Origin: Chitinophagaceae bacterium
GTDB taxonomy: Bacteria; Bacteroidota; Bacteroidia; Chitinophagales; Chitinophagaceae
Direction: 5' to 3'
Length of the DNA stretch: 64,000 nucleotides
Assembly (NCBI GenBank): GCA_019638615.1
Contig: JAHBTL010000003.1
Coordinates: forward strand, 62,001 to 126,000
In this document: positions 1 through 64,000 of the stretch, in pieces
Numbering within the stretch: the stretch's first letter is position 1
Layout: every line of letters starts with the position of its first letter
Translations under genes and position numbers: made by a program
The notes under the pieces: generated by a model
Database searches by the model: none
What the model saw: only the letters and a program-made list of their open reading frames with translations
Told to the model about the DNA's origin: nothing

Positions 1-233
1 ACCAGTTCTCTTCTCCCATCCACGCAATTTTTTGCCTTGTATGATCCTGGTTTGTAATAAATGCCCGAATGTATTACTCCCGAATTCCGGCCGGTTTGAT
101 GCGCCGATACCCGGCCTTCTTTTTCAAGCACCGCTATAGTAAGATGAGGATACCGGCTGTTAAGTTTATATGCTGTTGCAAGGCCTACGCAACCTCCGCC
201 AATAACAACAATGTCAAAAGATGAATTGTTCAT
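1..233 (-). CDS. lhgO: L-2-hydroxyglutarate oxidase, N-terminal part (cut by window edge)
   Basis: Only the first 77 codons are inside the window; the rest lies left of base 1. Translating the complement from the ATG at 233 gives an N-terminal FAD-binding Rossmann segment ([14 protein letters not shown], residues 8-21). It is followed by the stretch [17 protein letters not shown], which is very characteristic of the LhgO family. These are FAD enzymes that oxidise L-2-hydroxyglutarate to 2-oxoglutarate and pass electrons to quinone. The family call rests on this motif. A generic DAO-family FAD oxidoreductase is the fallback. The gene is followed on the same strand, upstream, by cutC. Confidence 0.8.
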
Positions 234-289
234 GTAATAAGACAAAAATTTTGCGCAAGATACAGAGAAGCAAATTCTTTCAGAAAAGG

Positions 290-1030
290 CTATTCAGCAC
301 TTTGCTGGTATTGTTGCAAGGCTTCCAGCATTTTTTTTACTTCTTCGGTATTCAATTGTACAGTATCCAATGTTTCCTGCATCCCATCATTCGTATACTG
401 CATTGCCGAAGCAATTGTTTTTCTGGCCGATGAGTGAAATTCGGTAGCCTGAGTTTGCCGGGCAAGCGATACAATATTATCTGATCTTACGCCCGATCCA
501 GGCATTATTATAATGCGATCGTTGGCTTGTCTTACCAGGTCTGCAATCAGGGGTATCCCTTCGGGAGCGGCAGGCTTTAACCCGCTCGTGAGTATGCGCT
601 CACAACCCGAGGCTATAACGTCTTCCAGGGCTTCAAATGGGTTGGATACCCTGTCGAACGCCCGGTGAAAGGTGACACCGAGCGGGTAAGCAGCCTCCAC
701 CAGTTGGGCTGTACGTATTTTATCTACGTTCCCATCCGGTTGCAGCAGCCCGATAACCACACCGTCGCATCCTGTTTCTTTGCATAACAGGATATCTCTT
801 TTCATTATTTCAAATTCGTCATTGCTGTACAAAAAGTCACCACCTCTTGGTCGTATAATAGGAAATAATTGCAATGAAGTTTTTTCCCTGGCAGTTTTGA
901 TCATGCCGTACGATGCCGTGGTACCGCCCTCCGCGGGGTTGTCGCAAAGCTCTATCCTATGCGCTCCTGCTGTTCCTGCCGCCAGTACCGATTCTATGTT
1001 GAATGCAATTACTTCTAATGTATAGTTCAT
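290..1030 (-). CDS. cutC: Copper homeostasis protein CutC
   Basis: A 246-residue TIM-barrel protein, close to the usual CutC length. Recognisable CutC segments are [17 protein letters not shown] near residues 27-43, IIRPRGGDF near 58-66 and GVTFHRAFD near 118-126. CutC was named for copper tolerance in E. coli, but its biochemical role is unsettled, and a sugar- or phosphate-binding barrel function is possible. It lies 56 bases upstream of the lhgO start on the same strand, so co-transcription is likely. No metal-site claim is made from the sequence. Confidence 0.93.
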
Positions 1031-1186
1031 ACTAAAAGGTTTAATAAAACGACGTTACGGATCACCATGTGTAAAAATGCCTTAATAATAAAACAATCGT
1101 TTGCTTAATTTTTTATATACTGGCTTTTATTCGTTTAAATTGATGAAATTAGCAAATACTATTTTTATTAATTCAACTTACTTGCT

Positions 1187-2608
1187 ATGACTTCCAACCG
1201 AAGAAATTTTTTGCGCAATGTTACACTTGGAACAGGTGCGCTCGCTACAGGATTACCCACATTTGCCCGAGAAGAAGGGGATCTGTTGGTTAATGGAATA
1301 ACCAGGCGTCATGCTGCCGATGGTTTTAATATGTGTGGCTATGCTGCTCCCAAAATTGAAACGGTTAGGATCGGTTTTATTGGCCTGGGGAACAGGGGAC
1401 CGGGAGCCGTAGAGCGCATCTCCCACATTGAAGGGGTTCAGATCAAAGCGCTTTGCGACAAACGTCCGGAGCGGATCGCGAACGCCCAAAAAATACTTGC
1501 TAAAAACGGCTTGCCAACGGCAACCGAATATACAGGAGAAGAAGGCTGGAAAGCATTATGCGAGAGCAGGGATATTGACCTTGTATATATTGCCACTCCA
1601 TGGAAATTGCACACGCCGATGGCTGTATATGCTATGAATCATGGAAAACATGCCGCTTCGGAGGTTCCTATTGCAGTTACCGTAGATGAATGCTGGCAAC
1701 TGGTGGAAACTTCGGAAAAAACCAGGAAACATTGTATGATGCTGGAAAACTGCTGTTATGATTTCTTTGAGCTGCTTACTCTTAACATGGCCCGTAATGG
1801 CATGTTTGGCGAGCTCATTCACGCAGAAGGCGCATATATACACGATTTAATTCAGTCGAATTTCGGAAAAACGAGCTATTCCGATATGTGGCGATTGAAG
1901 GAAAACATTGGCAGAAACGGGAATTTATATCCCACGCATGGTTTAGGCCCTATTGCGCAATGCCTCGATATCAACCGCGGCGATAAGATGGAGCACCTGG
2001 TATCCATGTCATCGAATGATTTTATGATGAATGCTTTGGCAAAGGAAAAAGCCGCTACAGACTCTTTTTATAAGGAATATGTGGATAAGCCTTATCGCGG
2101 CAACATGAATACCACGATGATCCGTACCCAGAAAGGTAAAACCATCATGCTGCAGCACGATGTAACCTCGCCAAGGCCCTATTCCCGCATTCATCTCATC
2201 AGTGGTACCAAAGGGGTTGCCAGCAAGTATCCCGAGCCGGAAAGAATTGCCTTTGGTCATGAGTGGATAAAACCTGAGGAGCTTAAAGCTTTGTATGATA
2301 AATATACACCCCAAATAGTAAAACACGTGGGTGCTATTGCAAAGGAAATAGGCGGTCATGGTGGTATGGATTTTATGATGGACTGGCGTTTGATAGATTG
2401 CCTCCGTAATGGGTTACCGCTCGATCAGGATGTTTACGACGGGGCACTGTGGAGTGTAATAGCTCCTTTGAGTGAACAGTCGGTTGCCAATAAATCCAGA
2501 ACTGTTGATATTCCCGATTTTACCAGGGGAAACTGGAAAACAAATAAGCCTGTTAGTCTTACATTAGACGGAGGTGGGAATACAGGAGTAAAAGCCGCAA
2601 AAAAATGA
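1187..2608 (+). CDS. Secreted Gfo/Idh/MocA oxidoreductase, GH109-like
   Basis: A 473-residue protein beginning with a twin-arginine-type leader (NRRNFLRN, residues 4-11, then a hydrophobic run), so export by Tat is likely. An NAD-binding motif GFIGLGNRG lies at about residues 63-71. The body carries blocks typical of GH109 enzymes (NAD-dependent alpha-N-acetylgalactosaminidases): ENCCYDFFELLTLN, GMFGELIHAEGAY, NGNLYPTHGLGP and GHGGMDFMMD. GH109 enzymes use bound NAD in a redox-assisted hydrolysis. The substrate cannot be read from sequence, so another glycoside or a plain sugar oxidoreductase remains possible. The gene stands alone and is followed by a strong terminator. Confidence 0.85.
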   Translation: MTSNRRNFLRNVTLGTGALATGLPTFAREEGDLLVNGITRRHAADGFNMCGYAAPKIETVRIGFIGLGNRGPGAVERISHIEGVQIKALCDKRPERIANAQKILAKNGLPTATEYTGEEGWKALCESRDIDLVYIATPWKLHTPMAVYAMNHGKHAASEVPIAVTVDECWQLVETSEKTRKHCMMLENCCYDFFELLTLNMARNGMFGELIHAEGAYIHDLIQSNFGKTSYSDMWRLKENIGRNGNLYPTHGLGPIAQCLDINRGDKMEHLVSMSSNDFMMNALAKEKAATDSFYKEYVDKPYRGNMNTTMIRTQKGKTIMLQHDVTSPRPYSRIHLISGTKGVASKYPEPERIAFGHEWIKPEELKALYDKYTPQIVKHVGAIAKEIGGHGGMDFMMDWRLIDCLRNGLPLDQDVYDGALWSVIAPLSEQSVANKSRTVDIPDFTRGNWKTNKPVSLTLDGGGNTGVKAAKK

Positions 2609-2651
2609 CAGATGATAGTAAAGCAGTAGATAAAACGAATTCCTGAATGAT

Positions 2652-2707
2652 GAACCACCCCCTTTGGCGCCGTTAGGCGCCTTTTTTATTGTAGAAGAAG
2701 GTGGTTC
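2652..2707 (+). terminator. Rho-independent terminator after the GH109-like gene
   Basis: A 6-bp GC stem, GGCGCC at 2666-2671 pairing with GGCGCC at 2676-2681 around the loop GTTA, is followed directly by six T residues (2682-2687). Outer arms GAACCACC (2652-2659) and GGTGGTTC (2700-2707) can also pair, making a larger two-level hairpin. It sits 44 bases after the stop of the gene ending at 2608. Confidence 0.8.
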
Positions 2708-3233
2708 AATGCTTAGCCTAATTGCCTTAAACAGGTAACTTTCATGTTATTTTTTTGATATACATTAACTAATTGTTGCTATACCGGGCTGATTTACAAA
2801 ACACTATTTTAAAAATGGAAATTGTGTTTATATTTGCGGACGAAATGCTTCATAAATTATGGAAGCAATCTATCAGGACAATCAATATTTGTCAATTTCT
2901 GAATTTTATACCGGAGATGGATAAAATTAAATTGATCCAGCCTGGCGCCGGGAGGCTTTAAGTTAAATTCTGAATATGTCCTTTCTTTTAGTACCAATTC
3001 CTATAAGTTTTAAAATATCCTGCATAAGATATATCGTGTCAATATCCTATGGACATTATTATTTTGATTACCAGTGCACTAAAGGATTGTGACTGAGAGG
3101 GCGAAGCCATGTAAACAAATCAAAAAAATGCTAATTTTTAAAATAAAGCTCAATTAACCGGTATATTAACTCTTCCCTTTTTCCAATTTTCTCTATGATC
3201 ACCCGCTAATCAAATCGGAATTAAAGTATATAT
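2708..3233 (+). other. Long leader region before the polysaccharide cluster
   Basis: About 525 bases with no convincing gene. An open frame of 62 codons (2773-2961) has no recognisable domain and a non-ATG start, and is treated as chance. It holds a possible promoter at 2807-2836 and a short hairpin at 2939-2957 (AGCCT/AGGCT arms around a GC-rich loop, then TTTA). No tRNA or riboswitch fold was recognised. If the promoter is real, the polysaccharide transcript carries a leader of about 390 bases. Confidence 0.5.
2807..2836 (+). promoter_or_regulatory. Possible Bacteroidota-type promoter for the polysaccharide cluster
   Basis: TATATTTG at 2829-2836 matches the Bacteroidota -7 consensus TAnnTTTG exactly. 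The upstream element is TTTT (2807-2810) instead of TTTG, with an 18-base spacer, slightly shorter than usual. It lies about 400 bases before the first gene of the cluster, so the assignment is tentative. Confidence 0.35.
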
Positions 3234-4007
3234 ATGCGTAATGTAAAATTAATAATCGGACTGTTTGCTGTTTCTGTAGCTCTTTTTTCGTGTGGTGTGG
3301 GTAAGCAACTGGCTTATTTACAGGATTTAACCGATACCACCAGGATACAGGATGTGCGTATTGCTGCCTACGAACCGCTCAAACTGCAACCCGATGACCA
3401 GGTTCAGGTAACGATCACAAGCAGGTCGCAGGAGGGTGCCGCCTTGTTTGCAATGATGGGTACAAATATTACATCCGGCACAAGCAACCAGTTGGTGCAG
3501 AATGTATATACCATTACTTCCAAAGGCAACATTACCATCCCTTTGCTTGGAGAACTGGCAATAGCCGGTCTTACAACTGAACAAGCCAGGGAAGTTGTTC
3601 AGAAAGAAGCTGTTGAATATGTTAAAGATGCAATGGTCGGATTAAGCCTGATGAATTTCAGAGTTACTGTTATGGGAGAGGTAGCACGTCCCACCACATT
3701 GCAGGTGGCCGGTGAAAAAGTAAATGTGCTGGAAGCTTTGGGTATGGCTGGAGATTTAACTGTATTTGGAAAACGAAACAATGTTAAGGTAATACGAAAA
3801 GCAGGCGATAAGGTTGAAGTAGCTCATCTTAATCTTAACAATAGTAAAGTAATGCGCTCACCTTTCTATAATTTAAAGCAAAATGATATAGTGTATGTAG
3901 AACCCGTAAAACGTAAAGGATTTGCGGCTGAAACATCCTTAGGTATTTTGCCTACAGTGATAAGCATTGCTACATTGGGCTTACTGATATTCAGATACAC
4001 CAGATAA
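3234..4007 (+). CDS. Polysaccharide export lipoprotein (Wza-like, SLBB)
   Basis: A 257-residue protein with a lipoprotein signal ending in LFSC (Cys20), a Poly_export domain at about 45-130, an SLBB-like region at about 140-200 and a C-terminal hydrophobic segment at 235-253. Members of this family form or support the outer-membrane channel for exopolysaccharide. It is the first gene of the cluster and lies 39 bases before the co-polymerase/kinase gene, the usual Bacteroidota Wza-Wzc pairing. The C-terminal membrane segment is a normal feature of this clade and differs from E. coli Wza. Confidence 0.93.
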   Translation: MRNVKLIIGLFAVSVALFSCGVGKQLAYLQDLTDTTRIQDVRIAAYEPLKLQPDDQVQVTITSRSQEGAALFAMMGTNITSGTSNQLVQNVYTITSKGNITIPLLGELAIAGLTTEQAREVVQKEAVEYVKDAMVGLSLMNFRVTVMGEVARPTTLQVAGEKVNVLEALGMAGDLTVFGKRNNVKVIRKAGDKVEVAHLNLNNSKVMRSPFYNLKQNDIVYVEPVKRKGFAAETSLGILPTVISIATLGLLIFRYTR

Positions 4008-4046
4008 TATATTTCTCTAGTTCGTACATCATTTAAAAGATTTTAA

Positions 4047-6443
4047 GTGCAAACATCTTCTACCAAGCATCCGCAACGGATCAATAACATAACACAGGAT
4101 GAGTCTGTAAACATGCAAAGCATTTTTGTAAAGATTCTTAACAGGTGGCCGTGGATTATTTTATGCCTTTTAATCTCTCTTCTGGCTGCATATACTTATC
4201 TCAGGTATACCCCGCCTGTTTATAAGGCCAAGGCAAGTTTGATGATAAGGGATAATCAGAAAGGCGGAAGTCCCCTGGATAATCAGCTCCTGAAGGGCTT
4301 GAATATCGAGCCCACATCTCAGTCGCTTGATAATGAAATGGAGGTATTAAAGAGTTACGACCTTATTGAATCTGTGGTACAAAGGGAACAGTTATTTGTA
4401 GATATAAAAACAAAAGGACGTATAGTTGAGCGAACTATATACGGAGATGACGGGCCATTGTTCATCACGTTTGCAAATCCCGATACAATAGAAACTGTAC
4501 TGAAATGGACATTGAAGGAAACACCATCGGGAGAGTGGACTTTAATTCATCATAGCGAAAATGAACCTTTGCATCTGACTCCGGGCAAATGGTATCGGAT
4601 TAATGGGCTGGCCTTTAGAACGGTTGTTAATCCTTTACACGAAAAAGAGAAGATGCAAGACAAAAATGAAGGGAATGAATATACCATTACCATACGGCCT
4701 TTGTCTTTAGCCATTAATAGTTTTATTAAAAATCTTTCCGTTCAGGCAACAGGAAAAGCCTCCAGCATTGTAGCGCTTGAATATACAGATTACAATAAAC
4801 AGAAGGCAGTAGCAGCTTTAAATGCTCTGATCACTATTTACAATAAACAGGGATTAGATGACAAAAGGAAGGAAAATGAAAATACGCTGGATTTTCTTGA
4901 AGAGCGTGTGGCAATGGTAGAAAGGGAATTACAGTTGGTGGAAAACAGAGTGGAAAGTTTTAAAAGCGGCAATAAAATTACAGATGTGAGTGCAGAGGGG
5001 ATGCAATACCAGCAGGTTTCGCAGGCAGTAGACGAACAAAAAGCGCAACAGCAAAGCCAGTTAAACATACTGGAAGGACTTGAGAAAAATATCAGGGATA
5101 ATCAAAGTGACCCTAAGTTAGTACCTTCTACTGTCGGTATTACGGAGCCGACTCTTTCAGGGCTTATTCAAAATCACAACGAACTGATTCATGAAAGAGA
5201 CAGGAAATTGCAGATTTATGGCCCTAAAAACCCATTGAATGTGGATATGGAAAGAGATATAGCCAATGTAAGGCAAAGTATCCTTTCAAACATTGCTAAC
5301 CTGAAGAGCGCATATAATACAGCCCTGGCTGATATAAACAAGCGGGAAGCTGCTTTGTCTGCCAGGATAAGAACAATACCCAAGATAGAAAAGAGCCTTT
5401 TACAGATCAACAGGGATCAGAATGTAAAACAGCAGCTCTATTTTATTTTATTGCAACGCCGTGAAGAAACAGCTATTTCATTGGCCTCTACTACCGTAGA
5501 CAGCAGGCTTATTGAAGCTCCCCGCAGTATGGGAATTGTGAGTCCAAAAGCATCTGTTGTTATGTTGATGGGAGTAGTGCTTGGTTTATTGATACCCATA
5601 GGTATTATATACCTGGTAGACGCATTGAACAATAAAATTGAGGGCAAGGCAGAGGTTGAACAAAAATGCCAGGCTCCTTTGCTGGGAGAGATTTCTTATT
5701 CAAAAAAAACGGATTCGCCCATTGTTATTACCAAAGGAAGCAGGTCGATTATTGCAGAGCAGCTTAGGGTAATACGAACCAATATTAGTTTTACAAGCAG
5801 GGGAAAACAAGGCGGAGTGATACTGGTAACCTCTCATCGTCCTGAAGAAGGTAAGTCATTTACCAGTTTAAATCTTGCCGCAAGTTATGCGTTATTGAAT
5901 AAAAGGGTGGTCGTGCTGGAGTTCGATTTGCGTAAACCACGTTTAAGCCAGAACCTCAATATTAAGTCTGACATAGGCATTAGCAACTACCTGAATAATT
6001 CCGGTGCTCTTAAAAACATGTTGAAAGAGGTACCCGGCTTTGACGGGAATTTCTGGTTAATGCCTTCGGGACCTATTCCTCCTAATCCGGCAGAATTGAT
6101 CTTAGGTCCTAAGATGACTGACCTTGTAGATGAGCTAAAGGAGCAATTTGATTATATCATTTTTGATACTCCACCATATACTCTTGTAACCGATTCCTCT
6201 TTGCTGGCTGTACACTCAGATATCAGCATTATTGTATTACGAAATGGATTTACTTTTAAATGGGTATTGCAGGAAATCAATAAGAAGATAAATGATAACC
6301 CCGATCAGCACATGTATACCATACTGAACAGAGTTGACGAACGGAGTCGATACGGAGTTTATAGAAATTACGGTTACGGGTATGCTGAATATTTTGATGC
6401 TCCTGAAAAGAAAAGCAAATGGAAATCCCTTTTCAAAAGGTAG
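4047..6443 (+). CDS. Polysaccharide co-polymerase / tyrosine autokinase (Wzc-like)
   Basis: A 798-residue fused Wzz-BY-kinase. Membrane segments lie near residues 36-54 and 500-522, flanking a long periplasmic coiled-coil region. The cytoplasmic kinase has a Walker A (SHRPEEGKS, about 595-603), a Walker A' variant VLEFDLRKP with Glu where Asp is usual, and a Walker B (IIFDTPP, about 703). A Tyr-rich tail at about 768-783 (RYGVYRNYGYGYAEYF) is the expected autophosphorylation cluster. It should control chain length and export together with the upstream lipoprotein. The start shown is GTG at 4047; an in-frame ATG at 4113 also lies before the first membrane segment. Confidence 0.95.
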   Translation: MQTSSTKHPQRINNITQDESVNMQSIFVKILNRWPWIILCLLISLLAAYTYLRYTPPVYKAKASLMIRDNQKGGSPLDNQLLKGLNIEPTSQSLDNEMEVLKSYDLIESVVQREQLFVDIKTKGRIVERTIYGDDGPLFITFANPDTIETVLKWTLKETPSGEWTLIHHSENEPLHLTPGKWYRINGLAFRTVVNPLHEKEKMQDKNEGNEYTITIRPLSLAINSFIKNLSVQATGKASSIVALEYTDYNKQKAVAALNALITIYNKQGLDDKRKENENTLDFLEERVAMVERELQLVENRVESFKSGNKITDVSAEGMQYQQVSQAVDEQKAQQQSQLNILEGLEKNIRDNQSDPKLVPSTVGITEPTLSGLIQNHNELIHERDRKLQIYGPKNPLNVDMERDIANVRQSILSNIANLKSAYNTALADINKREAALSARIRTIPKIEKSLLQINRDQNVKQQLYFILLQRREETAISLASTTVDSRLIEAPRSMGIVSPKASVVMLMGVVLGLLIPIGIIYLVDALNNKIEGKAEVEQKCQAPLLGEISYSKKTDSPIVITKGSRSIIAEQLRVIRTNISFTSRGKQGGVILVTSHRPEEGKSFTSLNLAASYALLNKRVVVLEFDLRKPRLSQNLNIKSDIGISNYLNNSGALKNMLKEVPGFDGNFWLMPSGPIPPNPAELILGPKMTDLVDELKEQFDYIIFDTPPYTLVTDSSLLAVHSDISIIVLRNGFTFKWVLQEINKKINDNPDQHMYTILNRVDERSRYGVYRNYGYGYAEYFDAPEKKSKWKSLFKR

Positions 6444-6471
6444 GCTTCACCTCAAATTTGTAATCTGATTT

Positions 6472-7368
6472 ATGTTTTCGGTGGTCATTCCTCTTTATAA
6501 TAAGGAGATTAGTATATATAATACAATATCTTCTGTTTTATCGCAAACAATTCAAAATTTTGAATTGTTAGTAGTAAATGACAGTTCTACCGACGGAAGC
6601 AGGGAAGTAGTGGCCGGCATAAAAGATAAAAGGATTTCAATTATTGATAAGGTCAATGGAGGAGTTTCCAGCGCCAGGAATGCGGGAATAAAGGCAGCAA
6701 AATATGAATACATAGCTTTGCTGGATGGTGACGATTTCTGGGAGCCGGATTTTCTTGAAGTAATTCATGAGTTGATAAAAGAGTACCCCGATGCAGGAGT
6801 ATATACAACTGGTTATTTGTGCAAGTATGGGGGCAAAACAATTCATTCTCTTGCTGTTGATGAAAAAGGTATCATAAAGAACTTCTTCAAAACAATGCTC
6901 CATTACCCGGTAATGCATTCTTCGTCTGTGTGTATTAAAAAATCTGCATTTATTAATGTAGGAATGTTCGATGAGCGGATTTCTTTTGGTGAAGATTATG
7001 AAATGTGGAACAGGCTAGGCAGATACAGTACGATTGCTGCTTCTCCCTTAACAAAGGCATGGTATAATACTGATACTGAAAACAGGGCGATGGCAAAGAT
7101 ACCTGTACCTGAAAAGCATTGGACTTATTATATAAATACAGATAAGATTGACAGCAAAGAAATGAAATTGTATTATAAACGGTATATAAGGCGACAAGTA
7201 CTATACTATATTCTCAAAGGAGAATACAAGTGGGCATGGCAGCTTTTCCACAAATACAGGCATTTTGCAGGCTTTCCCTCCTATCTTTTAGTTTACCAGT
7301 ACAGAGAAGTTAAAAGTATTCCCCATCTTGCAATTAATTTGGGACGCAGACTTTTTAAAATGAACTGA
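6472..7368 (+). CDS. Family 2 glycosyltransferase
   Basis: A 298-residue GT-A fold enzyme. The nucleotide-binding start FSVVIPLYNK (2-11), the segment NGGVSSARNAGI, a DxD-type motif LDGDDFWEPDF (about 84-94) and FGEDYEMW further on are classic GT2 signatures. It should add one sugar from an NDP donor to the lipid-linked repeat unit on the cytoplasmic face. Donor and acceptor cannot be inferred. It starts 28 bases after the kinase gene and has no predicted membrane anchor. Confidence 0.92.
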   Translation: MFSVVIPLYNKEISIYNTISSVLSQTIQNFELLVVNDSSTDGSREVVAGIKDKRISIIDKVNGGVSSARNAGIKAAKYEYIALLDGDDFWEPDFLEVIHELIKEYPDAGVYTTGYLCKYGGKTIHSLAVDEKGIIKNFFKTMLHYPVMHSSSVCIKKSAFINVGMFDERISFGEDYEMWNRLGRYSTIAASPLTKAWYNTDTENRAMAKIPVPEKHWTYYINTDKIDSKEMKLYYKRYIRRQVLYYILKGEYKWAWQLFHKYRHFAGFPSYLLVYQYREVKSIPHLAINLGRRLFKMN

Positions 7369-7393
7369 TCTGTTATTAATTTCTGTTATTGAT

Positions 7394-8689
7394 ATGAAAA
7401 TACTGATTGTAACATATAGTTATCCACCTGCTAACTCCCCGGCGGCACATCGCCCCTATTTTATGGCAAAATATCTTTGTGATATGGGGCACCAGATTAC
7501 TGTTCTCACCAGCAGCAACGCCATCAGTTCGCTGGGAAAAAGCAATTGGGCAAAGTCTCTGCCCAATGTAGCTATTTGGGATACCGCCAAAAATGGTTTC
7601 GTTGAACAGGAAAGAGTAAATGATACAAAAACTACTATCTCTGTTTGGGTTAATTCCGGTAAGCTGAGCTGGTTTAAAAAAATTGCCCGTTTTTTTATTA
7701 TTCCCGACAGGGGGATTGTATGGTTAAAAGAGCTTGTAAAATTCGATTCCCGCAAAATTGGTCCGGTTGATGTGGTATACAGCACTTCTCCTCTTTTTAC
7801 CAATCACCTTGTAGCCAGAAGGCTTGCAAAAAAGAAAAAGGCAAAATGGGTGGTGGATATAAGAGACTTTCATCATATTAATGGGGATATGGAGCAAAAA
7901 AAAGGAATGCGTAGCATGATTAACTCCATGATGCAGATGAATGTTTTGAAAAGGGCTGACTATGTTACGTTTGTTACTAAAAGCATGCACGAAGTATATA
8001 AAAATCGTTACCATTTCCTGGATGCTAAAAGCTCGGTTATTTATAATGGTTATGAGCCGGATGAATACCCTGCTGCCGAGTTGCATTTAGAATCAGATGT
8101 TTTAAAGATATTTTATGCAGGTTCATTTTACGATGGGGCCAGGGATCCGGCGCCTTTGTTTGCCATGCTTGATGCTTTACACGAAAAAAAATTAATTAAC
8201 CTGGATGCAATACGGGTAGAGGTTGCTGGAAATATTCCTGATCTGATCAAAGATATAATTAAACGATATAAGTCTTCCGTTTGTGTAAATTATCTTGGGT
8301 TAGTAGATAGGAAAACTGCCCTTGACAAAATGACAAATGCCCATTTGCTATGGTTAATCGTAGCTAATATAAAGGCGCACTATATGACCTTTCCGGTAAA
8401 GGGATTTGAATATGTAGGATGCAAAAGACATATTTTATTGTTTTCGCCGCCGGAAGCTGAAGCAAAAACAATTGTGGAATATCTTGACGCAGGTACCTTT
8501 TTTAACCTGTCGGTAAAAGAAGAGGAAATAGCAATAAACGCAGAAAAATTTCTTCATCTTTATAATAAATTTAAAACAAATGAACTTTCTGCTCCATTGA
8601 CTTTAGATACAGCGAAGGTGCAACTTTATCTTCGTCAAGGGCAGGCAAGTCAATTGCACAACATTTTTCAAACTATCTGCCATACATGA
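7394..8689 (+). CDS. Family 4-type glycosyltransferase
   Basis: A 431-residue GT-B protein. The N-terminal domain opens with ILIVTYSYPPANSPAAHR and has a glycogen-synthase-like acceptor domain. VIYNGYEPDEYP near residue 215 is the usual inter-domain hinge of GT4 enzymes. The C-terminal half is less canonical and lacks a clear EX7E motif, so the family call is sound but the catalytic details are open. It overlaps the next gene by 4 bases (ATGA), showing translational coupling with the polymerase gene. Confidence 0.85.
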   Translation: MKILIVTYSYPPANSPAAHRPYFMAKYLCDMGHQITVLTSSNAISSLGKSNWAKSLPNVAIWDTAKNGFVEQERVNDTKTTISVWVNSGKLSWFKKIARFFIIPDRGIVWLKELVKFDSRKIGPVDVVYSTSPLFTNHLVARRLAKKKKAKWVVDIRDFHHINGDMEQKKGMRSMINSMMQMNVLKRADYVTFVTKSMHEVYKNRYHFLDAKSSVIYNGYEPDEYPAAELHLESDVLKIFYAGSFYDGARDPAPLFAMLDALHEKKLINLDAIRVEVAGNIPDLIKDIIKRYKSSVCVNYLGLVDRKTALDKMTNAHLLWLIVANIKAHYMTFPVKGFEYVGCKRHILLFSPPEAEAKTIVEYLDAGTFFNLSVKEEEIAINAEKFLHLYNKFKTNELSAPLTLDTAKVQLYLRQGQASQLHNIFQTICHT

Positions 8690-9936
8690 AGAAGAGCATG
8701 AAACTTTATGCACCTGGAAGATTGTTTGTCGTACTATCTTTCATTATTGTTCCGTTCAGTGAATCCGGGATAATGATGAGGATTACTCTCCCGGATGTAA
8801 TTCTTGCAGCAGCACTGGCCATCCTGCTGGTGCGCAAACAGATATTCAGCCCCGGGCTGAGTATTTCCATGATACTCGTTGTTTCATTTCTGGCAACTTC
8901 TATTTTCAGTCTTAAACCGGCGTCAAGCCTTGTTGAGGTGCTCATTCTTTTTTTTCTCATGCTATGTATGTTTGTAACCTATAACACGTACTATAATAAT
9001 TTAAGATTATTATTTCTGGATATTTCGAGGGCTGTTATTTTATCACTTTTAATCGGACTGTCAGATTATTTTTCAAACAAAGTTGGACTGCCGCGCCTGT
9101 TCCCAACCCGCGCTCCCGGAGAAATTGTATCTGCTTTCAGAAATGCAGGGCAGGCCGGTGCATATATATTGGTAATGTTGACTATTCTTCTTCCGGTACG
9201 CCTAAGTTCTTTAAGAAATAGTTTTAGCGCAAGAGAGATGGTACTGATAAACGGAGGCATTATAAGCGCCGTCGTATTTTTGGTTATTAGCGGAAAAGTG
9301 GCTGCTTATGCTGGTTTTTTTATGGGCATTGTTTTTTTGAATGTAGTGCAAAGGAATCTAAGAGCATTGCTTGCTACAATTTTAGCAGCAGGTATCTTTT
9401 ATGCTATTTATGATAATCTGGAGGACATTTCGCCGGAGATGAACAAGCGCATCCAAGAAAAGGTAGAAACCCGTATTACTCATAATATTGATGGCACCAA
9501 TGATATTACGGAACAAGGATTCATCGCTGATAATATACGCAGTTCTATTAAAGCTTTTGTTGATAACCCTCTTTCAGGGTCTGGTATCGGAGCTTTTACT
9601 CCTGAATATTCAACCCATGAAGTGCATAGCACCTATTTTAAAATGGTAGGAGAAACCGGTACACTCGGAATCATAGGCTATACTATTTTCTTTATTTACA
9701 TAATAAGGCAGATTCGCTATAAGCCGTTGAACAGAAACTTTTTTCAGGAGCAGCTTTGGGAGTATAAAAAGATTTTTTTGCCATTATATTTAGGATGTGT
9801 GATAAGCTGGGCTTACACGTATCATCTCCGGAAAAGAGAATTCTGGATCATGCTTTCCCTTATTCTTATTATTAACAGCTTTATGAAAAATGAAAATAAA
9901 ATTGATTCGGTGATGGAAAGTACCGAAAGTGAATAG
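8686..9936 (+). CDS. O-antigen polymerase/ligase-like membrane protein (Wzy-like)
   Basis: A 416-residue polytopic membrane protein with roughly ten hydrophobic segments and a large loop at about 235-330. The loop carries NPLSGSGIGAFTPEYSTHEVHSTYFKM in outline: the Gly-rich GSGIGAF followed by the conserved EVHSTY, the typical Wzy_C/O-antigen ligase signature. It probably polymerises repeat units in the periplasm. WaaL-type ligase function is the alternative, but the position between glycosyltransferases and a flippase favours Wzy. The start codon overlaps the previous stop. Confidence 0.85.
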   Translation: MKKSMKLYAPGRLFVVLSFIIVPFSESGIMMRITLPDVILAAALAILLVRKQIFSPGLSISMILVVSFLATSIFSLKPASSLVEVLILFFLMLCMFVTYNTYYNNLRLLFLDISRAVILSLLIGLSDYFSNKVGLPRLFPTRAPGEIVSAFRNAGQAGAYILVMLTILLPVRLSSLRNSFSAREMVLINGGIISAVVFLVISGKVAAYAGFFMGIVFLNVVQRNLRALLATILAAGIFYAIYDNLEDISPEMNKRIQEKVETRITHNIDGTNDITEQGFIADNIRSSIKAFVDNPLSGSGIGAFTPEYSTHEVHSTYFKMVGETGTLGIIGYTIFFIYIIRQIRYKPLNRNFFQEQLWEYKKIFLPLYLGCVISWAYTYHLRKREFWIMLSLILIINSFMKNENKIDSVMESTESE

Positions 9937-9991
9937 CGGTGGCTTGACCTAATTAAAATTAGACGATACTGGTATAATACGATAAAATGTT

Positions 9992-11362
9992 ATGTTAGCG
10001 GGACTAAACAGGAAATTAATCACTCTGGTTGATAAGTATAAAAATACACATTATGGTTCGGGAATTTTATTGGCTATATCACAGAGTTCACTTGCCCTGG
10101 TTTTTATATTCATTGATTACATTTATTCAAAAAAACTCAGTGTTGTTGAGTTTGGATCGTGGAAGCAGATGTATTTTATTATACAGTTGGTAACCCCCTT
10201 GTTATCTTTTGGTTTTCCTGAAGGATTTAAATTTTATATTGCTAAAGAAAATAATAAACCCTTATTCTTTTCCAATTTTCTTTTTACATTTTTAACCATT
10301 GCCTGCATTGAGTTTTTAATCATCGTTTGTTTAAACCTCTTTCATTTTGCAGGCTGGATAGATATAAATATTTATTTCCTGGTGAGTTTGTTGTTTCCAC
10401 TTGCATTTCTTTCTTATGGGGTCAATCAAACTTTAAAATACACATATATTAATAACCAAAGGGTTTTTGAGTTTACCAAAACTACTCTTATTGCATTATT
10501 GGTAACAATTGTTTTTATAGTTTTGTCGGGATGGCTTGTTAGTTCGCATAAGTCGTACTTTATGGCATTGGGTGTAGCGTTGTATATATTGACGTTTGGA
10601 TTGCCGATCTATACTTTATATATTAATTCGGGATTAACTGTAAGCAGAAGCCTGGTAGATATGTCTCATATAAAAAAAATGTTTGCCATCGGATTTCCCT
10701 TATACTGTGCTTCTTTTATTGGCGTAATTAATGTTAACCTGAATAAGGCGGTTGTTTCATTTCTTGAGTCGAAAGAAACATTTGCTATTTTTTCTGTAGG
10801 GGCGTTGGAAATACCCATTTTTGCAATGTTAAGTGCTTCTTTTTCCCAGAATATATATCCTCAACTTGTAAAACATATTCACAACAATGAAAAGGATAAA
10901 GCAAAAAAGCTTTGGATTAACACAACAAAAAAGGTTTCCTATATTACTTATCCGTTGTTATTGGTGTTAATGGTATTGGCAAAACCGCTTATCTATCTTA
11001 TTTATACAACTGACTACCAGGAGTCAGTTATCTTATTTCAGACTTTTCTTTTGATAGGACTTTTCAGGAATAATTTTTATGGTTCTTTGATTGTTGCATC
11101 CGGTAAAACAAAGTATATTACCTTATACAGTGCCCTCGCGCTGGTTTCAAACCTCCTGTTTTCTTTAAGCGTATATTATTTTTTTGGGATCAGGGGAATT
11201 GTTTACGGTAACCTGTTGTCTACCATTGTTATTAATCTCCTGCAATTGAATCATGAGAACCTGCTCGGTGATTATGTAAAGAAATTTTTATTTGATAAGA
11301 AAATATTTGTAATGATTGTCGCGATTTTGGCTGCGTACCTTTATGGTATGTTAAGTGCATGA
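9992..11362 (+). CDS. Oligosaccharide flippase (Wzx-like)
   Basis: A 456-residue protein made almost entirely of hydrophobic helices (about 12-14), beginning near residue 25 (ILLAISQSSLALVFIFIDY). The topology, length and order between polymerase and glycosyltransferase match the polysaccharide biosynthesis/MOP flippase family, which moves lipid-linked repeat units across the inner membrane. Composition is AT-rich like the neighbouring genes. Its stop overlaps the start of the next gene (ATGA). Confidence 0.88.
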   Translation: MLAGLNRKLITLVDKYKNTHYGSGILLAISQSSLALVFIFIDYIYSKKLSVVEFGSWKQMYFIIQLVTPLLSFGFPEGFKFYIAKENNKPLFFSNFLFTFLTIACIEFLIIVCLNLFHFAGWIDINIYFLVSLLFPLAFLSYGVNQTLKYTYINNQRVFEFTKTTLIALLVTIVFIVLSGWLVSSHKSYFMALGVALYILTFGLPIYTLYINSGLTVSRSLVDMSHIKKMFAIGFPLYCASFIGVINVNLNKAVVSFLESKETFAIFSVGALEIPIFAMLSASFSQNIYPQLVKHIHNNEKDKAKKLWINTTKKVSYITYPLLLVLMVLAKPLIYLIYTTDYQESVILFQTFLLIGLFRNNFYGSLIVASGKTKYITLYSALALVSNLLFSLSVYYFFGIRGIVYGNLLSTIVINLLQLNHENLLGDYVKKFLFDKKIFVMIVAILAAYLYGMLSA

Positions 11363-12540
11363 TAAACGGATCAATGAAGATGGATAAACAAAGGCTTATA
11401 CGAATTACAACGATTCCGGGCTCATTAGCATTTTTGTTAAAAAACCAGTTGAAATTTATGAACCGGTTTTATGAGGTTCATGCAGTCTCAAGCTCCGGTA
11501 AATCATTAGAAGAGGTAAGAGAAAGGGAAGGAGTGGAAATACACAGCGTATTAATGACACGTACTATTTCTCCATGGAAAGATTTGGTAGCTTTAATAAA
11601 GCTGGTAAAAGTTATGCGAAAATTGTGCCCTGCAATTGTACATAGCCATACGCCCAAGGCCGGAACCTTAGGCATGATTGCTGCAAAAATTGCCGGGGTT
11701 CCTGTTCGTATGCATACTGTTGCAGGCTTGCCTTTACTTGAGGCCAGGGGAAATAAAAGAAAGCTTCTGGGCATCATTGAAAAAATAACATATTCCTGCG
11801 CCACTATGGTGTATCCCAATTCGTTTGCTTTAAGAGATATTATTCTTCAGAACAAATTTTGTAAAAAGGAGAAGCTGTCTGTCATTGGTAACGGAAGTTC
11901 TAATGGAATTGATATCTCTTTTTTTGATCCGGGACAGGTAACGGAAGAAAACAGGCAAACATTGCGGGATGAACTTGGTATCAAAGTGTCGGATAAGGTT
12001 TTTTGCTTCATTGGAAGGATTGTCAGAGATAAGGGTATACAGGAACTGGTTGAGGCTTTTTGTCGTATGAAGAAAGGAGATTCGTCTGTAAAGCTTTTAC
12101 TGGTAGGATCGTTTGAAAAGCATCTTGACCCTTTGGGTAAAGAAACTGAGGATTTGATCTCTACTGAGCCGGATATATTGTTTGTTGGATTTCAAAAAGA
12201 TGTAAGACCTTACCTTGCAATTTGTGATGTATTTGTTTTTCCAAGTTACCGGGAAGGCTTTCCTAATGTGGTAATGCAGGCAGGCGCAATGGGGGTACCC
12301 TGCATTGTAAGTAATATCAACGGGTGTAATGAGATAATTGAGCATAAGAAAAACGGATGGATCGTGGAAGCTAAAAATGTGGATGAATTAAAGGATGCGA
12401 TGATCTATCTTATTGAAAACGAAGCAGAACGCAAAAGAATGGCAGGCTTGTCACGTCAAATGATTGTAAGCAGGTATAATCAGCAGTATATTTGGGAACA
12501 ATTGCTGGTCGAGTACAGAAAACAAGCTGGCCGGGATTAG
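11359..12540 (+). CDS. Family 4 glycosyltransferase
   Basis: A 393-residue GT-B enzyme. HSHTPKAGTLGMIAAKIAGVP (first 20 residues of interest near 95-115) and HTVAGLPL are typical of the GT4 group that uses UDP-HexNAc-type donors. FCFIGRIVRDKGIQELVEA starts the C-terminal nucleotide-binding domain. The EX7E site reads EGFPNVVMQ, so Gln replaces the second Glu, a variant I recall as recurrent in this Bacteroidota subgroup. The annotated ATG overlaps the flippase stop; in-frame ATGs at 11374 and 11380 are equally possible. Confidence 0.9.
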   Translation: MINGSMKMDKQRLIRITTIPGSLAFLLKNQLKFMNRFYEVHAVSSSGKSLEEVREREGVEIHSVLMTRTISPWKDLVALIKLVKVMRKLCPAIVHSHTPKAGTLGMIAAKIAGVPVRMHTVAGLPLLEARGNKRKLLGIIEKITYSCATMVYPNSFALRDIILQNKFCKKEKLSVIGNGSSNGIDISFFDPGQVTEENRQTLRDELGIKVSDKVFCFIGRIVRDKGIQELVEAFCRMKKGDSSVKLLLVGSFEKHLDPLGKETEDLISTEPDILFVGFQKDVRPYLAICDVFVFPSYREGFPNVVMQAGAMGVPCIVSNINGCNEIIEHKKNGWIVEAKNVDELKDAMIYLIENEAERKRMAGLSRQMIVSRYNQQYIWEQLLVEYRKQAGRD

Positions 12541-12601
12541 ATGATGAATCTATTCGTTTCTGGTATATTTTTATTGCCTAATTGTAAAGCAATTATTAAG
12601 T

Positions 12602-13243
12602 ATGGGAAATAAAATTGCAATTGCAGGAGCAGGCGGATTTTCCAAAGAGGTGTATCTTATAATAGAAGCAATCAACAAAATTGCACCTACTTGGGATTTT
12701 GTCGGGTTTTTCGACGATAAAGTTCCCAGGGGAAAGTTTTTTATGGATTTTGAAGTGTTGGGGAATATGCAGGATTTAAATAATACTAATGAGGATATAT
12801 ATGTTGCAGTTGCTGCAGGAAGGTCCGACAAGATTATTGCTATAGTTAATAAGTTAACCTCGCCCAAAATTTTTTTCCCAAACATAATCCATCCATCTGT
12901 CTTTCTTCATTTTGAAACCCTTACAGTGGGAGAGGGTAACATCATTCAGTCCGGATCATCTTTTTCGGCAGATAACCGGATTGGAAAATACAATATATTT
13001 AATGCATCTGTAAAAGTAGGGCATGATGCCATCATTGGTAATTATAATACATTTGCAACGGGAACGCTGATTTCCGGCGGTGTTGAAATAGGAGATCAAA
13101 ACAATTTTGGGATTAATTCCGGGATTCTCCAATATAAAAAGGTAGGAAATGGTAACACAATAGGTCCGTTGTCAATCTTATTTAAAAGCATTCGTGATAA
13201 TGGACATTACTTAGGTGTGCCGGCTTTGCCTACAGGTATATAA
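12602..13243 (+). CDS. NeuD-type sugar O/N-acyltransferase (first copy)
   Basis: A 213-residue protein with a PglD-like N-terminal Rossmann domain (KIAIAGAGGFSKEVY, residues 4-18) followed by hexapeptide-repeat turns forming a left-handed beta helix (about 95-200). NeuD/PglD enzymes transfer an acyl group, usually acetyl from acetyl-CoA, to a sugar amine or hydroxyl. It is immediately followed by an acyl carrier protein, so an acyl-ACP donor instead of acetyl-CoA is a reasonable inference but not shown. His in VGHDAI is the likely catalytic base. Confidence 0.85.
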   Translation: MGNKIAIAGAGGFSKEVYLIIEAINKIAPTWDFVGFFDDKVPRGKFFMDFEVLGNMQDLNNTNEDIYVAVAAGRSDKIIAIVNKLTSPKIFFPNIIHPSVFLHFETLTVGEGNIIQSGSSFSADNRIGKYNIFNASVKVGHDAIIGNYNTFATGTLISGGVEIGDQNNFGINSGILQYKKVGNGNTIGPLSILFKSIRDNGHYLGVPALPTGI

Positions 13244-13315
13244 ACAATCGGATATCCTGCTGTAAAGTCGAAAGGTAAAATATTTCAGTCGATTTTTTGT
13301 TCAAATCAATTTTTT

Positions 13316-13543
13316 ATGGATAAAGATGCATTTCTTAAGTCTTTTGCCGATCAGTTTGATGATACTGATCCGGCTTCGATTACTTTAGATACGAAATTCA
13401 AAGAACTTGAAGAATGGAGTTCTATGGTAGCCCTGATGATCATTGCTATGGCGGACGAAAATTACAATAAAAAAATAACCGGCGCCGATTTGAGGGAATC
13501 AGGCACCATCGGGCAATTGTATGAAAGGATCAGCTCCAGGTAA
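13316..13543 (+). CDS. Acyl carrier protein
   Basis: A 75-residue acidic helical protein of normal ACP length. The usual DSL phosphopantetheine site is replaced by EWSSM (residues 33-37). Ser36 aligns with the modified serine, with Met37 in place of Leu. This WSS/WSSL-type variant recalls the dedicated ACPs found beside adenylating ligases in secondary pathways and is not the housekeeping AcpP sequence. It should carry the acyl intermediate handled by the downstream ligase, SDR and KAS III proteins. The stop is immediately followed by a palindromic repeat. Confidence 0.85.
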   Translation: MDKDAFLKSFADQFDDTDPASITLDTKFKELEEWSSMVALMIIAMADENYNKKITGADLRESGTIGQLYERISSR

Positions 13544-13545
13544 TG

Positions 13546-13705
13546 GGGCTGACCCAAAAGGTCGTCATTGCGGTCCCGACCGCCCCGAACGTTCGGGGGA
13601 AGAAGCAGTCCCAAATATTTAAATCTTTATCAGTCAATGAGATTGCTTTCCCGACACAGTCGGGATTCCTCCCTAGAATACGTTCAACGACCTTTTGGTC
13701 AGCCC
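13546..13705 (+). repeat. Palindromic intergenic element (MITE-like)
   Basis: Terminal inverted repeats of about 19 bases lie at 13546-13565 (GGGCTGACCCAAAAGGTCGT) and 13687-13705 (ACGACCTTTTGGTCAGCCC); they match apart from one extra C. Inside are smaller palindromes: CCCGAACGTTCGGG near 13586-13601 and CCCGACACAGTCGGG near 13652-13667. It begins 3 bases after the ACP stop and separates the ACP from the ligase gene. A 61-codon open frame crosses it but is an artefact of the repeat. No transposase is inside. Confidence 0.75.
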
Positions 13706-13790
13706 TAAGGGATTTCAAAATTGTATAACACAGTAGTAATGGCTCATGCCTCTTGCCGGGACATATCCGGCTGAAGAAAATTTTTAATAA

Positions 13791-15209
13791 ATGAATAAAG
13801 ATGCTATCTATAGCAACAGCCCTTATTTCATTAAAAGGCTGCTCGTAAACTTCCAGGGATATAAAAACGCCAAAGGGCGATACGGAAAGCTTTTTGATTC
13901 TTATTTCGAACTGTTTAAAAGTCTCTGGACAAAAAGTGGTGAGGAACTGGAAGAGTACAGGAGCGGGGAATTAAAAAAATTATTGCTCGAATGCTACAGG
14001 TATTCAGAATGGTACAAAAAGAAGTTTGAGGCATTATCGGTATCTGAGGCAGATATCAATGATGATCCGTTCAAAGTACTTTACCAGCTTCCGTTGTTAG
14101 AAAAGCAGGAGAGGCGTCAGTTTGCAGAATCAATAAGAAATAATAACCCGGGCAGGCCCACAGTAGCTGTAGGCTTTACCAGCGGTACTTCCGGTTCTCC
14201 TACCATCAATTACCTGGATAAAGAATCAGTGAATTTGTCATTTGCATTATGGAAACGGTTTCACTGGGCCATCGGATTGCCTCTTAATCCCCGCACTGCA
14301 CGCTTTTCAGGCAGGATTATTGTGCATCCCAAAGCGGCGAAACCGCCTTTTTGGGTTTATAATTACTTTGAAAAACAAATTTACTTTTCAACGTATCATC
14401 TTACAGAACAGAACATGGGTTCCTATGTAAAAAAGCTGAATTCGTTTAAACCTGTGCTGATCGATGGCTACCCGTCTGCTATTTATGTACTGGCAGAATT
14501 TATTAATAAGAATAAGCTTTCATTGAATTTTAAACCAACGGCTATTGCTACTACCGCTGAAACATTGCATGACTATCAACGTGCGTCAATGGAAAAAGCC
14601 TTTGGCTGCAAAGTGTATAACCAGTATGCGAGCAGCGAAGGCGGAGCTTTTATTACTGAATGTAAAGAAGGTAAACTGCATGTAAATACCGATACCGGTA
14701 TTTTTGAATTTCTGAACCTCAATAATGAGCCGGCTGCTCCTGGCGAAATTGCACAGTTAGTAATGACCAGCTTCAGGAATTTCAAGACTCCCCTTCTTCG
14801 CTATAGAATCGGTGACACTGTTCTTTTACCCGAAAAGCAGATAAGCTGCAATTGCGGATGTAAAATGCCGATAATAGAAAAAATTACCGGCAGAGAAGAT
14901 GATATATTATGGACAAAGCAAAAAGGGTATGTGGGGAGAATGGATACGGCGTATAAAGGATTGGAAGGAATAGTCAAATCGCAGCTAATCCAGGAAAGTC
15001 CGGACAGTCTGATCGTTAATAATGTGGTGGATGAAAAATATTCAACGGAGTATGAAACAAAGCTCATAGCAAACCTTAAAAACAGGTTGGGGGATGATAT
15101 CCGGATTACAATTAACCTGATGAATGACATTCCTTTGTCTGCAAATGGAAAGTTTACAGCGGTAAAGCGGAAGTTTAAAATAGATAGTTTACTAAAAGAT
15201 AATGCATGA
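13791..15209 (+). CDS. PaaK/CapK-type acyl-activating ligase
   Basis: A 472-residue member of the phenylacetate-CoA ligase / CapK branch of the ANL adenylating superfamily. The ATP-binding loop TSGTSGSP is at about 129-136, an adenylation motif YASSEGG at about 277-283, and RYRIGDT and TGREDDI follow. PaaK-like proteins in capsule clusters are common but poorly characterised. Here the adjacent ACP makes loading of a carboxylic acid onto ACP or CoA the simplest role. Substrate is unknown. It overlaps an upstream in-frame start of the next frame by 8 bases. Confidence 0.87.
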   Translation: MNKDAIYSNSPYFIKRLLVNFQGYKNAKGRYGKLFDSYFELFKSLWTKSGEELEEYRSGELKKLLLECYRYSEWYKKKFEALSVSEADINDDPFKVLYQLPLLEKQERRQFAESIRNNNPGRPTVAVGFTSGTSGSPTINYLDKESVNLSFALWKRFHWAIGLPLNPRTARFSGRIIVHPKAAKPPFWVYNYFEKQIYFSTYHLTEQNMGSYVKKLNSFKPVLIDGYPSAIYVLAEFINKNKLSLNFKPTAIATTAETLHDYQRASMEKAFGCKVYNQYASSEGGAFITECKEGKLHVNTDTGIFEFLNLNNEPAAPGEIAQLVMTSFRNFKTPLLRYRIGDTVLLPEKQISCNCGCKMPIIEKITGREDDILWTKQKGYVGRMDTAYKGLEGIVKSQLIQESPDSLIVNNVVDEKYSTEYETKLIANLKNRLGDDIRITINLMNDIPLSANGKFTAVKRKFKIDSLLKDNA

Positions 15210-15258
15210 ATTTTCCGGTAATGGTAATATAACTTTAATAATTCAAGACGGTTTTCAT

Positions 15259-16020
15259 ATGGATCAAAGTTCTCCTTTTTCGTTATCCGGTAAAATATTT
15301 GTTGTAGCAGGAGCTTCTTCAGGTATTGGATTGGCCATATGCCATAGCATTGTAAAAGCCGGCGGTAAAGTAATAGGATTGGCAAGAAGAGAAGAAAGAT
15401 TACAGGCCATGGTTAATGAATTAGGTAAGGAAAACGCCTCGTATATAAAAGCTGATTTATCAAAAGATGAAGACATTACACATGTAGTGGATCAAATACC
15501 TGAAGTAAATGGTTATGTGCATGCTACCGGTATAATTAAATTATCGCCATTGAAATTTTTGAAGCGTGAAACGCTGGAAGAGATAATGAATGTGAACTAT
15601 TTTTCAATGGTTCTTACGCTTGCAGAAATGACGAAGAAGAAGAAAATAAAAAAACAGGCTTATTCTTCCATTGTTCTGATATCTTCTATTAATGCGCTTG
15701 TTGGTTCCAAGTCGAACCTGATGTATGCCGGAAGTAAAGGTGCCATGTCTTCGGCAAGCCGTGTTATAGCAAATGAACTGGCTGGTCAGAAGATACGGGT
15801 CAATACGATCAAGCCGGCTATGGTGGACACGGATCTGGCTTCGGATGTGCAGGATCTTCTTTCCAAAGAAACAATTGATAAAGATAAAGAGAGCTATCCC
15901 TTTGGATACGGTACACCAGAAGATGTGGCCAATACAACCGTATTTTTGCTTTCTGATGCTTCAAAATGGATAACAGGTCAATCCTTTATATTGGATGGCG
16001 GATGGCTTAATTTAGTATAA
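15259..16020 (+). CDS. Short-chain dehydrogenase/reductase (FabG-like)
   Basis: A 253-residue SDR from the ATG at 15259. It has a cofactor motif GASSGIG (18-24), Arg43/Arg44 after the second strand (favouring NADPH), Asn111 in NVNY and the catalytic set Ser142/143, Tyr156, Lys160 (YAGSK). The C-terminus SFILDGGWLNLV is typical of classical SDRs. It likely reduces a 3-ketoacyl thioester made by the following synthases. The frame stays open to 15202, inside the ligase gene, but family length favours the later start. NNAG is replaced by HATG. Confidence 0.88.
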   Translation: MDQSSPFSLSGKIFVVAGASSGIGLAICHSIVKAGGKVIGLARREERLQAMVNELGKENASYIKADLSKDEDITHVVDQIPEVNGYVHATGIIKLSPLKFLKRETLEEIMNVNYFSMVLTLAEMTKKKKIKKQAYSSIVLISSINALVGSKSNLMYAGSKGAMSSASRVIANELAGQKIRVNTIKPAMVDTDLASDVQDLLSKETIDKDKESYPFGYGTPEDVANTTVFLLSDASKWITGQSFILDGGWLNLV

Positions 16021-16030
16021 TAACAAGTAT

Positions 16031-17089
16031 ATGGCGCTACTGTATAATAAAAATGTTTCTGTCACCGGTATCAGTGCCTGTGTTCCCAGGGAAGTTGTGA
16101 GGAACCAGGATAACGGCGTGTTTGCAGAGAATGATATAAAGTCGTTTATCAGTAACGTGGGGATTGAAGAATACCGTGCCAGCGGCCCGGGGATATGCGC
16201 TTCCGATTTGTGTGTGGCCGCGGCAGAAAAGCTTATAGAAGATATGGGCATCAATAAGGAAGATATTGGGATAGTCGTATTTGTGTCCCAGTCGCCGGAT
16301 TACTACTTCCTGCCTAATACTGCCTGCATTATCCAGCACAGGTTGCATCTTAGCAAGGAAACGCTTGCTTTTGATGTGCCTCTGGGCTGCAGTGGTTATG
16401 TATATGGATTGAATATGATTGCCTCTTATCTTTCTTCCGGACAAATAAAAAAGGGTTTGTTGTTAGTAGGAGATACCGGATCGAAAACTACCAATGCTAA
16501 AGACAAAAGCAGCGCCCTTCTTTTTGGCGATGCCGGTGCAGCCACTATGCTTGAGTACGATCCTAACGCAAGCGGTATTCATTTTCATCTGGCAACCGAT
16601 GGATCCGGGTACAAAGCAATCATTGTTCCGGAGGGGGGATTCAGAAACAGGTTTTCGCACGAATCGCTTATTGAAAAGACCGATGCGGAAGGGTTGACGA
16701 GGTGTGGGATCAATGTTCATCTGGATGGGTTTGATGTTTTTTCTTTTGGCATTACTGAAGCGCCTAAAACGGTTAAAAAATTGACTGAGCATCTTGGTAT
16801 TACGAACGACCATATTGATTTTGCTGTTTTTCACCAGGCGAACAAAATGATGAATGAGAAAATAAGAAAGAAACTTGCGCTCCCGGAAGACAAGGTGCCC
16901 TATTCTTTAAAAAAGTTTGGCAACACCAGTTCCGCGTCTATCCCGCTTACAATTGTAACGGCATTGCGTGAACAATTACATAAGAAAAGTTCCAGTGTTA
17001 TTTTATGCGGGTTTGGAGTAGGCTTATCGTGGGGAACAGCCTATACGACTCTTGGCAATCTCTTTCTTTCTGAACTGGTTGAGTTATAA
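16031..17089 (+). CDS. 3-oxoacyl-ACP synthase III homologue, copy 1
   Basis: A 352-residue thiolase-fold enzyme with the full KAS III catalytic triad: Cys120 (PLGCSGYVYG), His268 (FHQANK) and Asn298 (GNTSSAS). KAS III enzymes condense an acyl-CoA starter with malonyl-ACP; some relatives in secondary pathways act as acyltransferases instead. It lies 10 bases after the SDR and 17 before a second KAS III, so all are one transcript. Housekeeping fabH would not normally sit in a polysaccharide cluster, so a dedicated role in building the acyl decoration is inferred. Confidence 0.92.
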   Translation: MALLYNKNVSVTGISACVPREVVRNQDNGVFAENDIKSFISNVGIEEYRASGPGICASDLCVAAAEKLIEDMGINKEDIGIVVFVSQSPDYYFLPNTACIIQHRLHLSKETLAFDVPLGCSGYVYGLNMIASYLSSGQIKKGLLLVGDTGSKTTNAKDKSSALLFGDAGAATMLEYDPNASGIHFHLATDGSGYKAIIVPEGGFRNRFSHESLIEKTDAEGLTRCGINVHLDGFDVFSFGITEAPKTVKKLTEHLGITNDHIDFAVFHQANKMMNEKIRKKLALPEDKVPYSLKKFGNTSSASIPLTIVTALREQLHKKSSSVILCGFGVGLSWGTAYTTLGNLFLSELVEL

Positions 17090-17106
17090 AAATTATTGAT
17101 ATTATT

Positions 17107-18123
17107 ATGCCGGTTGATATTGCAACCATATCCGCAGTAGCTTATTATTTTCCATCCGGTGAGCTTACGAATGAACATCTTAATGTTGAATTCCCGGAAT
17201 GGAGTGTTGAAAAAATCATGGCTAAAGTGGGTGTAAGCAACCGGCGGATAGCTGCTCAGGATGAATTTGCCTCGGACCTTGCCGTAAAAGCCGCTCAAAA
17301 GCTGTTTGCAGACAATAATGTTGATCCCGTCATTATTGATTATCTGATAGTATGTACCCAAAGTCCTGATTATTTTTTACCTGCTACTGCCTGTATTGTT
17401 CATCAACAGTTGCATTTGCCTGCAAAAGCAGGAGCAATAGATATCAACCAGGGCTGCTCTGGCTTTGTATATGGCTTGGGGTTAGCAAAGGGAATGATTG
17501 CTGCCGGGGATGCCACGAATGTCCTTTTAATTACAGCCGATACATACAGCAAATTTCTTCACCCCCTTGATAAAGGAAACCGGTCTATTTTTGGCGATGC
17601 GGCTGCTGCAACACTGGTCTCCTCGAACGGTGCAGGAGCAGCAGTAGGAAAAATGATTTTTGGAACGGATGGTAGTGGCGCCTCCAACCTGATTGTAAAA
17701 AACGGGGCGATGCGATCTCCCAAATCGGCAGATGTTGATTTGCATACAGATGAAAACGGGAATTTCTATAATGATAATTACCTTTTCATGAATGGTGCAG
17801 AGGTATTTAATTTCACACTTGAGTCTGTTCCGTCCCTCGTACGTCAGATACTTGAAAAGAATAACCTGATGCAAGACGAAATAGACGTTTTTATTTTCCA
17901 CCAGGCCAATAAATTCATGCTTGAATATTTAAGAAAAAAAATAAAAATTCCTGTTGAAAAGTTTTTTATATGGATGGAAACCTGCGGCAACACAGTTTCC
18001 AGTACAATACCCATTGCTATTTACCAGGCTATCAAAAATAATAATATTAAAAAAGGACATAAAGTACTGATCGCAGGTTTTGGAGTAGGCTATTCCTGGG
18101 GAGGGACAGTTTTATATTTTTAA
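17107..18123 (+). CDS. 3-oxoacyl-ACP synthase III homologue, copy 2
   Basis: A 338-residue paralogue of the preceding gene with an intact triad: Cys117 (NQGCSGFVYG), His265 (FHQANK) and Asn295 (CGNTVSST). The two proteins share architecture and motifs but differ clearly along their length, so this is an old duplication or paired recruitment. With two active-looking synthases the pathway could do two elongations, or this copy could condense while the other transfers the acyl chain. It lies 30 bases upstream of the sugar transferase gene. Confidence 0.92.
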   Translation: MPVDIATISAVAYYFPSGELTNEHLNVEFPEWSVEKIMAKVGVSNRRIAAQDEFASDLAVKAAQKLFADNNVDPVIIDYLIVCTQSPDYFLPATACIVHQQLHLPAKAGAIDINQGCSGFVYGLGLAKGMIAAGDATNVLLITADTYSKFLHPLDKGNRSIFGDAAAATLVSSNGAGAAVGKMIFGTDGSGASNLIVKNGAMRSPKSADVDLHTDENGNFYNDNYLFMNGAEVFNFTLESVPSLVRQILEKNNLMQDEIDVFIFHQANKFMLEYLRKKIKIPVEKFFIWMETCGNTVSSTIPIAIYQAIKNNNIKKGHKVLIAGFGVGYSWGGTVLYF

Positions 18124-18153
18124 GTAATTATACCTTTTTGTTGGAATTTAAGT

Positions 18154-18762
18154 ATGTATAAAAGATTTTTTAAAAGAGGGTTGGATTTACTTGTTGCTAC
18201 GATTGCTTTTCTGATTTTGTTCCCGGTATTCCTGATCATAACGCTTTTGTTATTGATTGCAAATTCGGGTAAGCCCTTCTTTTTTCAGGACCGGCCCGGC
18301 AGGAATGGTAAAATATTCAGGGTGGTTAAGTTTAAAACAATGAACGATAGAACTGGTGAAGACGGGAAGCTCCTGCCCGGAGAACTGCGGATCACCAGGG
18401 TTGGGAACTTTGCCAGGAAAACATCGCTTGATGAAATACCTCAGTTATTAAATGTAATAAAAGGCGACATGAGCCTGGTGGGGCCCCGCCCACTGCTTGT
18501 ATCTTATTTACCATTGTATAACGAAAAACAGAAAAGACGCCACGAAATAAGACCGGGCATTACCGGATGGGCCCAGGTAAACGGGAGAAACGCTATTAGC
18601 TGGGAACAAAAGTTTGAGTATGATGTTTGGTATGTTGACCATTATTCCTTTTCCCTGGATGTTAAAATCCTTTTTCTAACTGTTCTTAAAGTATTCAGAA
18701 GTGAAGGAGTAAACGCGGGTAAAATAGTAACAATGGAACCTTTTACAGGTTCCGGTTCGTAA
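18154..18762 (+). CDS. Undecaprenyl-phosphate sugar phosphotransferase (PglC-like)
   Basis: A 202-residue short bacterial sugar transferase: one membrane segment (about 12-34), then RPGRNGKIFRVVKFKTM, LDEIPQLLNVIKGDMSLVGPRP and PGITGWAQVNGRN. These are the catalytic signatures of monotopic phosphoglycosyl transferases. It should start the repeat unit by moving a phospho-sugar from UDP-sugar to undecaprenyl phosphate. The short PglC-type form commonly uses UDP-diacetamido sugars, which fits the aminotransferase and acyltransferase downstream. The exact donor is inferred. Confidence 0.92.
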   Translation: MYKRFFKRGLDLLVATIAFLILFPVFLIITLLLLIANSGKPFFFQDRPGRNGKIFRVVKFKTMNDRTGEDGKLLPGELRITRVGNFARKTSLDEIPQLLNVIKGDMSLVGPRPLLVSYLPLYNEKQKRRHEIRPGITGWAQVNGRNAISWEQKFEYDVWYVDHYSFSLDVKILFLTVLKVFRSEGVNAGKIVTMEPFTGSGS

Positions 18763-19025
18763 TTTTGATAAGGTTAAGAATAATGATTAATTGTTGTGGC
18801 CAGCACTTTAAGATGTTGAAAAATATTAATGTATGATATCTAAAACAGAAATAAGTTTAAAAAAATAAAAAAAAAATTAACTTTGACTGTACTTATTCTG
18901 TGTACGGCCCTTGAACCAATGTCAAAAATTGCCCGAAACGAATAGCTGGCTCTTTGTTTTTTAATCCAATTTTGTGAACCTGCTTTTAACGACAGTCCAT
19001 TAATTATTTATTTTATTGAGAAAGG

Positions 19026-20054
19026 ATGGAACTACGACGTTTTATTTATTTACCTTATTATTTGTTAAGGACTCCCTGGGGACTCTTCTTTACTTTTTTT
19101 TCTTTTGTAAAGAAGAAAAAAGAAATTTCCGGCATTCAGTTGTTTACGGATTTATTCAAAAATGCTTTAAAATACAACGCTGCCCCTTTGGATTATTTTA
19201 CGCTTCGTTTATTTGATCTTCCTCCAAAAGAGCGTGCATTATTTGCCTGTACAGGATTTATGTATGAGTACCAGTTAAAAATGAATCCCCTTAAAGACAG
19301 ATCCGTTTTGCAGGATAAAATCGCGTTCCTGATCCACTTCAAAGACTTCTCGGGCCGTAAATGGGCGACTATAAAAATGCTTAAAGAAGACAGGACTTTG
19401 GCTGAGGAGCTTATTCGCAATCCGGAAAATAAGGTAGTTATAAAAAATGCCACCGGGCAGGCCGGTAAGCAGGTGCGGGTCATAGATACATCGAACCTGA
19501 ATGTTGAACAAGTCGTTGATCTCATGGAAAAGAATGGTTTCAATCTGTTAGAAGCATATGTTGTTCAGCATGACGATCTGATGAGATTGTCGCCTGCTGC
19601 TTTAAATACGGTTAGAATTGTTACACAATATAATGACGGGCAGGCGGAAGTGTTACTTGCCTTTATAAGGGTAAGTGTAAATTTGAGTATAGATAACTTA
19701 TCAGCGGGCAACTATGGGGCGAACTTTGGCGCTCCTATTGATTTAAAATCTGGTAAAATATCCGGGCCGGGTATGTATATAGACGTTACAAAAGCTGATG
19801 AATATTATCATCCGGTTACAAAAGTTAGTTTGGTAGGATTTCAGATCCCCCTTTGGAATGAAAGCATTGATTTAGCTAAAAAGGCTGCGAATCATACTCC
19901 TCAGAATCGATCTGTTGGATGGGATGTTGCAGTTACCAATCAGGGACCTGTTTTGATTGAAGGAAATCATAATTGGAATTATTTATCACAGCTTATGGGA
20001 AACAGAGGGTTGCGAAAGGAGTTTTTGCAATACACGTCAGACTCTTTAACTTAA
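19026..20054 (+). CDS. Sugar-transfer-associated ATP-grasp protein
   Basis: A 342-residue protein. The C-terminal two thirds match the ATPgrasp_ST family: NLLEAYVVQHDDL and LNTVRIVTQ near 180-205, SAGNYGANFGAPIDL near 233-247 and GWDVAVTNQGPVLIEGNHNW near 298-317 with the metal-binding Glu/Asn. ATP-grasp enzymes ligate a carboxylate to an amine or thiol through an acyl phosphate. In polysaccharide clusters this family is thought to attach amino-acid-like or acyl groups to sugars, but no precise reaction is established to my knowledge. A 263-base AT-rich gap precedes it. Confidence 0.82.
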   Translation: MELRRFIYLPYYLLRTPWGLFFTFFSFVKKKKEISGIQLFTDLFKNALKYNAAPLDYFTLRLFDLPPKERALFACTGFMYEYQLKMNPLKDRSVLQDKIAFLIHFKDFSGRKWATIKMLKEDRTLAEELIRNPENKVVIKNATGQAGKQVRVIDTSNLNVEQVVDLMEKNGFNLLEAYVVQHDDLMRLSPAALNTVRIVTQYNDGQAEVLLAFIRVSVNLSIDNLSAGNYGANFGAPIDLKSGKISGPGMYIDVTKADEYYHPVTKVSLVGFQIPLWNESIDLAKKAANHTPQNRSVGWDVAVTNQGPVLIEGNHNWNYLSQLMGNRGLRKEFLQYTSDSLT

Positions 20055-20120
20055 TTTAAAATTCTCAGTAACAGATTTAGAGGCATTGGTTTTATTTATA
20101 TGAATGCCTAATTTTAGATA

Positions 20121-20771
20121 ATGGATAAGATAAAATTGTTTATAATCGGATGTGGAAATGTGGGTGCATTTGTTGCCTATAATTTTGAAGATTTTCAACT
20201 TTCTGATTTTGAAATGCACGGTTTTATTGATGATGAAACAAAAAAATGGGGTAAAACTTTTTTCGGTTATCCTGTTCTTGGCGGAGTTGACGAGATCATG
20301 CATCTGCAGCAAAAGACTGCAGTGGTTGTTACCATTTCTAATCCGTACGATAAAAAGAAAGTAATCAGCAAATTACTACCCAATAAAAATATTGTATTTC
20401 CTTCGCTGATCTCGCGGTACTCCTGGATATCTAAAAATGTTTTTGTGGGGAATGGCGTAATCGTTTATCCCGGTGTTTCAGTCAACTATCACACGCGTAT
20501 TGAGGACTATGTTATTATTAATATGAATTCGGCTATTGGTCACGACTGCCATATTCAGCGTTTTAGCACGCTGGCTCCTGGTGTATCGTTAGGAGGGTTC
20601 ACCTCTATAGGAGAATGCGTAGATATAGGAATAAATGCTGCTACGCGGCAATTTGTGAAGATTGGCAATAATTCTATTATAGGAGGTCTTGCAATGGTCA
20701 TTTCAGATTTACCTGATTCAATAACAGCAGTGGGAGTACCCGCCCGGGTAATTAAAGCGAAAAATAACTAA
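20121..20771 (+). CDS. NeuD/PglD-type acyltransferase (second copy)
   Basis: A 216-residue protein with an N-terminal nucleotide-sugar binding Rossmann segment (LFIIGCGNVGAFVAYNF, 5-21) and a hexapeptide-repeat C-terminal half. IGHDCHI near residues 136-142 contains the expected catalytic His. PglD-type enzymes acetylate the 4-amino group of UDP-4-amino-sugars. The aminotransferase that would make that amine follows 55 bases later, the usual PglD-PglE pairing. It differs from the first acyltransferase of the cluster, so the two probably have different acceptors or donors. Confidence 0.86.
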   Translation: MDKIKLFIIGCGNVGAFVAYNFEDFQLSDFEMHGFIDDETKKWGKTFFGYPVLGGVDEIMHLQQKTAVVVTISNPYDKKKVISKLLPNKNIVFPSLISRYSWISKNVFVGNGVIVYPGVSVNYHTRIEDYVIINMNSAIGHDCHIQRFSTLAPGVSLGGFTSIGECVDIGINAATRQFVKIGNNSIIGGLAMVISDLPDSITAVGVPARVIKAKNN

Positions 20772-20826
20772 AACAGCTTCCTGCATCAGCTATTTCAATG
20801 CAGATGATTTATTAGAAAAAGAAAAT

Positions 20827-21960
20827 ATGGATAAGAAAATCTGGCTATCATCTCCTCATATGGGAGGAAAAGAAAGGAATTATGTTACGGAAGCGTTCGA
20901 TACCAACTGGGTGGCTCCTTTGGGTCCGCATGTAAACGGGTTTGAAAAGGATATCAGTACTTTTCTTTCAGCAGGAAACAAAAATGAAATGCATGTAGCC
21001 GCCCTCAGTTCGGGAACGGCAGCAATACACCTGGGATTGATATTGCTGGGAGTAAAACCGGGCGATGAGGTGATATGTCAAAGTATGACCTTCTCTGCTT
21101 CAGCCAATCCTATTGCTTACCAGGGAGCAGCTCCCGTTTTTGTAGACAGTGAAGCTGATACATGGAACATGTCGCCAGCATTTCTGGAAGAAGCGATAAA
21201 AGACAGAATTGCAAAAGGCCGCAAGCCTAAGGCGATCATTCCTGTGCATTTATATGGCATGCCTGCTAAAATGGATGCTATTATGCAGATAGCAGGCAAT
21301 TACGAGATCCCTGTTTTGGAAGATGCGGCTGAGGCGCTGGGGAGCCATATTAACGGAAAAATGTGCGGTACTTTTGGAGTAATATCAGCGCTTTCTTTTA
21401 ACGGCAATAAGATCATTACAACTTCAGGAGGCGGCGCCCTGGTGGCGCATGATGCAAAAATAGCAGAAAAGGCAAGGTTTTTGTCGACGCAGGCGCGGGA
21501 TACTGCTCCGCATTACCAGCATTCGCATATTGGATATAATTACAGGATGAGCAATATATGTGCAGGAATAGGAAGGGGGCAGATGGAAGTATTACAGGAA
21601 AGAATAATGCAGAGAAGGGCGAATTTTGAATGGTATAAAAACGAACTGAAGGAAATTTCGGCTTTTGAATTTCCTGTTGACCCTGAGGGTTATTATTCCA
21701 ACCATTGGCTTACGACCGTGATTGTAAACGATCATAATGTTACGCGTGAAAAATTAAGGCTTGCACTGGAGGCGGTAAATATAGAAAGCCGGCCCTTGTG
21801 GAAGCCTATGCACAAACAACCGGTTTTTGCCGACGCCCCGTTTTACGGCGATGGCACATCGGAAACAATATTCGAGAAAGGGTTGTGCCTTCCTTCGGGT
21901 TCTAATCTTACACAAGAAGAAAAAGACAGGATTTTAAAGGAAATAAAAGCATTCTTTTAG
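20827..21960 (+). CDS. DegT/DnrJ/EryC1/StrS sugar aminotransferase (PglE-like)
   Basis: A 377-residue PLP aminotransferase with the DegT-family features SSGTAAIHLGL near 60-70, EDAAEALGS near 165-173 and the PLP lysine Lys195 in SFNGNK. These enzymes convert 4-keto-6-deoxy NDP-sugars to 4-amino sugars with glutamate as donor. It ends the cluster. The 4,6-dehydratase that makes the keto substrate is not present anywhere in the window, so it must be supplied from another locus. Confidence 0.92.
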   Translation: MDKKIWLSSPHMGGKERNYVTEAFDTNWVAPLGPHVNGFEKDISTFLSAGNKNEMHVAALSSGTAAIHLGLILLGVKPGDEVICQSMTFSASANPIAYQGAAPVFVDSEADTWNMSPAFLEEAIKDRIAKGRKPKAIIPVHLYGMPAKMDAIMQIAGNYEIPVLEDAAEALGSHINGKMCGTFGVISALSFNGNKIITTSGGGALVAHDAKIAEKARFLSTQARDTAPHYQHSHIGYNYRMSNICAGIGRGQMEVLQERIMQRRANFEWYKNELKEISAFEFPVDPEGYYSNHWLTTVIVNDHNVTREKLRLALEAVNIESRPLWKPMHKQPVFADAPFYGDGTSETIFEKGLCLPSGSNLTQEEKDRILKEIKAFF

Positions 21961-21999
21961 TTCAACTGAAGAACGGCTGCATTTTATCGACGAATATAT

Positions 22000-22018
22000 A
22001 TCGGGGGCTGCTCCCGAT
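22000..22018 (+). terminator. Weak hairpin between convergent genes
   Basis: ATCGGG (22000-22005) and CCCGAT (22013-22018) can pair around a 7-base loop, between the end of the polysaccharide cluster and the convergent HEAT-like gene. There is no T-run directly after it, so termination activity is uncertain. Confidence 0.3.
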
Positions 22019-22024
22019 GCTCGT

Positions 22025-22540
22025 TTATTTTTCCATTTCTTTAAGTATCTTTTTTGCCCTGCTTTTGAAGCCTGCTGTTTGATGTGGCATTTGTTGTTCA
22101 ATCAACAGTTTTACTTCAGGTATGATATCCGGATGTTTCCTTGACAAATTATAAAGAACGGTAAGCGAAAAGGCTTTGACAGCTACTTTTTCATTCGGAT
22201 CTTCTACGAACCTGAAACATATATCCATCACTTCACCTTGTAATGCTGTGGGAATATCTATTGCCTGGAGCATCCTTACAGTATTCCGTTTTACAGCGTC
22301 ATGAATACCTGGAATTTCCAGGTTTTTAACAAGGCTCCTCAAATGTTTTCGTATGAGTTCCGGATGAGTAATGGCGCTGTAGCTCAGCGGCCAGGCTGCT
22401 CTTTGTGTTACTCGGTATTCATCGTTTAAAAACAATTGTACCAGTTCATTAAACCGAATTTGCGAGCTACCGATATAACGGACAATTTTTTCACATTGTT
22501 GTTTAGAATGCTCCTGCAGCAATGCCTCCCGGATATTCAT
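22025..22540 (-). CDS. HEAT-repeat-like hypothetical protein
   Basis: A 171-residue all-helical protein with repeating helix pairs such as YRVTQRAAWPLSY and NEKVAVKAFSLTVLYNLSRK, which resemble HEAT or armadillo-type repeats. It has no signal peptide or membrane segment and no catalytic motif that I can identify. Similar small proteins are common in Bacteroidota, without known function. It lies convergent to the polysaccharide cluster and divergent from the kinase-like gene at 22659. Confidence 0.75.
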   Translation of the reverse strand: MNIREALLQEHSKQQCEKIVRYIGSSQIRFNELVQLFLNDEYRVTQRAAWPLSYSAITHPELIRKHLRSLVKNLEIPGIHDAVKRNTVRMLQAIDIPTALQGEVMDICFRFVEDPNEKVAVKAFSLTVLYNLSRKHPDIIPEVKLLIEQQMPHQTAGFKSRAKKILKEMEK

Positions 22541-22658
22541 TTCTTTGTCAATTTAAAAATGAATTTACGAAAACGTTTGTGTGAAATTTTAAGATTCAAC
22601 GGCAAAACCAATGAGTCGATTTTGTTTTCATATACCTTTAGCTAATTTCTGTAATAAC

Positions 22659-23708
22659 ATGCTACAACAAGTATTAGCGGTATATGGCCTGCAAATGTCG
22701 GAACTGGATGTAAAATCATTCGGATCCGGGCTGATTAATAATACCTGGAAAGTAAGCCGGTATAACAGCGATGAAGCTTACATATTGCAAAGGATCAATC
22801 ACCAGGTATTTAAATCACCTGAAAATATAGCTTATAATACCCGTTTGATTGGTAATTACCTGGCCGAACACCATCCTGATTATTTGTTTGTAAGAACAAT
22901 GAATACGCGGTCTGGCGACGACATTCATTTTGTAGAAGGCGAGGGGTATTTCAGGCTAGTTCCTTTTGTAAAAGACTCGCACACGGTAGATGTGGTGCAA
23001 ACTCCGGGACAGGCTTATGAAGCAGCCCGGCAATTTGGAAGGTTTACTTTTTTGCTGAAAGATTTCCCGGTTGAAAAATTGAAAGTTACAATTCCCGATT
23101 TTCATAATCTGACCCTCAGGTATAATCAATTTTTGCAGGCGGTACAAAATGGAAATGTAAGCCGGATCAAAGAATCGGCCGCCGAAATACAATGGCTGAA
23201 AGAGCAGGACTATATTGTAAAACGCTTTGATGCCATGAAGCATAACCCTGATTTCCGGTTACGGGTTACACATCACGATACCAAGATCAGTAACGTACTA
23301 TTCAATAGCAATGATAAAGGCCTTTGTGTAATTGACCTTGATACGGTAATGCCCGGTTATTTCATAAGTGATGCAGGAGATATGATGCGTACATGCCTGC
23401 CCCCCGTAAGTGAAGAGGAAAAGGATTTTAGTAAAATTCATGTAAGAAACGAATATTATAAGGCAATCGTGGAAGGGTATACTGCAGGAATGGAAAATGA
23501 GCTGAGTGAAGCGGAAAAATCAGGTTTTTTTGATGCAGGCTGTTATCTTATTTACATGCAGGCGCTCCGCTTTTTAGCCGATTACCTGAATGATGATGCC
23601 TATTATGGTTCAAAATATCCGGGACACAATTATATCCGGGCATGTAACCAGGTAGTATTGCTTAAAAAAATGCTTGAGAAGGAAAATATACTGCGTTCTA
23701 TGCAGTGA
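22659..23708 (+). CDS. N-acetylhexosamine 1-kinase-like phosphotransferase
   Basis: A 349-residue protein of the aminoglycoside phosphotransferase (APH) fold. FGSGLINNTWKV near residues 24-35 forms the nucleotide loop, RVTHHDTKISNVLF contains the catalytic Asp, and VIDLDTVMPG the metal-binding Asp. RFLADYLNDDAYYGSKYPGHN near the C-terminus strongly resembles the NahK family, which phosphorylates GlcNAc/GalNAc at C1. The ATG at 22659 is preferred because a TACCTTTA box (22633-22640, near the -7 consensus) lies just upstream; an in-frame ATG at 22611 would start before it. Confidence 0.8.
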   Translation: MLQQVLAVYGLQMSELDVKSFGSGLINNTWKVSRYNSDEAYILQRINHQVFKSPENIAYNTRLIGNYLAEHHPDYLFVRTMNTRSGDDIHFVEGEGYFRLVPFVKDSHTVDVVQTPGQAYEAARQFGRFTFLLKDFPVEKLKVTIPDFHNLTLRYNQFLQAVQNGNVSRIKESAAEIQWLKEQDYIVKRFDAMKHNPDFRLRVTHHDTKISNVLFNSNDKGLCVIDLDTVMPGYFISDAGDMMRTCLPPVSEEEKDFSKIHVRNEYYKAIVEGYTAGMENELSEAEKSGFFDAGCYLIYMQALRFLADYLNDDAYYGSKYPGHNYIRACNQVVLLKKMLEKENILRSMQ

Positions 23709-23725
23709 AATAGCTGATAAGTACT

Positions 23726-24427
23726 TTACTTATCTCCCTTTGTCACTTTGCTGACGAACTGTTCCATCTTCATGGCATCGGCTACTGTAAAGCTTCCGAT
23801 CCTGGTACGCCTCAGGCTGCTGAGGTATGCTCCGCATCCCAGCTCTTTCCCATAGTCGTTTGCCAGGCTCCGGATGTAGGTACCTGTTGAACAAACTACG
23901 CGAAATTGTACAGCCGGTAAATCAATATGAGTAATCTCAAATGTTTTTATGGTAACCGGACGAGGATCGAGCTTTACCTCAATACCTTTGCGCGCCAGCT
24001 CATATACGCGTTTTCCGTCTTTTTTAATAGCTGAGTGTGCGGGAGGAACCTGCCTGATATTGCCGGTAAATGGCAGGGTTGCCTGCAGCAATTGTTCGGC
24101 CGTAAGATGGTTGTAATCTAAAAAATGCCCGGGTTCGCTTTCAAGATCATAAGTAGGGGTGGTAGCGCCCAGGGTAAAAGTGCCGGTGTATTCTTTTTCC
24201 TGTGCCATGAATTCATTGATCTTTTTAGTAAACCTGCCTGTACATACAATGAGTAAACCTGTAGCCAGCGGATCGAGCGTACCGGCATGACCAATCTTCT
24301 TTATGCGCAATGCCGAACGCATTTTCCTGATCACGTCAAATGAAGTCCATTCCAGGGGTTTATCGATCAATACAACACTGCCTTCTTCAAACACATTGCT
24401 GCTGCTATCAGGTAAAATTGATTCCAT
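23726..24427 (-). CDS. truB: tRNA pseudouridine(55) synthase
   Basis: A 233-residue TruB of the short form lacking a full C-terminal PUA domain, as is usual in Bacteroidota. The catalytic motif GHAGTLDPLATG holds Asp52, and other family blocks are DKPLEWTSFDV (22-32), YTGTFTLGATTPTYD, and CSTGTYIRSLANDYG. It makes pseudouridine at position 55 in the T-loop of tRNAs. The gene follows a 96-residue conserved protein by 50 bases and probably shares its transcript. The stop faces that of the kinase-like gene across 17 bases. Confidence 0.96.
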   Translation of the reverse strand: MESILPDSSSNVFEEGSVVLIDKPLEWTSFDVIRKMRSALRIKKIGHAGTLDPLATGLLIVCTGRFTKKINEFMAQEKEYTGTFTLGATTPTYDLESEPGHFLDYNHLTAEQLLQATLPFTGNIRQVPPAHSAIKKDGKRVYELARKGIEVKLDPRPVTIKTFEITHIDLPAVQFRVVCSTGTYIRSLANDYGKELGCGAYLSSLRRTRIGSFTVADAMKMEQFVSKVTKGDK

Positions 24428-24477
24428 TTTGTGAAATAGAGGGTGAAGATGAGGGTAAAAGGTGTAAAAACAGGGGA

Positions 24478-24768
24478 TCAGTTCAATTGTACGGCAGGTA
24501 GCCTGTGTAATTGTCCGTCTACTACTATCAGTTCTTCAATTTCAAATTTCCAGTATTTGAATATAGGAGAGCCGGTAAGATATTTTTTCACCTGTTTTTT
24601 ATTTTCAGCGGAAATGGTGATCCATATCTTCTGCGATTCCATTGTTACGACGTATTGATCTATTGCATTGCTTTCAATCAATGAATTAATATATTCCCTG
24701 TGCCGGGGAACAAGCGACATAAATTCATCATCCATATTGAACTTTATTGTGACCTGGTACTTTTTCAT
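24478..24768 (-). CDS. Small conserved protein, function unknown
   Basis: A 96-residue protein with an alternating beta-alpha-beta pattern (YQVTIKF at 4-10, QYVVTMES, KIWITISAE) that suggests a small ferredoxin-like fold, similar to muconolactone-isomerase/YciI-type proteins. No catalytic residue is obvious. It has an unusually good Shine-Dalgarno sequence for this phylum: CCTCCTTT at 24779-24786 reads AAAGGAGG on the coding strand, 10 bases before the ATG. That supports both the gene and its start. Confidence 0.75.
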   Translation of the reverse strand: MKKYQVTIKFNMDDEFMSLVPRHREYINSLIESNAIDQYVVTMESQKIWITISAENKKQVKKYLTGSPIFKYWKFEIEELIVVDGQLHRLPAVQLN

Positions 24769-24827
24769 TTCAGTGAAACCTCCTTTGGATGCAACTCCTT
24801 TACACTATATGTACGTAACAATGTTAG

Positions 24828-24835
24828 CAAAAGTA
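24828..24835 (-). promoter_or_regulatory. -7 box for the small protein-truB unit
   Basis: CAAAAGTA on the + strand reads TACTTTTG on the coding strand, a full match to TAnnTTTG. It lies 60 bases before the start codon at 24768, just after the mtaB stop. The -33 element is poor (AATT-like), so strength is uncertain. Confidence 0.5.
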
Positions 24836-24850
24836 TGTTAAGACGGACTG

Positions 24851-26134
24851 TTAAATTTTCCACTCCTGTATCGTATTTACCCACTCCTGCATAAAAGGAG
24901 CTGTCACTTTAATATAATTATCGGTATATCCTTCCATCATGCCGCTTTTATTGTTTGCTTCAAATAAAACTTTCCGGTATTGTCCTGCATGCTGTTCGGT
25001 AAAATACTGCATTTTTTTGTAAGAAAGATTGCGGAGTATTTTATTGCGGGTATGGCGTAGATTAACTGGTATGACCGGTTGTATACCGAGCGCATGGGTA
25101 TTTGCTCTTTCTGAATAAGTAAAAACATGCAGGTAGGAAATATCTAAATCGTGAAGAAACCGGGTGGTAGCATCAAATTCTTCATCGCTTTCGCCCGGAA
25201 ATCCAACAATTACGTCAACACCTATACAACAATGCGGCATGAGTGTTTTTATGCTGTTTACTCTTTCTTCGTAGAGCTCTCTCCTGTATCTGCGCTTCAT
25301 CAGGCCCAATATATGATTGCTGCCGCTTTGCAACGGAATATGAAAATGCGGCATGAATTTTTTACTTTCCGCTACAAATTGTATGATATGGTTGCTTAAA
25401 AGATTAGGTTCTATAGATGAAATCCTGAACCGCTCAATTCCCTGCACTTTTTCAAGCTCCCGGATGAGTTGAAAGAAGTTTTCGTTCCTTTTCCATCCCA
25501 GTTGTCCGGGTTGCTCATTGATACCAAAATCTCCCAGGTTCACACCGGTTAATACAATTTCCTTTACCCCGGAGGCAGCCAGCAGCTCCGCATTTTTTAC
25601 CACATTGCTAATGGTATCGCTTCTGCTTTTGCCCCTTGCCATCGGGATGGTGCAAAAAGAGCAGCTGTAATCACAGCCATCCTGCACTTTTAAAAAAGTA
25701 CGGGTACGGTCGTTTACCGACCAGGAGCCGTTGAAGCCCTGTACTTCTTCAATGTCGCAACTGGAGATTTTGGCAGAATTGCCTTTGGTCAGCTCTTTGA
25801 GATGGGAAGTAATATTAAATTTTTCGGCAGCGCCCAACACCAGGTCTACTCCCTGTATTTCAGCAATTTCTCTGGGTTTTAATTGGGCATAACACCCGGT
25901 GATTATTACCAGGCTCTCAGGTGAGCGCCGTTGTATACGCCGGACCAACTGGCGGCATTCTTTGTCTGCATTGTCTGTAACAGAGCAGGTATTAATTACA
26001 TATACATCCGCTACGTCATCAAAGTCCTTTTTTACAAATCCGTCATTTTCAAGCAGCCTCGAAAGGGTAGAGGTTTCTGAAAAATTGAGTTTGCACCCTA
26101 ATGTATGAAATGCCACAGTTTTCGGTAACGACAT
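24851..26134 (-). CDS. mtaB: tRNA t6A37 methylthiotransferase MtaB
   Basis: A 427-residue radical-SAM methylthiotransferase. The N-terminal UPF0004 domain carries the cluster cysteines (TLGCKLN, Cys14; TCSVTDNADKEC; TGCYAQ). The radical-SAM site is CDYSCSFC near residues 150-158, then MARGKSRS. A TRAM-like C-terminal region follows. It converts t6A to ms2t6A at position 37 of tRNAs decoding ANN codons. MtaB is preferred over MiaB because of the TLGCKLN opening and the Cys spacing. A strong -7 box sits only 7 bases before the start codon. Confidence 0.93.
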   Translation of the reverse strand: MSLPKTVAFHTLGCKLNFSETSTLSRLLENDGFVKKDFDDVADVYVINTCSVTDNADKECRQLVRRIQRRSPESLVIITGCYAQLKPREIAEIQGVDLVLGAAEKFNITSHLKELTKGNSAKISSCDIEEVQGFNGSWSVNDRTRTFLKVQDGCDYSCSFCTIPMARGKSRSDTISNVVKNAELLAASGVKEIVLTGVNLGDFGINEQPGQLGWKRNENFFQLIRELEKVQGIERFRISSIEPNLLSNHIIQFVAESKKFMPHFHIPLQSGSNHILGLMKRRYRRELYEERVNSIKTLMPHCCIGVDVIVGFPGESDEEFDATTRFLHDLDISYLHVFTYSERANTHALGIQPVIPVNLRHTRNKILRNLSYKKMQYFTEQHAGQYRKVLFEANNKSGMMEGYTDNYIKVTAPFMQEWVNTIQEWKI

Positions 26135-26141
26135 AAGGACG

Positions 26142-26149
26142 CAAAGATA
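26142..26149 (-). promoter_or_regulatory. -7 box directly before mtaB
   Basis: CAAAGATA on the + strand reads TATCTTTG, a full TAnnTTTG match. Transcription starting a few bases downstream would give an mtaB mRNA with a leader of only about 2-5 bases. The -33 position has no good TTTG, which lowers confidence. Confidence 0.5.
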
Positions 26150-26173
26150 CTTGAATCAACTTTATTTTACGTA

Positions 26174-26195
26174 GCCGCAGATGCGCAGATTAAAT
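26174..26195. repeat. Dispersed 22-base repeat, copy A
   Basis: A 22-base stretch starting GCCGCAGATGCGC and ending GATTAAAT is identical to 46703-46724 and similar to 54623-54644. It lies in the gap between mtaB and the DUF1501 gene, 25 bases upstream of the mtaB -7 box. Confidence 0.7.
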
Positions 26196-26239
26196 CTGTA
26201 CGCCTGTTACGTTTTCTGCAAGGAGAAATATATAGTTAA

Positions 26240-28177
26240 TTATTGCATCAGGTGTTTCAGTGTTTCCAGCTTCCCGTTTTCAAGGCGTACTGCTATCAGT
26301 AATTGGTTGGTACCTCTGAACTGGAGATGATTGAATTGAAACGTATTGGATCCTGCGGTTAATTGTGCAGGCATTTTATAAAGCGGATGTCCTTCCATAT
26401 CCATAATAACAATATCAGCTTTTTGCCTGGAGGCGCTGCTTATCGATAATGTAAATTCATTTACCGAAGGATTAGGGTAGCTTTTGATATTTGTAATCCT
26501 GGTTTTTCTAAGTGTAACGCGCACCGGCCCAAAGTATTCGTATTTGTCGTCAAAATCGCTTTGCAGCAAACGGTAGTAATTTACTCCTTCTGCAGCGTCG
26601 TAGTCAAGCCATTCGTATTGTTGCGGGCCATAGGAATTGCCAGCCGCCGGAATGCGGGCAATGGGAGTAAAGTTTACGGCATCGTTGCTTCTTTCCAGAA
26701 CGAAATCCCTGGTATTTGTTTCCTGCGAGGTACTCCAGTTTATCCGTACTGCTTCATTGCCTATGGGTGTGGCTGTAAAATCCGTTAACACGATTGGTAA
26801 AGCGCTGAAAGTGCTGTAGCAGGAGGCTGGGGCCACATAAGTGGGATTCAATACAGCGGTTTTATTTTCAACGAACTGGGGGGGCAGGGCGGCTGCCAGC
26901 ACAGCATCGTCCACAGCCAAAAAATCCTGCAGTAAGGTGGCATAAATGCTTCTGTAGTCAAATTGCAAATCTGTACATCCCCTGTCTACAACTTTTGTAA
27001 GATCAATGGGGTTGCCTGTAACTCCGGGTTTTACTCCTTTGCCGATGATGAACATGGGATTTACACCGCCATGGTCAGTGCCTGAACTCGCATTTTGATC
27101 GATGGATCTTCCAAATTCAGAATAGGTGCTGGTTATGACTCTGTCTTCTAATCCAAGAGCTTCCAAGTCGGATTGAAAAACTTTTATGGCGTCGGATAAG
27201 AGTTTCAAAAGATTTGCATGTATGCCTGTAGTAGGGGTACCTGCAACTACCTGGTTGGTATGATTATCGAATCCGGTAAGATGTACGAGAAATATCTTGG
27301 TTTTTGATCCTCCGCTAATCATTCTTACCACTGTTTTTAACTGATTGGCAATAACTGTATCAGGATAAGAAACAGCATTTGTACCATTGTTAAAAACATT
27401 TGTAACCCGTTCGGAAAATGCATTGGTTGACCTTTCAATGGAATTGATATATTCTATTTCGTCTTTAAAGTGTGAGGGACTATAGTTGGTAGGTAATGGT
27501 ACTCCTAACCCTGCTACCTGATTATAAAAAGTTGATGGGTTGGAACGGAGAATGATGCTGGCTGAACTTCCCTCAGATGTATTAAACAGAAATGATGAAG
27601 AATTTGCTCCAAATTCGAGTCCTAGGGGATCGGGGAAATCGGCTGTAGGACCTCCAATATTTGAAGGATAAACGCTGCCTAAGTATCGTCCTATCCATCC
27701 CGAATTGAGTTTGTTAAATTCGGGGGTGGAATCTCCGCCACTAAGCCAATGGCTGTTTGCCGCAAAGTGAGATTTATTGTTATTCAGATAACCTACTCCG
27801 TTCACTACATTCAGTTTGCCATTGTCATAAAGTTCTTTCAATCCTGTCATTGCAGGATGAAGACTGATTTGTCTCGATTCTGTAATGGTGGAATCCAACA
27901 GAATCGCTCCATTGACGTTACCCGTACGCGGAATTGCAATAGTAGGTCTATTCTGAGCATATAAATCGTATTTTGATTGCTGTACAGGAATAACTGTATT
28001 GATACCATCATTACCACCGAATAAATCAATGAATACCAGTGATCTACCTTGTATATCTCCGCACGTAAAATCGTTGAATGCCGGAAGATTATTATATGCT
28101 TTAATGAATGAGTTATTTAAAAAAATTGGCGTAAAACCCAGCCCCATTGTATTCCTGATAAAATTCCTTCTGTTCAT
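26240..28177 (-). CDS. Secreted DUF1501 protein with T9SS sorting domain
   Basis: A 645-residue protein. The N-terminus has a Tat-like leader (NRRNFIRN, 2-9). The central 40-450 region is the DUF1501 fold, related to alkaline-phosphatase/sulfatase-like proteins, with YSEFGRSIDQNASSGTDHGG as a typical block. A fibronectin-like or linker region follows. The last roughly 80 residues contain SYPNPSVNEFTLSI and end in a Lys-rich beta segment, the type A T9SS sorting signal. It should be exported and attached outside the cell. It follows the DUF1800 gene by 15 bases, the usual pairing. Function is unknown. Confidence 0.88.
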   Translation of the reverse strand: MNRRNFIRNTMGLGFTPIFLNNSFIKAYNNLPAFNDFTCGDIQGRSLVFIDLFGGNDGINTVIPVQQSKYDLYAQNRPTIAIPRTGNVNGAILLDSTITESRQISLHPAMTGLKELYDNGKLNVVNGVGYLNNNKSHFAANSHWLSGGDSTPEFNKLNSGWIGRYLGSVYPSNIGGPTADFPDPLGLEFGANSSSFLFNTSEGSSASIILRSNPSTFYNQVAGLGVPLPTNYSPSHFKDEIEYINSIERSTNAFSERVTNVFNNGTNAVSYPDTVIANQLKTVVRMISGGSKTKIFLVHLTGFDNHTNQVVAGTPTTGIHANLLKLLSDAIKVFQSDLEALGLEDRVITSTYSEFGRSIDQNASSGTDHGGVNPMFIIGKGVKPGVTGNPIDLTKVVDRGCTDLQFDYRSIYATLLQDFLAVDDAVLAAALPPQFVENKTAVLNPTYVAPASCYSTFSALPIVLTDFTATPIGNEAVRINWSTSQETNTRDFVLERSNDAVNFTPIARIPAAGNSYGPQQYEWLDYDAAEGVNYYRLLQSDFDDKYEYFGPVRVTLRKTRITNIKSYPNPSVNEFTLSISSASRQKADIVIMDMEGHPLYKMPAQLTAGSNTFQFNHLQFRGTNQLLIAVRLENGKLETLKHLMQ

Positions 28178-28192
28178 GCAGCCATTTTTAAT

Positions 28193-29809
28193 TTATAATA
28201 GTTGATATTCTTGAGAAGAAAGAATTCCTTTAAAAAGATTTTGCAGACGTAAAACAACTGAAGTGCTATCTCCTGTAGTTTTATAATTATCCCAATCCAT
28301 TTGCCAGTTCATAAGACTTAGTGAACCTAGAAGAAGGTCATTGAGAAAAAAGTCAAATCTGGAAGAATTTTTAGGGTTTTCAGGGAATAAAAAGGTTAGC
28401 AGTTCGTCTACCACTTTAATTCCGTCGCGTGGGTCTGAAATGTTTTCAGGGGTATCTACCCATGCAAGTATATCAAATGGGGCAAAGAAAGGTCCCCATA
28501 CTAATACTTTTTTATTTTCTACGAGCATTCGGCCTAACATGTAGCGGTATATAATGGTAGATGAATTCATCCATAATCGGTCATAATCGGGGGCCTGGTA
28601 ATAAGGTTTGTATCCGGCAATAGTCGATGGGCTAAACGTATCCATCCCCCCTCCCGGGAGAAAAAATATCTGGATTGTGCTTCTATAAAAATTATCGTAA
28701 TAGTCAAAACTGTTCGCAATTGGATCCGGCGGTAGAATGTTAAAAAAACGCATTGTTCCGAGTAACAGGTCAAGAGGGGATTTAATTTTTGCACCTATGA
28801 ATTCATCTGTTTGTACGCTGTCGTCTTCATCATAAAAATGCTTGCTTACAAGAAGGGTTTCCAGTACAGGACGTAACTCATAGTTATTGTTCATTAAGAT
28901 TTCAGAAAGTGGTGTGATAATATCCGATTCTGCTTCTTCGCTGATATGGGGATATAAAAAATATCTGTATAGCTTTCTGCAAATATTTTTGGCCGTAGCC
29001 GTTTGCTCAAATACCAGGTCCACAAAGTCGCTTACTTCTGTGTACATGTCTTCAACTCCCGCAGTACTGGTAATTGTTCTTTTTTGAAAAGAATCGCTGA
29101 AATACTTTGTTCCAAAACTATGAGTATAAGGCACTTCCGTACATCTCCTGATGCCTGTATCCGGATCGATCAAACTGTTATTTTTTGAATAGCGAAACCC
29201 TGTAAAGATTTTTGCAGCTTCTTTTATGTCGTTTTCGGTATATGTTTCAAAAGCAGAGTCCGATTCTCTCCCTATTGTAAACAATTCAAGAAATTCTCTA
29301 GCGTAATTTTCGTTAGGGTTGCTTGCACTGCTGGTATTCCCATCCAGTTGAATAAGCATTGAATTATTTAAACTCATTTTATACGCAAGTGTTTTATAGT
29401 TTCCTATAGCGTAATACTCCAGGAGCTTCAAATAATCATAGAATATCTCTGAAATTTTATTATCATAATTGGTAACCCAGTTCTGATGTAAGAAAAATAT
29501 CATTTTGTGCAGGATAGTATCATCCCTCCGTGCATTGTCGAGCCACCAGCCGATTAAATATTTTTGAAGAAGATAGTCTTCAGAATTATTCGGTTTTCTG
29601 AAGTCAACTACCCATGTCTCCCCTGTTGCGGGGTCTATAGGTTTAGATGTGATTGGTATAACATCAAGCAGAATATTGACAGCTTCATTTGCTGTTTTAA
29701 TAGCAAAGTTTTCGATTTGTTTACGCGTAGGTCCAAAAGTTGTTCTGCGTAGTAAATGAGCAGCTTTTCGGGTACCCAATACACCGGTAGATGGATTTAG
29801 TGATGCCAT
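28193..29809 (-). CDS. DUF1800 protein
   Basis: A 538-residue protein of the DUF1800 family, with AAHLLRRTTFGPT near residues 17-29, HQNWVTNYDNK near 108-118 and NENYAREFLELFTIG near 165-179. DUF1800 genes nearly always sit directly upstream of DUF1501 genes in Bacteroidota, Planctomycetes and Proteobacteria. Their joint role is not known. Unlike the DUF1501 partner it lacks a clear signal peptide or sorting tail, at least from this start. The C-terminal DUF1800 part ends GILSSQEYQLL. Confidence 0.88.
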   Translation of the reverse strand: MASLNPSTGVLGTRKAAHLLRRTTFGPTRKQIENFAIKTANEAVNILLDVIPITSKPIDPATGETWVVDFRKPNNSEDYLLQKYLIGWWLDNARRDDTILHKMIFFLHQNWVTNYDNKISEIFYDYLKLLEYYAIGNYKTLAYKMSLNNSMLIQLDGNTSSASNPNENYAREFLELFTIGRESDSAFETYTENDIKEAAKIFTGFRYSKNNSLIDPDTGIRRCTEVPYTHSFGTKYFSDSFQKRTITSTAGVEDMYTEVSDFVDLVFEQTATAKNICRKLYRYFLYPHISEEAESDIITPLSEILMNNNYELRPVLETLLVSKHFYDEDDSVQTDEFIGAKIKSPLDLLLGTMRFFNILPPDPIANSFDYYDNFYRSTIQIFFLPGGGMDTFSPSTIAGYKPYYQAPDYDRLWMNSSTIIYRYMLGRMLVENKKVLVWGPFFAPFDILAWVDTPENISDPRDGIKVVDELLTFLFPENPKNSSRFDFFLNDLLLGSLSLMNWQMDWDNYKTTGDSTSVVLRLQNLFKGILSSQEYQLL

Positions 29810-30022
29810 TCTTATTACAATAACTGGTTAAAACAGTGGCAAACAATAATTTTCTGGGTGTTCAAAAAAGTCAAGAAGATTTTCAGAAGATAAGGGTCGA
29901 ATTAAAATAGAAATTACTGTCCGGCATCTTTTAACAAAAATCAGACCAATCGTCCGTCAGGAAAGAACATATAGCGGGAATCGTATGGTATAAACCGTGT
30001 TCTTTTCAAATAAAAGAAAAAA

Positions 30023-30430
30023 TTAGTTTTTGAACGCTTCGCTGGCCTCTTTATCAAGGTATATTTTCCCTTCGTTTACCTGCTGTATGGCGGGGAGCAA
30101 CTCTTCGGCCACATTGTGTTTAATGACATATCCCTTTGCCCCCGCATCTATCATTTTCTTTATATAAAGTACAGAACTGTGAAAAGACAATCCAATCACC
30201 TTTACCGAGGGATATTCCGTGGCTATTTTCCGGGTGGTGTCTATACCTGATGTTTTTTTCATATTTATATCCATCAGTACAATGTCCGGGAGAAATGTGG
30301 CGACCGCCTTAATGGCTTCATCTCCATCTGTACAAACAGCCACTACTTCAATATCTTTTTGTGCACCCAGAAACAGCGACCAGGCATTTCTCACTTCAGG
30401 ATGATCATCTGCAATCATTACTCTTATCAT
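30023..30430 (-). CDS. Stand-alone response regulator receiver domain
   Basis: A 135-residue protein from the ATG at 30430; a second in-frame ATG at 30460 would add ten residues. It has the receiver signatures ADD (8-9 region acidic pair), phospho-acceptor Asp54 in VLMDINM, and Lys in YVIKHN. The sequence matches the NarL/FixJ receiver and linker (GKIYLDKEASEAF), but the protein stops where the LuxR-type DNA-binding domain should begin. The next 200 bases contain no HTH remnant. It sits 85 bases downstream of lon on the same strand; no histidine kinase is nearby. Confidence 0.85.
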   Translation of the reverse strand: MIRVMIADDHPEVRNAWSLFLGAQKDIEVVAVCTDGDEAIKAVATFLPDIVLMDINMKKTSGIDTTRKIATEYPSVKVIGLSFHSSVLYIKKMIDAGAKGYVIKHNVAEELLPAIQQVNEGKIYLDKEASEAFKN

Positions 30431-30545
30431 GGGTACGAATTTGCGGTATTTACTATGCAATATTCGTAGAAATACGAGTAAAAATCCCTGATCACAATAA
30501 GAAAATTGCTGAACCTGTCAATTAATTAACCAATGTCAACAATAA

Positions 30546-32954
30546 TTAAGCAAGGGCAATGTCCAGCACCTGCTGCATCGTTTTTACAAAATGAAATTTA
30601 ATTCCCTTGATAAAGTCTGAGTTAATTTCTCTTACATCCTTTTCGTTTTGCCAGCATAGTATCACTTCTTTCATTCCTGCCCGCTTAGCAGCAAGTACTT
30701 TTTCTTTTATTCCTCCTACGGGCAATACCTGTCCGCGCAAAGTTATTTCCCCGGTCATTGCCAGGTAAGGTTTCACTTTGCGCCCGGTTAACGCTGAAGC
30801 AATGGCTGTCATCATAGTAATCCCGGCGCTGGGTCCGTCTTTAGGAGTTGCCCCTTCCGGCACATGTATATGAATGTTTTTTTTCTGGAATGCTTCCGGA
30901 TCAATACCATACTTTTTGGCATTGGCCTGCAGGTAAGTAAAGGCAGTGGTAGCGCTTTCCTTCATCACATTTCCAAGGTTGCCCGTCAAGCGCAATTCCC
31001 CTTTTCCCTCGCTTTGCGTGGTCTCAATGAATAATATATCGCCGCCCACATAGGTCCATGCAAGCCCCACAGCTACGCCCGGCATATTGGCTATTTTGTA
31101 TAACTCGTTGCTATAGCGCGGTTTACCTAAAATTCTCTCTACATCTTTTATTGTAAGTGTAGGCTTCAGTTTATTTTTTAAAGCATATTCTTTTGCCTGC
31201 GAGCGCATGATGGATGCAAGTTGCCTGTCTAACTCGCGTACCCCGCTTTCACGGGTATATTCTTCAATGATTTTTTCTAAAACAGCATCGCCGATTTTAA
31301 AATTCGCCTGCTTTAAGCCATGCATTTCTTTTTGCTTGGGCACAAGATGGCGTTTGGCGATCTGGATCTTTTCTTCCACGGCATAACCATTCAGTTCAAT
31401 GATCTCCAGCCGGTCTCTTAATGCAGGTTGTATATGCTGAATATCGTTCGCGGTAGCTATAAACAGTACTTTGCTCAGGTCGTACTCCAGTTCCAGGTAA
31501 TTGTCGTAAAATGTATGGTTTTGCTCCGGATCCAGTACCTCCAGTAATGCTGAAGAAGGATCTCCCCTGAAATCATTGCCTACCTTGTCTATTTCATCGA
31601 GTATAATAACGGGGTTAGACGACTTTATCTTCCGGATGGATTGCAGAATTCTTCCGGGCATGGCGCCTATATATGTTTTACGATGTCCCCTTATTTCACT
31701 TTCATCGTGCATGCCGCCTAAGCTCAGTCTCACGTATTTTCTATTTAAAGCAGAAGCAATACTTCTGCCTAATGAAGTTTTACCAATACCCGGGGGACCT
31801 ACAAAACAAAGGATCGGGCTCTTCATATCGCCCTTCAGTTTTAATACAGCCAGGTATTCCAGCAAGCGTTCCTTTATCTTGTTCATCCCGTAGTGATCGT
31901 GATCCAGTATTTTTTTAGCTTTTACCAGGTCGTAAGAGTCTATCGTGCCGTCACCCCATGGAAGTTCCAGCATCAGGTCGAGGTGATTGTAAACCACCGA
32001 ATAATCCGGGGTGGAAATATGCATGCGCTCCAGCTTTTCTATTCCCTTCAGGAACATCTCTTTAGCTGCTTCGGGCCATTTCTTGTTCTCCGATTTTTTG
32101 ATCATCTCCCTGATCTGGCGCTCGTTGGTATCCCCTCCCAATTCCTCTTTAATGCTTTTTAACTGCTGCTGTAAAAAGTATTCTTTCTGTTGTTTATCCA
32201 GCTCTGTTTTAGTTTTGGTGGTAAGCTGGTTTTTCAGTTCGGCGAACTGTAATTCCCTGTTCAGGATATGCAACAGCTTTTCTGCTCTCACCTTTATATC
32301 GTTTATTTCAAGCAGCTCCTGTTTTTCTTTTATTTCGCTGTTTACATTGCTGCTTACAAAGTGAATAAGGAAGGATGGGTTTTCTATATTTTTCAGGATA
32401 ACAGATGCCTCAGACGGCATATTGGGCGAAAGCAATATGATTTGTCCGGCAAGATCTTTAATGGAACTTACTGTGGCAGCAAAATGCTGGTCGCTTTCAA
32501 TGCTTATCTTTTCTTCTTCCAGCAATTGTATAGATGCCCGGAAATAAGGCTCTTCGGCAGTAATGGCATTGATAATGAACCTTTTTTTGCCCTGTATAAT
32601 AATGGTAGTACCACCATCGGGCATTTTTATAAGCTTGATGATTTTTGCGGCTGTGCCTGTATTTTCTAAATCATTGGTGGCAGGATCTTCCACAGTACTG
32701 TCTTTTTGCGTCACTACACCTACCAATTTGTCAGTTTTATAAGCATCGTTAACAGCCTTAATAGAGCGGTCTCTGCCTACGGTAATAGGTAACACAACCC
32801 CGGGAAACAGTACCGTATTCCTCAGCGGCAGTAAGGGTAGATCGGTTGGAATGCTATTCTCTTCTGCATTTTCGTTCTCTTCTTCGTTTAAGGGTATAAT
32901 GGGCATGAACTCCATTTCATCTTCGGGCTTTAAAAACAAATCACTTCTTTTCAT
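30546..32954 (-). CDS. lon: ATP-dependent protease Lon
   Basis: An 802-residue LonA. An N-terminal substrate-binding domain (about 40-240) is followed by a coiled coil, an AAA+ module with Walker A GPPGIGKT (about 382-389) and Walker B VIILDEID, and the C-terminal Ser-Lys protease domain with Ser in [10 protein letters not shown] (near 706) and Lys in [14 protein letters not shown] (near 750). It degrades misfolded and regulatory proteins in the cytoplasm. The acidic N-terminal extension ([10 protein letters not shown]) is typical of Bacteroidota Lon. All key residues are intact. Confidence 0.97.
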
Positions 32955-33051
32955 AATCTTTATTCAAGGTCAATATGACATCTTTTTTCTATTTTAAAAA
33001 GAAAAAAAGATAGAGCTATATATTCGTCAAGTATAATGCCAGTAAAAAATA

Positions 33052-33079
33052 AAAACCGGGTGCATTTACACCCGGTTTT
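33052..33079 (-). terminator. Strong hairpin terminator after the outer-membrane protein gene
   Basis: AAAACCGGGTG (33052-33062) and CACCCGGTTTT (33069-33079) form a perfect 11-bp stem with a 6-base loop. On the - strand it is followed by a T-rich stretch, so it should end transcription of the 33101-33694 gene before lon, and it could work in both directions. Confidence 0.85.
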
Positions 33080-33100
33080 ATAATCTTTTTTTTCTATTTA

Positions 33101-33694
33101 TTAAAGCGCAAAGCCCACACCTAATTGTATGGTTTGGCTTTTCCAGCTATCCTGCTGATCAATATCATTCAATTCAGCAAGTCCGATGGCGTATCTTCCA
33201 TATATCCTCAGCCGTAACAAATTGATCTGTGCGCCGCCTACCATGGCAAAATCTCCTTTTTTAAAAGCGTCCCCGCCATTTTCCAGCAAGGTTCTTTGTT
33301 TATTCATCAGCACGCTGAACTGCGGGCCAGCCTGCAGGGTGAAGAAAGAAACGGGCCGGAAAGAAAGCATAAGGGGGATGCTCAGGTAATTTAATTTTAC
33401 ATCCTTTAGCTCGTGAGAGGAAATTTTGTAAATGTCTTCAAATTCTGTGGAGGTAGTGGTATTGCTCTGGCTGAACAGTACCTCCGGCTGAATGCCCCAT
33501 TTTTTAGTGAGCATAATTTCGGGTGCAACGCCCAAATGATACCCAAGTTGAAATTCGTCTTTAAATGATTTTCCATCCAATTTTCCCATGTTGGCTCCTG
33601 CATGCAATGCAAGTTTGAAGCCCTGGGCAAAAGAGGAGGATGAAATCATGAAGAGGAGGCAGACAAATGCCAAAGTTGAAAAGATACGTTTCAT
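33101..33694 (-). CDS. Outer-membrane beta-barrel protein (PorT-like family)
   Basis: A 197-residue protein with a signal peptide (ending near SSSFAQG, residue 24) and regular amphipathic beta strands typical of the OMP_b-brl_2 family: YHLGVAPEIMLTKKWGIQPEVLFS and VRL-type segments up to a C-terminal aromatic/hydrophobic end (LGVGFAL). Such proteins form small 8-stranded barrels in the outer membrane; no substrate is known. The gene is isolated and ends at a strong terminator. Confidence 0.82.
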   Translation of the reverse strand: MKRIFSTLAFVCLLFMISSSSFAQGFKLALHAGANMGKLDGKSFKDEFQLGYHLGVAPEIMLTKKWGIQPEVLFSQSNTTTSTEFEDIYKISSHELKDVKLNYLSIPLMLSFRPVSFFTLQAGPQFSVLMNKQRTLLENGGDAFKKGDFAMVGGAQINLLRLRIYGRYAIGLAELNDIDQQDSWKSQTIQLGVGFAL

Positions 33695-33822
33695 TTTGCA
33701 AGGGGTTTTAATACGCTGAAAATAATCGAATTTGATGCCATGTCACCCAAATGTTTCAGAGTAATTTGTTAAGCAAAACACATGGAAATGTTATTGTTAC
33801 CCCGCCCGTGATCATCTTTTTA

Positions 33823-35070
33823 TCAGGCCAGTTCAATTACTGTGATCTCGGGCAGGATGCCTACCCGCCCTGGGTAACCTATAAATCCATATCCCCTGTT
33901 TACATATAAACGTTGTGATCCTTCCTCATACAGTCCTGCCCACTGCTTGTATACATACTGTACCGGGCTCCATTTAAATCCCGGCAATTCAACTCCAAAC
34001 TGCATACCGTGGGTATGACCGCTCAGCATTAGATCTATATCGCCGTACAAAGGCCGTACTTCCGCATCCCAATGGCTTGGGTCGTGACTCATTAATATTT
34101 TAAAAGGGTATTTTTCGGTACCTGCATACGCTTCACTCAGCCTGCCATATTTGGGAAAGTTGGCTTTTGCCCCCCAGTTTTCAATGCCCAGCAACGCAAT
34201 TTGTTCACCCTCCTTTTCAAGTACTACATGTTCGTTCATCAGCAGGCGCCAGCCCATTTCTTTCTGAACCTGTATCAATCGCTCCAGGTTTTCGGCTTTT
34301 GCTTCGGGGCTGGGCCAGGTACGGTAGTCGCCGTAATCGTGGTTGCCGAGCGTGCTGAATACACCCATGGGGGCATTCAGCTTAGAAAAAATGCTGGTGT
34401 AATGATCTACTTCGCTGGTATGATCATTCACGAGGTCGCCTGTAAACAATATAATATCTGCCTGCTGATCCATGATCAGCTTTATACCCTGCGCTACCGC
34501 GCTTTTATCGGTAAAGCTTCCTAAGTGCATATCAGAAATATGTACCATTTTCAGCCCCCTGAAGGCTTTGGGCAGATTGGGAAAGTTAAGCCTGATCTTT
34601 TTTACTTGGTAGCGGTATTTGTTGGTAAAGCCGTACAACATGGCGGCCATTAAGCCACCCCCAATTGCCAGCCCCAGCCAGCTCATAAATACCGAACGCG
34701 ATATGCCTGCAGCTTTAAAAGGTTCTCCATGAATATATTGATAGAACAATTTTCCACCTGCCCATTGCAATACACGCCGCAGATCATCTACCACCAGGAA
34801 TATAACAGTAATAGCTTTTGAAAGAAAAAAGCCTATTAGTACAGCAAATAAATAAGTACGGAAAGTTTTGGGCCAGTTCTCAAGAGAAGTATAGGGAAAC
34901 ACTGCCATAATAATGACAGCAACTGCACTCGTTACCCAATAAATTCCAAATACGGTAAAACGTATTTTGGGCGAAGCAGACTGAACAGCGATCTTTACTG
35001 CCTGGAAAACGTACAGATCAATCAGCAGCATTATTATTATAAGTATCCACGAGCCTGTAAAGCGACGCAT
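33823..35070 (-). CDS. Membrane-anchored metallophosphoesterase
   Basis: A 415-residue protein. Four hydrophobic segments occupy about residues 8-150. The C-terminal 250 residues hold a calcineurin-like phosphoesterase with the ordered metal motifs HISDMHLGSF (D-x-H), FTGDLVND (GD), LGNHDYGDY (GNHD), and SGHTHGMQ (GHTH). The architecture resembles YkuE/YaeI-type phosphodiesterases anchored in the inner membrane. Substrate is unknown; lipid phosphate or cell-envelope substrates are plausible. It lies 29 bases after the FMN reductase gene and is probably co-transcribed with it. Confidence 0.92.
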   Translation of the reverse strand: MRRFTGSWILIIIMLLIDLYVFQAVKIAVQSASPKIRFTVFGIYWVTSAVAVIIMAVFPYTSLENWPKTFRTYLFAVLIGFFLSKAITVIFLVVDDLRRVLQWAGGKLFYQYIHGEPFKAAGISRSVFMSWLGLAIGGGLMAAMLYGFTNKYRYQVKKIRLNFPNLPKAFRGLKMVHISDMHLGSFTDKSAVAQGIKLIMDQQADIILFTGDLVNDHTSEVDHYTSIFSKLNAPMGVFSTLGNHDYGDYRTWPSPEAKAENLERLIQVQKEMGWRLLMNEHVVLEKEGEQIALLGIENWGAKANFPKYGRLSEAYAGTEKYPFKILMSHDPSHWDAEVRPLYGDIDLMLSGHTHGMQFGVELPGFKWSPVQYVYKQWAGLYEEGSQRLYVNRGYGFIGYPGRVGILPEITVIELA

Positions 35071-35099
35071 ATTAAATTTGATATTTAAAGCATACCTGT

Positions 35100-35612
35100 T
35101 TAAAATTTTATAAACTCATCCAGTTGTTCATTGATTACTTTAAGCGTTGCGGCATCTTCTATCGTACTATCTACCGTGAGTAATTTGTTCACTACCGATA
35201 TGGGCAGTTTGTTATGGTGCACATTCATTTTTAAATAATGCAATACGCCAGTTAAATGCTCCATTCCTCTTAAATTACCTGCCCTGCCCGTAGAAATACC
35301 TGTAAGCAATGCTTTTTTGCCCCACCATACCTTCTCAATATCGGTGTGATCCATCATGGCTTTTAATACCCCGGGAAAACTTCCGTTGTATTCAGGCGTA
35401 ACAAATATAAATTTTTTTGTAGGGATCAGTATTTCATTCTCCAGTTGCCTTAATGCGTCATTCCGGCTGTTTACATCCATTCCTTCGAGCGAAACAAAAC
35501 GGGCATCCATGCCTTTTTCCAGCAGCAACCGGTAATACAGCTTTGCCACTCTGATGGTATTGCTCCCGGGTCGGTTAGTGCCTGAAATGACAGTGTATAT
35601 ATCTGAAGACAT
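35100..35612 (-). CDS. NADPH-dependent FMN reductase family protein
   Basis: A 170-residue flavodoxin-like protein with SGTNRPGSNTIRVA (residues 9-22) as phosphate loop for FMN, and VTPEYNGSFPGVLKAMMDH (about 75-93), the signature of the NADPH-dependent FMN reductase family. Members reduce quinones, azo dyes, chromate or free flavin. The physiological substrate cannot be told. The gene leads a two-gene unit with the phosphoesterase. Confidence 0.9.
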   Translation of the reverse strand: MSSDIYTVISGTNRPGSNTIRVAKLYYRLLLEKGMDARFVSLEGMDVNSRNDALRQLENEILIPTKKFIFVTPEYNGSFPGVLKAMMDHTDIEKVWWGKKALLTGISTGRAGNLRGMEHLTGVLHYLKMNVHHNKLPISVVNKLLTVDSTIEDAATLKVINEQLDEFIKF

Positions 35613-35662
35613 ATTGTATACTAACTATATGAAGGGTGCATTTACCTTCGGTGAGGAAGTTT

Positions 35663-35794
35663 AATTTTTCGCAGACAGGCAACGACACCCGCCTGTAGGG
35701 CCCACTACCGGTTGGTGCCCGCCCGAACGACACAATCGGGCAGGGGCAGGTCTCACTGAACGGTAAATTTGCATAGCGCGAAAAATTGAAATGC
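35663..35794 (-). repeat. Palindromic intergenic repeat, uninterrupted copy
   Basis: Read on the - strand, this roughly 130-base stretch shares blocks with 51865-52198 in the same order: GCATTTCAA, then TTTTCGCGCTATGCAAATTT, then GTGAGAC, ACCGGTAGTG, CCTACAGGCGGGTG and CTGCGAAAAAT. It contains inverted repeats of its own (CCCGCC/GGCGGG-type). It occupies the 309-base gap between the FMN reductase and the UPF0173 genes, upstream of the former. Confidence 0.7.
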
Positions 35795-35861
35795 ATCCTG
35801 TGTGAATGAATTGTTCTACCGAAACTGTATTTTTGTTAACATATCCGGATGAAACCGGGCA

Positions 35862-35869
35862 CAAAGATA
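35862..35869 (-). promoter_or_regulatory. -7 box upstream of the FMN reductase unit
   Basis: CAAAGATA on + reads TATCTTTG on the - strand, matching TAnnTTTG. It points toward the FMN reductase gene, whose start is 250 bases away, so the repeat at 35663-35794 would lie in the leader. The -33 is weak (TTTC, 17-base spacing). Confidence 0.35.
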
Positions 35870-35921
35870 AATGTGTTTTCCTTCGGGAAAAGTAATTTGT
35901 GAACGAACAGAACTATTTCAC

Positions 35922-36602
35922 ATGCATTTTACATATTACGGGCACTCCTGTTTTGCAGTGGAAATAAAGGGAAAGAAAATCCTTTTTGACCCCTTTGTTA
36001 CCTATAATGAACTGGCTAAAAACGTGGATGTTAACAGCCTAGAGGCTGATTACATTTTCTTGTCGCACGGGCATGAAGATCACATAGCCGACTGCTTAAG
36101 CATAGCCAAAAGAACGGGTGCGAAGGTGGTTTGCAGCTGGGAAATTCATACATGGCTGAATAAGCAGGGCATCAGCAATACACATCCCATGAATACGGGA
36201 GGAAAATGGTCGTTTGACTTTGGCACGGTAAAATGCGTGGTAGCCCACCATTCAAGCGGCTTACCGGATGGCAGTTACGGTGGCAGCCCCATGGGTTTTG
36301 TTTTTACCAGTGAGCAGGGCAATTTTTATTATGCCGGCGATACCTCTCTGTCGCTGGATATGCAATTGATACCTCAATACGCGGCGCTAAATTTCGCTGT
36401 GCTTCCTATAGGCGACAATTTTACGATGGATGCAAAGGATGCTGTGCAGGCCGCGAGGTTCGTTCAGTGTCACAAAATAATCGGGGTGCATTACGATACA
36501 TTTGGTTTTATTAAAATTGACCATGAGAAAGCCGTTCACTTGTTTGCAGAGCAGGGAATGAAACTTTTGTTGCTGCAGCCCGGGGAAACAACAGACATTT
36601 GA
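35922..36602 (+). CDS. UPF0173 metal-dependent hydrolase
   Basis: A 226-residue metallo-beta-lactamase-fold protein from the ATG at 35922 (MHFTYYGHSCF, the normal family start). Metal-binding motif SHGHEDHIAD is at about residues 47-56, and YAGDTSLSLDM and IGVHYDTF follow. The UPF0173/UlaG-like group includes lactonases and phosphodiesterases; the reaction here is not known. The frame is open back to 35871, but the extra residues do not fit the family. The parA -33 box overlaps its stop codon. Confidence 0.9.
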   Translation: MHFTYYGHSCFAVEIKGKKILFDPFVTYNELAKNVDVNSLEADYIFLSHGHEDHIADCLSIAKRTGAKVVCSWEIHTWLNKQGISNTHPMNTGGKWSFDFGTVKCVVAHHSSGLPDGSYGGSPMGFVFTSEQGNFYYAGDTSLSLDMQLIPQYAALNFAVLPIGDNFTMDAKDAVQAARFVQCHKIIGVHYDTFGFIKIDHEKAVHLFAEQGMKLLLLQPGETTDI

Positions 36603-36629
36603 AAAGGGGAGAATAATAGTCTACATTTG
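36598..36629 (+). promoter_or_regulatory. Promoter of the parA-parB unit
   Basis: TTTG (36598-36601), a 20-base spacer and TACATTTG (36622-36629) match the Bacteroidota TTTG/TAnnTTTG promoter completely. The predicted start is about 50 bases upstream of the parA ATG. The -33 box overlaps the TGA of the preceding gene. Confidence 0.75.
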
Positions 36630-36686
36630 CCACTTTGGCAATAAACCGACTAAAAGTTTGAATCAGTAATTATTTACGAACAACTC

Positions 36687-37511
36687 ATGGCAAGAATTAT
36701 TGGTATAGCCAATCAGAAAGGCGGTGTAGGAAAAACCACAACAGCCATTAACCTGGCGGCAAGCCTGGCTGTGCTTGAAAAGAAGACCCTGCTGGTAGAC
36801 GCGGATCCACAGGCAAACAGCACCACCGGTACAGGGTTCGATTTGCATAATGTGCAAAAAAGCCTGTACGATTGCATGGTAAATGATACGCCGGCGAGTG
36901 AGGTGATATTGAAAACAGAAATACCCAATCTGGATGTAATTCCCTCACATATTGATTTGGTGGGCGCTGAAATAGAGATGATCAATTACCCCAACAGAGA
37001 AAATGTGCTCAAATACATTCTTGATCCGGTGCGTGAGGAGTATGATTTTATTATTATAGACTGCTCTCCTTCGCTGGGGTTAATAACCGTAAACGCGCTT
37101 ACTGCTGCCGACAGTGTGGTAGTGCCCGTGCAAACAGAATTTTTTGCGCTGGAGGGATTGGGAAAGCTGTTGAATACAATAAAAATAGTACAAAGCCGGC
37201 TGAATCCTGAACTGGTGATTGAAGGCATTTTAATGACCATGTACGATGGAAGGCTGCGTTTGTGTAACCAGGTAGTAAACGAAGTAAGGCAGCATTTTGA
37301 AGAAATGGTTTTCGACACCATCATTCACCGCAATACCCGCTTAAGCGAAGCGCCCAGCGTGGGCAAACCTGCTATTTTATACGATGCCGAAAGCAAGGGG
37401 TCGATCAATTACCTTAATCTTGCCAAAGAAATTCTGCAACGCAACAACATGACAAAAATATCGCAGGAAGAAAGAATATTAACCCCTGACAATGAGCAGC
37501 ACGCCGAATAA
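36687..37511 (+). CDS. parA: Chromosome-partitioning ATPase ParA (Soj)
   Basis: A 274-residue deviant Walker ATPase of the chromosomal type: [18 protein letters not shown] (residues 7-24) has the signature Lys in [17 protein letters not shown] is Walker A', and [10 protein letters not shown] Walker B. ParA forms a nucleoid-bound gradient that moves ParB-parS complexes and helps segregate origins. It overlaps parB by 20 bases, so the two are translated together. The chromosomal form and length, plus DapB nearby, indicate a chromosome, not a plasmid. Confidence 0.96.
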
Positions 37512-38415
37512 TAAAAAAGACGCCCTGGGTAAAGGGATCCGCTCTCTTTTAAAGAGCATTGACGCCGATTTAAAAACAACCACGGGCGAACACCTGAAAG
37601 CCGGAGTGGTAGACAAAGCGACCACCAGCACCCGGATACCTGTAGAGCAAATTGAGCCCAATCCCAGGCAACCCCGGCACGATTTTGACGAACAGGCCCT
37701 GAATGAGCTGGCGAGATCCATTAAGCTGCATGATATCATACAGCCGTTAACGGTTGCTAAAATAGCCGGCGGCGATAAATACAGGCTCATTGCCGGTGAA
37801 CGACGCTGGCGGGCGGCCAAACTGGCCGGCTTGAAGGATGTGCCTGTTTACATGCGGCAGGCAAACGACCAGCAATTGCTGGAACTGGCGTTGCTGGAAA
37901 ATTTACAGCGCGAAAACCTTAATTCCATCGAAGTGGCGCTCAGCTACAAACGCATGATGGAAGAGCTGGACTATACCCAGGAGCAGGTGGCTGAAAGAAT
38001 GGGCAAAGAGCGCAGCACTGTTACCAATTACATCAGGTTATTAAAACTGCCGCCCGATATACAGGTAGCTGTTCGTACCAATGCGTTGAGTATGGGCCAT
38101 GCAAGGGCCATTATCAATGTGGATACGGTAGACCAGCAGCTTTTTATTTTCAATGAAATAAAAAACAAGGGACTCTCGGTACGGCAAACCGAAGACCTGG
38201 TAAGAAAAATGTATAAAGGCGCGGCTGTTAAAAAATCGGTAAAAGCCACACTGCCGCCCACATTCAAAAAAATTGAGGATAACTTGGCCTCTTATTATGC
38301 TACCCGCGTAAAGATGCAGCATAACAAAAAAGGGCATGGCGCCATTACGATTGAGTATTTTTCCATCCAGGAGCTGAACGCTATCCTGGAAAAAATGAAT
38401 GTATCTGCGGGATAA
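37492..38415 (+). CDS. parB: Chromosome-partitioning protein ParB
   Basis: A 307-residue ParB. The N-terminal CTP-binding domain includes NPRQPRHDF, the phosphate-binding GERRWRAAK (about 103-111) and [10 protein letters not shown]. The central HTH is about 160-185 ([23 protein letters not shown] region), and a C-terminal dimerisation part follows. It loads on parS sites as a CTP-gated clamp. No canonical parS palindrome was spotted nearby by eye. The stop overlaps the next start by one base. Confidence 0.96.
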
Positions 38416-39110
38416 TGTACACGCACATGTTCAAACACTCCCTGCTTATATTTTTTTTACTGGTATTGCCTTTTTTGCTCGTGGCGCAGGCAGACAGCCT
38501 GAAGCAGGTAGCTGTTGATGCTGTAAACAGGCATATTAAAGCTGAAAAATCAGATACGCCGGTTGTTAAGGTTAAAGATACCGACACTACCAAATGGAGC
38601 CCCGGTAAACGGGCTGCTGTTTATTCAGCTATCTTTCCCGGGGCAGGCCAGGTATACAACAAAAAATACTGGAAGCTGCCTCTGGTATACGGAGCGCTGG
38701 CTTTTCCCACCTATACTTTTGTGGACAACCTGAACTGGTTTAAAAAAACGCGGTTTGCCTTTAATACATTAACCAGGATCGTTCAGTCGAATTACAAAGA
38801 TTCTACAGGTTACGATCAGATAGAGCCCAAGCTTATTCCTATGGTTAACAGGGGCGATTTAAACGGGTTAAAGAATTACCGGAATGAATTTCGCCGCAAT
38901 GTTGATTATTCTGTACTGGGCTTTTTAGCGCTTTGGGGTCTGAATGTGGTAGACGCCGCCGTGGATGGACATTTACGGGATTTCAATATTTCCGACGACC
39001 TGAGCATCCAGGTGAAGCCGGGGTACATGCCTATTGCCAATACCACGGGGGTAGGGATCGTGCTAAATATTGGCAAAAACCACATAAACAGGTTAAATCC
39101 AGGTCGTTAA
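38415..39110 (+). CDS. DUF5683 membrane protein
   Basis: A 231-residue protein with a cleavable signal (FFLLVLPFLLVAQA, about 12-25), then the DUF5683 core: WSPGKRAAVYSAIFPGAGQVYNKKYWKLP, here split into segments AVYSAIFPGAGQVYNKKYWK (about 70-89), followed by membrane helices (YGALAFPTYTF and VLGFLALWGLNVVDA). DUF5683 genes very often follow parB and precede dapB in Bacteroidota. Its role is unknown. An envelope location is likely. Confidence 0.88.
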   Translation: MYTHMFKHSLLIFFLLVLPFLLVAQADSLKQVAVDAVNRHIKAEKSDTPVVKVKDTDTTKWSPGKRAAVYSAIFPGAGQVYNKKYWKLPLVYGALAFPTYTFVDNLNWFKKTRFAFNTLTRIVQSNYKDSTGYDQIEPKLIPMVNRGDLNGLKNYRNEFRRNVDYSVLGFLALWGLNVVDAAVDGHLRDFNISDDLSIQVKPGYMPIANTTGVGIVLNIGKNHINRLNPGR

Positions 39111-39115
39111 AATCT

Positions 39116-39123
39116 TACCTTTG
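39116..39123 (+). promoter_or_regulatory. -7 box of dapB
   Basis: TACCTTTG matches TAnnTTTG and lies 34 bases before the dapB ATG, immediately after the DUF5683 stop. The -33 region (GGTTA near 39091-39095) is only a partial match. Confidence 0.55.
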
Positions 39124-39157
39124 CACATTTCCAAAAGCTAAAATTTAAACTGATTAC

Positions 39158-39874
39158 ATGAAAATTGCGTTGATAGGATACGGTAAAATGGGGCATGCCA
39201 TTGAAGAAATTGCATTAAAAAGAGGACATACGATCGAGTTGGCAGTGTCAATAGAAAACGTAGAGGATAATACGGTTGAAAATATAAGAAAGGCGGATGT
39301 AGCGATAGAATTTACGGGCCCGGAAAGCGCGTTTGAAAATGTAAACAAATGCCTGGAAGCCAAAGTGCCTGTTGTATGCGGGTCTACCGGCTGGCTCGAC
39401 CGCTACCAGGAAGCAGTTTGGAATTGCAATGAACAAAATGGCGCCCTGTTGTATGCAAGCAACTTTAGCATAGGAGTCAATATCTTTTTTGAGGTGAATA
39501 AGCGCCTGGCCCAATTAATGGCTTCGCAAAAAGAGTATGATGTTACAATTGAGGAAGTGCATCATACCCAGAAAAAAGACGCCCCCAGCGGCACAGCCAT
39601 TACCCTGGCAGAGCAGATACTGGAGGTTAATCCTTTTAAAAAACAATGGGTAAACCAACCCAGCAGCAATAAAGGAGACTTGCTGGTGCTGAGTAGAAGG
39701 CAGGATCCGGCGCCCGGCACCCACATCATCCGGTATACATCAGATATTGATGATATAGAAATTGTGCATACGGCCCATAACCGCTACGGGTTTGCTTTAG
39801 GCGCCGTATTGGCTGCTGAGTTTATATATGAGCGCAAAGGGATATTTAGTATGAGCGACGTGCTGGGTTTGTAA
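39158..39874 (+). CDS. dapB: 4-hydroxy-tetrahydrodipicolinate reductase
   Basis: A 238-residue DapB of the short Bacteroidota type. The Rossmann motif GYGKMG lies at 7-12. The catalytic segment EEVHHTQKKDAPSGTA near residues 132-147 has the His/Lys pair and the substrate-binding SGT. DapB reduces HTPA to tetrahydrodipicolinate in lysine and diaminopimelate synthesis. The gene has its own -7 box but follows the parAB-DUF5683 unit closely. Confidence 0.95.
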   Translation: MKIALIGYGKMGHAIEEIALKRGHTIELAVSIENVEDNTVENIRKADVAIEFTGPESAFENVNKCLEAKVPVVCGSTGWLDRYQEAVWNCNEQNGALLYASNFSIGVNIFFEVNKRLAQLMASQKEYDVTIEEVHHTQKKDAPSGTAITLAEQILEVNPFKKQWVNQPSSNKGDLLVLSRRQDPAPGTHIIRYTSDIDDIEIVHTAHNRYGFALGAVLAAEFIYERKGIFSMSDVLGL

Positions 39875-39912
39875 GAAAGCCAATTTGGTTACATTAAATA
39901 AATATATAAGGC

Positions 39913-39920
39913 TACATTTG
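39913..39920 (+). promoter_or_regulatory. -7 box of the Rrf2 regulator gene
   Basis: TACATTTG is a full TAnnTTTG match, 67 bases before the ATG at 39988. A weak TTAC at 39889-39892 gives a 20-base spacer; TTTG at 39884-39887 is 25 bases away, which is too far. Confidence 0.5.
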
Positions 39921-39987
39921 AGCCTGTTAATACAACTGTTTGTGCCTGAGGGAAGTCATCTTGGCACTTTTACCAAGCTCGATCAAC

Positions 39988-40392
39988 ATGCTGTCAAAAA
40001 AAACTCAATACGCCTTTAAAGCCCTGATGTACATGGCCCAGGTGGAAAAAGAAGGGCCTATACTGATTGCTGAGATCTCCAGAAAGAAAAAGATCCCATT
40101 GAAGTTCCTGGAAAATATTTTGCTGGAATTAAAGAATGAAGGCGTTCTCGACAGCAAAAAGGGAAAGGGGGGAGGCTATTTTTTTAAAGAAGATCCCGCT
40201 AAAATACCGCTTGCAAAGATCATGCGTTTACTGGACGGGCCTATCGCCTTGCTGCCCTGTGTAAGCCTGAATTTTTATGAGCGATGTAAAAACTGCGATG
40301 AAAAAAACTGCGGGCTGCGGGATACGCTTATATCTGTGAGGGATGCCACTCTCAGAATCCTTGAAAAAAAGACCGTAGCGGACCTGGTTTAG
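39988..40392 (+). CDS. Rrf2-family transcriptional regulator
   Basis: A 134-residue winged-helix regulator starting MLSKKTQYAFKALMYMA, the normal Rrf2 start at 39988 (frame open to 39940). The winged-helix wing contains GKGGGYFF. A Cys cluster C-x9-C-x2-C-x4-C (PCVSLNFYERCKNCDEKNCGL region, near residues 92-112) resembles the Fe-S binding loop of IscR/NsrR regulators, so an iron-sulfur or redox sensor is likely. Target genes cannot be told. Confidence 0.9.
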   Translation: MLSKKTQYAFKALMYMAQVEKEGPILIAEISRKKKIPLKFLENILLELKNEGVLDSKKGKGGGYFFKEDPAKIPLAKIMRLLDGPIALLPCVSLNFYERCKNCDEKNCGLRDTLISVRDATLRILEKKTVADLV

Positions 40393-40396
40393 CTGT

Positions 40397-41200
40397 TTAA
40401 TTTTGAGTTGATATATAATTATAGTCTTTCAAAAGCGTATCCAGGAAATCAAATGCCGGCATGGTGGATTCTATGGCCAGTACATTTTTAACACGTTCCG
40501 ATGCGCTTTCTACCATCTGGTAATGCCCCATTTTCCTTCCTGAATCAAGGATTCCCTTGATGGTATTTACGTCCCGGTCGCTTAAACGCATTACCTGCGG
40601 GAATACGGGTACATAATTGTCCGCCACTTCCATAAAAATAGTGTCCTCCAGGTTGCCTTTCGGGTTGGTTTTGATCAGCATGGTACCGGCTGCAAGGTCG
40701 CCCAGCCTTTTGGAGGCTTTGTGCACTGCCATTAAAATAACATCTGCAACAAACATCAGCGAAGTAACCAGGAGCGCTTTTAGTATCCATACAATGCCCA
40801 GCAGCATTGCTATTACAATAATAGGAATGGTGAGGTCGGCCGAGCGCAGAAGCCATCGTATGATATATTGCCCCGGGGATGCTTTACCGCCGTTATCGTT
40901 TACTACCCGCAGGCCCAGCAACTTTTTCCCTATGCTTTGGCCGTTCCACAATAGCTCGCAAAACAAATGATAGGTAAGCACCGGCAGCATAATGAGCAGG
41001 TCTATAGACCATCTGTCGTAAGCGTTGCGGGGAGAAAAGTCTTGTTTGCCGGCAACGGCGTCATATATATTATATGCTACTATGATATAAAATACCAGTA
41101 AAAAGAAATCTATGATCCATGCAAACATGCGTACATGAAAAGGCGCCGTTTCAAACTCAATATCGATGTTAAAGCTGGTAGGGATATTAATTTTACCCAT
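40397..41200 (-). CDS. RDD-family membrane protein
   Basis: A 267-residue protein with an N-terminal RDD domain. The FHVRMFAWIIDFF segment near 18-30 holds the Arg/Asp residues, followed by about four membrane helices in 24-155, then a 100-residue soluble tail rich in charged residues. RDD proteins are thought to be membrane transporters or scaffold partners. It is divergent from the SpoIIM operon. RDD, SpoIIM, DUF4129, DUF4350, MoxR and DUF58 genes are a recurrent neighbourhood, so a shared envelope process is likely. Confidence 0.88.
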   Translation of the reverse strand: MGKINIPTSFNIDIEFETAPFHVRMFAWIIDFFLLVFYIIVAYNIYDAVAGKQDFSPRNAYDRWSIDLLIMLPVLTYHLFCELLWNGQSIGKKLLGLRVVNDNGGKASPGQYIIRWLLRSADLTIPIIVIAMLLGIVWILKALLVTSLMFVADVILMAVHKASKRLGDLAAGTMLIKTNPKGNLEDTIFMEVADNYVPVFPQVMRLSDRDVNTIKGILDSGRKMGHYQMVESASERVKNVLAIESTMPAFDFLDTLLKDYNYISTQN

Positions 41201-41281
41201 AACTGCACAATAATAATTTTTTTACCCGGTTCTATAACGATGTTATACTAATTATTTATATTGACACAAATTTAATTTCTA

Positions 41282-42253
41282 TTGCGCGAAGCATTGTTCA
41301 TCAAGAGGCATAAAGACAGGTGGTTAAAAGCCCAGCATATGCCTGCAGAAGATCCCGACGAAACGGCTATGGAATTCACCCAACTGGTTGACGATTTATC
41401 ATATGCCAAAACCTTTTACCCGCATAGCCGGGTAACGCGTTTCCTGAATGCCAGGGCTTCGCAAACTTACATGAGCATATACCAGAATCGTAAAGAAGAC
41501 AGGAATCGGATAGCCGAATTCTGGAAATATACAGTGCCTTTAACGGTGCGCAAACACCAGAGCATCCTCTTGTTTTGTGCTTTGCTTTTTATTACTTTTT
41601 TTATAGTGGGCTTTTATTCTTCTGCCAACGACGAAAGCTTTTTGCGGGAAATGATGGGCGATGATTACGTAAACATGACAGAGGAAAATATTGAAAAAGG
41701 GCAGCCCTTCGGCGTATATGCCGAGGGCGGCGAAATACTAATGTGGCTGGGTATCATGATCAATAATATCTTTGTTGCCTTCTCTTATTTTGCAAAGGGC
41801 CTTCTTTTCTGTTTCCCGGTACTGTTTGCCCTGGTGAACGAAGCTGTAAGATTAGGGGCCTTTGAGCAAATGTTTTTTGCCAAAGGATTAGGACTTCAAT
41901 CGGTGCTTACCGTATTTATACACGGAACGCTCGAGATTTCCGCTATCGTAATAGCAGCCGCTGCCGGGGTGGTGTTAGGCAAAGGGTGGATGTTCCCCGG
42001 AACCGGTAACCGGTTAACGGCTTTTATGCGTGGCGCAAAAGAAGGCGTGGTGATTTTGATAAGCCTTGTCCCTGTTTTTATGGTGGCCGCCTTTTTCGAA
42101 GGATTTATTACCCGGTATTATACCATGCCCCAATGGTTAAGTGGCTTAATTTTGCTTTCGTCAGCATCCTATATTATTTGGTATTATATTATTTATCCTG
42201 TACAGGTGCAAAAACGTGTCAGGTTAAAAAAAGAAACCTTGTCGCGTGCGTAA
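41282..42253 (+). CDS. SpoIIM-family (DUF95) membrane protein
   Basis: A 323-residue protein with a soluble N-terminal helix region and about five membrane segments (starting ILLFCALLFITFFIVGFYSS, residues 98-117). LFIKRHKDRW near the start matches the stage II sporulation M family. Here, in a non-sporulating lineage, the role is unknown; it accompanies MoxR/DUF58 genes. The start is TTG at 41282; the N-terminal residues fit the family start, so a later ATG is less likely. Confidence 0.85.
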   Translation: MREALFIKRHKDRWLKAQHMPAEDPDETAMEFTQLVDDLSYAKTFYPHSRVTRFLNARASQTYMSIYQNRKEDRNRIAEFWKYTVPLTVRKHQSILLFCALLFITFFIVGFYSSANDESFLREMMGDDYVNMTEENIEKGQPFGVYAEGGEILMWLGIMINNIFVAFSYFAKGLLFCFPVLFALVNEAVRLGAFEQMFFAKGLGLQSVLTVFIHGTLEISAIVIAAAAGVVLGKGWMFPGTGNRLTAFMRGAKEGVVILISLVPVFMVAAFFEGFITRYYTMPQWLSGLILLSSASYIIWYYIIYPVQVQKRVRLKKETLSRA

Positions 42254-43124
42254 ACTGATAACCAGGTTTTTGATTTCGCTTTTTTTTATACTTCCTGCCA
42301 TCCGCGCCGGTGCGCAGCAGGAAGATTCGGTTATTGTAGCGGTACCTGACAGTATGGAAAGGATGCTGGACAGTATTTCTGAACAGGTAGCAGTATCCGA
42401 TTCAATTTATCCGCAAGACGAAAGCGATACCAGCCGGGAGGATGAAACACTTTATTTTTCCGGCAAAGAAGATTCCCTTTCATTATATGATTCTTCTGTA
42501 ATTGAATGGAGAACGGTTCCGGATACCACCATCCTGGCATTAAAAAATGATAAGAATTTTTTGTATGCCAATAAGGATAGAACGGAAAAGAAGAAAAAGC
42601 AGGACGATGAAAACGATACGGGAGGATGGGATTTCCTTTCCGAACTGCTGGGGAGTTATGCAGTGCGGCAGGTCATTTTTATTTTCATCCTGGTATTATT
42701 TGCGGTGGCTGTCATTTGGTTCCTGGTAAAAAACAAGATGAACTTATTCGGGCGTGGTAAGGGTACCATAGCGGCACCCGGACAGGCTGTGGAAGGAGAG
42801 CCTGACAATATATTTACCGCCGATTTGCAGTCTGCTATTGAAAATGCGGAAAAGAAGGAAGATTACCGGCTTGCAATTCGTTTAAGTTACCTATTGCTGC
42901 TGAAAAAGTTTTCAGAGGAGGACCTGATCAAATATAAAGACGATACAACCAATATGGAATATCTGCAGCAGGTGTATACGCAGCCTTTTTACAGGGAGTT
43001 TTTTACTGTTACACGCAACTATGAATATGCCTGGTATGGAGAAATGCCTGTAACCAGGCCGGTATACGACCGGGTGCAGGCGGATTTTACCAATCTTTAC
43101 ACAAAAGCGGAACAGTTAAATTGA
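42246..43124 (+). CDS. DUF4129 membrane protein
   Basis: A 292-residue protein. It has a signal-like start (LITRFLISLFFILPAIRAGA), a variable acidic periplasmic region, one membrane helix near 143-163 (VIFIFILVLFAVAVIWFLV) and the C-terminal DUF4129 domain with RLAIRLSYLLLLKKF. The start is GTG at 42246, overlapping the SpoIIM end by 8 bases. DUF4129 domains occur beside MoxR ATPases and in transglutaminase-like proteins. Function unknown. Confidence 0.82.
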   Translation: MRKLITRFLISLFFILPAIRAGAQQEDSVIVAVPDSMERMLDSISEQVAVSDSIYPQDESDTSREDETLYFSGKEDSLSLYDSSVIEWRTVPDTTILALKNDKNFLYANKDRTEKKKKQDDENDTGGWDFLSELLGSYAVRQVIFIFILVLFAVAVIWFLVKNKMNLFGRGKGTIAAPGQAVEGEPDNIFTADLQSAIENAEKKEDYRLAIRLSYLLLLKKFSEEDLIKYKDDTTNMEYLQQVYTQPFYREFFTVTRNYEYAWYGEMPVTRPVYDRVQADFTNLYTKAEQLN

Positions 43125-44347
43125 AAAAAGCATTACCATATATAGCCGGAATGATATTGCTCCTGTTGCTGCTGGCATTGATATGGGGAGGCAAAAAGGA
43201 TCAGTTTGACCACCGGGTTACGCTCAACCGGAAAGACAAAATTCCATACGGAACTTATGTGGCGTACAATAACCTGAAATATATTTTCCCGGAAGCATCG
43301 TTAAATGTAAACAAAAAAGAACCGGGATACTGGGAGGATGAGATCGTGAAATATGATACAGGTAACCAGACCATGTTTATTGTTACTAAAGAATTTAATG
43401 CCACCCGGCAGGAACTCACCGAGCTTTTCCATTTTGTCAGCAGGGGAAATGACGTATTGATCGCCGCTTATGATTTCAGTTTGGATGCCCGGCTTTTCTT
43501 TCATATGAATCTTAGCTATGCCGATGCGGGATACCAGATCGATGATTTTATTCCAAGCCTGGATACGTTGGAACTCTCCCTGTCTTCATCGCCTTTTACT
43601 AAGGAACCTTCGCAGTTCAAATATCCCGGCAGAAAATTTTATTCTTTCTTCGACAGTTTTGATACTTCCATGTCGTATGTAATGAGCAGAACCATCGATA
43701 GCGCTGTGGTGTGTTTGCGTATGCGTGCAGGAAACGGCAGCTTTTTTATACATACCGCGCCACTGGCTTTTAGCAATTATTTTTTACTGCATAAGCAAAA
43801 TATAAGTTACTATAATAACCTGTTGTCTGCCCTCGATCCTGCCACAACCAATGTAATATGGGATGAATATTTTATACATAAACCTGCCTACGATCAACCC
43901 AAAGATCCATCTCCTCTGCGCGTGTTGCTTGCGCAAAGATCATTTAGGACAGGGCTGCTCACTGCCCTGGTGGGGCTGATATTATTTATGGCGCTGGGCT
44001 TAAAACGCCGCCAGCGGATGATACCTGTTATTAAGTCCCCGGCAAATGATTCGCTTGATTTTGTTAAAACCATTGGCAGGCTTTATTTTCAAAAGAAAGA
44101 CAACAGGAACCTCGCGCAGAAAATGACAGCCTATTTTACTGAATATGTGCATAACCATTATCACATACCCACAGATAATATGGATAATGATTTTGTAGTA
44201 AGACTATCGCAAAAATCAGGTTGTGACGAAAAAACGATACAATTGATAACAGACTGTATAAAGTTCGTACAGGAAAATTCCGCTTTACACGATCAGCAAT
44301 TGTCTGAATTTTATACATCACTCAATAAATTTTATAAAACCAGTTAG
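43121..44347 (+). CDS. DUF4350 membrane protein
   Basis: A 408-residue protein. A membrane helix lies at the N-terminus (IAGMILLLLLLALIW, 8-22), followed by the DUF4350 region at about 45-235 and a second helix near 280-300 (TGLLTALVGLILFMALGL). The C-terminal cytosolic helical domain covers about 310-408. The start is TTG overlapping the preceding TGA (TTGA). DUF4350 proteins are part of the same MoxR/DUF58 neighbourhood and have no defined function. Confidence 0.82.
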   Translation: MKKALPYIAGMILLLLLLALIWGGKKDQFDHRVTLNRKDKIPYGTYVAYNNLKYIFPEASLNVNKKEPGYWEDEIVKYDTGNQTMFIVTKEFNATRQELTELFHFVSRGNDVLIAAYDFSLDARLFFHMNLSYADAGYQIDDFIPSLDTLELSLSSSPFTKEPSQFKYPGRKFYSFFDSFDTSMSYVMSRTIDSAVVCLRMRAGNGSFFIHTAPLAFSNYFLLHKQNISYYNNLLSALDPATTNVIWDEYFIHKPAYDQPKDPSPLRVLLAQRSFRTGLLTALVGLILFMALGLKRRQRMIPVIKSPANDSLDFVKTIGRLYFQKKDNRNLAQKMTAYFTEYVHNHYHIPTDNMDNDFVVRLSQKSGCDEKTIQLITDCIKFVQENSALHDQQLSEFYTSLNKFYKTS

Positions 44348-44349
44348 AT

Positions 44350-45327
44350 ATGGAAGACAATATTTTTCAGCCGCGGACAGATCTCTCGCCATTACACGAC
44401 GCTGTAATGCGGATGAGAACGGAGATAAATAAAGTGATAGTCGGGCAGGATGAAATGATTAAGCTGATAACTGCCGCTTTGCTTGCAGACGGACATGTGC
44501 TGATTGAAGGAGTGCCTGGTGTTGCCAAAACGCTGAGTGCAAGGCTGGTTGCCAAATGTATCGCCCTGAGTTTTTCCCGCATCCAGTTTACGCCCGATCT
44601 TATGCCTTCTGATGTATTGGGAACTTCCATTTTCAATCCTAAAGAAGGCGGCTTCCAGTTTAAGCGGGGTCCTATTTTCGGCAATATTGTTTTGGTAGAC
44701 GAAATCAACCGTGCCCCGGCTAAAACACAAGCCGCTCTTTTTGAGGTAATGGAAGAGAAACAGGTAACTGTGGATGGCTACTCGCACCAGATGGAGAAAC
44801 CTTTTATGGTGCTTGCCACGCAAAACCCGGTTGAGCAGGAAGGTACCTACAGGCTTCCGGAAGCCCAGCTCGACAGGTTTCTTTTCAAGATCAATGTTCC
44901 TTATCCAACGCAGGAGCAGGAAGTAGCCATCCTGAGCCGTTTTCACCAGGCAACCGGTGAAGAGATGACTGCCAGCCTCGAAGCTGTTTTGTCCGCCGCT
45001 CAAATTGCAGAGCTCAGGCGGCTGGTAAGAATGGTTGTTATTGAAGAAAAATTGCTGGAGTTCATTGCCAAAATTGTTACTTCTACCCGGTCGCATAAGT
45101 CAATTTATCTGGGAGCGTCGCCCCGTGCGTCGCTTGCCATTATGATGGCCGCAAAATCAATAGCTGCCATGCAGGGACGCGATTTTGTTACGCCGGAAGA
45201 TATTGTTGAAATGGCTGCGCCTGTATTGCGCCACCGTATTATCCTTACACCCGAAAAAGAAATGGAAGGTATTACGGAAGATGCTGTGATAAAAGAAATT
45301 ATTCATTCACTGGAAATACCGCGTTGA
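44350..45327 (+). CDS. MoxR-family AAA+ ATPase
   Basis: A 325-residue AAA+ protein. Walker A GVPGVAKT at 54-61, Walker B VLVDEINRAPAKTQ at about 115-128, then sensor 1 ATQNPVEQEG and the arginine-finger region LDRFLFKI. The C-terminal lid carries SPRASLAIMMAAK. MoxR ATPases are chaperones that mature or activate partner enzymes, usually with DUF58/VWA proteins, and the next gene encodes such a partner. The ATG starts 2 bases after the previous stop. Confidence 0.96.
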   Translation: MEDNIFQPRTDLSPLHDAVMRMRTEINKVIVGQDEMIKLITAALLADGHVLIEGVPGVAKTLSARLVAKCIALSFSRIQFTPDLMPSDVLGTSIFNPKEGGFQFKRGPIFGNIVLVDEINRAPAKTQAALFEVMEEKQVTVDGYSHQMEKPFMVLATQNPVEQEGTYRLPEAQLDRFLFKINVPYPTQEQEVAILSRFHQATGEEMTASLEAVLSAAQIAELRRLVRMVVIEEKLLEFIAKIVTSTRSHKSIYLGASPRASLAIMMAAKSIAAMQGRDFVTPEDIVEMAAPVLRHRIILTPEKEMEGITEDAVIKEIIHSLEIPR

Positions 45328-46671
45328 TTGAAAAAAATTGCCTGGTTATATAATTCATTCATGCTTACCCCGCGAACTTACATTCTGCTGGGGGGGATCG
45401 TGCTTTTCTTTATACTTTCTTTTTTTATTCCTGCATTGTATGAAATAGCGATGATATTGCTGCTGGTGCTATGCGGAATGGTATTGGTGGATTTTTTAGT
45501 ATTGTTTGCCCGTAAGAAAGCAGTATTGGCACAACGCTTTGCGGCAGAGCGTTTCAGTAACGGTGATATAAATAATATTGAAATACATCTGGCAAACGGG
45601 TATCCGTTTGTTATACGTTGCATCGTTATTGATGAGCTGCCATTCCAGTTTCAGCAGTTTAAATGGAAACGCGAAGCAGTATTGAAAGGAGGCCAGGATT
45701 ACAGGATTCAATACCAGCTTCGCCCCTTGCAAAGAGGCGAATATATTTTCGGTGATATCAATATTTTTATAACAAGTCCTTTGCGTTTGGTGGAACGCCG
45801 TTTTGTGAGCCAACAAAAACAGGCGGTGCCGGTGTATCCTTCCTTTCAGCAATTGAAGCGTTACCAGCTAATGGCAATATCCAACCGGTTGAATGAAACA
45901 GGAAGCAGGCGTTTGAGAAAGCTGGGCAGCAGCATGGAGTTTGAACAAATCAAAGAGTATGTTCACGGCGATGATCACCGCAACGTGAACTGGAAAGCCA
46001 CAGCCCGTAAGGGAGATATTATGGTGAATACTTTTACGGATGAAAAGAGCCAGCATATTTATTGTATGATCGATAAAGGCAGGAATATGAAAATGCCTTT
46101 TGAAGGAATGACATTGCTGGATTATGCCATCAATGCATCGCTTGTATTGTGCAATGTTGCGCTGCTCAAACACGATAAAGCCGGGCTGATTACTTTTGCC
46201 AGTAAGCCGGAAACATTTGTACCTGCCGACAAAAAAGGGATACAAATGGAACTGATCCTTGAAAATCTTTACCGGCAGCAAACGCATTTTTCTGATTCCG
46301 ATTTTGAAGCATTGTATGCACAGGTGCGGGGCCGTATCAAAAACAGGTCGTTGCTTGTGCTGTTCACTAATTTTGAATCTATATATGGATTTCAGCGCCA
46401 GTTGCCCTATTTAAAACAAATTGCCAGGCATCATTTATTGCTGGTTGTCTTCTTTGAAAATACAGAGCTGAAAGCGCTGCGTGAGCAATCGGCGCAAACG
46501 CTGGAAGATATTTATATTAAAACCATTGCAGATAAATTTGCGTTTGAAAAAAGATTAATTGTAAAAGAATTACAGCAGCAGGGCATCCTGTCTGTATTGT
46601 CTACCCCCGGAGACGTTACTGTAAATGCCATTAATAAATATATAGAATTAAAAGCCCGGCAGGCGATATAG
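45328..46671 (+). CDS. DUF58 protein
   Basis: A 447-residue protein with two N-terminal membrane helices (about 17-60) and a C-terminal DUF58/VWA-like domain. The DUF58 signature EFEQIKEYVHGDDHRNVNWKATA is here noted in parts: EYVHGDDHRNVNWKATAR at about 207-224. It is the usual partner of MoxR. The TTG at 45328 follows the MoxR stop directly; an in-frame ATG at 45361 is the alternative. N-terminal similarity (LYNSFMLTPRTY) favours the TTG. Confidence 0.92.
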   Translation: MKKIAWLYNSFMLTPRTYILLGGIVLFFILSFFIPALYEIAMILLLVLCGMVLVDFLVLFARKKAVLAQRFAAERFSNGDINNIEIHLANGYPFVIRCIVIDELPFQFQQFKWKREAVLKGGQDYRIQYQLRPLQRGEYIFGDINIFITSPLRLVERRFVSQQKQAVPVYPSFQQLKRYQLMAISNRLNETGSRRLRKLGSSMEFEQIKEYVHGDDHRNVNWKATARKGDIMVNTFTDEKSQHIYCMIDKGRNMKMPFEGMTLLDYAINASLVLCNVALLKHDKAGLITFASKPETFVPADKKGIQMELILENLYRQQTHFSDSDFEALYAQVRGRIKNRSLLVLFTNFESIYGFQRQLPYLKQIARHHLLLVVFFENTELKALREQSAQTLEDIYIKTIADKFAFEKRLIVKELQQQGILSVLSTPGDVTVNAINKYIELKARQAI

Positions 46672-46702
46672 GAAGTCGTGCTGATTGGCTGCAGACCTGT
46701 TC

Positions 46703-46724
46703 GCCGCAGATGCGCAGATTAAAT
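46703..46724. repeat. Dispersed 22-base repeat, copy B
   Basis: It is identical over 22 bases to 26174-26195. It lies between the convergent DUF58 and kdsC genes, and is followed by an imperfect inverted partner (ATCTGCCTGCGGC near 46729-46741), giving a hairpin that could end transcription from both sides. Confidence 0.7.
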
Positions 46725-46749
46725 TGTGTATCTGCCTGCGGCTGGCAGG

Positions 46750-47271
46750 CTATATGCTACTGATAGCTGTACTCAGATCCCAGTTGCCTTTGATCTTCAA
46801 AACCTTTTCAATTACATCGCGCACGCAACCTTTGCCTCCGTTAAAAGGCGAAATATAGTGCGCTATACTTTTTATTTCGGGTACAGCGTCGGCCGGACAA
46901 CAGGCCAACCCCGAAGCCTGCATTACATCCCGGTCCGGGATATCGTCGCCCATGTACAGTATTTCATCTTTTACAATATTATATTGCTTGCAGTACTCAT
47001 TGAAATATTCTATTTTATTGTGCACTTTGTGATATACTTCGCGCACACCCAGGCTGGCCATGCGTTCTACCACAGCCGGTACATATCCGCCGGTAATGAC
47101 TGCCACCCTGTAGCCTCTTTTTACGGCCAGTTGTAATGCATATCCATCTTTCGTATTCATCGTTCTTATATATTCATTCCCCGTTACTATGCCTATTGAT
47201 CCATCGGTCATTACACCGTCCACATCAAAAATGAAGGTGGTAATATGCTTAAAGCGCTCCAATATATTCAT
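46750..47271 (-). CDS. kdsC: KdsC-family HAD phosphatase
   Basis: A 173-residue HAD phosphatase of KdsC length from the ATG at 47271. It has the nucleophile motif FDVDGVMTDG (Asp16, Asp18), motif II VITGG and motif IV YMGDDIPDRDVM. KdsC hydrolyses KDO-8-phosphate to KDO for lipopolysaccharide inner core. An upstream in-frame ATG at 47292 is disfavoured, because a full -7 box lies at 47277-47284, inside the longer reading. The gene is alone and convergent with DUF58. Confidence 0.9.
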   Translation of the reverse strand: MNILERFKHITTFIFDVDGVMTDGSIGIVTGNEYIRTMNTKDGYALQLAVKRGYRVAVITGGYVPAVVERMASLGVREVYHKVHNKIEYFNEYCKQYNIVKDEILYMGDDIPDRDVMQASGLACCPADAVPEIKSIAHYISPFNGGKGCVRDVIEKVLKIKGNWDLSTAISSI

Positions 47272-47276
47272 GGCAG

Positions 47277-47307
47277 CAAACTTATAATACAAATGGGTAT
47301 CACCAAT
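47277..47307 (-). promoter_or_regulatory. Promoter of kdsC, nearly leaderless
   Basis: On the - strand ATTG (47304-47307), a 19-base spacer and TAAGTTTG (47277-47284) fit the Bacteroidota promoter well. The ATG at 47271 is 5 bases after the -7 box, so the transcript should begin at or just before the start codon. Confidence 0.6.
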
Positions 47308-47431
47308 ACATTAAAAGGGCTTTATTTTGATCGGACTGACGATATACGTTTCTTAAAAATCTTTTATTGTTCGTCGTATTCTGTTTAACTTCAACGCCCA
47401 AAAACCTTAAATCACGTAATACAAACTGGTA

Positions 47432-48850
47432 ATGATTAAAGAAAAACTGATGAGTGTTTTGTCGGGTGCAATATTGTTGTGCAACAGTTATGCACAGGAT
47501 AAGCCGGACTTTACAACCATTCCACTTAATAGCCTGGAAGCTTTTTCAGTATCGGGGCCAAACTGGATTGTTGCGTCTGACGCGGAGGCAGACATGGATA
47601 TTGAAGGAGCCATGAAACCGGTAGCAGGGAGCGGAGTGCTGGTGAATAATATTTCAAAAAAGAGCAAAGCGCACCTGGTAACCAAAGAAAATTTCGGTGA
47701 TGTGGAACTCGAGCTGGATTTTATGATGTCGAAGGGATCCAACTCAGGAATATACCTGTTGGGGCGTTATGAAATACAATTGTTTGACAGTTGGGCGAGA
47801 ACCAATCCAACTTATGTAGACTGCGGCGGTATATACCAACGCTGGAATAATGCAACGAACAGTGGTTACGAGGGGATTGCCCCGCTGGTAAATGTAGCCC
47901 GTGCACCGGGCTTGTGGCAGCATCTCAGGATAAAGTTCCGGGCCCCGCGTTTTAACGGGCAGGGTATAAAAACCGAAAATGCCATATTTGAAGAAGTTTA
48001 CCTGAATGGCGTGCTGGTGCAGCAACAGGCTGCCGTTACCGGTCCTACCCGGTCGGCCTACTTTGAAGATGAAAAGCCTGTGGGCCCTGTAATGATACAG
48101 GGCGATCATGGCAATGTGGCCATCAGGAACATCAGGTACAGAGCTGCAACTCCGGATAGTAACGCCACTGAAAAAAAACGGATGGTAGATCCTATCATTG
48201 TCGATCCCGGGAACAAGCCTTACCTGTTGCGTAGTTTTTTGAGTTATGGAAAAGCAATGATTACCCATGCTATTTCGGTAGGCACACCCGGTCAGTTAAA
48301 TTATTCTTACGATCTTAAGCGGGGCGCTTTATTACAGGTATGGAGAGGCCGGTTTGCAGATGCCACAGATCTCTGGTACGAACGCGGAGAGCCTTACCAG
48401 CGCATTGTTCCGCTGGGGAGTGTGGTTCAATTGTCAGATGCTCCTTCAATGACTGTGCTGCAGGATGAGCAATCAACCGATTGGCCTGAATATGCTTCTT
48501 TCGATGAAGTGCCTGCCAGGGGATATACGTTGGATGGAGAAAGAATGCCAACTTTCCGGTATTCCCTGCAGGGTGCAGATATTTCAGATAAAGTTGTTAT
48601 TGAAGGGTCATCCGGCATAACCAGAACATTGAATGTAACGAATGCCCCGCCCGGGTTCTATCATCGTATTGTTTCAGCTAAAATCATCAGGCAGGTAAAA
48701 AAAGGATTATACCTGGCAGAAGATAAATCAATTTATATCAGGGTAAACGAAAAGCTAAGACCCATTGTACGCACTATAGGCGATTCCCGGGAATTGCTGC
48801 TTCCTCTTGGTAATCCTAACGCAACTGTCACCTATTCCCTTATCTGGTAA
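47432..48850 (+). CDS. Secreted DUF1080 (3-keto-disaccharide hydrolase-like) protein
   Basis: A 472-residue protein with a signal peptide (ending near CNSYAQ, residue 22). The DUF1080 concanavalin-like domain at about 30-240 has VELELDFMMSKGSNSGIYLLG and GPVMIQGDHGNVAIRNIRYR as typical blocks. Characterised relatives hydrolyse 3-keto-glycosides. The remaining 230 residues form a second domain I do not recognise, with LLQVWRGRFADATDLWYERGEPY (segment LQVWRGRFADATDLWYERG) near 300-320. It leads the operon with the dehydrogenase and ThuA genes. Confidence 0.85.
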   Translation: MIKEKLMSVLSGAILLCNSYAQDKPDFTTIPLNSLEAFSVSGPNWIVASDAEADMDIEGAMKPVAGSGVLVNNISKKSKAHLVTKENFGDVELELDFMMSKGSNSGIYLLGRYEIQLFDSWARTNPTYVDCGGIYQRWNNATNSGYEGIAPLVNVARAPGLWQHLRIKFRAPRFNGQGIKTENAIFEEVYLNGVLVQQQAAVTGPTRSAYFEDEKPVGPVMIQGDHGNVAIRNIRYRAATPDSNATEKKRMVDPIIVDPGNKPYLLRSFLSYGKAMITHAISVGTPGQLNYSYDLKRGALLQVWRGRFADATDLWYERGEPYQRIVPLGSVVQLSDAPSMTVLQDEQSTDWPEYASFDEVPARGYTLDGERMPTFRYSLQGADISDKVVIEGSSGITRTLNVTNAPPGFYHRIVSAKIIRQVKKGLYLAEDKSIYIRVNEKLRPIVRTIGDSRELLLPLGNPNATVTYSLIW

Positions 48851-48861
48851 TTATAACTATC

Positions 48862-50916
48862 ATGAGTATCTTACTGTACAATAATTGGTTCCTTAATAAA
48901 ACAAAGCTGCTGGTACTGGCGATAATAAGTGTATTACCGCTAAGAACAGTTACGGCCCAAAGCATGGACACAACTGTTCATGTGCAAAAGGAAGAAGACT
49001 TCTACAATATCCAAACCATTCCTATACCCGAAGGCATATTACTGGAAGTAGGCGGAATGACTTTTTTGCCTGATGATGCGCTTGCCGTATCCACCCGAAG
49101 GGGAGAAGTATGGATCATCAGCAATCCGTACATGCGTAGTGGCACCCGCCCGGCGTATCGTTTGTTTGCGCAGGGCATGCATGAAGTGCTGGGGATAAAT
49201 TATATCAGGGGCGATATCTATGCGGTGCAGCGTTCGGAGCTTACCCGTTTGCGCGACCTGGATGGAGATGGTGAAGCAGATGAATATGAAACCGTGTATT
49301 CATGGCCGTTAGCTGCCAATTATCATGAGTTTTCGTACGGGCCGGTGCTGGATAAAGAAGGCAATATGATACTTACCCTGAATCTTGCGTGGGTAGGCGA
49401 TCATGGAGAAAGCTTATCAAAATGGCATGGCTGGATGCTGAAAATAACACCCGATGGCCAACTGAAGCCCTTTGCGGCCGGCATGCGCTCGCCTGCCGGT
49501 TTTGGATTGAACAGCGCCGGTGATATTTTTTATTCGGAAAACCAGGGCGACTGGGTAGGATCAGGATATATTACTCATGTTGCTGAAGGTGATTTTGCGG
49601 GTAATCCTGCAAGCCTTGTATGGTCTCAATTGCCCGGGTCTACTGTAAAATTGAAAAAAGAAGATATTCCCGATACAGGCGAGCCTAAGTATGATGTAGC
49701 TAAAAGAGTGCCCGGATTGAAACCTCCTGCAGTGTGGTTCCCGCACACTATACTGGGTATTTCAACATCGGGTATACTGAACTATAATGACCAGGGAAAA
49801 ATGGGCCCTTTTAAGGATCAGCTATTTGTCGGCGACCAGGGGCAAAGTAAAATCATGCGGGTATATCTTGAAAAAGTAAAAGGTGTATACCAGGGGGCTG
49901 TATTTCCGTTCAGGGAAGGATTTTCTTCGGGTATTTTGCGAATGAACTGGGGATCGGATGGAAGCATGTTTGTTGGAATGACATCCAGAGGATGGGGTTC
50001 TACGGGGAAAAAGCCGTTCGGGTTGCAGCGTTTACAATGGAATGGAAAAATTCCTTTCGAGATGAAATCAATCCAGGCCCGACCGGATGGTTTTGAAATT
50101 GAATTTACCGGCCCGGTAAACGAGCAATCAGCAAAAGATGCTGCATCGTACCATGTTTCAAGCTTTAACTATAAATACCATCACAATTACGGCAGCCCGG
50201 TTATCAACCAGGGAACCTGCCCGCTGAAAGCCATTGTGGTTTCACCCGACCGGATGAAGGTCCGGCTGGTGTTGGACAGTTTGCGCCTGGGATACATTCA
50301 TGAAATACGGGCAGAGGGCGTATTATCTGAACAACGTTTTGCTTTGTTGCACGATTATGGTTTTTATACGCTGAATCAATTTCCTGACGGAGACAGGGTG
50401 GTGATTACGGAAGCAAACAAAGTGATACCGCCCGCACCTCAACACCAGCATATGGATGCAGCGGCTGCACCGGCAAAAAATGCTGCGAAAGTAACTTCTG
50501 CTATTAAACATCAGACAAAACAGCCGGCAGACTGGATGAAGGGCACCGACAGGACGATTACCATTGGAACAAAACCCGGGCTAAAGTTCGACCTGGAAAC
50601 GATTGTTGTAAAAGCCGGAGCAAAAATCAAACTGGTTTTTAACAATGACGATGATATGCTGCACAACCTGGTGATCACCAAACCGGGCGCTGCCGATAAT
50701 GTTGGTGCTGCCGCCACGAAGCTGGGGTTGAATGGCGAGAAGGCATGGTATGTGCCGGCCCTGCCCGATGTGTTGTTTCATACAAAACTGCTGGGGCCCA
50801 CCGAAAAGGAAACGATTTATTTTACCGCCCCTTCACAGCCGGGCGATTACCAGTACGTATGCACTTACCCCGGGCATTATGTTCTGATGCGTGGCTTACT
50901 GAAAGTAACTAAATAA
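48862..50916 (+). CDS. Secreted beta-propeller dehydrogenase-like protein fused to a cupredoxin domain
   Basis: A 684-residue protein. Signal peptide (about 1-33), then a six-bladed propeller region (60-390) resembling the PQQ-type sugar dehydrogenase / membrane-bound dehydrogenase domain of PVC bacteria (GIRS-like FAAGMRSPAGFGLNSAGDIFYSENQGD in part: GMRSPAGFGLNSAGDIFYSE). A linker and a roughly 100-residue plastocyanin/azurin-like C-terminal domain follow. The copper ligands are visible as His (LHNLVI), Cys (YVCTYPGHY) and Met (VLMRG). It could pass electrons from sugar oxidation to the copper site. It lies 11 bases after the DUF1080 gene. Confidence 0.82.
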   Translation: MSILLYNNWFLNKTKLLVLAIISVLPLRTVTAQSMDTTVHVQKEEDFYNIQTIPIPEGILLEVGGMTFLPDDALAVSTRRGEVWIISNPYMRSGTRPAYRLFAQGMHEVLGINYIRGDIYAVQRSELTRLRDLDGDGEADEYETVYSWPLAANYHEFSYGPVLDKEGNMILTLNLAWVGDHGESLSKWHGWMLKITPDGQLKPFAAGMRSPAGFGLNSAGDIFYSENQGDWVGSGYITHVAEGDFAGNPASLVWSQLPGSTVKLKKEDIPDTGEPKYDVAKRVPGLKPPAVWFPHTILGISTSGILNYNDQGKMGPFKDQLFVGDQGQSKIMRVYLEKVKGVYQGAVFPFREGFSSGILRMNWGSDGSMFVGMTSRGWGSTGKKPFGLQRLQWNGKIPFEMKSIQARPDGFEIEFTGPVNEQSAKDAASYHVSSFNYKYHHNYGSPVINQGTCPLKAIVVSPDRMKVRLVLDSLRLGYIHEIRAEGVLSEQRFALLHDYGFYTLNQFPDGDRVVITEANKVIPPAPQHQHMDAAAAPAKNAAKVTSAIKHQTKQPADWMKGTDRTITIGTKPGLKFDLETIVVKAGAKIKLVFNNDDDMLHNLVITKPGAADNVGAAATKLGLNGEKAWYVPALPDVLFHTKLLGPTEKETIYFTAPSQPGDYQYVCTYPGHYVLMRGLLKVTK

Positions 50917-50946
50917 AATATTATTGATCTTTACAAAAAAATACCA

Positions 50947-51846
50947 ATGAAGCAATTGTATGGAAGAATAGGGGTGCTGCTGCTGTTGTTATGTGTGATG
51001 CATATACAGGTATTGCATGCGCAGCCATCCAAAAAGAAATTCAGCGTGCTGATCATAGATGGCCAGAATAACCACGGCAATTGGCCGCAAACAACACAAT
51101 TAATGAAAGGATACCTGGAGGAGACCGGGCTGTTTACCGTGGATATTGCTACAACGCCTGGCGAAAAGCAGGACATGAGTGGTTTTACTCCTGAGTTTAA
51201 AAAATACAATGCCGTTGTTTTGAATTATAACGGAGATGTGTGGCCGCCGGCAACACAGGCTGCTTTTGAGTCGTTCGTAGAGCAGGGAGGAGGAGTTGTA
51301 TCTGTTCATGCGGCTGACAATGCTTTTCCTGAATGGAAAGCGTATAATACAATGATTGGCATTGGTGGCTGGGGTAATCGCAGCGAAAAGGATGGCCCGT
51401 ATATATATTATGATGCCGGTAATAAGCTGGTGAAGGATCATACGCCCGGCATTGGGGGAAGTCATGGAAAATTTCATGCTTTCCAGGTAAAAACCCGTAA
51501 CAGGAAGCATCCCATCATGAAGGGAGTGCCTGAAGTATGGATGCATAACAAAGATGAATTGTACGACCGTTTGCGCGGGCCTGCCGAAAACATGGAAGTG
51601 CTTGCTACAGCATATAGCGCCAAAGAGCAGAGTGGCACCGGCAGGGATGAGCCGATGATGATGATCATTCAGTACGGCAAGGGAAGGATATTTCATACCA
51701 CACTCGGGCATGCAAATGAATCGCAGCAATGTGCAGGCTTTATTACTTTCCTGCAGCGGGGTACCGAGTGGGTATGTAGTGGTAAGGTAACGCAAAAAAT
51801 ACCGGCGGATTTCCCTTCAGAAAATGAGGTAAGCCTGCGCAAATAG
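50947..51846 (+). CDS. Secreted ThuA-domain protein
   Basis: A 299-residue protein with a signal peptide (LLLLLCVMHIQVLHAQ, ends near 26) and a ThuA domain: VLIIDGQNNHGNWPQTT at about 35-51, GGGVVSVHAADNAFP near 113-127, and GKGRIFHTTLGHANESQ near 245-261. ThuA-type proteins are class I glutaminase amidotransferase-like and occur in trehalose and disaccharide use through 3-keto sugars. With DUF1080 and the dehydrogenase it forms a plausible extracellular sugar-catabolism unit. It ends at a repeat-rich gap. Confidence 0.9.
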   Translation: MKQLYGRIGVLLLLLCVMHIQVLHAQPSKKKFSVLIIDGQNNHGNWPQTTQLMKGYLEETGLFTVDIATTPGEKQDMSGFTPEFKKYNAVVLNYNGDVWPPATQAAFESFVEQGGGVVSVHAADNAFPEWKAYNTMIGIGGWGNRSEKDGPYIYYDAGNKLVKDHTPGIGGSHGKFHAFQVKTRNRKHPIMKGVPEVWMHNKDELYDRLRGPAENMEVLATAYSAKEQSGTGRDEPMMMIIQYGKGRIFHTTLGHANESQQCAGFITFLQRGTEWVCSGKVTQKIPADFPSENEVSLRK

Positions 51847-51864
51847 CCTCTCAGAACAATGGGG

Positions 51865-52198
51865 GCATTTCAAGTTTTCGCGCTATGCAAATTTTGTCGG
51901 TGAGACACCATAGCCGTCAACTTAGGAAATCTGGCGCTTAAATACCCCGAATGGGGTTTAATTTGAATAGCCATCGGTGTAACCGGTGGTATATTTGCGA
52001 CAATTTTACATTGAACCCCGTAGGGGTTCAACAAAACTTCGGCATTGTTGTCCCCCAACAAAGTTGGGGCTATTCAAATTCAAGCCCTTCGGGCTTAAGT
52101 TGACGGCTATGGTGAGACACCGACCGGTAGTGCGTCCTACAGGCGGGTGCCCGCCTGTAGGACGCAGTCGGGCAGGTCTCCACCCGCCTGCGAAAAAT
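51865..52198 (+). repeat. Palindromic repeat, copy split by a nested element
   Basis: Its left end GCATTTCAAGTTTTCGCG and right end CCTGCGAAAAAT match the ends of the copy at 35663-35794 (there in opposite orientation). The right part contains a perfect 14-bp hairpin, GCGTCCTACAGGCGGG paired with CCCGCCTGTAGGACGC near 52131-52166. Removing the nested element restores a repeat similar in order to the first copy, although an internal block of about 37 bases is missing here. Confidence 0.7.
51900..52121. mobile_element. Nested MITE-like palindromic element with 10-base flanking duplication
   Basis: The 10-base sequence GTGAGACACC occurs at 51900-51909 and 52112-52121, in direct orientation. Between them, an inverted repeat of 18 bases (ACCATAGCCGTCAACTTA at 51907-51924, complement at 52096-52113) closes a roughly 200-base element. 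Further nested arms AATTTGAATAGC (51960-51971) / GCTATTCAAATT (52069-52080) and small hairpins (TGAACCCCGTAGGGGTTCA near 52011-52030) allow a branched fold. No transposase is inside; movement by an enzyme acting in trans is inferred. Confidence 0.7.
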
Positions 52199-52257
52199 AG
52201 CATTTCAAGCCAATAGCTGCTGAAATTATACTAATTTGGGCATCGAATAAAGACTAT

Positions 52258-53043
52258 ATGAATACACATGTTTGCCCCAATTGTAACACCACGTTTTCCG
52301 GGAATTATTGCAGCAACTGCGGTCAGAAGCTTGCTCATAGGATTACAATGCAGCATATCGGCCACGAAATGGCCCATGCCTTTATACACGCCGACAGAGG
52401 TTTTTTTCACCTGATGATTGAGCTCTTCCGCAAACCTGGCGAGGTAATAAGAGCATATATCATTGAAAGCAAGCGCAAACGCTATTTTCCTCCTATTCAG
52501 TATCTGCTCATCATTGGAGCCATCGCTACTTTTGTGGTAGTAAATACTCATTTTATGGAAAGCAGTATGCAGGCGGTTGGCATGGAAGCACATAACGGTA
52601 ACGATAAGCAGGCCCGGATCATGCAAAAGGTCAACGAATTTCAGAGCCGGTATTATAATTTTTCCATACTGCTGCAACTGCCTTTTTTTTCACTTGCTAC
52701 TTTCTGGATATATAAAAAATATCGGCTTAATTACGCGGAACATTTAACCCTTCACACATTTATTGCTGCGCAGATAACATTGATCACTACAGTATTGATG
52801 TTGTTAATGTTTGCTCCGTGGCTATCAGATAATGTCCTGTTCCGTAACACGATCTTCCTTTTGATTTTAATCATTTCCGTTGCGTACCAGGCCGGTGTAT
52901 GCATGCAGTTTTTTAAAGAAAAAACGATTCGGGGCCTTTTTAAGGCGCTGGGTGCCTATTTGCTCGGCTTGTTGATTTATTTTGTAACGATCGTGATGCT
53001 TTCTTTTGGGGTAGGGCTTATTTACTCAAAATTCTTCAGGTAA
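52258..53043 (+). CDS. DUF3667 membrane protein
   Basis: A 261-residue protein. An N-terminal zinc-ribbon (CPNCNTTFSGNYCSNCGQK, residues 6-24, with four Cys) is followed by HADRGFFHLMIELFRKPGEV, the DUF3667 signature, and about five membrane helices. The family is widespread in Bacteroidota, without known function. The zinc ribbon probably faces the cytoplasm. It starts immediately after the repeat region. Confidence 0.9.
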   Translation: MNTHVCPNCNTTFSGNYCSNCGQKLAHRITMQHIGHEMAHAFIHADRGFFHLMIELFRKPGEVIRAYIIESKRKRYFPPIQYLLIIGAIATFVVVNTHFMESSMQAVGMEAHNGNDKQARIMQKVNEFQSRYYNFSILLQLPFFSLATFWIYKKYRLNYAEHLTLHTFIAAQITLITTVLMLLMFAPWLSDNVLFRNTIFLLILIISVAYQAGVCMQFFKEKTIRGLFKALGAYLLGLLIYFVTIVMLSFGVGLIYSKFFR

Positions 53044-53070
53044 ACAATCGGTCGCTCAAAATTTACCGCT

Positions 53071-54495
53071 TTATTCTTTTTCAGTGTCAATCACCCAGTC
53101 ATCTGTTCTGAACGGGTTTACCGGTAACCCTGCTTTGTTGAAAAGATTCCCAATAGCAGTATTGCTGAAAGCAAACCGGACTGCTGCAGGTGTTTTGATC
53201 TTTTTATTGCTGAGGATCACATGGTCGTTTTCAATTTTTACATCCGCCGGTAAAAAATTTTTATTTTCCCCGGCTATATAAAACTCCGTTGCTTTTTTGT
53301 CGCCCTCTTTAAGCATCAGCCCGTCTTCGGCGTTGTCAAAATATACGGTTGCTTTATTTTTATTGATCTGCATATTTTTGTACATGGGGCTTTTGTAAGC
53401 AATTCCTTCTTTGTGATACGTGTCGGCCAAAGCCCAGGCTGCCAGGCGGTTGCCTACCTCCTGTTTTTGTCTCGGGTGAATATCTTTCACATTTTCAACC
53501 AGATCGGTAATTACCACCATTCCTGTTTTAGGATGTTCCATTGTTTTGGTTTGCGCTTCTCTTATTAAAATACCGACATTTTTCCAGCCGTATTTAAATG
53601 GAGCTATTTGTACATAATAAAAAGGGATTTCTTTATTCCATGCTTTTCGCCAACTGTTGATCATCGTACGCATTAACCGGTCGTAGGTCGACGCACTGTT
53701 GGTGTTGCTTTCGCCCTGGTACCATATAGCGCCTGCAATGTTAAAAGAAGTGATGGGGGCTATCATGGCGTTGTAGGTGGCTCCGGGCTCTACCGGCCAC
53801 CAGTCATTCCGCACCTGTTGGTCTGCCGCCGATTTTAATATAGGAGATGATTCAATCGCTTCCCTGGGTGTCCATACCTCGGCGGGTGTTCCGCCCCAGC
53901 TTGTGTTAATCAAACCGATGGGTACATTGAGTTGTGCCTGTAGCTTTTTCCCAAAAAAATATGCTACAGCGCTAAAGCTTTTCAGGTTGTCGGCAGTACA
54001 TTCCTGCCAGGTACCCGCACAGTTATCCTGAGGATAAGCCGAAGTGGTTTGGGGTATCTGGAAAAGCCGTATGTTCGGGTTGGCGCTGTTGGGTAGTTCC
54101 CTGTCCATCTCGGGCAACCCGTTCAGGCTGCTCCATTGCATATTTGACTGACCTGAACACACCCATACTTCACCTATTAATACATTTTTCAGCACAACGG
54201 TATTGCCTGCTTTTAACGTAATAGTATATGGGCCGCCGGCAGCGGGTGTAGCAACAGATAATTTCCAGGAAGCGCTTGCGGTAGCTTTAACCGAATCCGT
54301 ATGATTGTTCCATGATGTTGTAATAAAGATGTTTTCTCCGGGAGAAGACCATCCCCAGATGGTTACATTGGATTGCTGCTGCAGCACCATATTGTCGGAA
54401 AAAACAGCAGGCAACCTTATTTCGGCAAAACAAATAACCGCATTGATGGTTGTAAATAATGTTGTAACGAAAGCAACCGCAGTTTTCTTTATCAT
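53071..54495 (-). CDS. Secreted sialate O-acetylesterase family protein
   Basis: A 474-residue SGNH-type esterase from the ATG at 54495, with a signal peptide (AVAFVTTLFTTINAVICFA, about 5-23). Catalytic blocks are VWVCSGQSNMQW (Ser in GQSN), LINTSWGGTPAEVW, IWYQGESNT and IHPRQKQEVGNRLA (His). Family members remove acetyl groups from sialic acids or from plant and other polysaccharides. The frame is open to 54627, but a promoter lies between the two possible starts, which supports 54495. Confidence 0.92.
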   Translation of the reverse strand: MIKKTAVAFVTTLFTTINAVICFAEIRLPAVFSDNMVLQQQSNVTIWGWSSPGENIFITTSWNNHTDSVKATASASWKLSVATPAAGGPYTITLKAGNTVVLKNVLIGEVWVCSGQSNMQWSSLNGLPEMDRELPNSANPNIRLFQIPQTTSAYPQDNCAGTWQECTADNLKSFSAVAYFFGKKLQAQLNVPIGLINTSWGGTPAEVWTPREAIESSPILKSAADQQVRNDWWPVEPGATYNAMIAPITSFNIAGAIWYQGESNTNSASTYDRLMRTMINSWRKAWNKEIPFYYVQIAPFKYGWKNVGILIREAQTKTMEHPKTGMVVITDLVENVKDIHPRQKQEVGNRLAAWALADTYHKEGIAYKSPMYKNMQINKNKATVYFDNAEDGLMLKEGDKKATEFYIAGENKNFLPADVKIENDHVILSNKKIKTPAAVRFAFSNTAIGNLFNKAGLPVNPFRTDDWVIDTEKE

Positions 54496-54518
54496 ATTCA
54501 ATGAAATATTTTGAGGGC

Positions 54519-54549
54519 AAAAGTTAATAAAGAAAATTGCCATCACAAA
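54519..54549 (-). promoter_or_regulatory. Promoter of the O-acetylesterase gene
   Basis: On the - strand TTTG (54546-54549), a 19-base spacer and TAACTTTT followed by G (54519-54526) resemble TTTG/TAnnTTTG with one mismatch. It gives a leader of roughly 15-20 bases before the ATG at 54495. Confidence 0.5.
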
Positions 54550-54622
54550 ATCAATTAGGGCGTATTTCAAATTATTGGAGCAGGGATACCTGCAAAACAT
54601 AAGATATACCCTGGGTTTTTTA

Positions 54623-54644
54623 GCCACAGATTCGCAGATTTAAT
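54623..54644. repeat. Dispersed repeat, diverged copy C
   Basis: It resembles the 22-base repeats at 26174 and 46703 (GCCACAGATTCGCAGATTTA at its start, three differences). It is followed by an inverted partner (GCGCATCTGCTACGGC near 54647-54662). It lies in the 311-base gap between the esterase and DUF6600 genes; nothing else was recognised in that gap apart from the esterase promoter. Confidence 0.55.
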
Positions 54645-54806
54645 CAGCGCATCTGCTACGGCGGACAGGTCTGCGGCATTTTCTCTATAGGCATATATAA
54701 TCCTTATTTAACATTTTCTGTTTTTCTTTTACTAAACCCCGGGTTTTACTGCTTGTCAAAGAGGTGTATGTTATATCAGCATATCCGAACAGTAAATTCA
54801 AATACA

Positions 54807-55844
54807 ATGAAAAAGTTTCTACTCGTTTTTTCATTTTTTGTAGTGCTGCATTCAAAAACAGAAGCGCAATATGACAGAGGGTATATTTCCTTTCAAACTT
54901 TTTATGATGAGCTGAGTCCTTATGGTACCTGGATGTATTCGCAACAATACGGGTACGTTTGGGCACCTGCAGCACACAGGTATTTCAAGCCTTATGCTTC
55001 CGATGGTAACTGGATGTACACCCAATACGGCTGGACATGGGTATCGGATTATTCATGGGGATGGGCGCCTTTTCACTATGGAAGATGGATATTTGACGAC
55101 TGGCGCGGATGGCTTTGGGTCCCTGGCTATGATTGGGCACCCGCATGGGTAGCCTGGGGATCGTACGGGGGCAATTACGGATGGGCTCCGCTGGCTCCCG
55201 GTATCAATATTCATGTCGGTTTCGGCTGGCGCCCGCCTTCGGGATGGTGGACTTTTGTGCCCGGCAATCGTTTTGGTGATCACCACTGGAGTCGTTATGC
55301 AGTCCAGAATAACCGGAACATTGCCGTCAATAATATCACCATCATCAACAATGTATATAACGACGACCACCGGTCGGGGAAAACAGCTTCGTCCTGGATG
55401 CGTGGACCGGAACCCAGGGATGTTGAACGGGCTACGAATAGCCGTGTGCGTACGATGGATATTGCCAATGCAGGCAACCCTTCGGCCGACAGGATTATTA
55501 ACAACAGGGTGACCATATATCGTCCCGAGGTTACCAGGAAAACAGAAGCCCGTCCACGGGTGGTGGAGGACAAAACCAATATACGCCCGGCAAACAGGCA
55601 ACCTGACAACAACTACGGAAACGCTGTTTCAAAGTCATCCAGGCCTGCCACACAGCAACCGGTTGCGCCGGCAGTTGATTCCAGGTCTGCAGCAAAAGCT
55701 TCCCAGCCGGTAATGCCGGAACGTGCATCAGCCCAAACAGTAAGGCCTGCAGTAAGGCAGGCGCAGCCCGGGGCTCAAAAGCCTGAAACAAGATCCATAG
55801 AGAAGTCAGTTCCTGCTGCTGCTCCACGCCGTTCAGCGCAATAA
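54807..55844 (+). CDS. Trp/Tyr-rich DUF6600-type secreted protein
   Basis: A 345-residue protein from the ATG at 54807, with a signal peptide (LLVFSFFVVLHSKTEAQ, ends near 22). Residues 25-160 contain repeated aromatic motifs such as YGTWMYSQQYGYVWAP, WAPFHYGRWIFDDWRGWLW and YGWAPLAP, the DUF6600/BcpO-like pattern. The C-terminal half (180-345) is low-complexity, rich in Arg, Pro, Gln, Ala and Ser, and probably disordered. Export to periplasm or surface is likely; function unknown. The frame extends upstream to 54753 without a plausible leader. Confidence 0.82.
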   Translation: MKKFLLVFSFFVVLHSKTEAQYDRGYISFQTFYDELSPYGTWMYSQQYGYVWAPAAHRYFKPYASDGNWMYTQYGWTWVSDYSWGWAPFHYGRWIFDDWRGWLWVPGYDWAPAWVAWGSYGGNYGWAPLAPGINIHVGFGWRPPSGWWTFVPGNRFGDHHWSRYAVQNNRNIAVNNITIINNVYNDDHRSGKTASSWMRGPEPRDVERATNSRVRTMDIANAGNPSADRIINNRVTIYRPEVTRKTEARPRVVEDKTNIRPANRQPDNNYGNAVSKSSRPATQQPVAPAVDSRSAAKASQPVMPERASAQTVRPAVRQAQPGAQKPETRSIEKSVPAAAPRRSAQ

Positions 55845-55863
55845 CGGAAAATGAAATAATAAC

Positions 55864-55907
55864 AGGTACCGGATCAATTCGATAAACAGGATTTCCGGTA
55901 CCTTTTC
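55864..55907. terminator. Bidirectional hairpin between convergent genes
   Basis: AGGTACCGGA (55864-55873) and TCCGGTACCT (55894-55903) are perfect 10-base inverted arms, 20 bases apart, followed on + by TTTCTTTATT. The hairpin sits between the DUF6600 gene and the convergent gene ending at 55909. Confidence 0.55.
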
Positions 55908-55908
55908 T

Positions 55909-56550
55909 TTATTCACTGCTCTTAACAAACCTGAACTGGTTGCCTTTGAGCAAGGGATGCCGACCTGCCAGCATATTGTTGGCATAGAGTAAAATAAAAT
56001 TGTCGAAAAATACTTCATACACCGACTTCTCAAAAGCGAATTCAAAATTGTTCTGGATTTTGTTGGTGCAGATAAATGTAAAAGGATGATCGGGAAACAC
56101 CTGAGACCGGATTTGTATGGAATCCACCTCGAATTTATTGAACTTAACGATTCCCTCGGCGTTCGTAAAAAGTTTTTGCCTTCCCCGGGCGGTAAAAAGA
56201 TTGCATTCAATATTTTTTACAATAGTTGGATTATCGTCGGTAAATTTTACTGTTATAAAGTTGTCATTCACCCGCCTGGCTGAAAGCAATTTATAGCTCC
56301 GGGCGGGTTGAAGCCTGCCGGAAAAGATAACGGTATTTTTATCTAATTCCCATCTGCCCGACCCATAACGATCGATGCCGTTTTGAGTGAAAAAAAATTT
56401 AAAAGTAAAATTGGAGCTTAACTGAAACCCGCTTTTTATATCTTTAACGCCTTCCAGGAAATATCCTCCCTCTATTTCTTTAGTTTCCTGGGCGTGTATA
56501 GCGCAGGTTATAAAAACCATTGAAACCCATATAGCTGTTTTTTTGATCAT
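55909..56550 (-). CDS. Secreted hypothetical protein
   Basis: A 213-residue protein with a clear signal peptide (IWVSMVFITCAIHAQ, ends at about 21). The rest is beta-rich and resembles a small lipocalin-like or carbohydrate-surface fold: FTFKFFFTQNGIDRYGSGRWE at about 48-68 (part GIDRYGSGRWELDKNTVIFS). No family is recognised. It is convergent with the DUF6600 gene and divergent from the next. Confidence 0.65.
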   Translation of the reverse strand: MIKKTAIWVSMVFITCAIHAQETKEIEGGYFLEGVKDIKSGFQLSSNFTFKFFFTQNGIDRYGSGRWELDKNTVIFSGRLQPARSYKLLSARRVNDNFITVKFTDDNPTIVKNIECNLFTARGRQKLFTNAEGIVKFNKFEVDSIQIRSQVFPDHPFTFICTNKIQNNFEFAFEKSVYEVFFDNFILLYANNMLAGRHPLLKGNQFRFVKSSE

Positions 56551-56717
56551 GCTTTAATATTGCTTATTCAGAATGTAATCCCTTTTTCTTTCATTTATCC
56601 AAAGATTGTAAAATTCGGCAGCATATACAAACACATTATGTTAATAAATCATAATGAAGATTTTTCCGTTAAACTGAATATTACAGGCAGTGAGTTGTAT
56701 ATAAAAAAGTCATTTGA

Positions 56718-56749
56718 CTTGCAAAAGAACTGCTTATATTTTACATTTG
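56718..56749 (+). promoter_or_regulatory. Promoter of the 56793 gene
   Basis: CTTG (56718-56721), a 20-base spacer and TACATTTG (56742-56749) fit the Bacteroidota promoter closely. The -7 box is 43 bases before the ATG at 56793, which argues that the preceding 78-codon open frame is not a gene. Confidence 0.7.
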
Positions 56750-56792
56750 CGACCGATCGTCTGATTTGTTCACTATTTAAAATGTATGATAA

Positions 56793-57305
56793 ATGAAAAG
56801 ACTATTCTTAACTGCTTTTATAATTGTATGTACTATGGTTACAGTCAATGCCCAGGATAGCGGTAATTATAAAAGAGGGATAGGTATTCGTGCAGGAGGC
56901 GGTTATTACGATATTGTTGCAGGGTCGTTTAAAACGTTTGTTACCGAACCTGGTGCAATTGAATTGAATCTTGGATTTAGGCCTTATGGGTATGGCTCAT
57001 ACAGTTGGTTTAATCTTTCGGTATCTGCTACTTACCAGCATCATTTCCCTATAGGAAACGTAGAAGGATTGAGATGGTTTATCGGAGGAGGTGCAGTAGC
57101 CTATAATACTTTTTCCAAATACAGCGACTACAAGGGATTTGGGTTAGGTTTGTTTCCTACCGGAGGCGCAGATTATAAATTCAGTAATATTCCTTTAAAT
57201 GTGTCTGCAGATATCCGGCCGACTATTGGAGTCATCAAGCCCTATTCTTATTACAACAGTTTTTATCTTGGCAACGTGGGTGCTTCTGTCAGGTATACGT
57301 TTTAA
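56793..57305 (+). CDS. Small outer-membrane beta-barrel-like protein
   Basis: A 170-residue protein with a signal peptide (LTAFIIVCTMVTVNAQ, ends near 21). Strand patterns such as GIGIRAGGGYYDIVAG, FIGGGAVAYNTFSKY and a C-terminal GNVGASVRYTF ending in Phe are typical of small outer-membrane barrels. Homology to a named family is not claimed. It has a good promoter and its own terminator, so it is a single-gene unit. Confidence 0.75.
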   Translation: MKRLFLTAFIIVCTMVTVNAQDSGNYKRGIGIRAGGGYYDIVAGSFKTFVTEPGAIELNLGFRPYGYGSYSWFNLSVSATYQHHFPIGNVEGLRWFIGGGAVAYNTFSKYSDYKGFGLGLFPTGGADYKFSNIPLNVSADIRPTIGVIKPYSYYNSFYLGNVGASVRYTF

Positions 57306-57326
57306 GCCTGCTTTAATAATACACAT

Positions 57327-57359
57327 GCCGTAGCTTTGCAGCAAGGCTACGGCTTTTTA
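57327..57359 (+). terminator. Terminator after the small barrel protein gene
   Basis: GCCGTAGC (57327-57334) pairs with GCTACGGC (57346-57353) and is followed by TTTTT; it lies 22 bases after the stop. Confidence 0.8.
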
Positions 57360-57711
57360 TTGCCCGGCTTACTGCGGTATATTTTAAGCCATCTTTCTCT
57401 GTAACGGAAAATTTATTCTGTAGCAGCTATCTGTTTCCGTAAGTTTTTTAAGCGTATATGAAATGCAGGTTAACAATGCATTACGGCGTATAAGCATCCG
57501 GCTGTTGTAATATTTTTGACTTTTATTCTGCCGTTTATTTTATGTTTTGTTGATTCAGTTAAAATGTTCATCATAATTTCTGCTATTTTTTTCATAAGAA
57601 TTACCATTGATCACTTTAGCGAATTGGAATAACATTGAATATTGAAATAATAGCAGAATTACAGAAAGGTTTTAATAAAATAAATTCTTTTACCTGCCTT
57701 ATTCACCTGTT
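57360..57711. other. Unassigned intergenic region before the sigma factor gene
   Basis: About 350 AT-rich bases. I see no gene, RNA fold or clear TTTG/TAnnTTTG promoter, though regulatory DNA for the sigma factor gene would be expected here. Confidence 0.4.
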
Positions 57712-58296
57712 ATGCCTGAAACTCTTTACCAAAATGATGCTGCTTGCTGGAAACAGCTAAAAGAAGGGCAATCCGAAGCCCTTGGTTATTTGTATGATAC
57801 CTATATTGACCGGCTTTTTCATGCTGCCCTGAAAATGACGGATAACCGGGAACTTGCAAAAGATGCACTCCAGGAAATTTTTATTGAAATCTGGCATTAT
57901 CGCGCCAGCATAGGCGATGTAAATCATTCCTATGGGTACCTTGTGAAGGTGCTTAAAAGTATTATACTTAAGAAGGTAAAAACCAAAATGGTTATCAATG
58001 AATTGATGGATAATCATTTAGGAATACACCAGGAGCAGAATATAGAAGACATTATCATTTCGTCGGACATGGCTTCCGAACAAAAAAGCAAACTCGATAA
58101 GGCGCTCGGGCAACTCACTTCCCGCCAGAAGCAGGTGGTACGGCTTCGCTTTTTTGAAGGGTTGACCTATGAACAGATTGCAGCCCGGCTTTGTATGAAT
58201 TACCAGTCAGTCAACAACCTGGCATTTCGGGCTATGATCAACCTGCGCCGCCAAATGTATACTGCCACATTAGTTGTGGTGGCCTTTTTCAGTTAA
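57712..58296 (+). CDS. ECF-type RNA polymerase sigma factor
   Basis: A 194-residue sigma-70-family factor. Region 2 is at about 25-95 (LYDTYIDRLFHAALKMTDNREL, then KDALQEIFIEIWHYR) and region 4 at about 125-180 (LTSRQKQVVRLRFFEGLTYEQIAARL). It is the class that drives TonB-dependent uptake loci in Bacteroidota. The last 13 residues (MYTATLVVVAFFS) are hydrophobic, which is unusual. The FecR-type anti-sigma gene that usually follows is absent; a lipoprotein gene and SusC/SusD follow instead. Confidence 0.92.
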   Translation: MPETLYQNDAACWKQLKEGQSEALGYLYDTYIDRLFHAALKMTDNRELAKDALQEIFIEIWHYRASIGDVNHSYGYLVKVLKSIILKKVKTKMVINELMDNHLGIHQEQNIEDIIISSDMASEQKSKLDKALGQLTSRQKQVVRLRFFEGLTYEQIAARLCMNYQSVNNLAFRAMINLRRQMYTATLVVVAFFS

Positions 58297-58624
58297 ATGC
58301 AGCATTATGGTTTTACATGTTGCCATGTATAATTGGTAAATGCCGGTGCTTTGTGCCGATGGGTATGAAAAGAGGTTGCCGAAAACAGTATAGTAATTTA
58401 AGCTATTCTTTTTGTAAAAAATAACATTTGCCGGGGGCAGGAATTTGAATAAAATTGAAAATTATTTTAACAGGAAGGAACTTTTTTTATGCTTTATAAC
58501 GAACGTGTGTTAACTTTTTATGAAATGCGCTTCTGAACTCTCTACCTTATGAATAGCGCCTCCAAATTTGCAAACTCAAATAATCATTGATCCTAAACAA
58601 ACTTCACCACTAATTTATGTGCTT
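58297..58624. other. Intergenic region between sigma factor and lipoprotein genes
   Basis: 328 bases with only short reading frames that overlap the sigma factor end. No FecR remnant or hairpin with a T-run was seen. A promoter for the SusC operon may lie here but none matches the consensus. Confidence 0.4.
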
Positions 58625-59176
58625 ATGAAAAGAAAGTATTCCATTATTACAAGCATGCTAACGCTGGCGGTTGTTCTTTTTTTCAGTGGTTGTAAAAAAG
58701 ATGAGGAGCCCAAAGTGGACCTTGCCGCGGCCAAAAAAGAATGGGTGACCGGCAGTTGGAAGCAGAAAGACATTCAACTGGGCGTGTCTACCAGTGTTAA
58801 CACCCCCCTTGGGAAAATAAAGCTGACAGAAGGGATGAGCATGCTGGATGATCCTACCATTAATGCACTCTTAACAGCGGCAGCCGGAGCAAATCCATTT
58901 GTATATACCCGGAACAATAAATATGACTTCAATGGTGATGGTAATTATAAAGTAGACGGGGTTGTTGATTTTGGCGGTGGCGCAAAGATTTTGGCTGGCG
59001 GATCGGGTACCTGGGATACAGAAGTGTATAGCTCAGTGCTGGCGTTATTTCCTGAAAAGGATAAAAGAGATCCGCACTGGATCAATGATATTACGGCAGC
59101 CAGGCTAAATCTTGCCATATCTGTAAAGCTCCCCGGGCTGGGAGATGTTCCCATGAAACTAATACTTGAAAAGTAA
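58625..59176 (+). CDS. Lipoprotein of unknown function
   Basis: A 183-residue lipoprotein from the ATG at 58625. The lipobox FSGC at about residue 24 follows a hydrophobic signal, then KKDEEP. The rest contains VTGSWKQKDIQLG and DFNGDGNYKVDGVVDFGGG, similar to small lipocalin-like SusC-locus lipoproteins. It lies 62 bases before the susC-like gene, so it may be a surface or periplasmic accessory of the locus. The frame is open to a TTG at 58568. Confidence 0.75.
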   Translation: MKRKYSIITSMLTLAVVLFFSGCKKDEEPKVDLAAAKKEWVTGSWKQKDIQLGVSTSVNTPLGKIKLTEGMSMLDDPTINALLTAAAGANPFVYTRNNKYDFNGDGNYKVDGVVDFGGGAKILAGGSGTWDTEVYSSVLALFPEKDKRDPHWINDITAARLNLAISVKLPGLGDVPMKLILEK

Positions 59177-59238
59177 TAGGCCGGGATTGTGATTCTAACT
59201 TTGAAAACAAATTTCTTTTATTAAACCAATCAATTGTT

Positions 59239-62200
59239 ATGAGGAATTGCTGTTATATGGCCAGGTTATTCGTCCTTAACCTGGTGTTATTTTTTAATCT
59301 CGCTGCTGTTGCGGCAGACTTTCCGGTGCGTGGCTCGGTGAAAGATGAGAATGGGCCTGTAGCAGGCGTAACGGTTACGGAAAAGGGCACCTCCAATGCC
59401 ACCACTACCGATAACAATGGTAATTATGCTATTACCGTTAGAAACGCCAATAGTGTGCTGGTATTTACCTTTGTAGGGTATAAAACAGTAGAAGCAGCTG
59501 TGTCGGGCCGCTCACTAGTGAATGCTACCATTGAAAGTTCGGCCCGGGAGCTTTCCGGCGTGGTTGTAACGGCGCTGGGCATTACCCGTGAAAAAAAGTC
59601 ACTGGGTTATTCAGTAGAAGAAGTAGCCGGCAAAGAAATGAACAGAGTGGCTCAGGAAAATGTGCTGAATGCGATGTCGGGGAAAATAGCCGGTGTAACT
59701 ATTAATCAAACCGGTGCTGCCGGTTCTTCCGTAAGTATGGTTATCCGCGGTGCTACCTCCCTCAGCAGCGATAACCAGCCTTTGTTTGTGGTAGATGGCG
59801 TACCCATTGCCAATACCCTCAATAATATAAGCCAGGTGGGAAATGATAACCGGGTGGACTATGGTAATTCCATTGGCGGACTTAATCCCGATGATATTGA
59901 AAGCGTAACCGTTCTTAAAGGGCCCAGTGCCGCTGCACTGTATGGCTCACGGGCAGGTAATGGCGTGGTGCTGATCACTACTAAAAGTGGTAAGGGCCTT
60001 GGAAAAACCACTGTTAATTTTATTTCTAATACCGTTTTTGACAAGCCCTATAAGTTTTTAAAATGGCAAACGAAATATGCAAGTGGTATTTTCCCGGCTA
60101 TTCCGGTAGGCATATCGGGTAATCTGTTTACTGATCCTTTGGGAGTATCGGATCCGCGTTTTAACCCGGATTATGTAATTATAGATGAATCGGGAGGCTC
60201 CGGTGGCCCGGAATTAGACAGAGGGTATATGGCGATCCAGTGGAACAGTCCCCTGGATGAAAATGGTAAACCTATTCCGCTTCCTTTGGTTTCTCATCCT
60301 AACAACGTCAAGAACTTTGTTCAAACCGGCATAACTACAACCAATGGCGTATCCGTTGCCAATAGCACGGAAAAGATAAATTACCGTGTTTCCCTGTCGG
60401 ATATGCGTAACAGGGGGATCGTACCTAATTCGGACCTTTTCCGTAATACATTAAATATTAATTCTTCACTTAAAGTAAGCAAAAATTTCCGGCTGAGCAC
60501 CAATATAGATTTCAGCAGGAACAGGTCGAACAACCGGCCGGCAGGTGAAAGAGGCGCCAACCCTTTACAATGGGCTTATGCGGTCTCTCCCAATAATGAT
60601 ATCCGGGATTTGAAAAATTACTGGGTACCGGGACAGGAAGGGCTTGCGGTAGTATCTACACATCCTTCGGCCAATAACCCTTATTTCCTGGCCTACGAGG
60701 TGAATAATTCATTTGTGAGAGACAGGGTGTATGGTAATTTAAAGGCAGACTGGCAGATTACCCGTGACCTCAGCCTGATGCTCCGCTATGGACTGGATAA
60801 CTTTAATGAAAAGAGAGAGACTAAAATAGCGAATGGTTATACCAATGATCCCCGTGGTGCTTATGGCATTACCAATATCAGGAATTTTGAAAGCAACGCG
60901 GATTTTCTTCTTACTTATAAGAAAAATCTGAATGCATTTCATGTTTCTGTTTCGGCCGGAGGAAATGTGCGCTATCTGAACGGTTCTGCTGAAAGTATTG
61001 CTACTAAAAATGGTACAGGCCTGGTTGTTCCGGGTGTATTCACCATCCAGAATATCCTCCCGGCCAATCTTAATTACAACAACAGCCGCTTTGAGAAAGG
61101 GGTAAACAGCCTGTACGCAATGGCAACAGTTGGATTTAAGGATATGATCTATCTTGATCTGACCAGTCGCAGTGATTTTTCAAGCACCTTACCCGACGCA
61201 GCACCTTATTATTACCCCTCTGCCTCTTTAAGCGTACTGCTGAATGAAGCATTAGGTGTTACATCGGAGAATATAAACCTGATCAAGCTGAGAGGTGGTT
61301 ACGCCCTTGCGGGTAATGATGCCAGTCCTCATATGTTATACAGTGTATTGGCGAATGCCGGCACCTGGGGAGATGTACCCAGGTTGACTACTTCAGGAAC
61401 CCTGCTCAATGAAAACCTTAAACCGGAGCTGGCTACTTCTTATGAAGCAGGTATTGATGTAAACCTGTTCAGGAACCGTTTCCGCCTGGCGGCTACCTAT
61501 TACCTGGTAGATAATAAGAACCAGATATTCAGCACCGGTTTGCCATCTTCTACAGGGTATAGTTCAAAAAATATCAATGCCGGTTTACTTCGTAGTTACG
61601 GCTATGAACTTACTGTAGGAGGTACCCCTGTTCAAAGCCGGAACTGGCGCTGGGATGTCAATTTTAACCTTACCCGCAACCGTACGAAAGTAATGGAACT
61701 GGCCGATGAGATGCCTTATTTCACCTACTGGGAAGATGCCAAAGGAGGCGCTTATACATTTTTGGGTGAAGAGGTAGGAGATATTTATGGCCCTAAATTA
61801 AGGGTAGTGGAAGACAAATCCTCCCCTTATTATGGATGGCCTTTATTGGATGGGAATAATGAAGATGGCGCCAAATGGGTAGCGTTGGACGGACTTCAAA
61901 CCAGAAACAAAATTGGCAATTTTAATCCCCGTTTTATACTGGGTGCGCAAACTTCGGTTTCATGGAAAAACTGGACGTTGAGCGCTACGTTTGACTGGAG
62001 GAATGGCGGCCAGTTTGTTTCTCAAACCTATCGTTATGGAGTGGAGGACGGCAGGGCCGCGCTGCAATTTGATAATTTCTGGGATCCGGGTACCATGAGC
62101 GGTAAAGAGTTGCGTGACTACCTGGTTGCTCATGCGGATGAGTTGATAATACCTCATGGTCAAAAATTTATAAGAGTGGGTTGGCCCACACCGGAAAGAG

Positions 62201-62697
62201 CAAGTTACCCGGTATCTATAGCCGGATTTAACCTGCCTTATGGTGGTTTGATCGCTCCCGGGGTTTATCCGTCTGGGTATGATGCCAACGGTAACCCTAC
62301 AGGATATATAGAAAACCTGGGAGAAAATATTCTTCAGAAGGACAATGACGGTAATTATATAGGAACTGTTCCGTTGCTGTATGCGGTAAGTAATGGCTGG
62401 GATTTCATGGAACCCACTTTATTCTCCGCTTCTTATATTAAGTTAAGAGAATTATCACTTACTTATGGTTTGCCACAGTCGTTGATAAAATCATTGCGAA
62501 TACAGGATGCCAGTTTTGGCGTGTACACAAGGAACGTGATTTTGTGGACCAAGGCCAAGATCGGTATTGACCCTGAAAACGCATTTCAACCCACAACAGG
62601 TGTGCAGGGTGGAATACAATTCAAGCAGGGCATTGAACGATACAATGTAACACCATGGTCTATACCGGTAGGAGTGAAACTTAATATAACATTCTAA
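59239..62697 (+). CDS. SusC/RagA-family TonB-linked outer-membrane transporter
   Basis: A 1152-residue protein. Signal peptide (about 1-26), an N-terminal CarboxypepD_reg-like domain (about 30-105, with GSVKDENGPVAGVTV and FTFVGYKTVE), the TonB-box region VVVTALGITREKKSLGYSV, a plug domain (about 125-260, with IRGATSLSSDNQPLFVVDGVP) and a large barrel ending VGVKLNITF. SusC proteins import oligosaccharides or peptides with a SusD lid. No STN signalling domain is seen, so it is not a FecA-type transducer. Substrate unknown. Confidence 0.95.
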   Translation: MRNCCYMARLFVLNLVLFFNLAAVAADFPVRGSVKDENGPVAGVTVTEKGTSNATTTDNNGNYAITVRNANSVLVFTFVGYKTVEAAVSGRSLVNATIESSARELSGVVVTALGITREKKSLGYSVEEVAGKEMNRVAQENVLNAMSGKIAGVTINQTGAAGSSVSMVIRGATSLSSDNQPLFVVDGVPIANTLNNISQVGNDNRVDYGNSIGGLNPDDIESVTVLKGPSAAALYGSRAGNGVVLITTKSGKGLGKTTVNFISNTVFDKPYKFLKWQTKYASGIFPAIPVGISGNLFTDPLGVSDPRFNPDYVIIDESGGSGGPELDRGYMAIQWNSPLDENGKPIPLPLVSHPNNVKNFVQTGITTTNGVSVANSTEKINYRVSLSDMRNRGIVPNSDLFRNTLNINSSLKVSKNFRLSTNIDFSRNRSNNRPAGERGANPLQWAYAVSPNNDIRDLKNYWVPGQEGLAVVSTHPSANNPYFLAYEVNNSFVRDRVYGNLKADWQITRDLSLMLRYGLDNFNEKRETKIANGYTNDPRGAYGITNIRNFESNADFLLTYKKNLNAFHVSVSAGGNVRYLNGSAESIATKNGTGLVVPGVFTIQNILPANLNYNNSRFEKGVNSLYAMATVGFKDMIYLDLTSRSDFSSTLPDAAPYYYPSASLSVLLNEALGVTSENINLIKLRGGYALAGNDASPHMLYSVLANAGTWGDVPRLTTSGTLLNENLKPELATSYEAGIDVNLFRNRFRLAATYYLVDNKNQIFSTGLPSSTGYSSKNINAGLLRSYGYELTVGGTPVQSRNWRWDVNFNLTRNRTKVMELADEMPYFTYWEDAKGGAYTFLGEEVGDIYGPKLRVVEDKSSPYYGWPLLDGNNEDGAKWVALDGLQTRNKIGNFNPRFILGAQTSVSWKNWTLSATFDWRNGGQFVSQTYRYGVEDGRAALQFDNFWDPGTMSGKELRDYLVAHADELIIPHGQKFIRVGWPTPERASYPVSIAGFNLPYGGLIAPGVYPSGYDANGNPTGYIENLGENILQKDNDGNYIGTVPLLYAVSNGWDFMEPTLFSASYIKLRELSLTYGLPQSLIKSLRIQDASFGVYTRNVILWTKAKIGIDPENAFQPTTGVQGGIQFKQGIERYNVTPWSIPVGVKLNITF

Positions 62698-62718
62698 GAC
62701 ATTTATACCTTCTTTTAT

Positions 62719-64000
62719 ATGAAAAAAAATTATGTAATATTGTTAACGATAGTATCTATGGTAGTTGCCGGGCTATCGTGCCAAAAACACCTGGTGGAGC
62801 TTAATAAAAATCCTAATGGTGCAGACCCTGCCACCGCCAATCCGAATTTAGTGCTGTCTACCGTATTAACAGAATCGGGAAGGGCGTTTGTTAATCTGGG
62901 TTATCTTGATGTAGCAGGCGTAATGCAGCATACACAGAAAGACGGCTGGGCAGGCGGACACAATAATTATGACTGGGGAAATTCTAATGACTGGAGCGGT
63001 TATTACGGTATCCTGAGAAATAATCAGTTTGTATATGACAAGGCGGTAGAGCTCAACTATCCATTGCACCAGGGCATAGCGCTGGTGATGAAGAGCCTTG
63101 TTTTTGGTTTGATCACTGACTTATGGGGTGATGCTCCCTACAGCAACGCATTAAAGGGAAACCTGGGAGGTGCTGAAAACACTTTTCCAAAATTTGATAA
63201 ACAGCAAAGCATATATGATAGTATCCTGTCCAATCTCGAAAAAGCAAATGCGCTTTTAGAGGAATCTTCCTTTAACAGTACAACCGGGCCGGCAGATATT
63301 TATTACGAAGGAAATGCGCTTAAATGGAGAAAGTTTGCCAATTCGCTGGCTTTGCGTTATTACATGCGCCTTTCGGAAAAACTTCCTGCGGTAGCACAGC
63401 AGGGTATTGAAAAAATAGCAGGAGATCCGTCAAAATATCCCGTTATCACTGCTGTTGCAGATGAGCCGTCAATGGGTTTCCCCGGAAACAGCGATGCGGA
63501 TTCCTGGCCAGCGTATGCCGTTCCACAGTCAGACAGCACCAATTATATAAGGATCAAAATGTGCAATACCTTAGTAACGGAGTTGTTGAGTAAAAATGAT
63601 CCGAGGATCAAGGCATGGGCTGAGCCTGTTACTGAATCTATATATGTTGATCCGGATCTTTCGGGGAATATAAGTAAAGTGGTGTACGATACTGTGATCA
63701 ATGGGGTACTCCGCCCAAGAGTAATGATCATAACCAATGAATTTCTTGCTGCGAAGGGAATAACCTTAAATGATATCAATCAGGATCCTTATTATGTGGG
63801 ATTGCCTGTAGCGTTAAATGCCCCGCAAACCTATAACCTGAGCCCTGATGTTCAGCAGGCATCTCACAATACGCATGTGTCGTGGGTGAACAAAAATTTT
63901 GCTAAGGGAAATGCAGGGGGCACCAGGGTAAGGCTGATAACCGCGGCAGAAGTTCATTTCATTCTGGCAGAAGCTGCTGCCAAGGGCTGGAATGCGGGCG
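62719..64000 (+). CDS. SusD/RagB-family lipoprotein, C-terminus cut by window end
   Basis: The reading frame runs from the ATG at 62719 to the window end with no stop (427 codons). A lipoprotein signal ends at Cys21 (VAGLSC). The helical SusD-like body includes SLVFGLITDLWGDAPYSNAL near residues 129-148 and, near the window end, AAEVHFILAEAAAKGW, the classic SusD-like signature. It is the surface lid partner of the preceding SusC. The protein's end lies beyond the window. Confidence 0.93.
   Translation, partial: MKKNYVILLTIVSMVVAGLSCQKHLVELNKNPNGADPATANPNLVLSTVLTESGRAFVNLGYLDVAGVMQHTQKDGWAGGHNNYDWGNSNDWSGYYGILRNNQFVYDKAVELNYPLHQGIALVMKSLVFGLITDLWGDAPYSNALKGNLGGAENTFPKFDKQQSIYDSILSNLEKANALLEESSFNSTTGPADIYYEGNALKWRKFANSLALRYYMRLSEKLPAVAQQGIEKIAGDPSKYPVITAVADEPSMGFPGNSDADSWPAYAVPQSDSTNYIRIKMCNTLVTELLSKNDPRIKAWAEPVTESIYVDPDLSGNISKVVYDTVINGVLRPRVMIITNEFLAAKGITLNDINQDPYYVGLPVALNAPQTYNLSPDVQQASHNTHVSWVNKNFAKGNAGGTRVRLITAAEVHFILAEAAAKGWNAG

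Follow-up and report, generated by a model that had tools for sequence, protein, structure and literature searches.

In this study, we describe five consecutive genes in a polysaccharide cluster of a Chitinophagaceae bacterium which, judging from their sequences, most likely form a fatty-acid-like assembly line making a short hydroxylated acid for surface sugar decoration. The cassette is probably a minimal line, dependent on an acyl carrier protein (ACP), for the N-acyl group of an O-antigen 4-amino sugar, with an adenylating ligase as an accessory. In gene content its core is of a kind already known from a pathway proposed for Flavobacterium psychrophilum, and the new part is the added ligase, which was exchanged together with the ACP gene; the whole most likely represents a known type of pathway in a variant form, to which adenylation has been added as an optional step.

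Gene content of the cassette and its surroundings

The window analysed here is the whole stretch of 64,000 nt, and all coordinates refer to it. Genes for an ACP, a ligase, an SDR and two KAS III proteins follow one another as five ORFs on the plus strand with intact catalytic motifs, just as the preliminary description had placed them. The dedicated ACP (13316..13543, 75 aa) matches PF00550 with 21.6 bits (cut-off 20.8), and the second S of its variant EWSSM site is the phosphopantetheine serine, Ser36, invariant together with W34 in 17 of 17 homologues. The ligase (13791..15209, 472 aa) is followed by a predicted SDR ketoreductase matching PF13561/PF00106 and carrying the motifs GASSGIG, YAGSK and ARR. 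The ORF of the SDR spans 15202-16020, but its start more likely lies at 15259 (15259..16020, 253 aa), since the SDRs of the related loci L119, L120, L139 and L140 measure 253-259 aa. KAS1 (16031..17089) and KAS2 (17107..18123) both match PF08545 and PF08541, and the full Cys-His-Asn triads attributed to them earlier are invariant in aligned homologues (C120/H268/N298 over 11 sequences for KAS1, C117/H265/N295 over nine for KAS2, which matches PDB 3gwa with E 1.2e-108). A further ORF, 13543-13728, can very probably be discounted as a gene, because the 247-bp gap between ACP and ligase (98 bp in L119) holds a dispersed palindromic repeat (13546..13705, no strand applicable) with inverted arms at its ends; the stretch 13544-13770 has 46 matches in its own genome, the window's copy included. 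No Rfam family matched the window at gathering thresholds.

The neighbours of the cassette, likewise on the plus strand, are a NeuD/PglD-type acyltransferase, a priming transferase and a PglE-type aminotransferase. NeuD1 (12602..13243), a hexapeptide N-acyltransferase with a PglD_N domain (PF17836) and a GH[DE] motif at residue 140, reaches 140 bits against TIGR03570, below the cut-off of 160.8; it is the likely partner of the cassette, and also stands directly 5' of the ACP gene in L119, L120, L139, L140, L142 and L071. The priming sugar-phosphate transferase (18154..18762; PF02397, 207 bits) is followed by a sugar-transfer associated ATP-grasp protein (19026..20054; PF14397, 155.5 bits), probably a separate and variable decoration gene, and by NeuD2 (20121..20771; TIGR03570, 170.5 bits, above cut-off), a second, variable PglD-type acyltransferase; no counterpart of either is labelled in L119. 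The placement of the five genes between NeuD-type transferases and the priming transferase therefore stands for NeuD1, which lies upstream, and not for NeuD2, which lies downstream of the priming transferase. The DegT aminotransferase (20827..21960; PF01041; PDB 1o61, E 1.4e-95, and 4ztc, E 1.2e-94) likely makes the 4-amino sugar, and a CapD/PglF-like protein of 674-675 aa is encoded outside the cluster on the same contig, approximately 10 kb before the window start, so that gene types required for UDP-4-amino sugar synthesis are represented.

In the bacillosamine pathway of Campylobacter jejuni, a dehydratase and PglE make a 4-amino sugar, which is then N-acylated by PglD. The window would follow the same sequence of dehydratase, PglE-type enzyme and N-acylation, but PglD is an acetyltransferase and we infer an acyl-ACP donor here. 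The C. jejuni PglD/PglE/PglF pathway is also described in PMC6519341.

A published counterpart and the distribution of the core

In F. psychrophilum, Cisar et al. 2019 assigned wfpC-wfpG to the synthesis of a 3,5-dihydroxyhexanoyl group in a proposed pathway, in which wfpC and wfpE encode KAS, wfpD the ACP, wfpF a reductase and wfpG a PglD homologue; the locus also has pglE, pglF and a PglC-like priming transferase, and the 3,5-dihydroxyhexanoyl product was observed by NMR (PMC6519341, which names the accessions MK214915-MK214917 for these genes). In gene content, the basis of comparison rather than the proteins, the window resembles this locus, having two distinct KAS, a dedicated ACP with its attachment serine, a predicted ketoreductase, an adjacent PglD-like NeuD1, PglE-like and PglF-like proteins (the latter encoded approximately 10 kb before the window) and a priming transferase. 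The arrangement is different: the genes for ACP and SDR have that of a PaaK-type ligase between them ("ligase" is absent from the main text of PMC6519341), the two KAS genes are direct neighbours, NeuD1 comes before the ACP, and the PglF-like protein is encoded away from the cluster. Within the literature passages searched, which exclude most subscription journals and include ones from PMC5601056, PMC3210612 and PMC8074265, such an O-antigen cassette is described in PMC6519341 only. The preliminary description had proposed a short hydroxylated acyl chain built on the ACP and moved by a NeuD-type enzyme to a 4-amino sugar, and had suggested a comparison with known O-antigen acyl clusters. The core gene content is that of wfpC-wfpG, and together with this precedent it supports the proposed route, but the novelty implied for an ACP with two KAS III finds no support, the same gene content having already been assigned in F. 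psychrophilum.

Of 395 Bacteroidota genomes sampled, 25 had KAS1 homologues. Among the 24 besides the window's, 20 loci of up to 20 kb were opened (G217, G342, G374 and G380 being left out), and an ACP was near the KAS in all 20, mostly beside polysaccharide genes. With HMMs built from the sequences of this analysis, which give rough counts, an ACP was found within 4.5 kb of the KAS in 78 of 79 named loci (an 80th, L157, was dropped for lack of a scorable KAS), and ACP and SDR together in 70 of 79. No F. psychrophilum locus is among the 80. At least one scored sugar-pathway marker was present in 41 of the 57 named loci of at least 15 kb and none in 16, a count that understates the polysaccharide context because glycosyltransferases of other families escape the GT4 model; the homologues do not, then, occur mainly outside polysaccharide clusters, the pattern named earlier as evidence against the proposal. 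Linkage of NeuD, priming transferase and DegT genes to the cassette recurs across Bacteroidota. Every protein but the ligase is from a family that also serves fatty-acid synthesis, and it could be argued that ordinary genes of that pathway lie in a polysaccharide cluster by chance. However, this recurrent linkage speaks against such an explanation, and around the four other KAS III of the genome (12-18 kb, same models, a small-ORF ACP scan included) there was no match for ACP, SDR, hexapeptide, DegT or sugar transferase. We reject chance placement of housekeeping genes on the lack of such companions, and regard it as extremely improbable.

A FastTree phylogeny of 95 KAS (93 picked from the 221 found), in which some forks are open, places KAS1 and KAS2 in separate parts, and the window and its five closest tree relatives have one of each. 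The Flavobacterium loci L239 and L242 show the order PGT-KAS-ACP-KAS-SDR-HEX-PGT-DegT-CapD; their KAS other than the KAS2-side one sits on a long branch, and is therefore no close relative of the window's KAS1. A two-KAS cassette beside PGT and DegT is also present in L163, from the environmental species Flavobacterium xinjiangense. Cassettes with a single KAS beside ACP, SDR and hexapeptide transferase draw it from the KAS1 side in L078, L080 and L082 and from the KAS2 side in L235. A strict rule tying each branch to one of the two condensations is unsupported: single-KAS cassettes use either side, so that the branches cannot be firmly assigned and the two KAS may be alternatives. That they are isofunctional or alternative, with 3-hydroxybutyryl as the only product, nevertheless seems unlikely to us, as the window and its five closest tree relatives all retain both next to each other, and the published two-KAS cluster yields a C6 chain (PMC6519341).

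The ligase and its exchange with the ACP

Compared with Pfam at E 0.001, the ligase matched no family. It matches PaaK-type NCBIfam models (TIGR02304, FlxY), all below cut-offs, and PDB PaaK 4r1l with E 4.5e-16, and these similarities together with its adenylation motifs place it among the PaaK/CapK adenylate-forming enzymes, as first described. It had been treated as an integral part of the cassette, but the core occurs without it in close relatives: L139, L120, L140 and L142 are ligase-free and share with the window the order NeuD1-ACP-SDR-KAS1-KAS2-PGT. L139 holds 12 of the 13 compared cluster genes, all but the ligase, with protein identity of 63-90% and an ACP-SDR gap of 84 bp. A PaaK-type ligase lies no more than 4.5 kb from a KAS in one of 126 partly redundant KAS-bearing loci, of the same genus, the window being excluded (the 126 are the sum of sets of 20, 7, 79 and 20 that overlap, e.g. 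L141 and L121), and as a conserved core member it is rejected. A further ligase match of 27% is present in L216, farther off within its locus. The preliminary reading is accordingly retained for its short acyl route, and not for its novelty or the integral role of the ligase.

We consider the chances evenly balanced that the ligase acts independently, as a CapK-type enzyme modifying polysaccharide (it might activate an acid for another sugar, for instance), and that its position in the operon is incidental. Homologues (E 1e-40) are found in 27 of 294 family genomes, of which just two, both of this genus, also have KAS1 (E 1e-70). Among 18 opened ligase loci, 15 have at least one GT4-type gene and none a KAS, and the only ACP candidate is one weak ACP-like ORF, separated from the ligase by approximately 7.6 kb. 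Of the 25 genomes with KAS1 in the phylum sample, 8 also match the ligase (E 1e-20); leaving the window's own genome aside, the match is on another contig or more than 1 Mb away in all seven. Ligases of glycan clusters (e.g. L031, L126, L137) are of the same family with approximately 32-58% identity, but no ACP or KAS is labelled near them; this includes the nearest homologue found outside the genus (58%), which lies in a glycosyltransferase cluster. Against an independent enzyme stand the position of the ligase between ACP and SDR and its joint exchange with the ACP.

The evidence for this exchange comes from L119, whose ligase copy is 95% identical. Pairwise in 60-bp bins, a block covering most of the ACP, the ligase and the SDR start (13380..15330, no strand applicable) has mostly 87-98% DNA identity to L119 (80-82% in the lowest full bins), few columns being aligned across the repeat, and its flanks have approximately 59-77%, except for one bin of 84% at 12600. 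Synonymous divergence from L119 is 0.55 for the ACP and 0.323 for the ligase, and 2.8 or saturated for NeuD1, SDR, KAS1, KAS2 and DegT. A high-identity patch common to ligase and ACP between two species shows that they moved together, and the block is a recent ACP-ligase exchange between related species.

This shared block is also what favours placing the ligase within the line, where it would adenylate a free carboxylic acid and load the dedicated ACP, directly or via CoA, with an alternative starter. Consistent with that role, the adenylation motifs are kept and the sequence is under constraint (dN 0.025, dS 0.323), and PF00501-type ligases scoring above 100 bits with our own model were located in 14 of the 79 named loci (Pfam confirmed three of these), on the same strand as a KAS and at most approximately 3.3 kb from it, several of these loci also carrying a second ACP. 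Bacteroidales cassettes such as L191 and L216 resemble the window in having an adenylating ligase beside ACP and KAS, but theirs is of the PF00501 type and comes with a second ACP, whereas the window's is of the PaaK type. On the other hand, relatives manage without the ligase, its homologues elsewhere sit in clusters with no ACP nearby apart from the weak ORF mentioned above, the 58% homologue is among glycosyltransferases, and a chance recombination tract including the ACP would look identical. We therefore hold starter loading to be possible but somewhat improbable. A little more doubtful is the wider proposal that the ACP-ligase pair is a mobile starter-switching module, in which the ligase would prime the ACP with a scavenged acid, giving a different N-acyl group and a new serotype, and for which more than one ligase family would have been recruited in Bacteroidota.

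Proposed pathway and its meaning

We infer the order of steps, the chain length, the acceptor and the role of the ligase as follows. One KAS III would condense acetyl-CoA with malonyl-ACP, and the SDR would reduce the first condensation product to 3-hydroxybutyryl-ACP; the second KAS III would add a further malonyl unit, and renewed reduction by the SDR, without the action of a dehydratase, would give 3,5-dihydroxyhexanoyl-ACP. NeuD1 would transfer the chain to N-4 of UDP-Qui2NAc4N, the product of the PglF-like and PglE-like enzymes, and the priming transferase would begin the repeat unit with the acylated sugar. The PaaK-type ligase would be an accessory, dispensable for this 3,5-dihydroxyhexanoyl route.

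The acyl route proposed for a fish-associated bacterium is thus mirrored in gene content across Bacteroidota. Some of the cassettes have one KAS and others two, and some include an adenylating ligase or a Rieske oxygenase in addition. They provide a hypothesis, open to testing, that links genes to structure for the unusual N-acyl groups of surface sugars. If the ligase does load an alternative starter, the acyl group of ligase-bearing strains would differ from that of their ligase-free relatives, and the natural ligase-plus and ligase-minus pairs offer a means to find what the ligase contributes.

Cassette genes and their precedent

Open reading frames and domain matches recovered all five cassette genes at the positions and in the families assigned by the preliminary description, namely an acyl carrier protein (ACP, 13316-13543), an adenylating ligase (13791-15209), a short-chain dehydrogenase/reductase (SDR) and two KAS III genes, KAS1 (16031-17089) and KAS2 (17107-18123), all on the + strand. 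Its claim that both KAS III proteins keep full Cys-His-Asn triads was borne out by alignment, the catalytic residues being intact and invariant in KAS1 (Cys120/His268/Asn298, 11 sequences) and KAS2 (Cys117/His265/Asn295, 9 sequences). In the ACP, the attachment residue is Ser36 (the latter S of EWSSM), which is invariant in 17 of 17 homologues. The SDR, for which a start at 15259 (253 aa) suits the relatives (253-259 aa) better than 15202, carries GASSGIG, YAGSK and ARR; the ligase, by its sequence a PaaK/CapK-type enzyme, carries TSGTSG, YASSEG, YRIGD, GREDD and a C-terminal GK, motifs whose functional meaning we presume. The gap between ACP and ligase is 247 bp, versus 98 bp in L119, a ligase-bearing cassette of the same genus, and holds a dispersed palindromic repeat (13546-13705) with 46 matches in its own genome, its own copy included.

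According to Cisar et al. (PMC6519341), wfpC and wfpE of Flavobacterium psychrophilum encode two 3-ketoacyl-ACP synthases, wfpD an ACP, wfpF a reductase and wfpG a PglD homologue, and wfpC-wfpG were assigned, as the authors' prediction and not by biochemical test, to the 3,5-dihydroxyhexanoyl group of Qui2NAc4NR, a structure determined by NMR. The 3,5-dihydroxyhexanoyl group has also been reported on this type of sugar for Vibrio cholerae O3 (PMC3210612) and for O3 and O100 (PMC8074265). Given the wfpC-wfpG precedent, the core of the window cassette is thus of a known kind by gene content. The 80 named loci, 79 of them with a scorable KAS, include none from F. psychrophilum. Two Flavobacterium loci (L239 and L242), ordered PGT-KAS-ACP-KAS-SDR-HEX-PGT-DegT-CapD (PGT, priming sugar-phosphate transferase; HEX, hexapeptide transferase; DegT, aminotransferase; CapD, PglF-like dehydratase type), contain the same gene kinds as the published set; of the two KAS in each, one is no more than a distant relative of the window's KAS1 in the tree.

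In that tree of 95 KAS proteins, KAS1 and KAS2 fall in separate parts. Both parts are represented, by one KAS each, in the window and in the five relatives nearest to it in the tree, and single-KAS cassettes draw theirs from one part or the other. Our hypothesis is that a C4 chain results from a single KAS and a C6 chain from a pair.

Distribution and company of the core

KAS1 homologues were found in 25 of 395 Bacteroidota genomes (E 1e-60 or better) and in 9 of 294 family genomes (1e-70 or better), the window's genome included in both counts. Among the loci opened, 20/20 phylum, 6/7 family, 78/79 named and 19/20 Flavobacterium loci had an ACP no farther than 4.5 kb from a KAS. Among the 79 named loci, 70 had ACP and SDR, 58 at least two KAS and 39 a hexapeptide transferase. 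Scored polysaccharide marker kinds numbered at least one in 41, at least two in 36 and none in 16 of the 57 named loci of at least 15 kb, and at least one in all 20 and at least two in 16 phylum loci. None of the cassette companions was found around the four other KAS III genes of the window's genome.

An additional Rieske/ring-hydroxylating oxygenase stood beside ACP, KAS and SDR in many opened Flavobacterium cassettes (for example L067 10605-11687 and L163 8681-9766); a model built in this analysis detected it in 15 of the 79 named loci and in 10 of the 20 from Flavobacterium, and it perhaps hydroxylates the acyl chain or the sugar. In L162, L165 and L183 the order KAS-ACP-KAS-SDR is followed by a gene of about 308-319 aa, GT2-like by eye in L183. 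None of the scored O-antigen markers lies near these sets, so the cassette may have a part in making other glycans or lipids too. KAS1-like cassettes also occurred outside Bacteroidota (L159, L173, L202, L205, L211, L217), in records whose titles include Treponema, Chitinivibrionia, Lentisphaeria, Fibrobacter, Thermoguttaceae and Methylobacillus; five of the six are MAGs, and transfer or misbinning may account for these occurrences.

The ligase as an accessory gene

Ligase homologues occurred in 27 of 294 family genomes (E 1e-40), yet in only two of the nine with KAS1, G000 and G506, both of the window's genus. At the laxer 1e-20 used for the phylum sample, 56 of 395 genomes matched, including 8 of the 25 with KAS1, above the 3.5 expected under independence. 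Six of these eight, however, come from a single genus (g20, that of G174) and match weakly (E about 1e-23 to 1e-28), and all seven besides the window's genome have the match on another contig or more than 1 Mb from the KAS. Across 126 partly redundant KAS-bearing loci (phylum, family, named and Flavobacterium sets), a PaaK/CapK-type ligase lay within 4.5 kb in one, L119 from G506. The closest relative by both KAS, L139, shares 12 of 13 window genes compared at 63-90% protein identity (wzy, wzx, GT4, NeuD1, ACP, SDR, KAS1, KAS2, PGT, ATP-grasp, NeuD2 and DegT), the ligase being the sole absentee. Among 18 opened ligase loci without the cassette, none had a KAS, a single one had an ACP-like ORF, weak and some 7.6 kb away from the ligase, and 15 had at least one GT4-type gene. 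Its rarity near KAS, its absence from L139 and these KAS-free loci therefore show the ligase to be accessory.

The ligase travels with the ACP. DNA identity between the window and L119 is about 60-77% over NeuD1 and the beginning of the ACP (84% in a single bin, the first), rises to mostly 87-98% between roughly 13380 and 15330, and falls back to about 59-75% past that stretch. The ACP has a dS of 0.55 and the ligase one of 0.32, whereas the five neighbours compared reach 2.8 or are saturated. The block might be a chance recombination tract; it roughly tracks gene borders, limits that fit a functional ACP-ligase pair. The ligase is under purifying selection (dN 0.025, dS 0.323).

A PF00501-type ligase (>100 bits), on the KAS strand and no more than about 3.3 kb from a KAS, was present in 14 of 79 named loci, several with the order ligase-ACP-KAS, and was confirmed by Pfam in L191, L216 and L155; adenylating ligases have therefore probably joined such cassettes more than once. 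In Bacteroidales cassettes, a second ACP and second KAS adjoin the AMP-binding (PF00501) ligase (L191 12581-15302; L216 11797-13465).

Proposed acceptor sugar and product

The cassette is preceded by a Wzx-like flippase, a GT4 and the hexapeptide N-acyltransferase NeuD1 (12602-13243), and followed by the priming transferase, an ATPgrasp_ST protein (19026-20054), a second such acyltransferase, NeuD2 (20121-20771), and a DegT aminotransferase; among solved structures, the latter's best relatives are 1o61 and 4ztc, which we take to be Campylobacter jejuni PglE. Because this PglE-like gene shares the contig with a CapD/PglF-like protein (674-675 aa, about 10 kb before the window), UDP-Qui2NAc4N is a plausible acceptor. 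Neither the ATPgrasp_ST protein nor NeuD2, whose genes separate the priming transferase gene from the PglE-like one, has a labelled counterpart in the related L119 cluster, which suggests a second variable sugar decoration.

The ligase is an optional part of the cassette, starter loading and a separate decoration being its candidate roles. In the best-supported reading, the cassette is an ACP-dependent line with two KAS that would provide a 4-amino sugar with an N-acyl group of the 3,5-dihydroxyhexanoyl type, the pathway put forward for F. psychrophilum.
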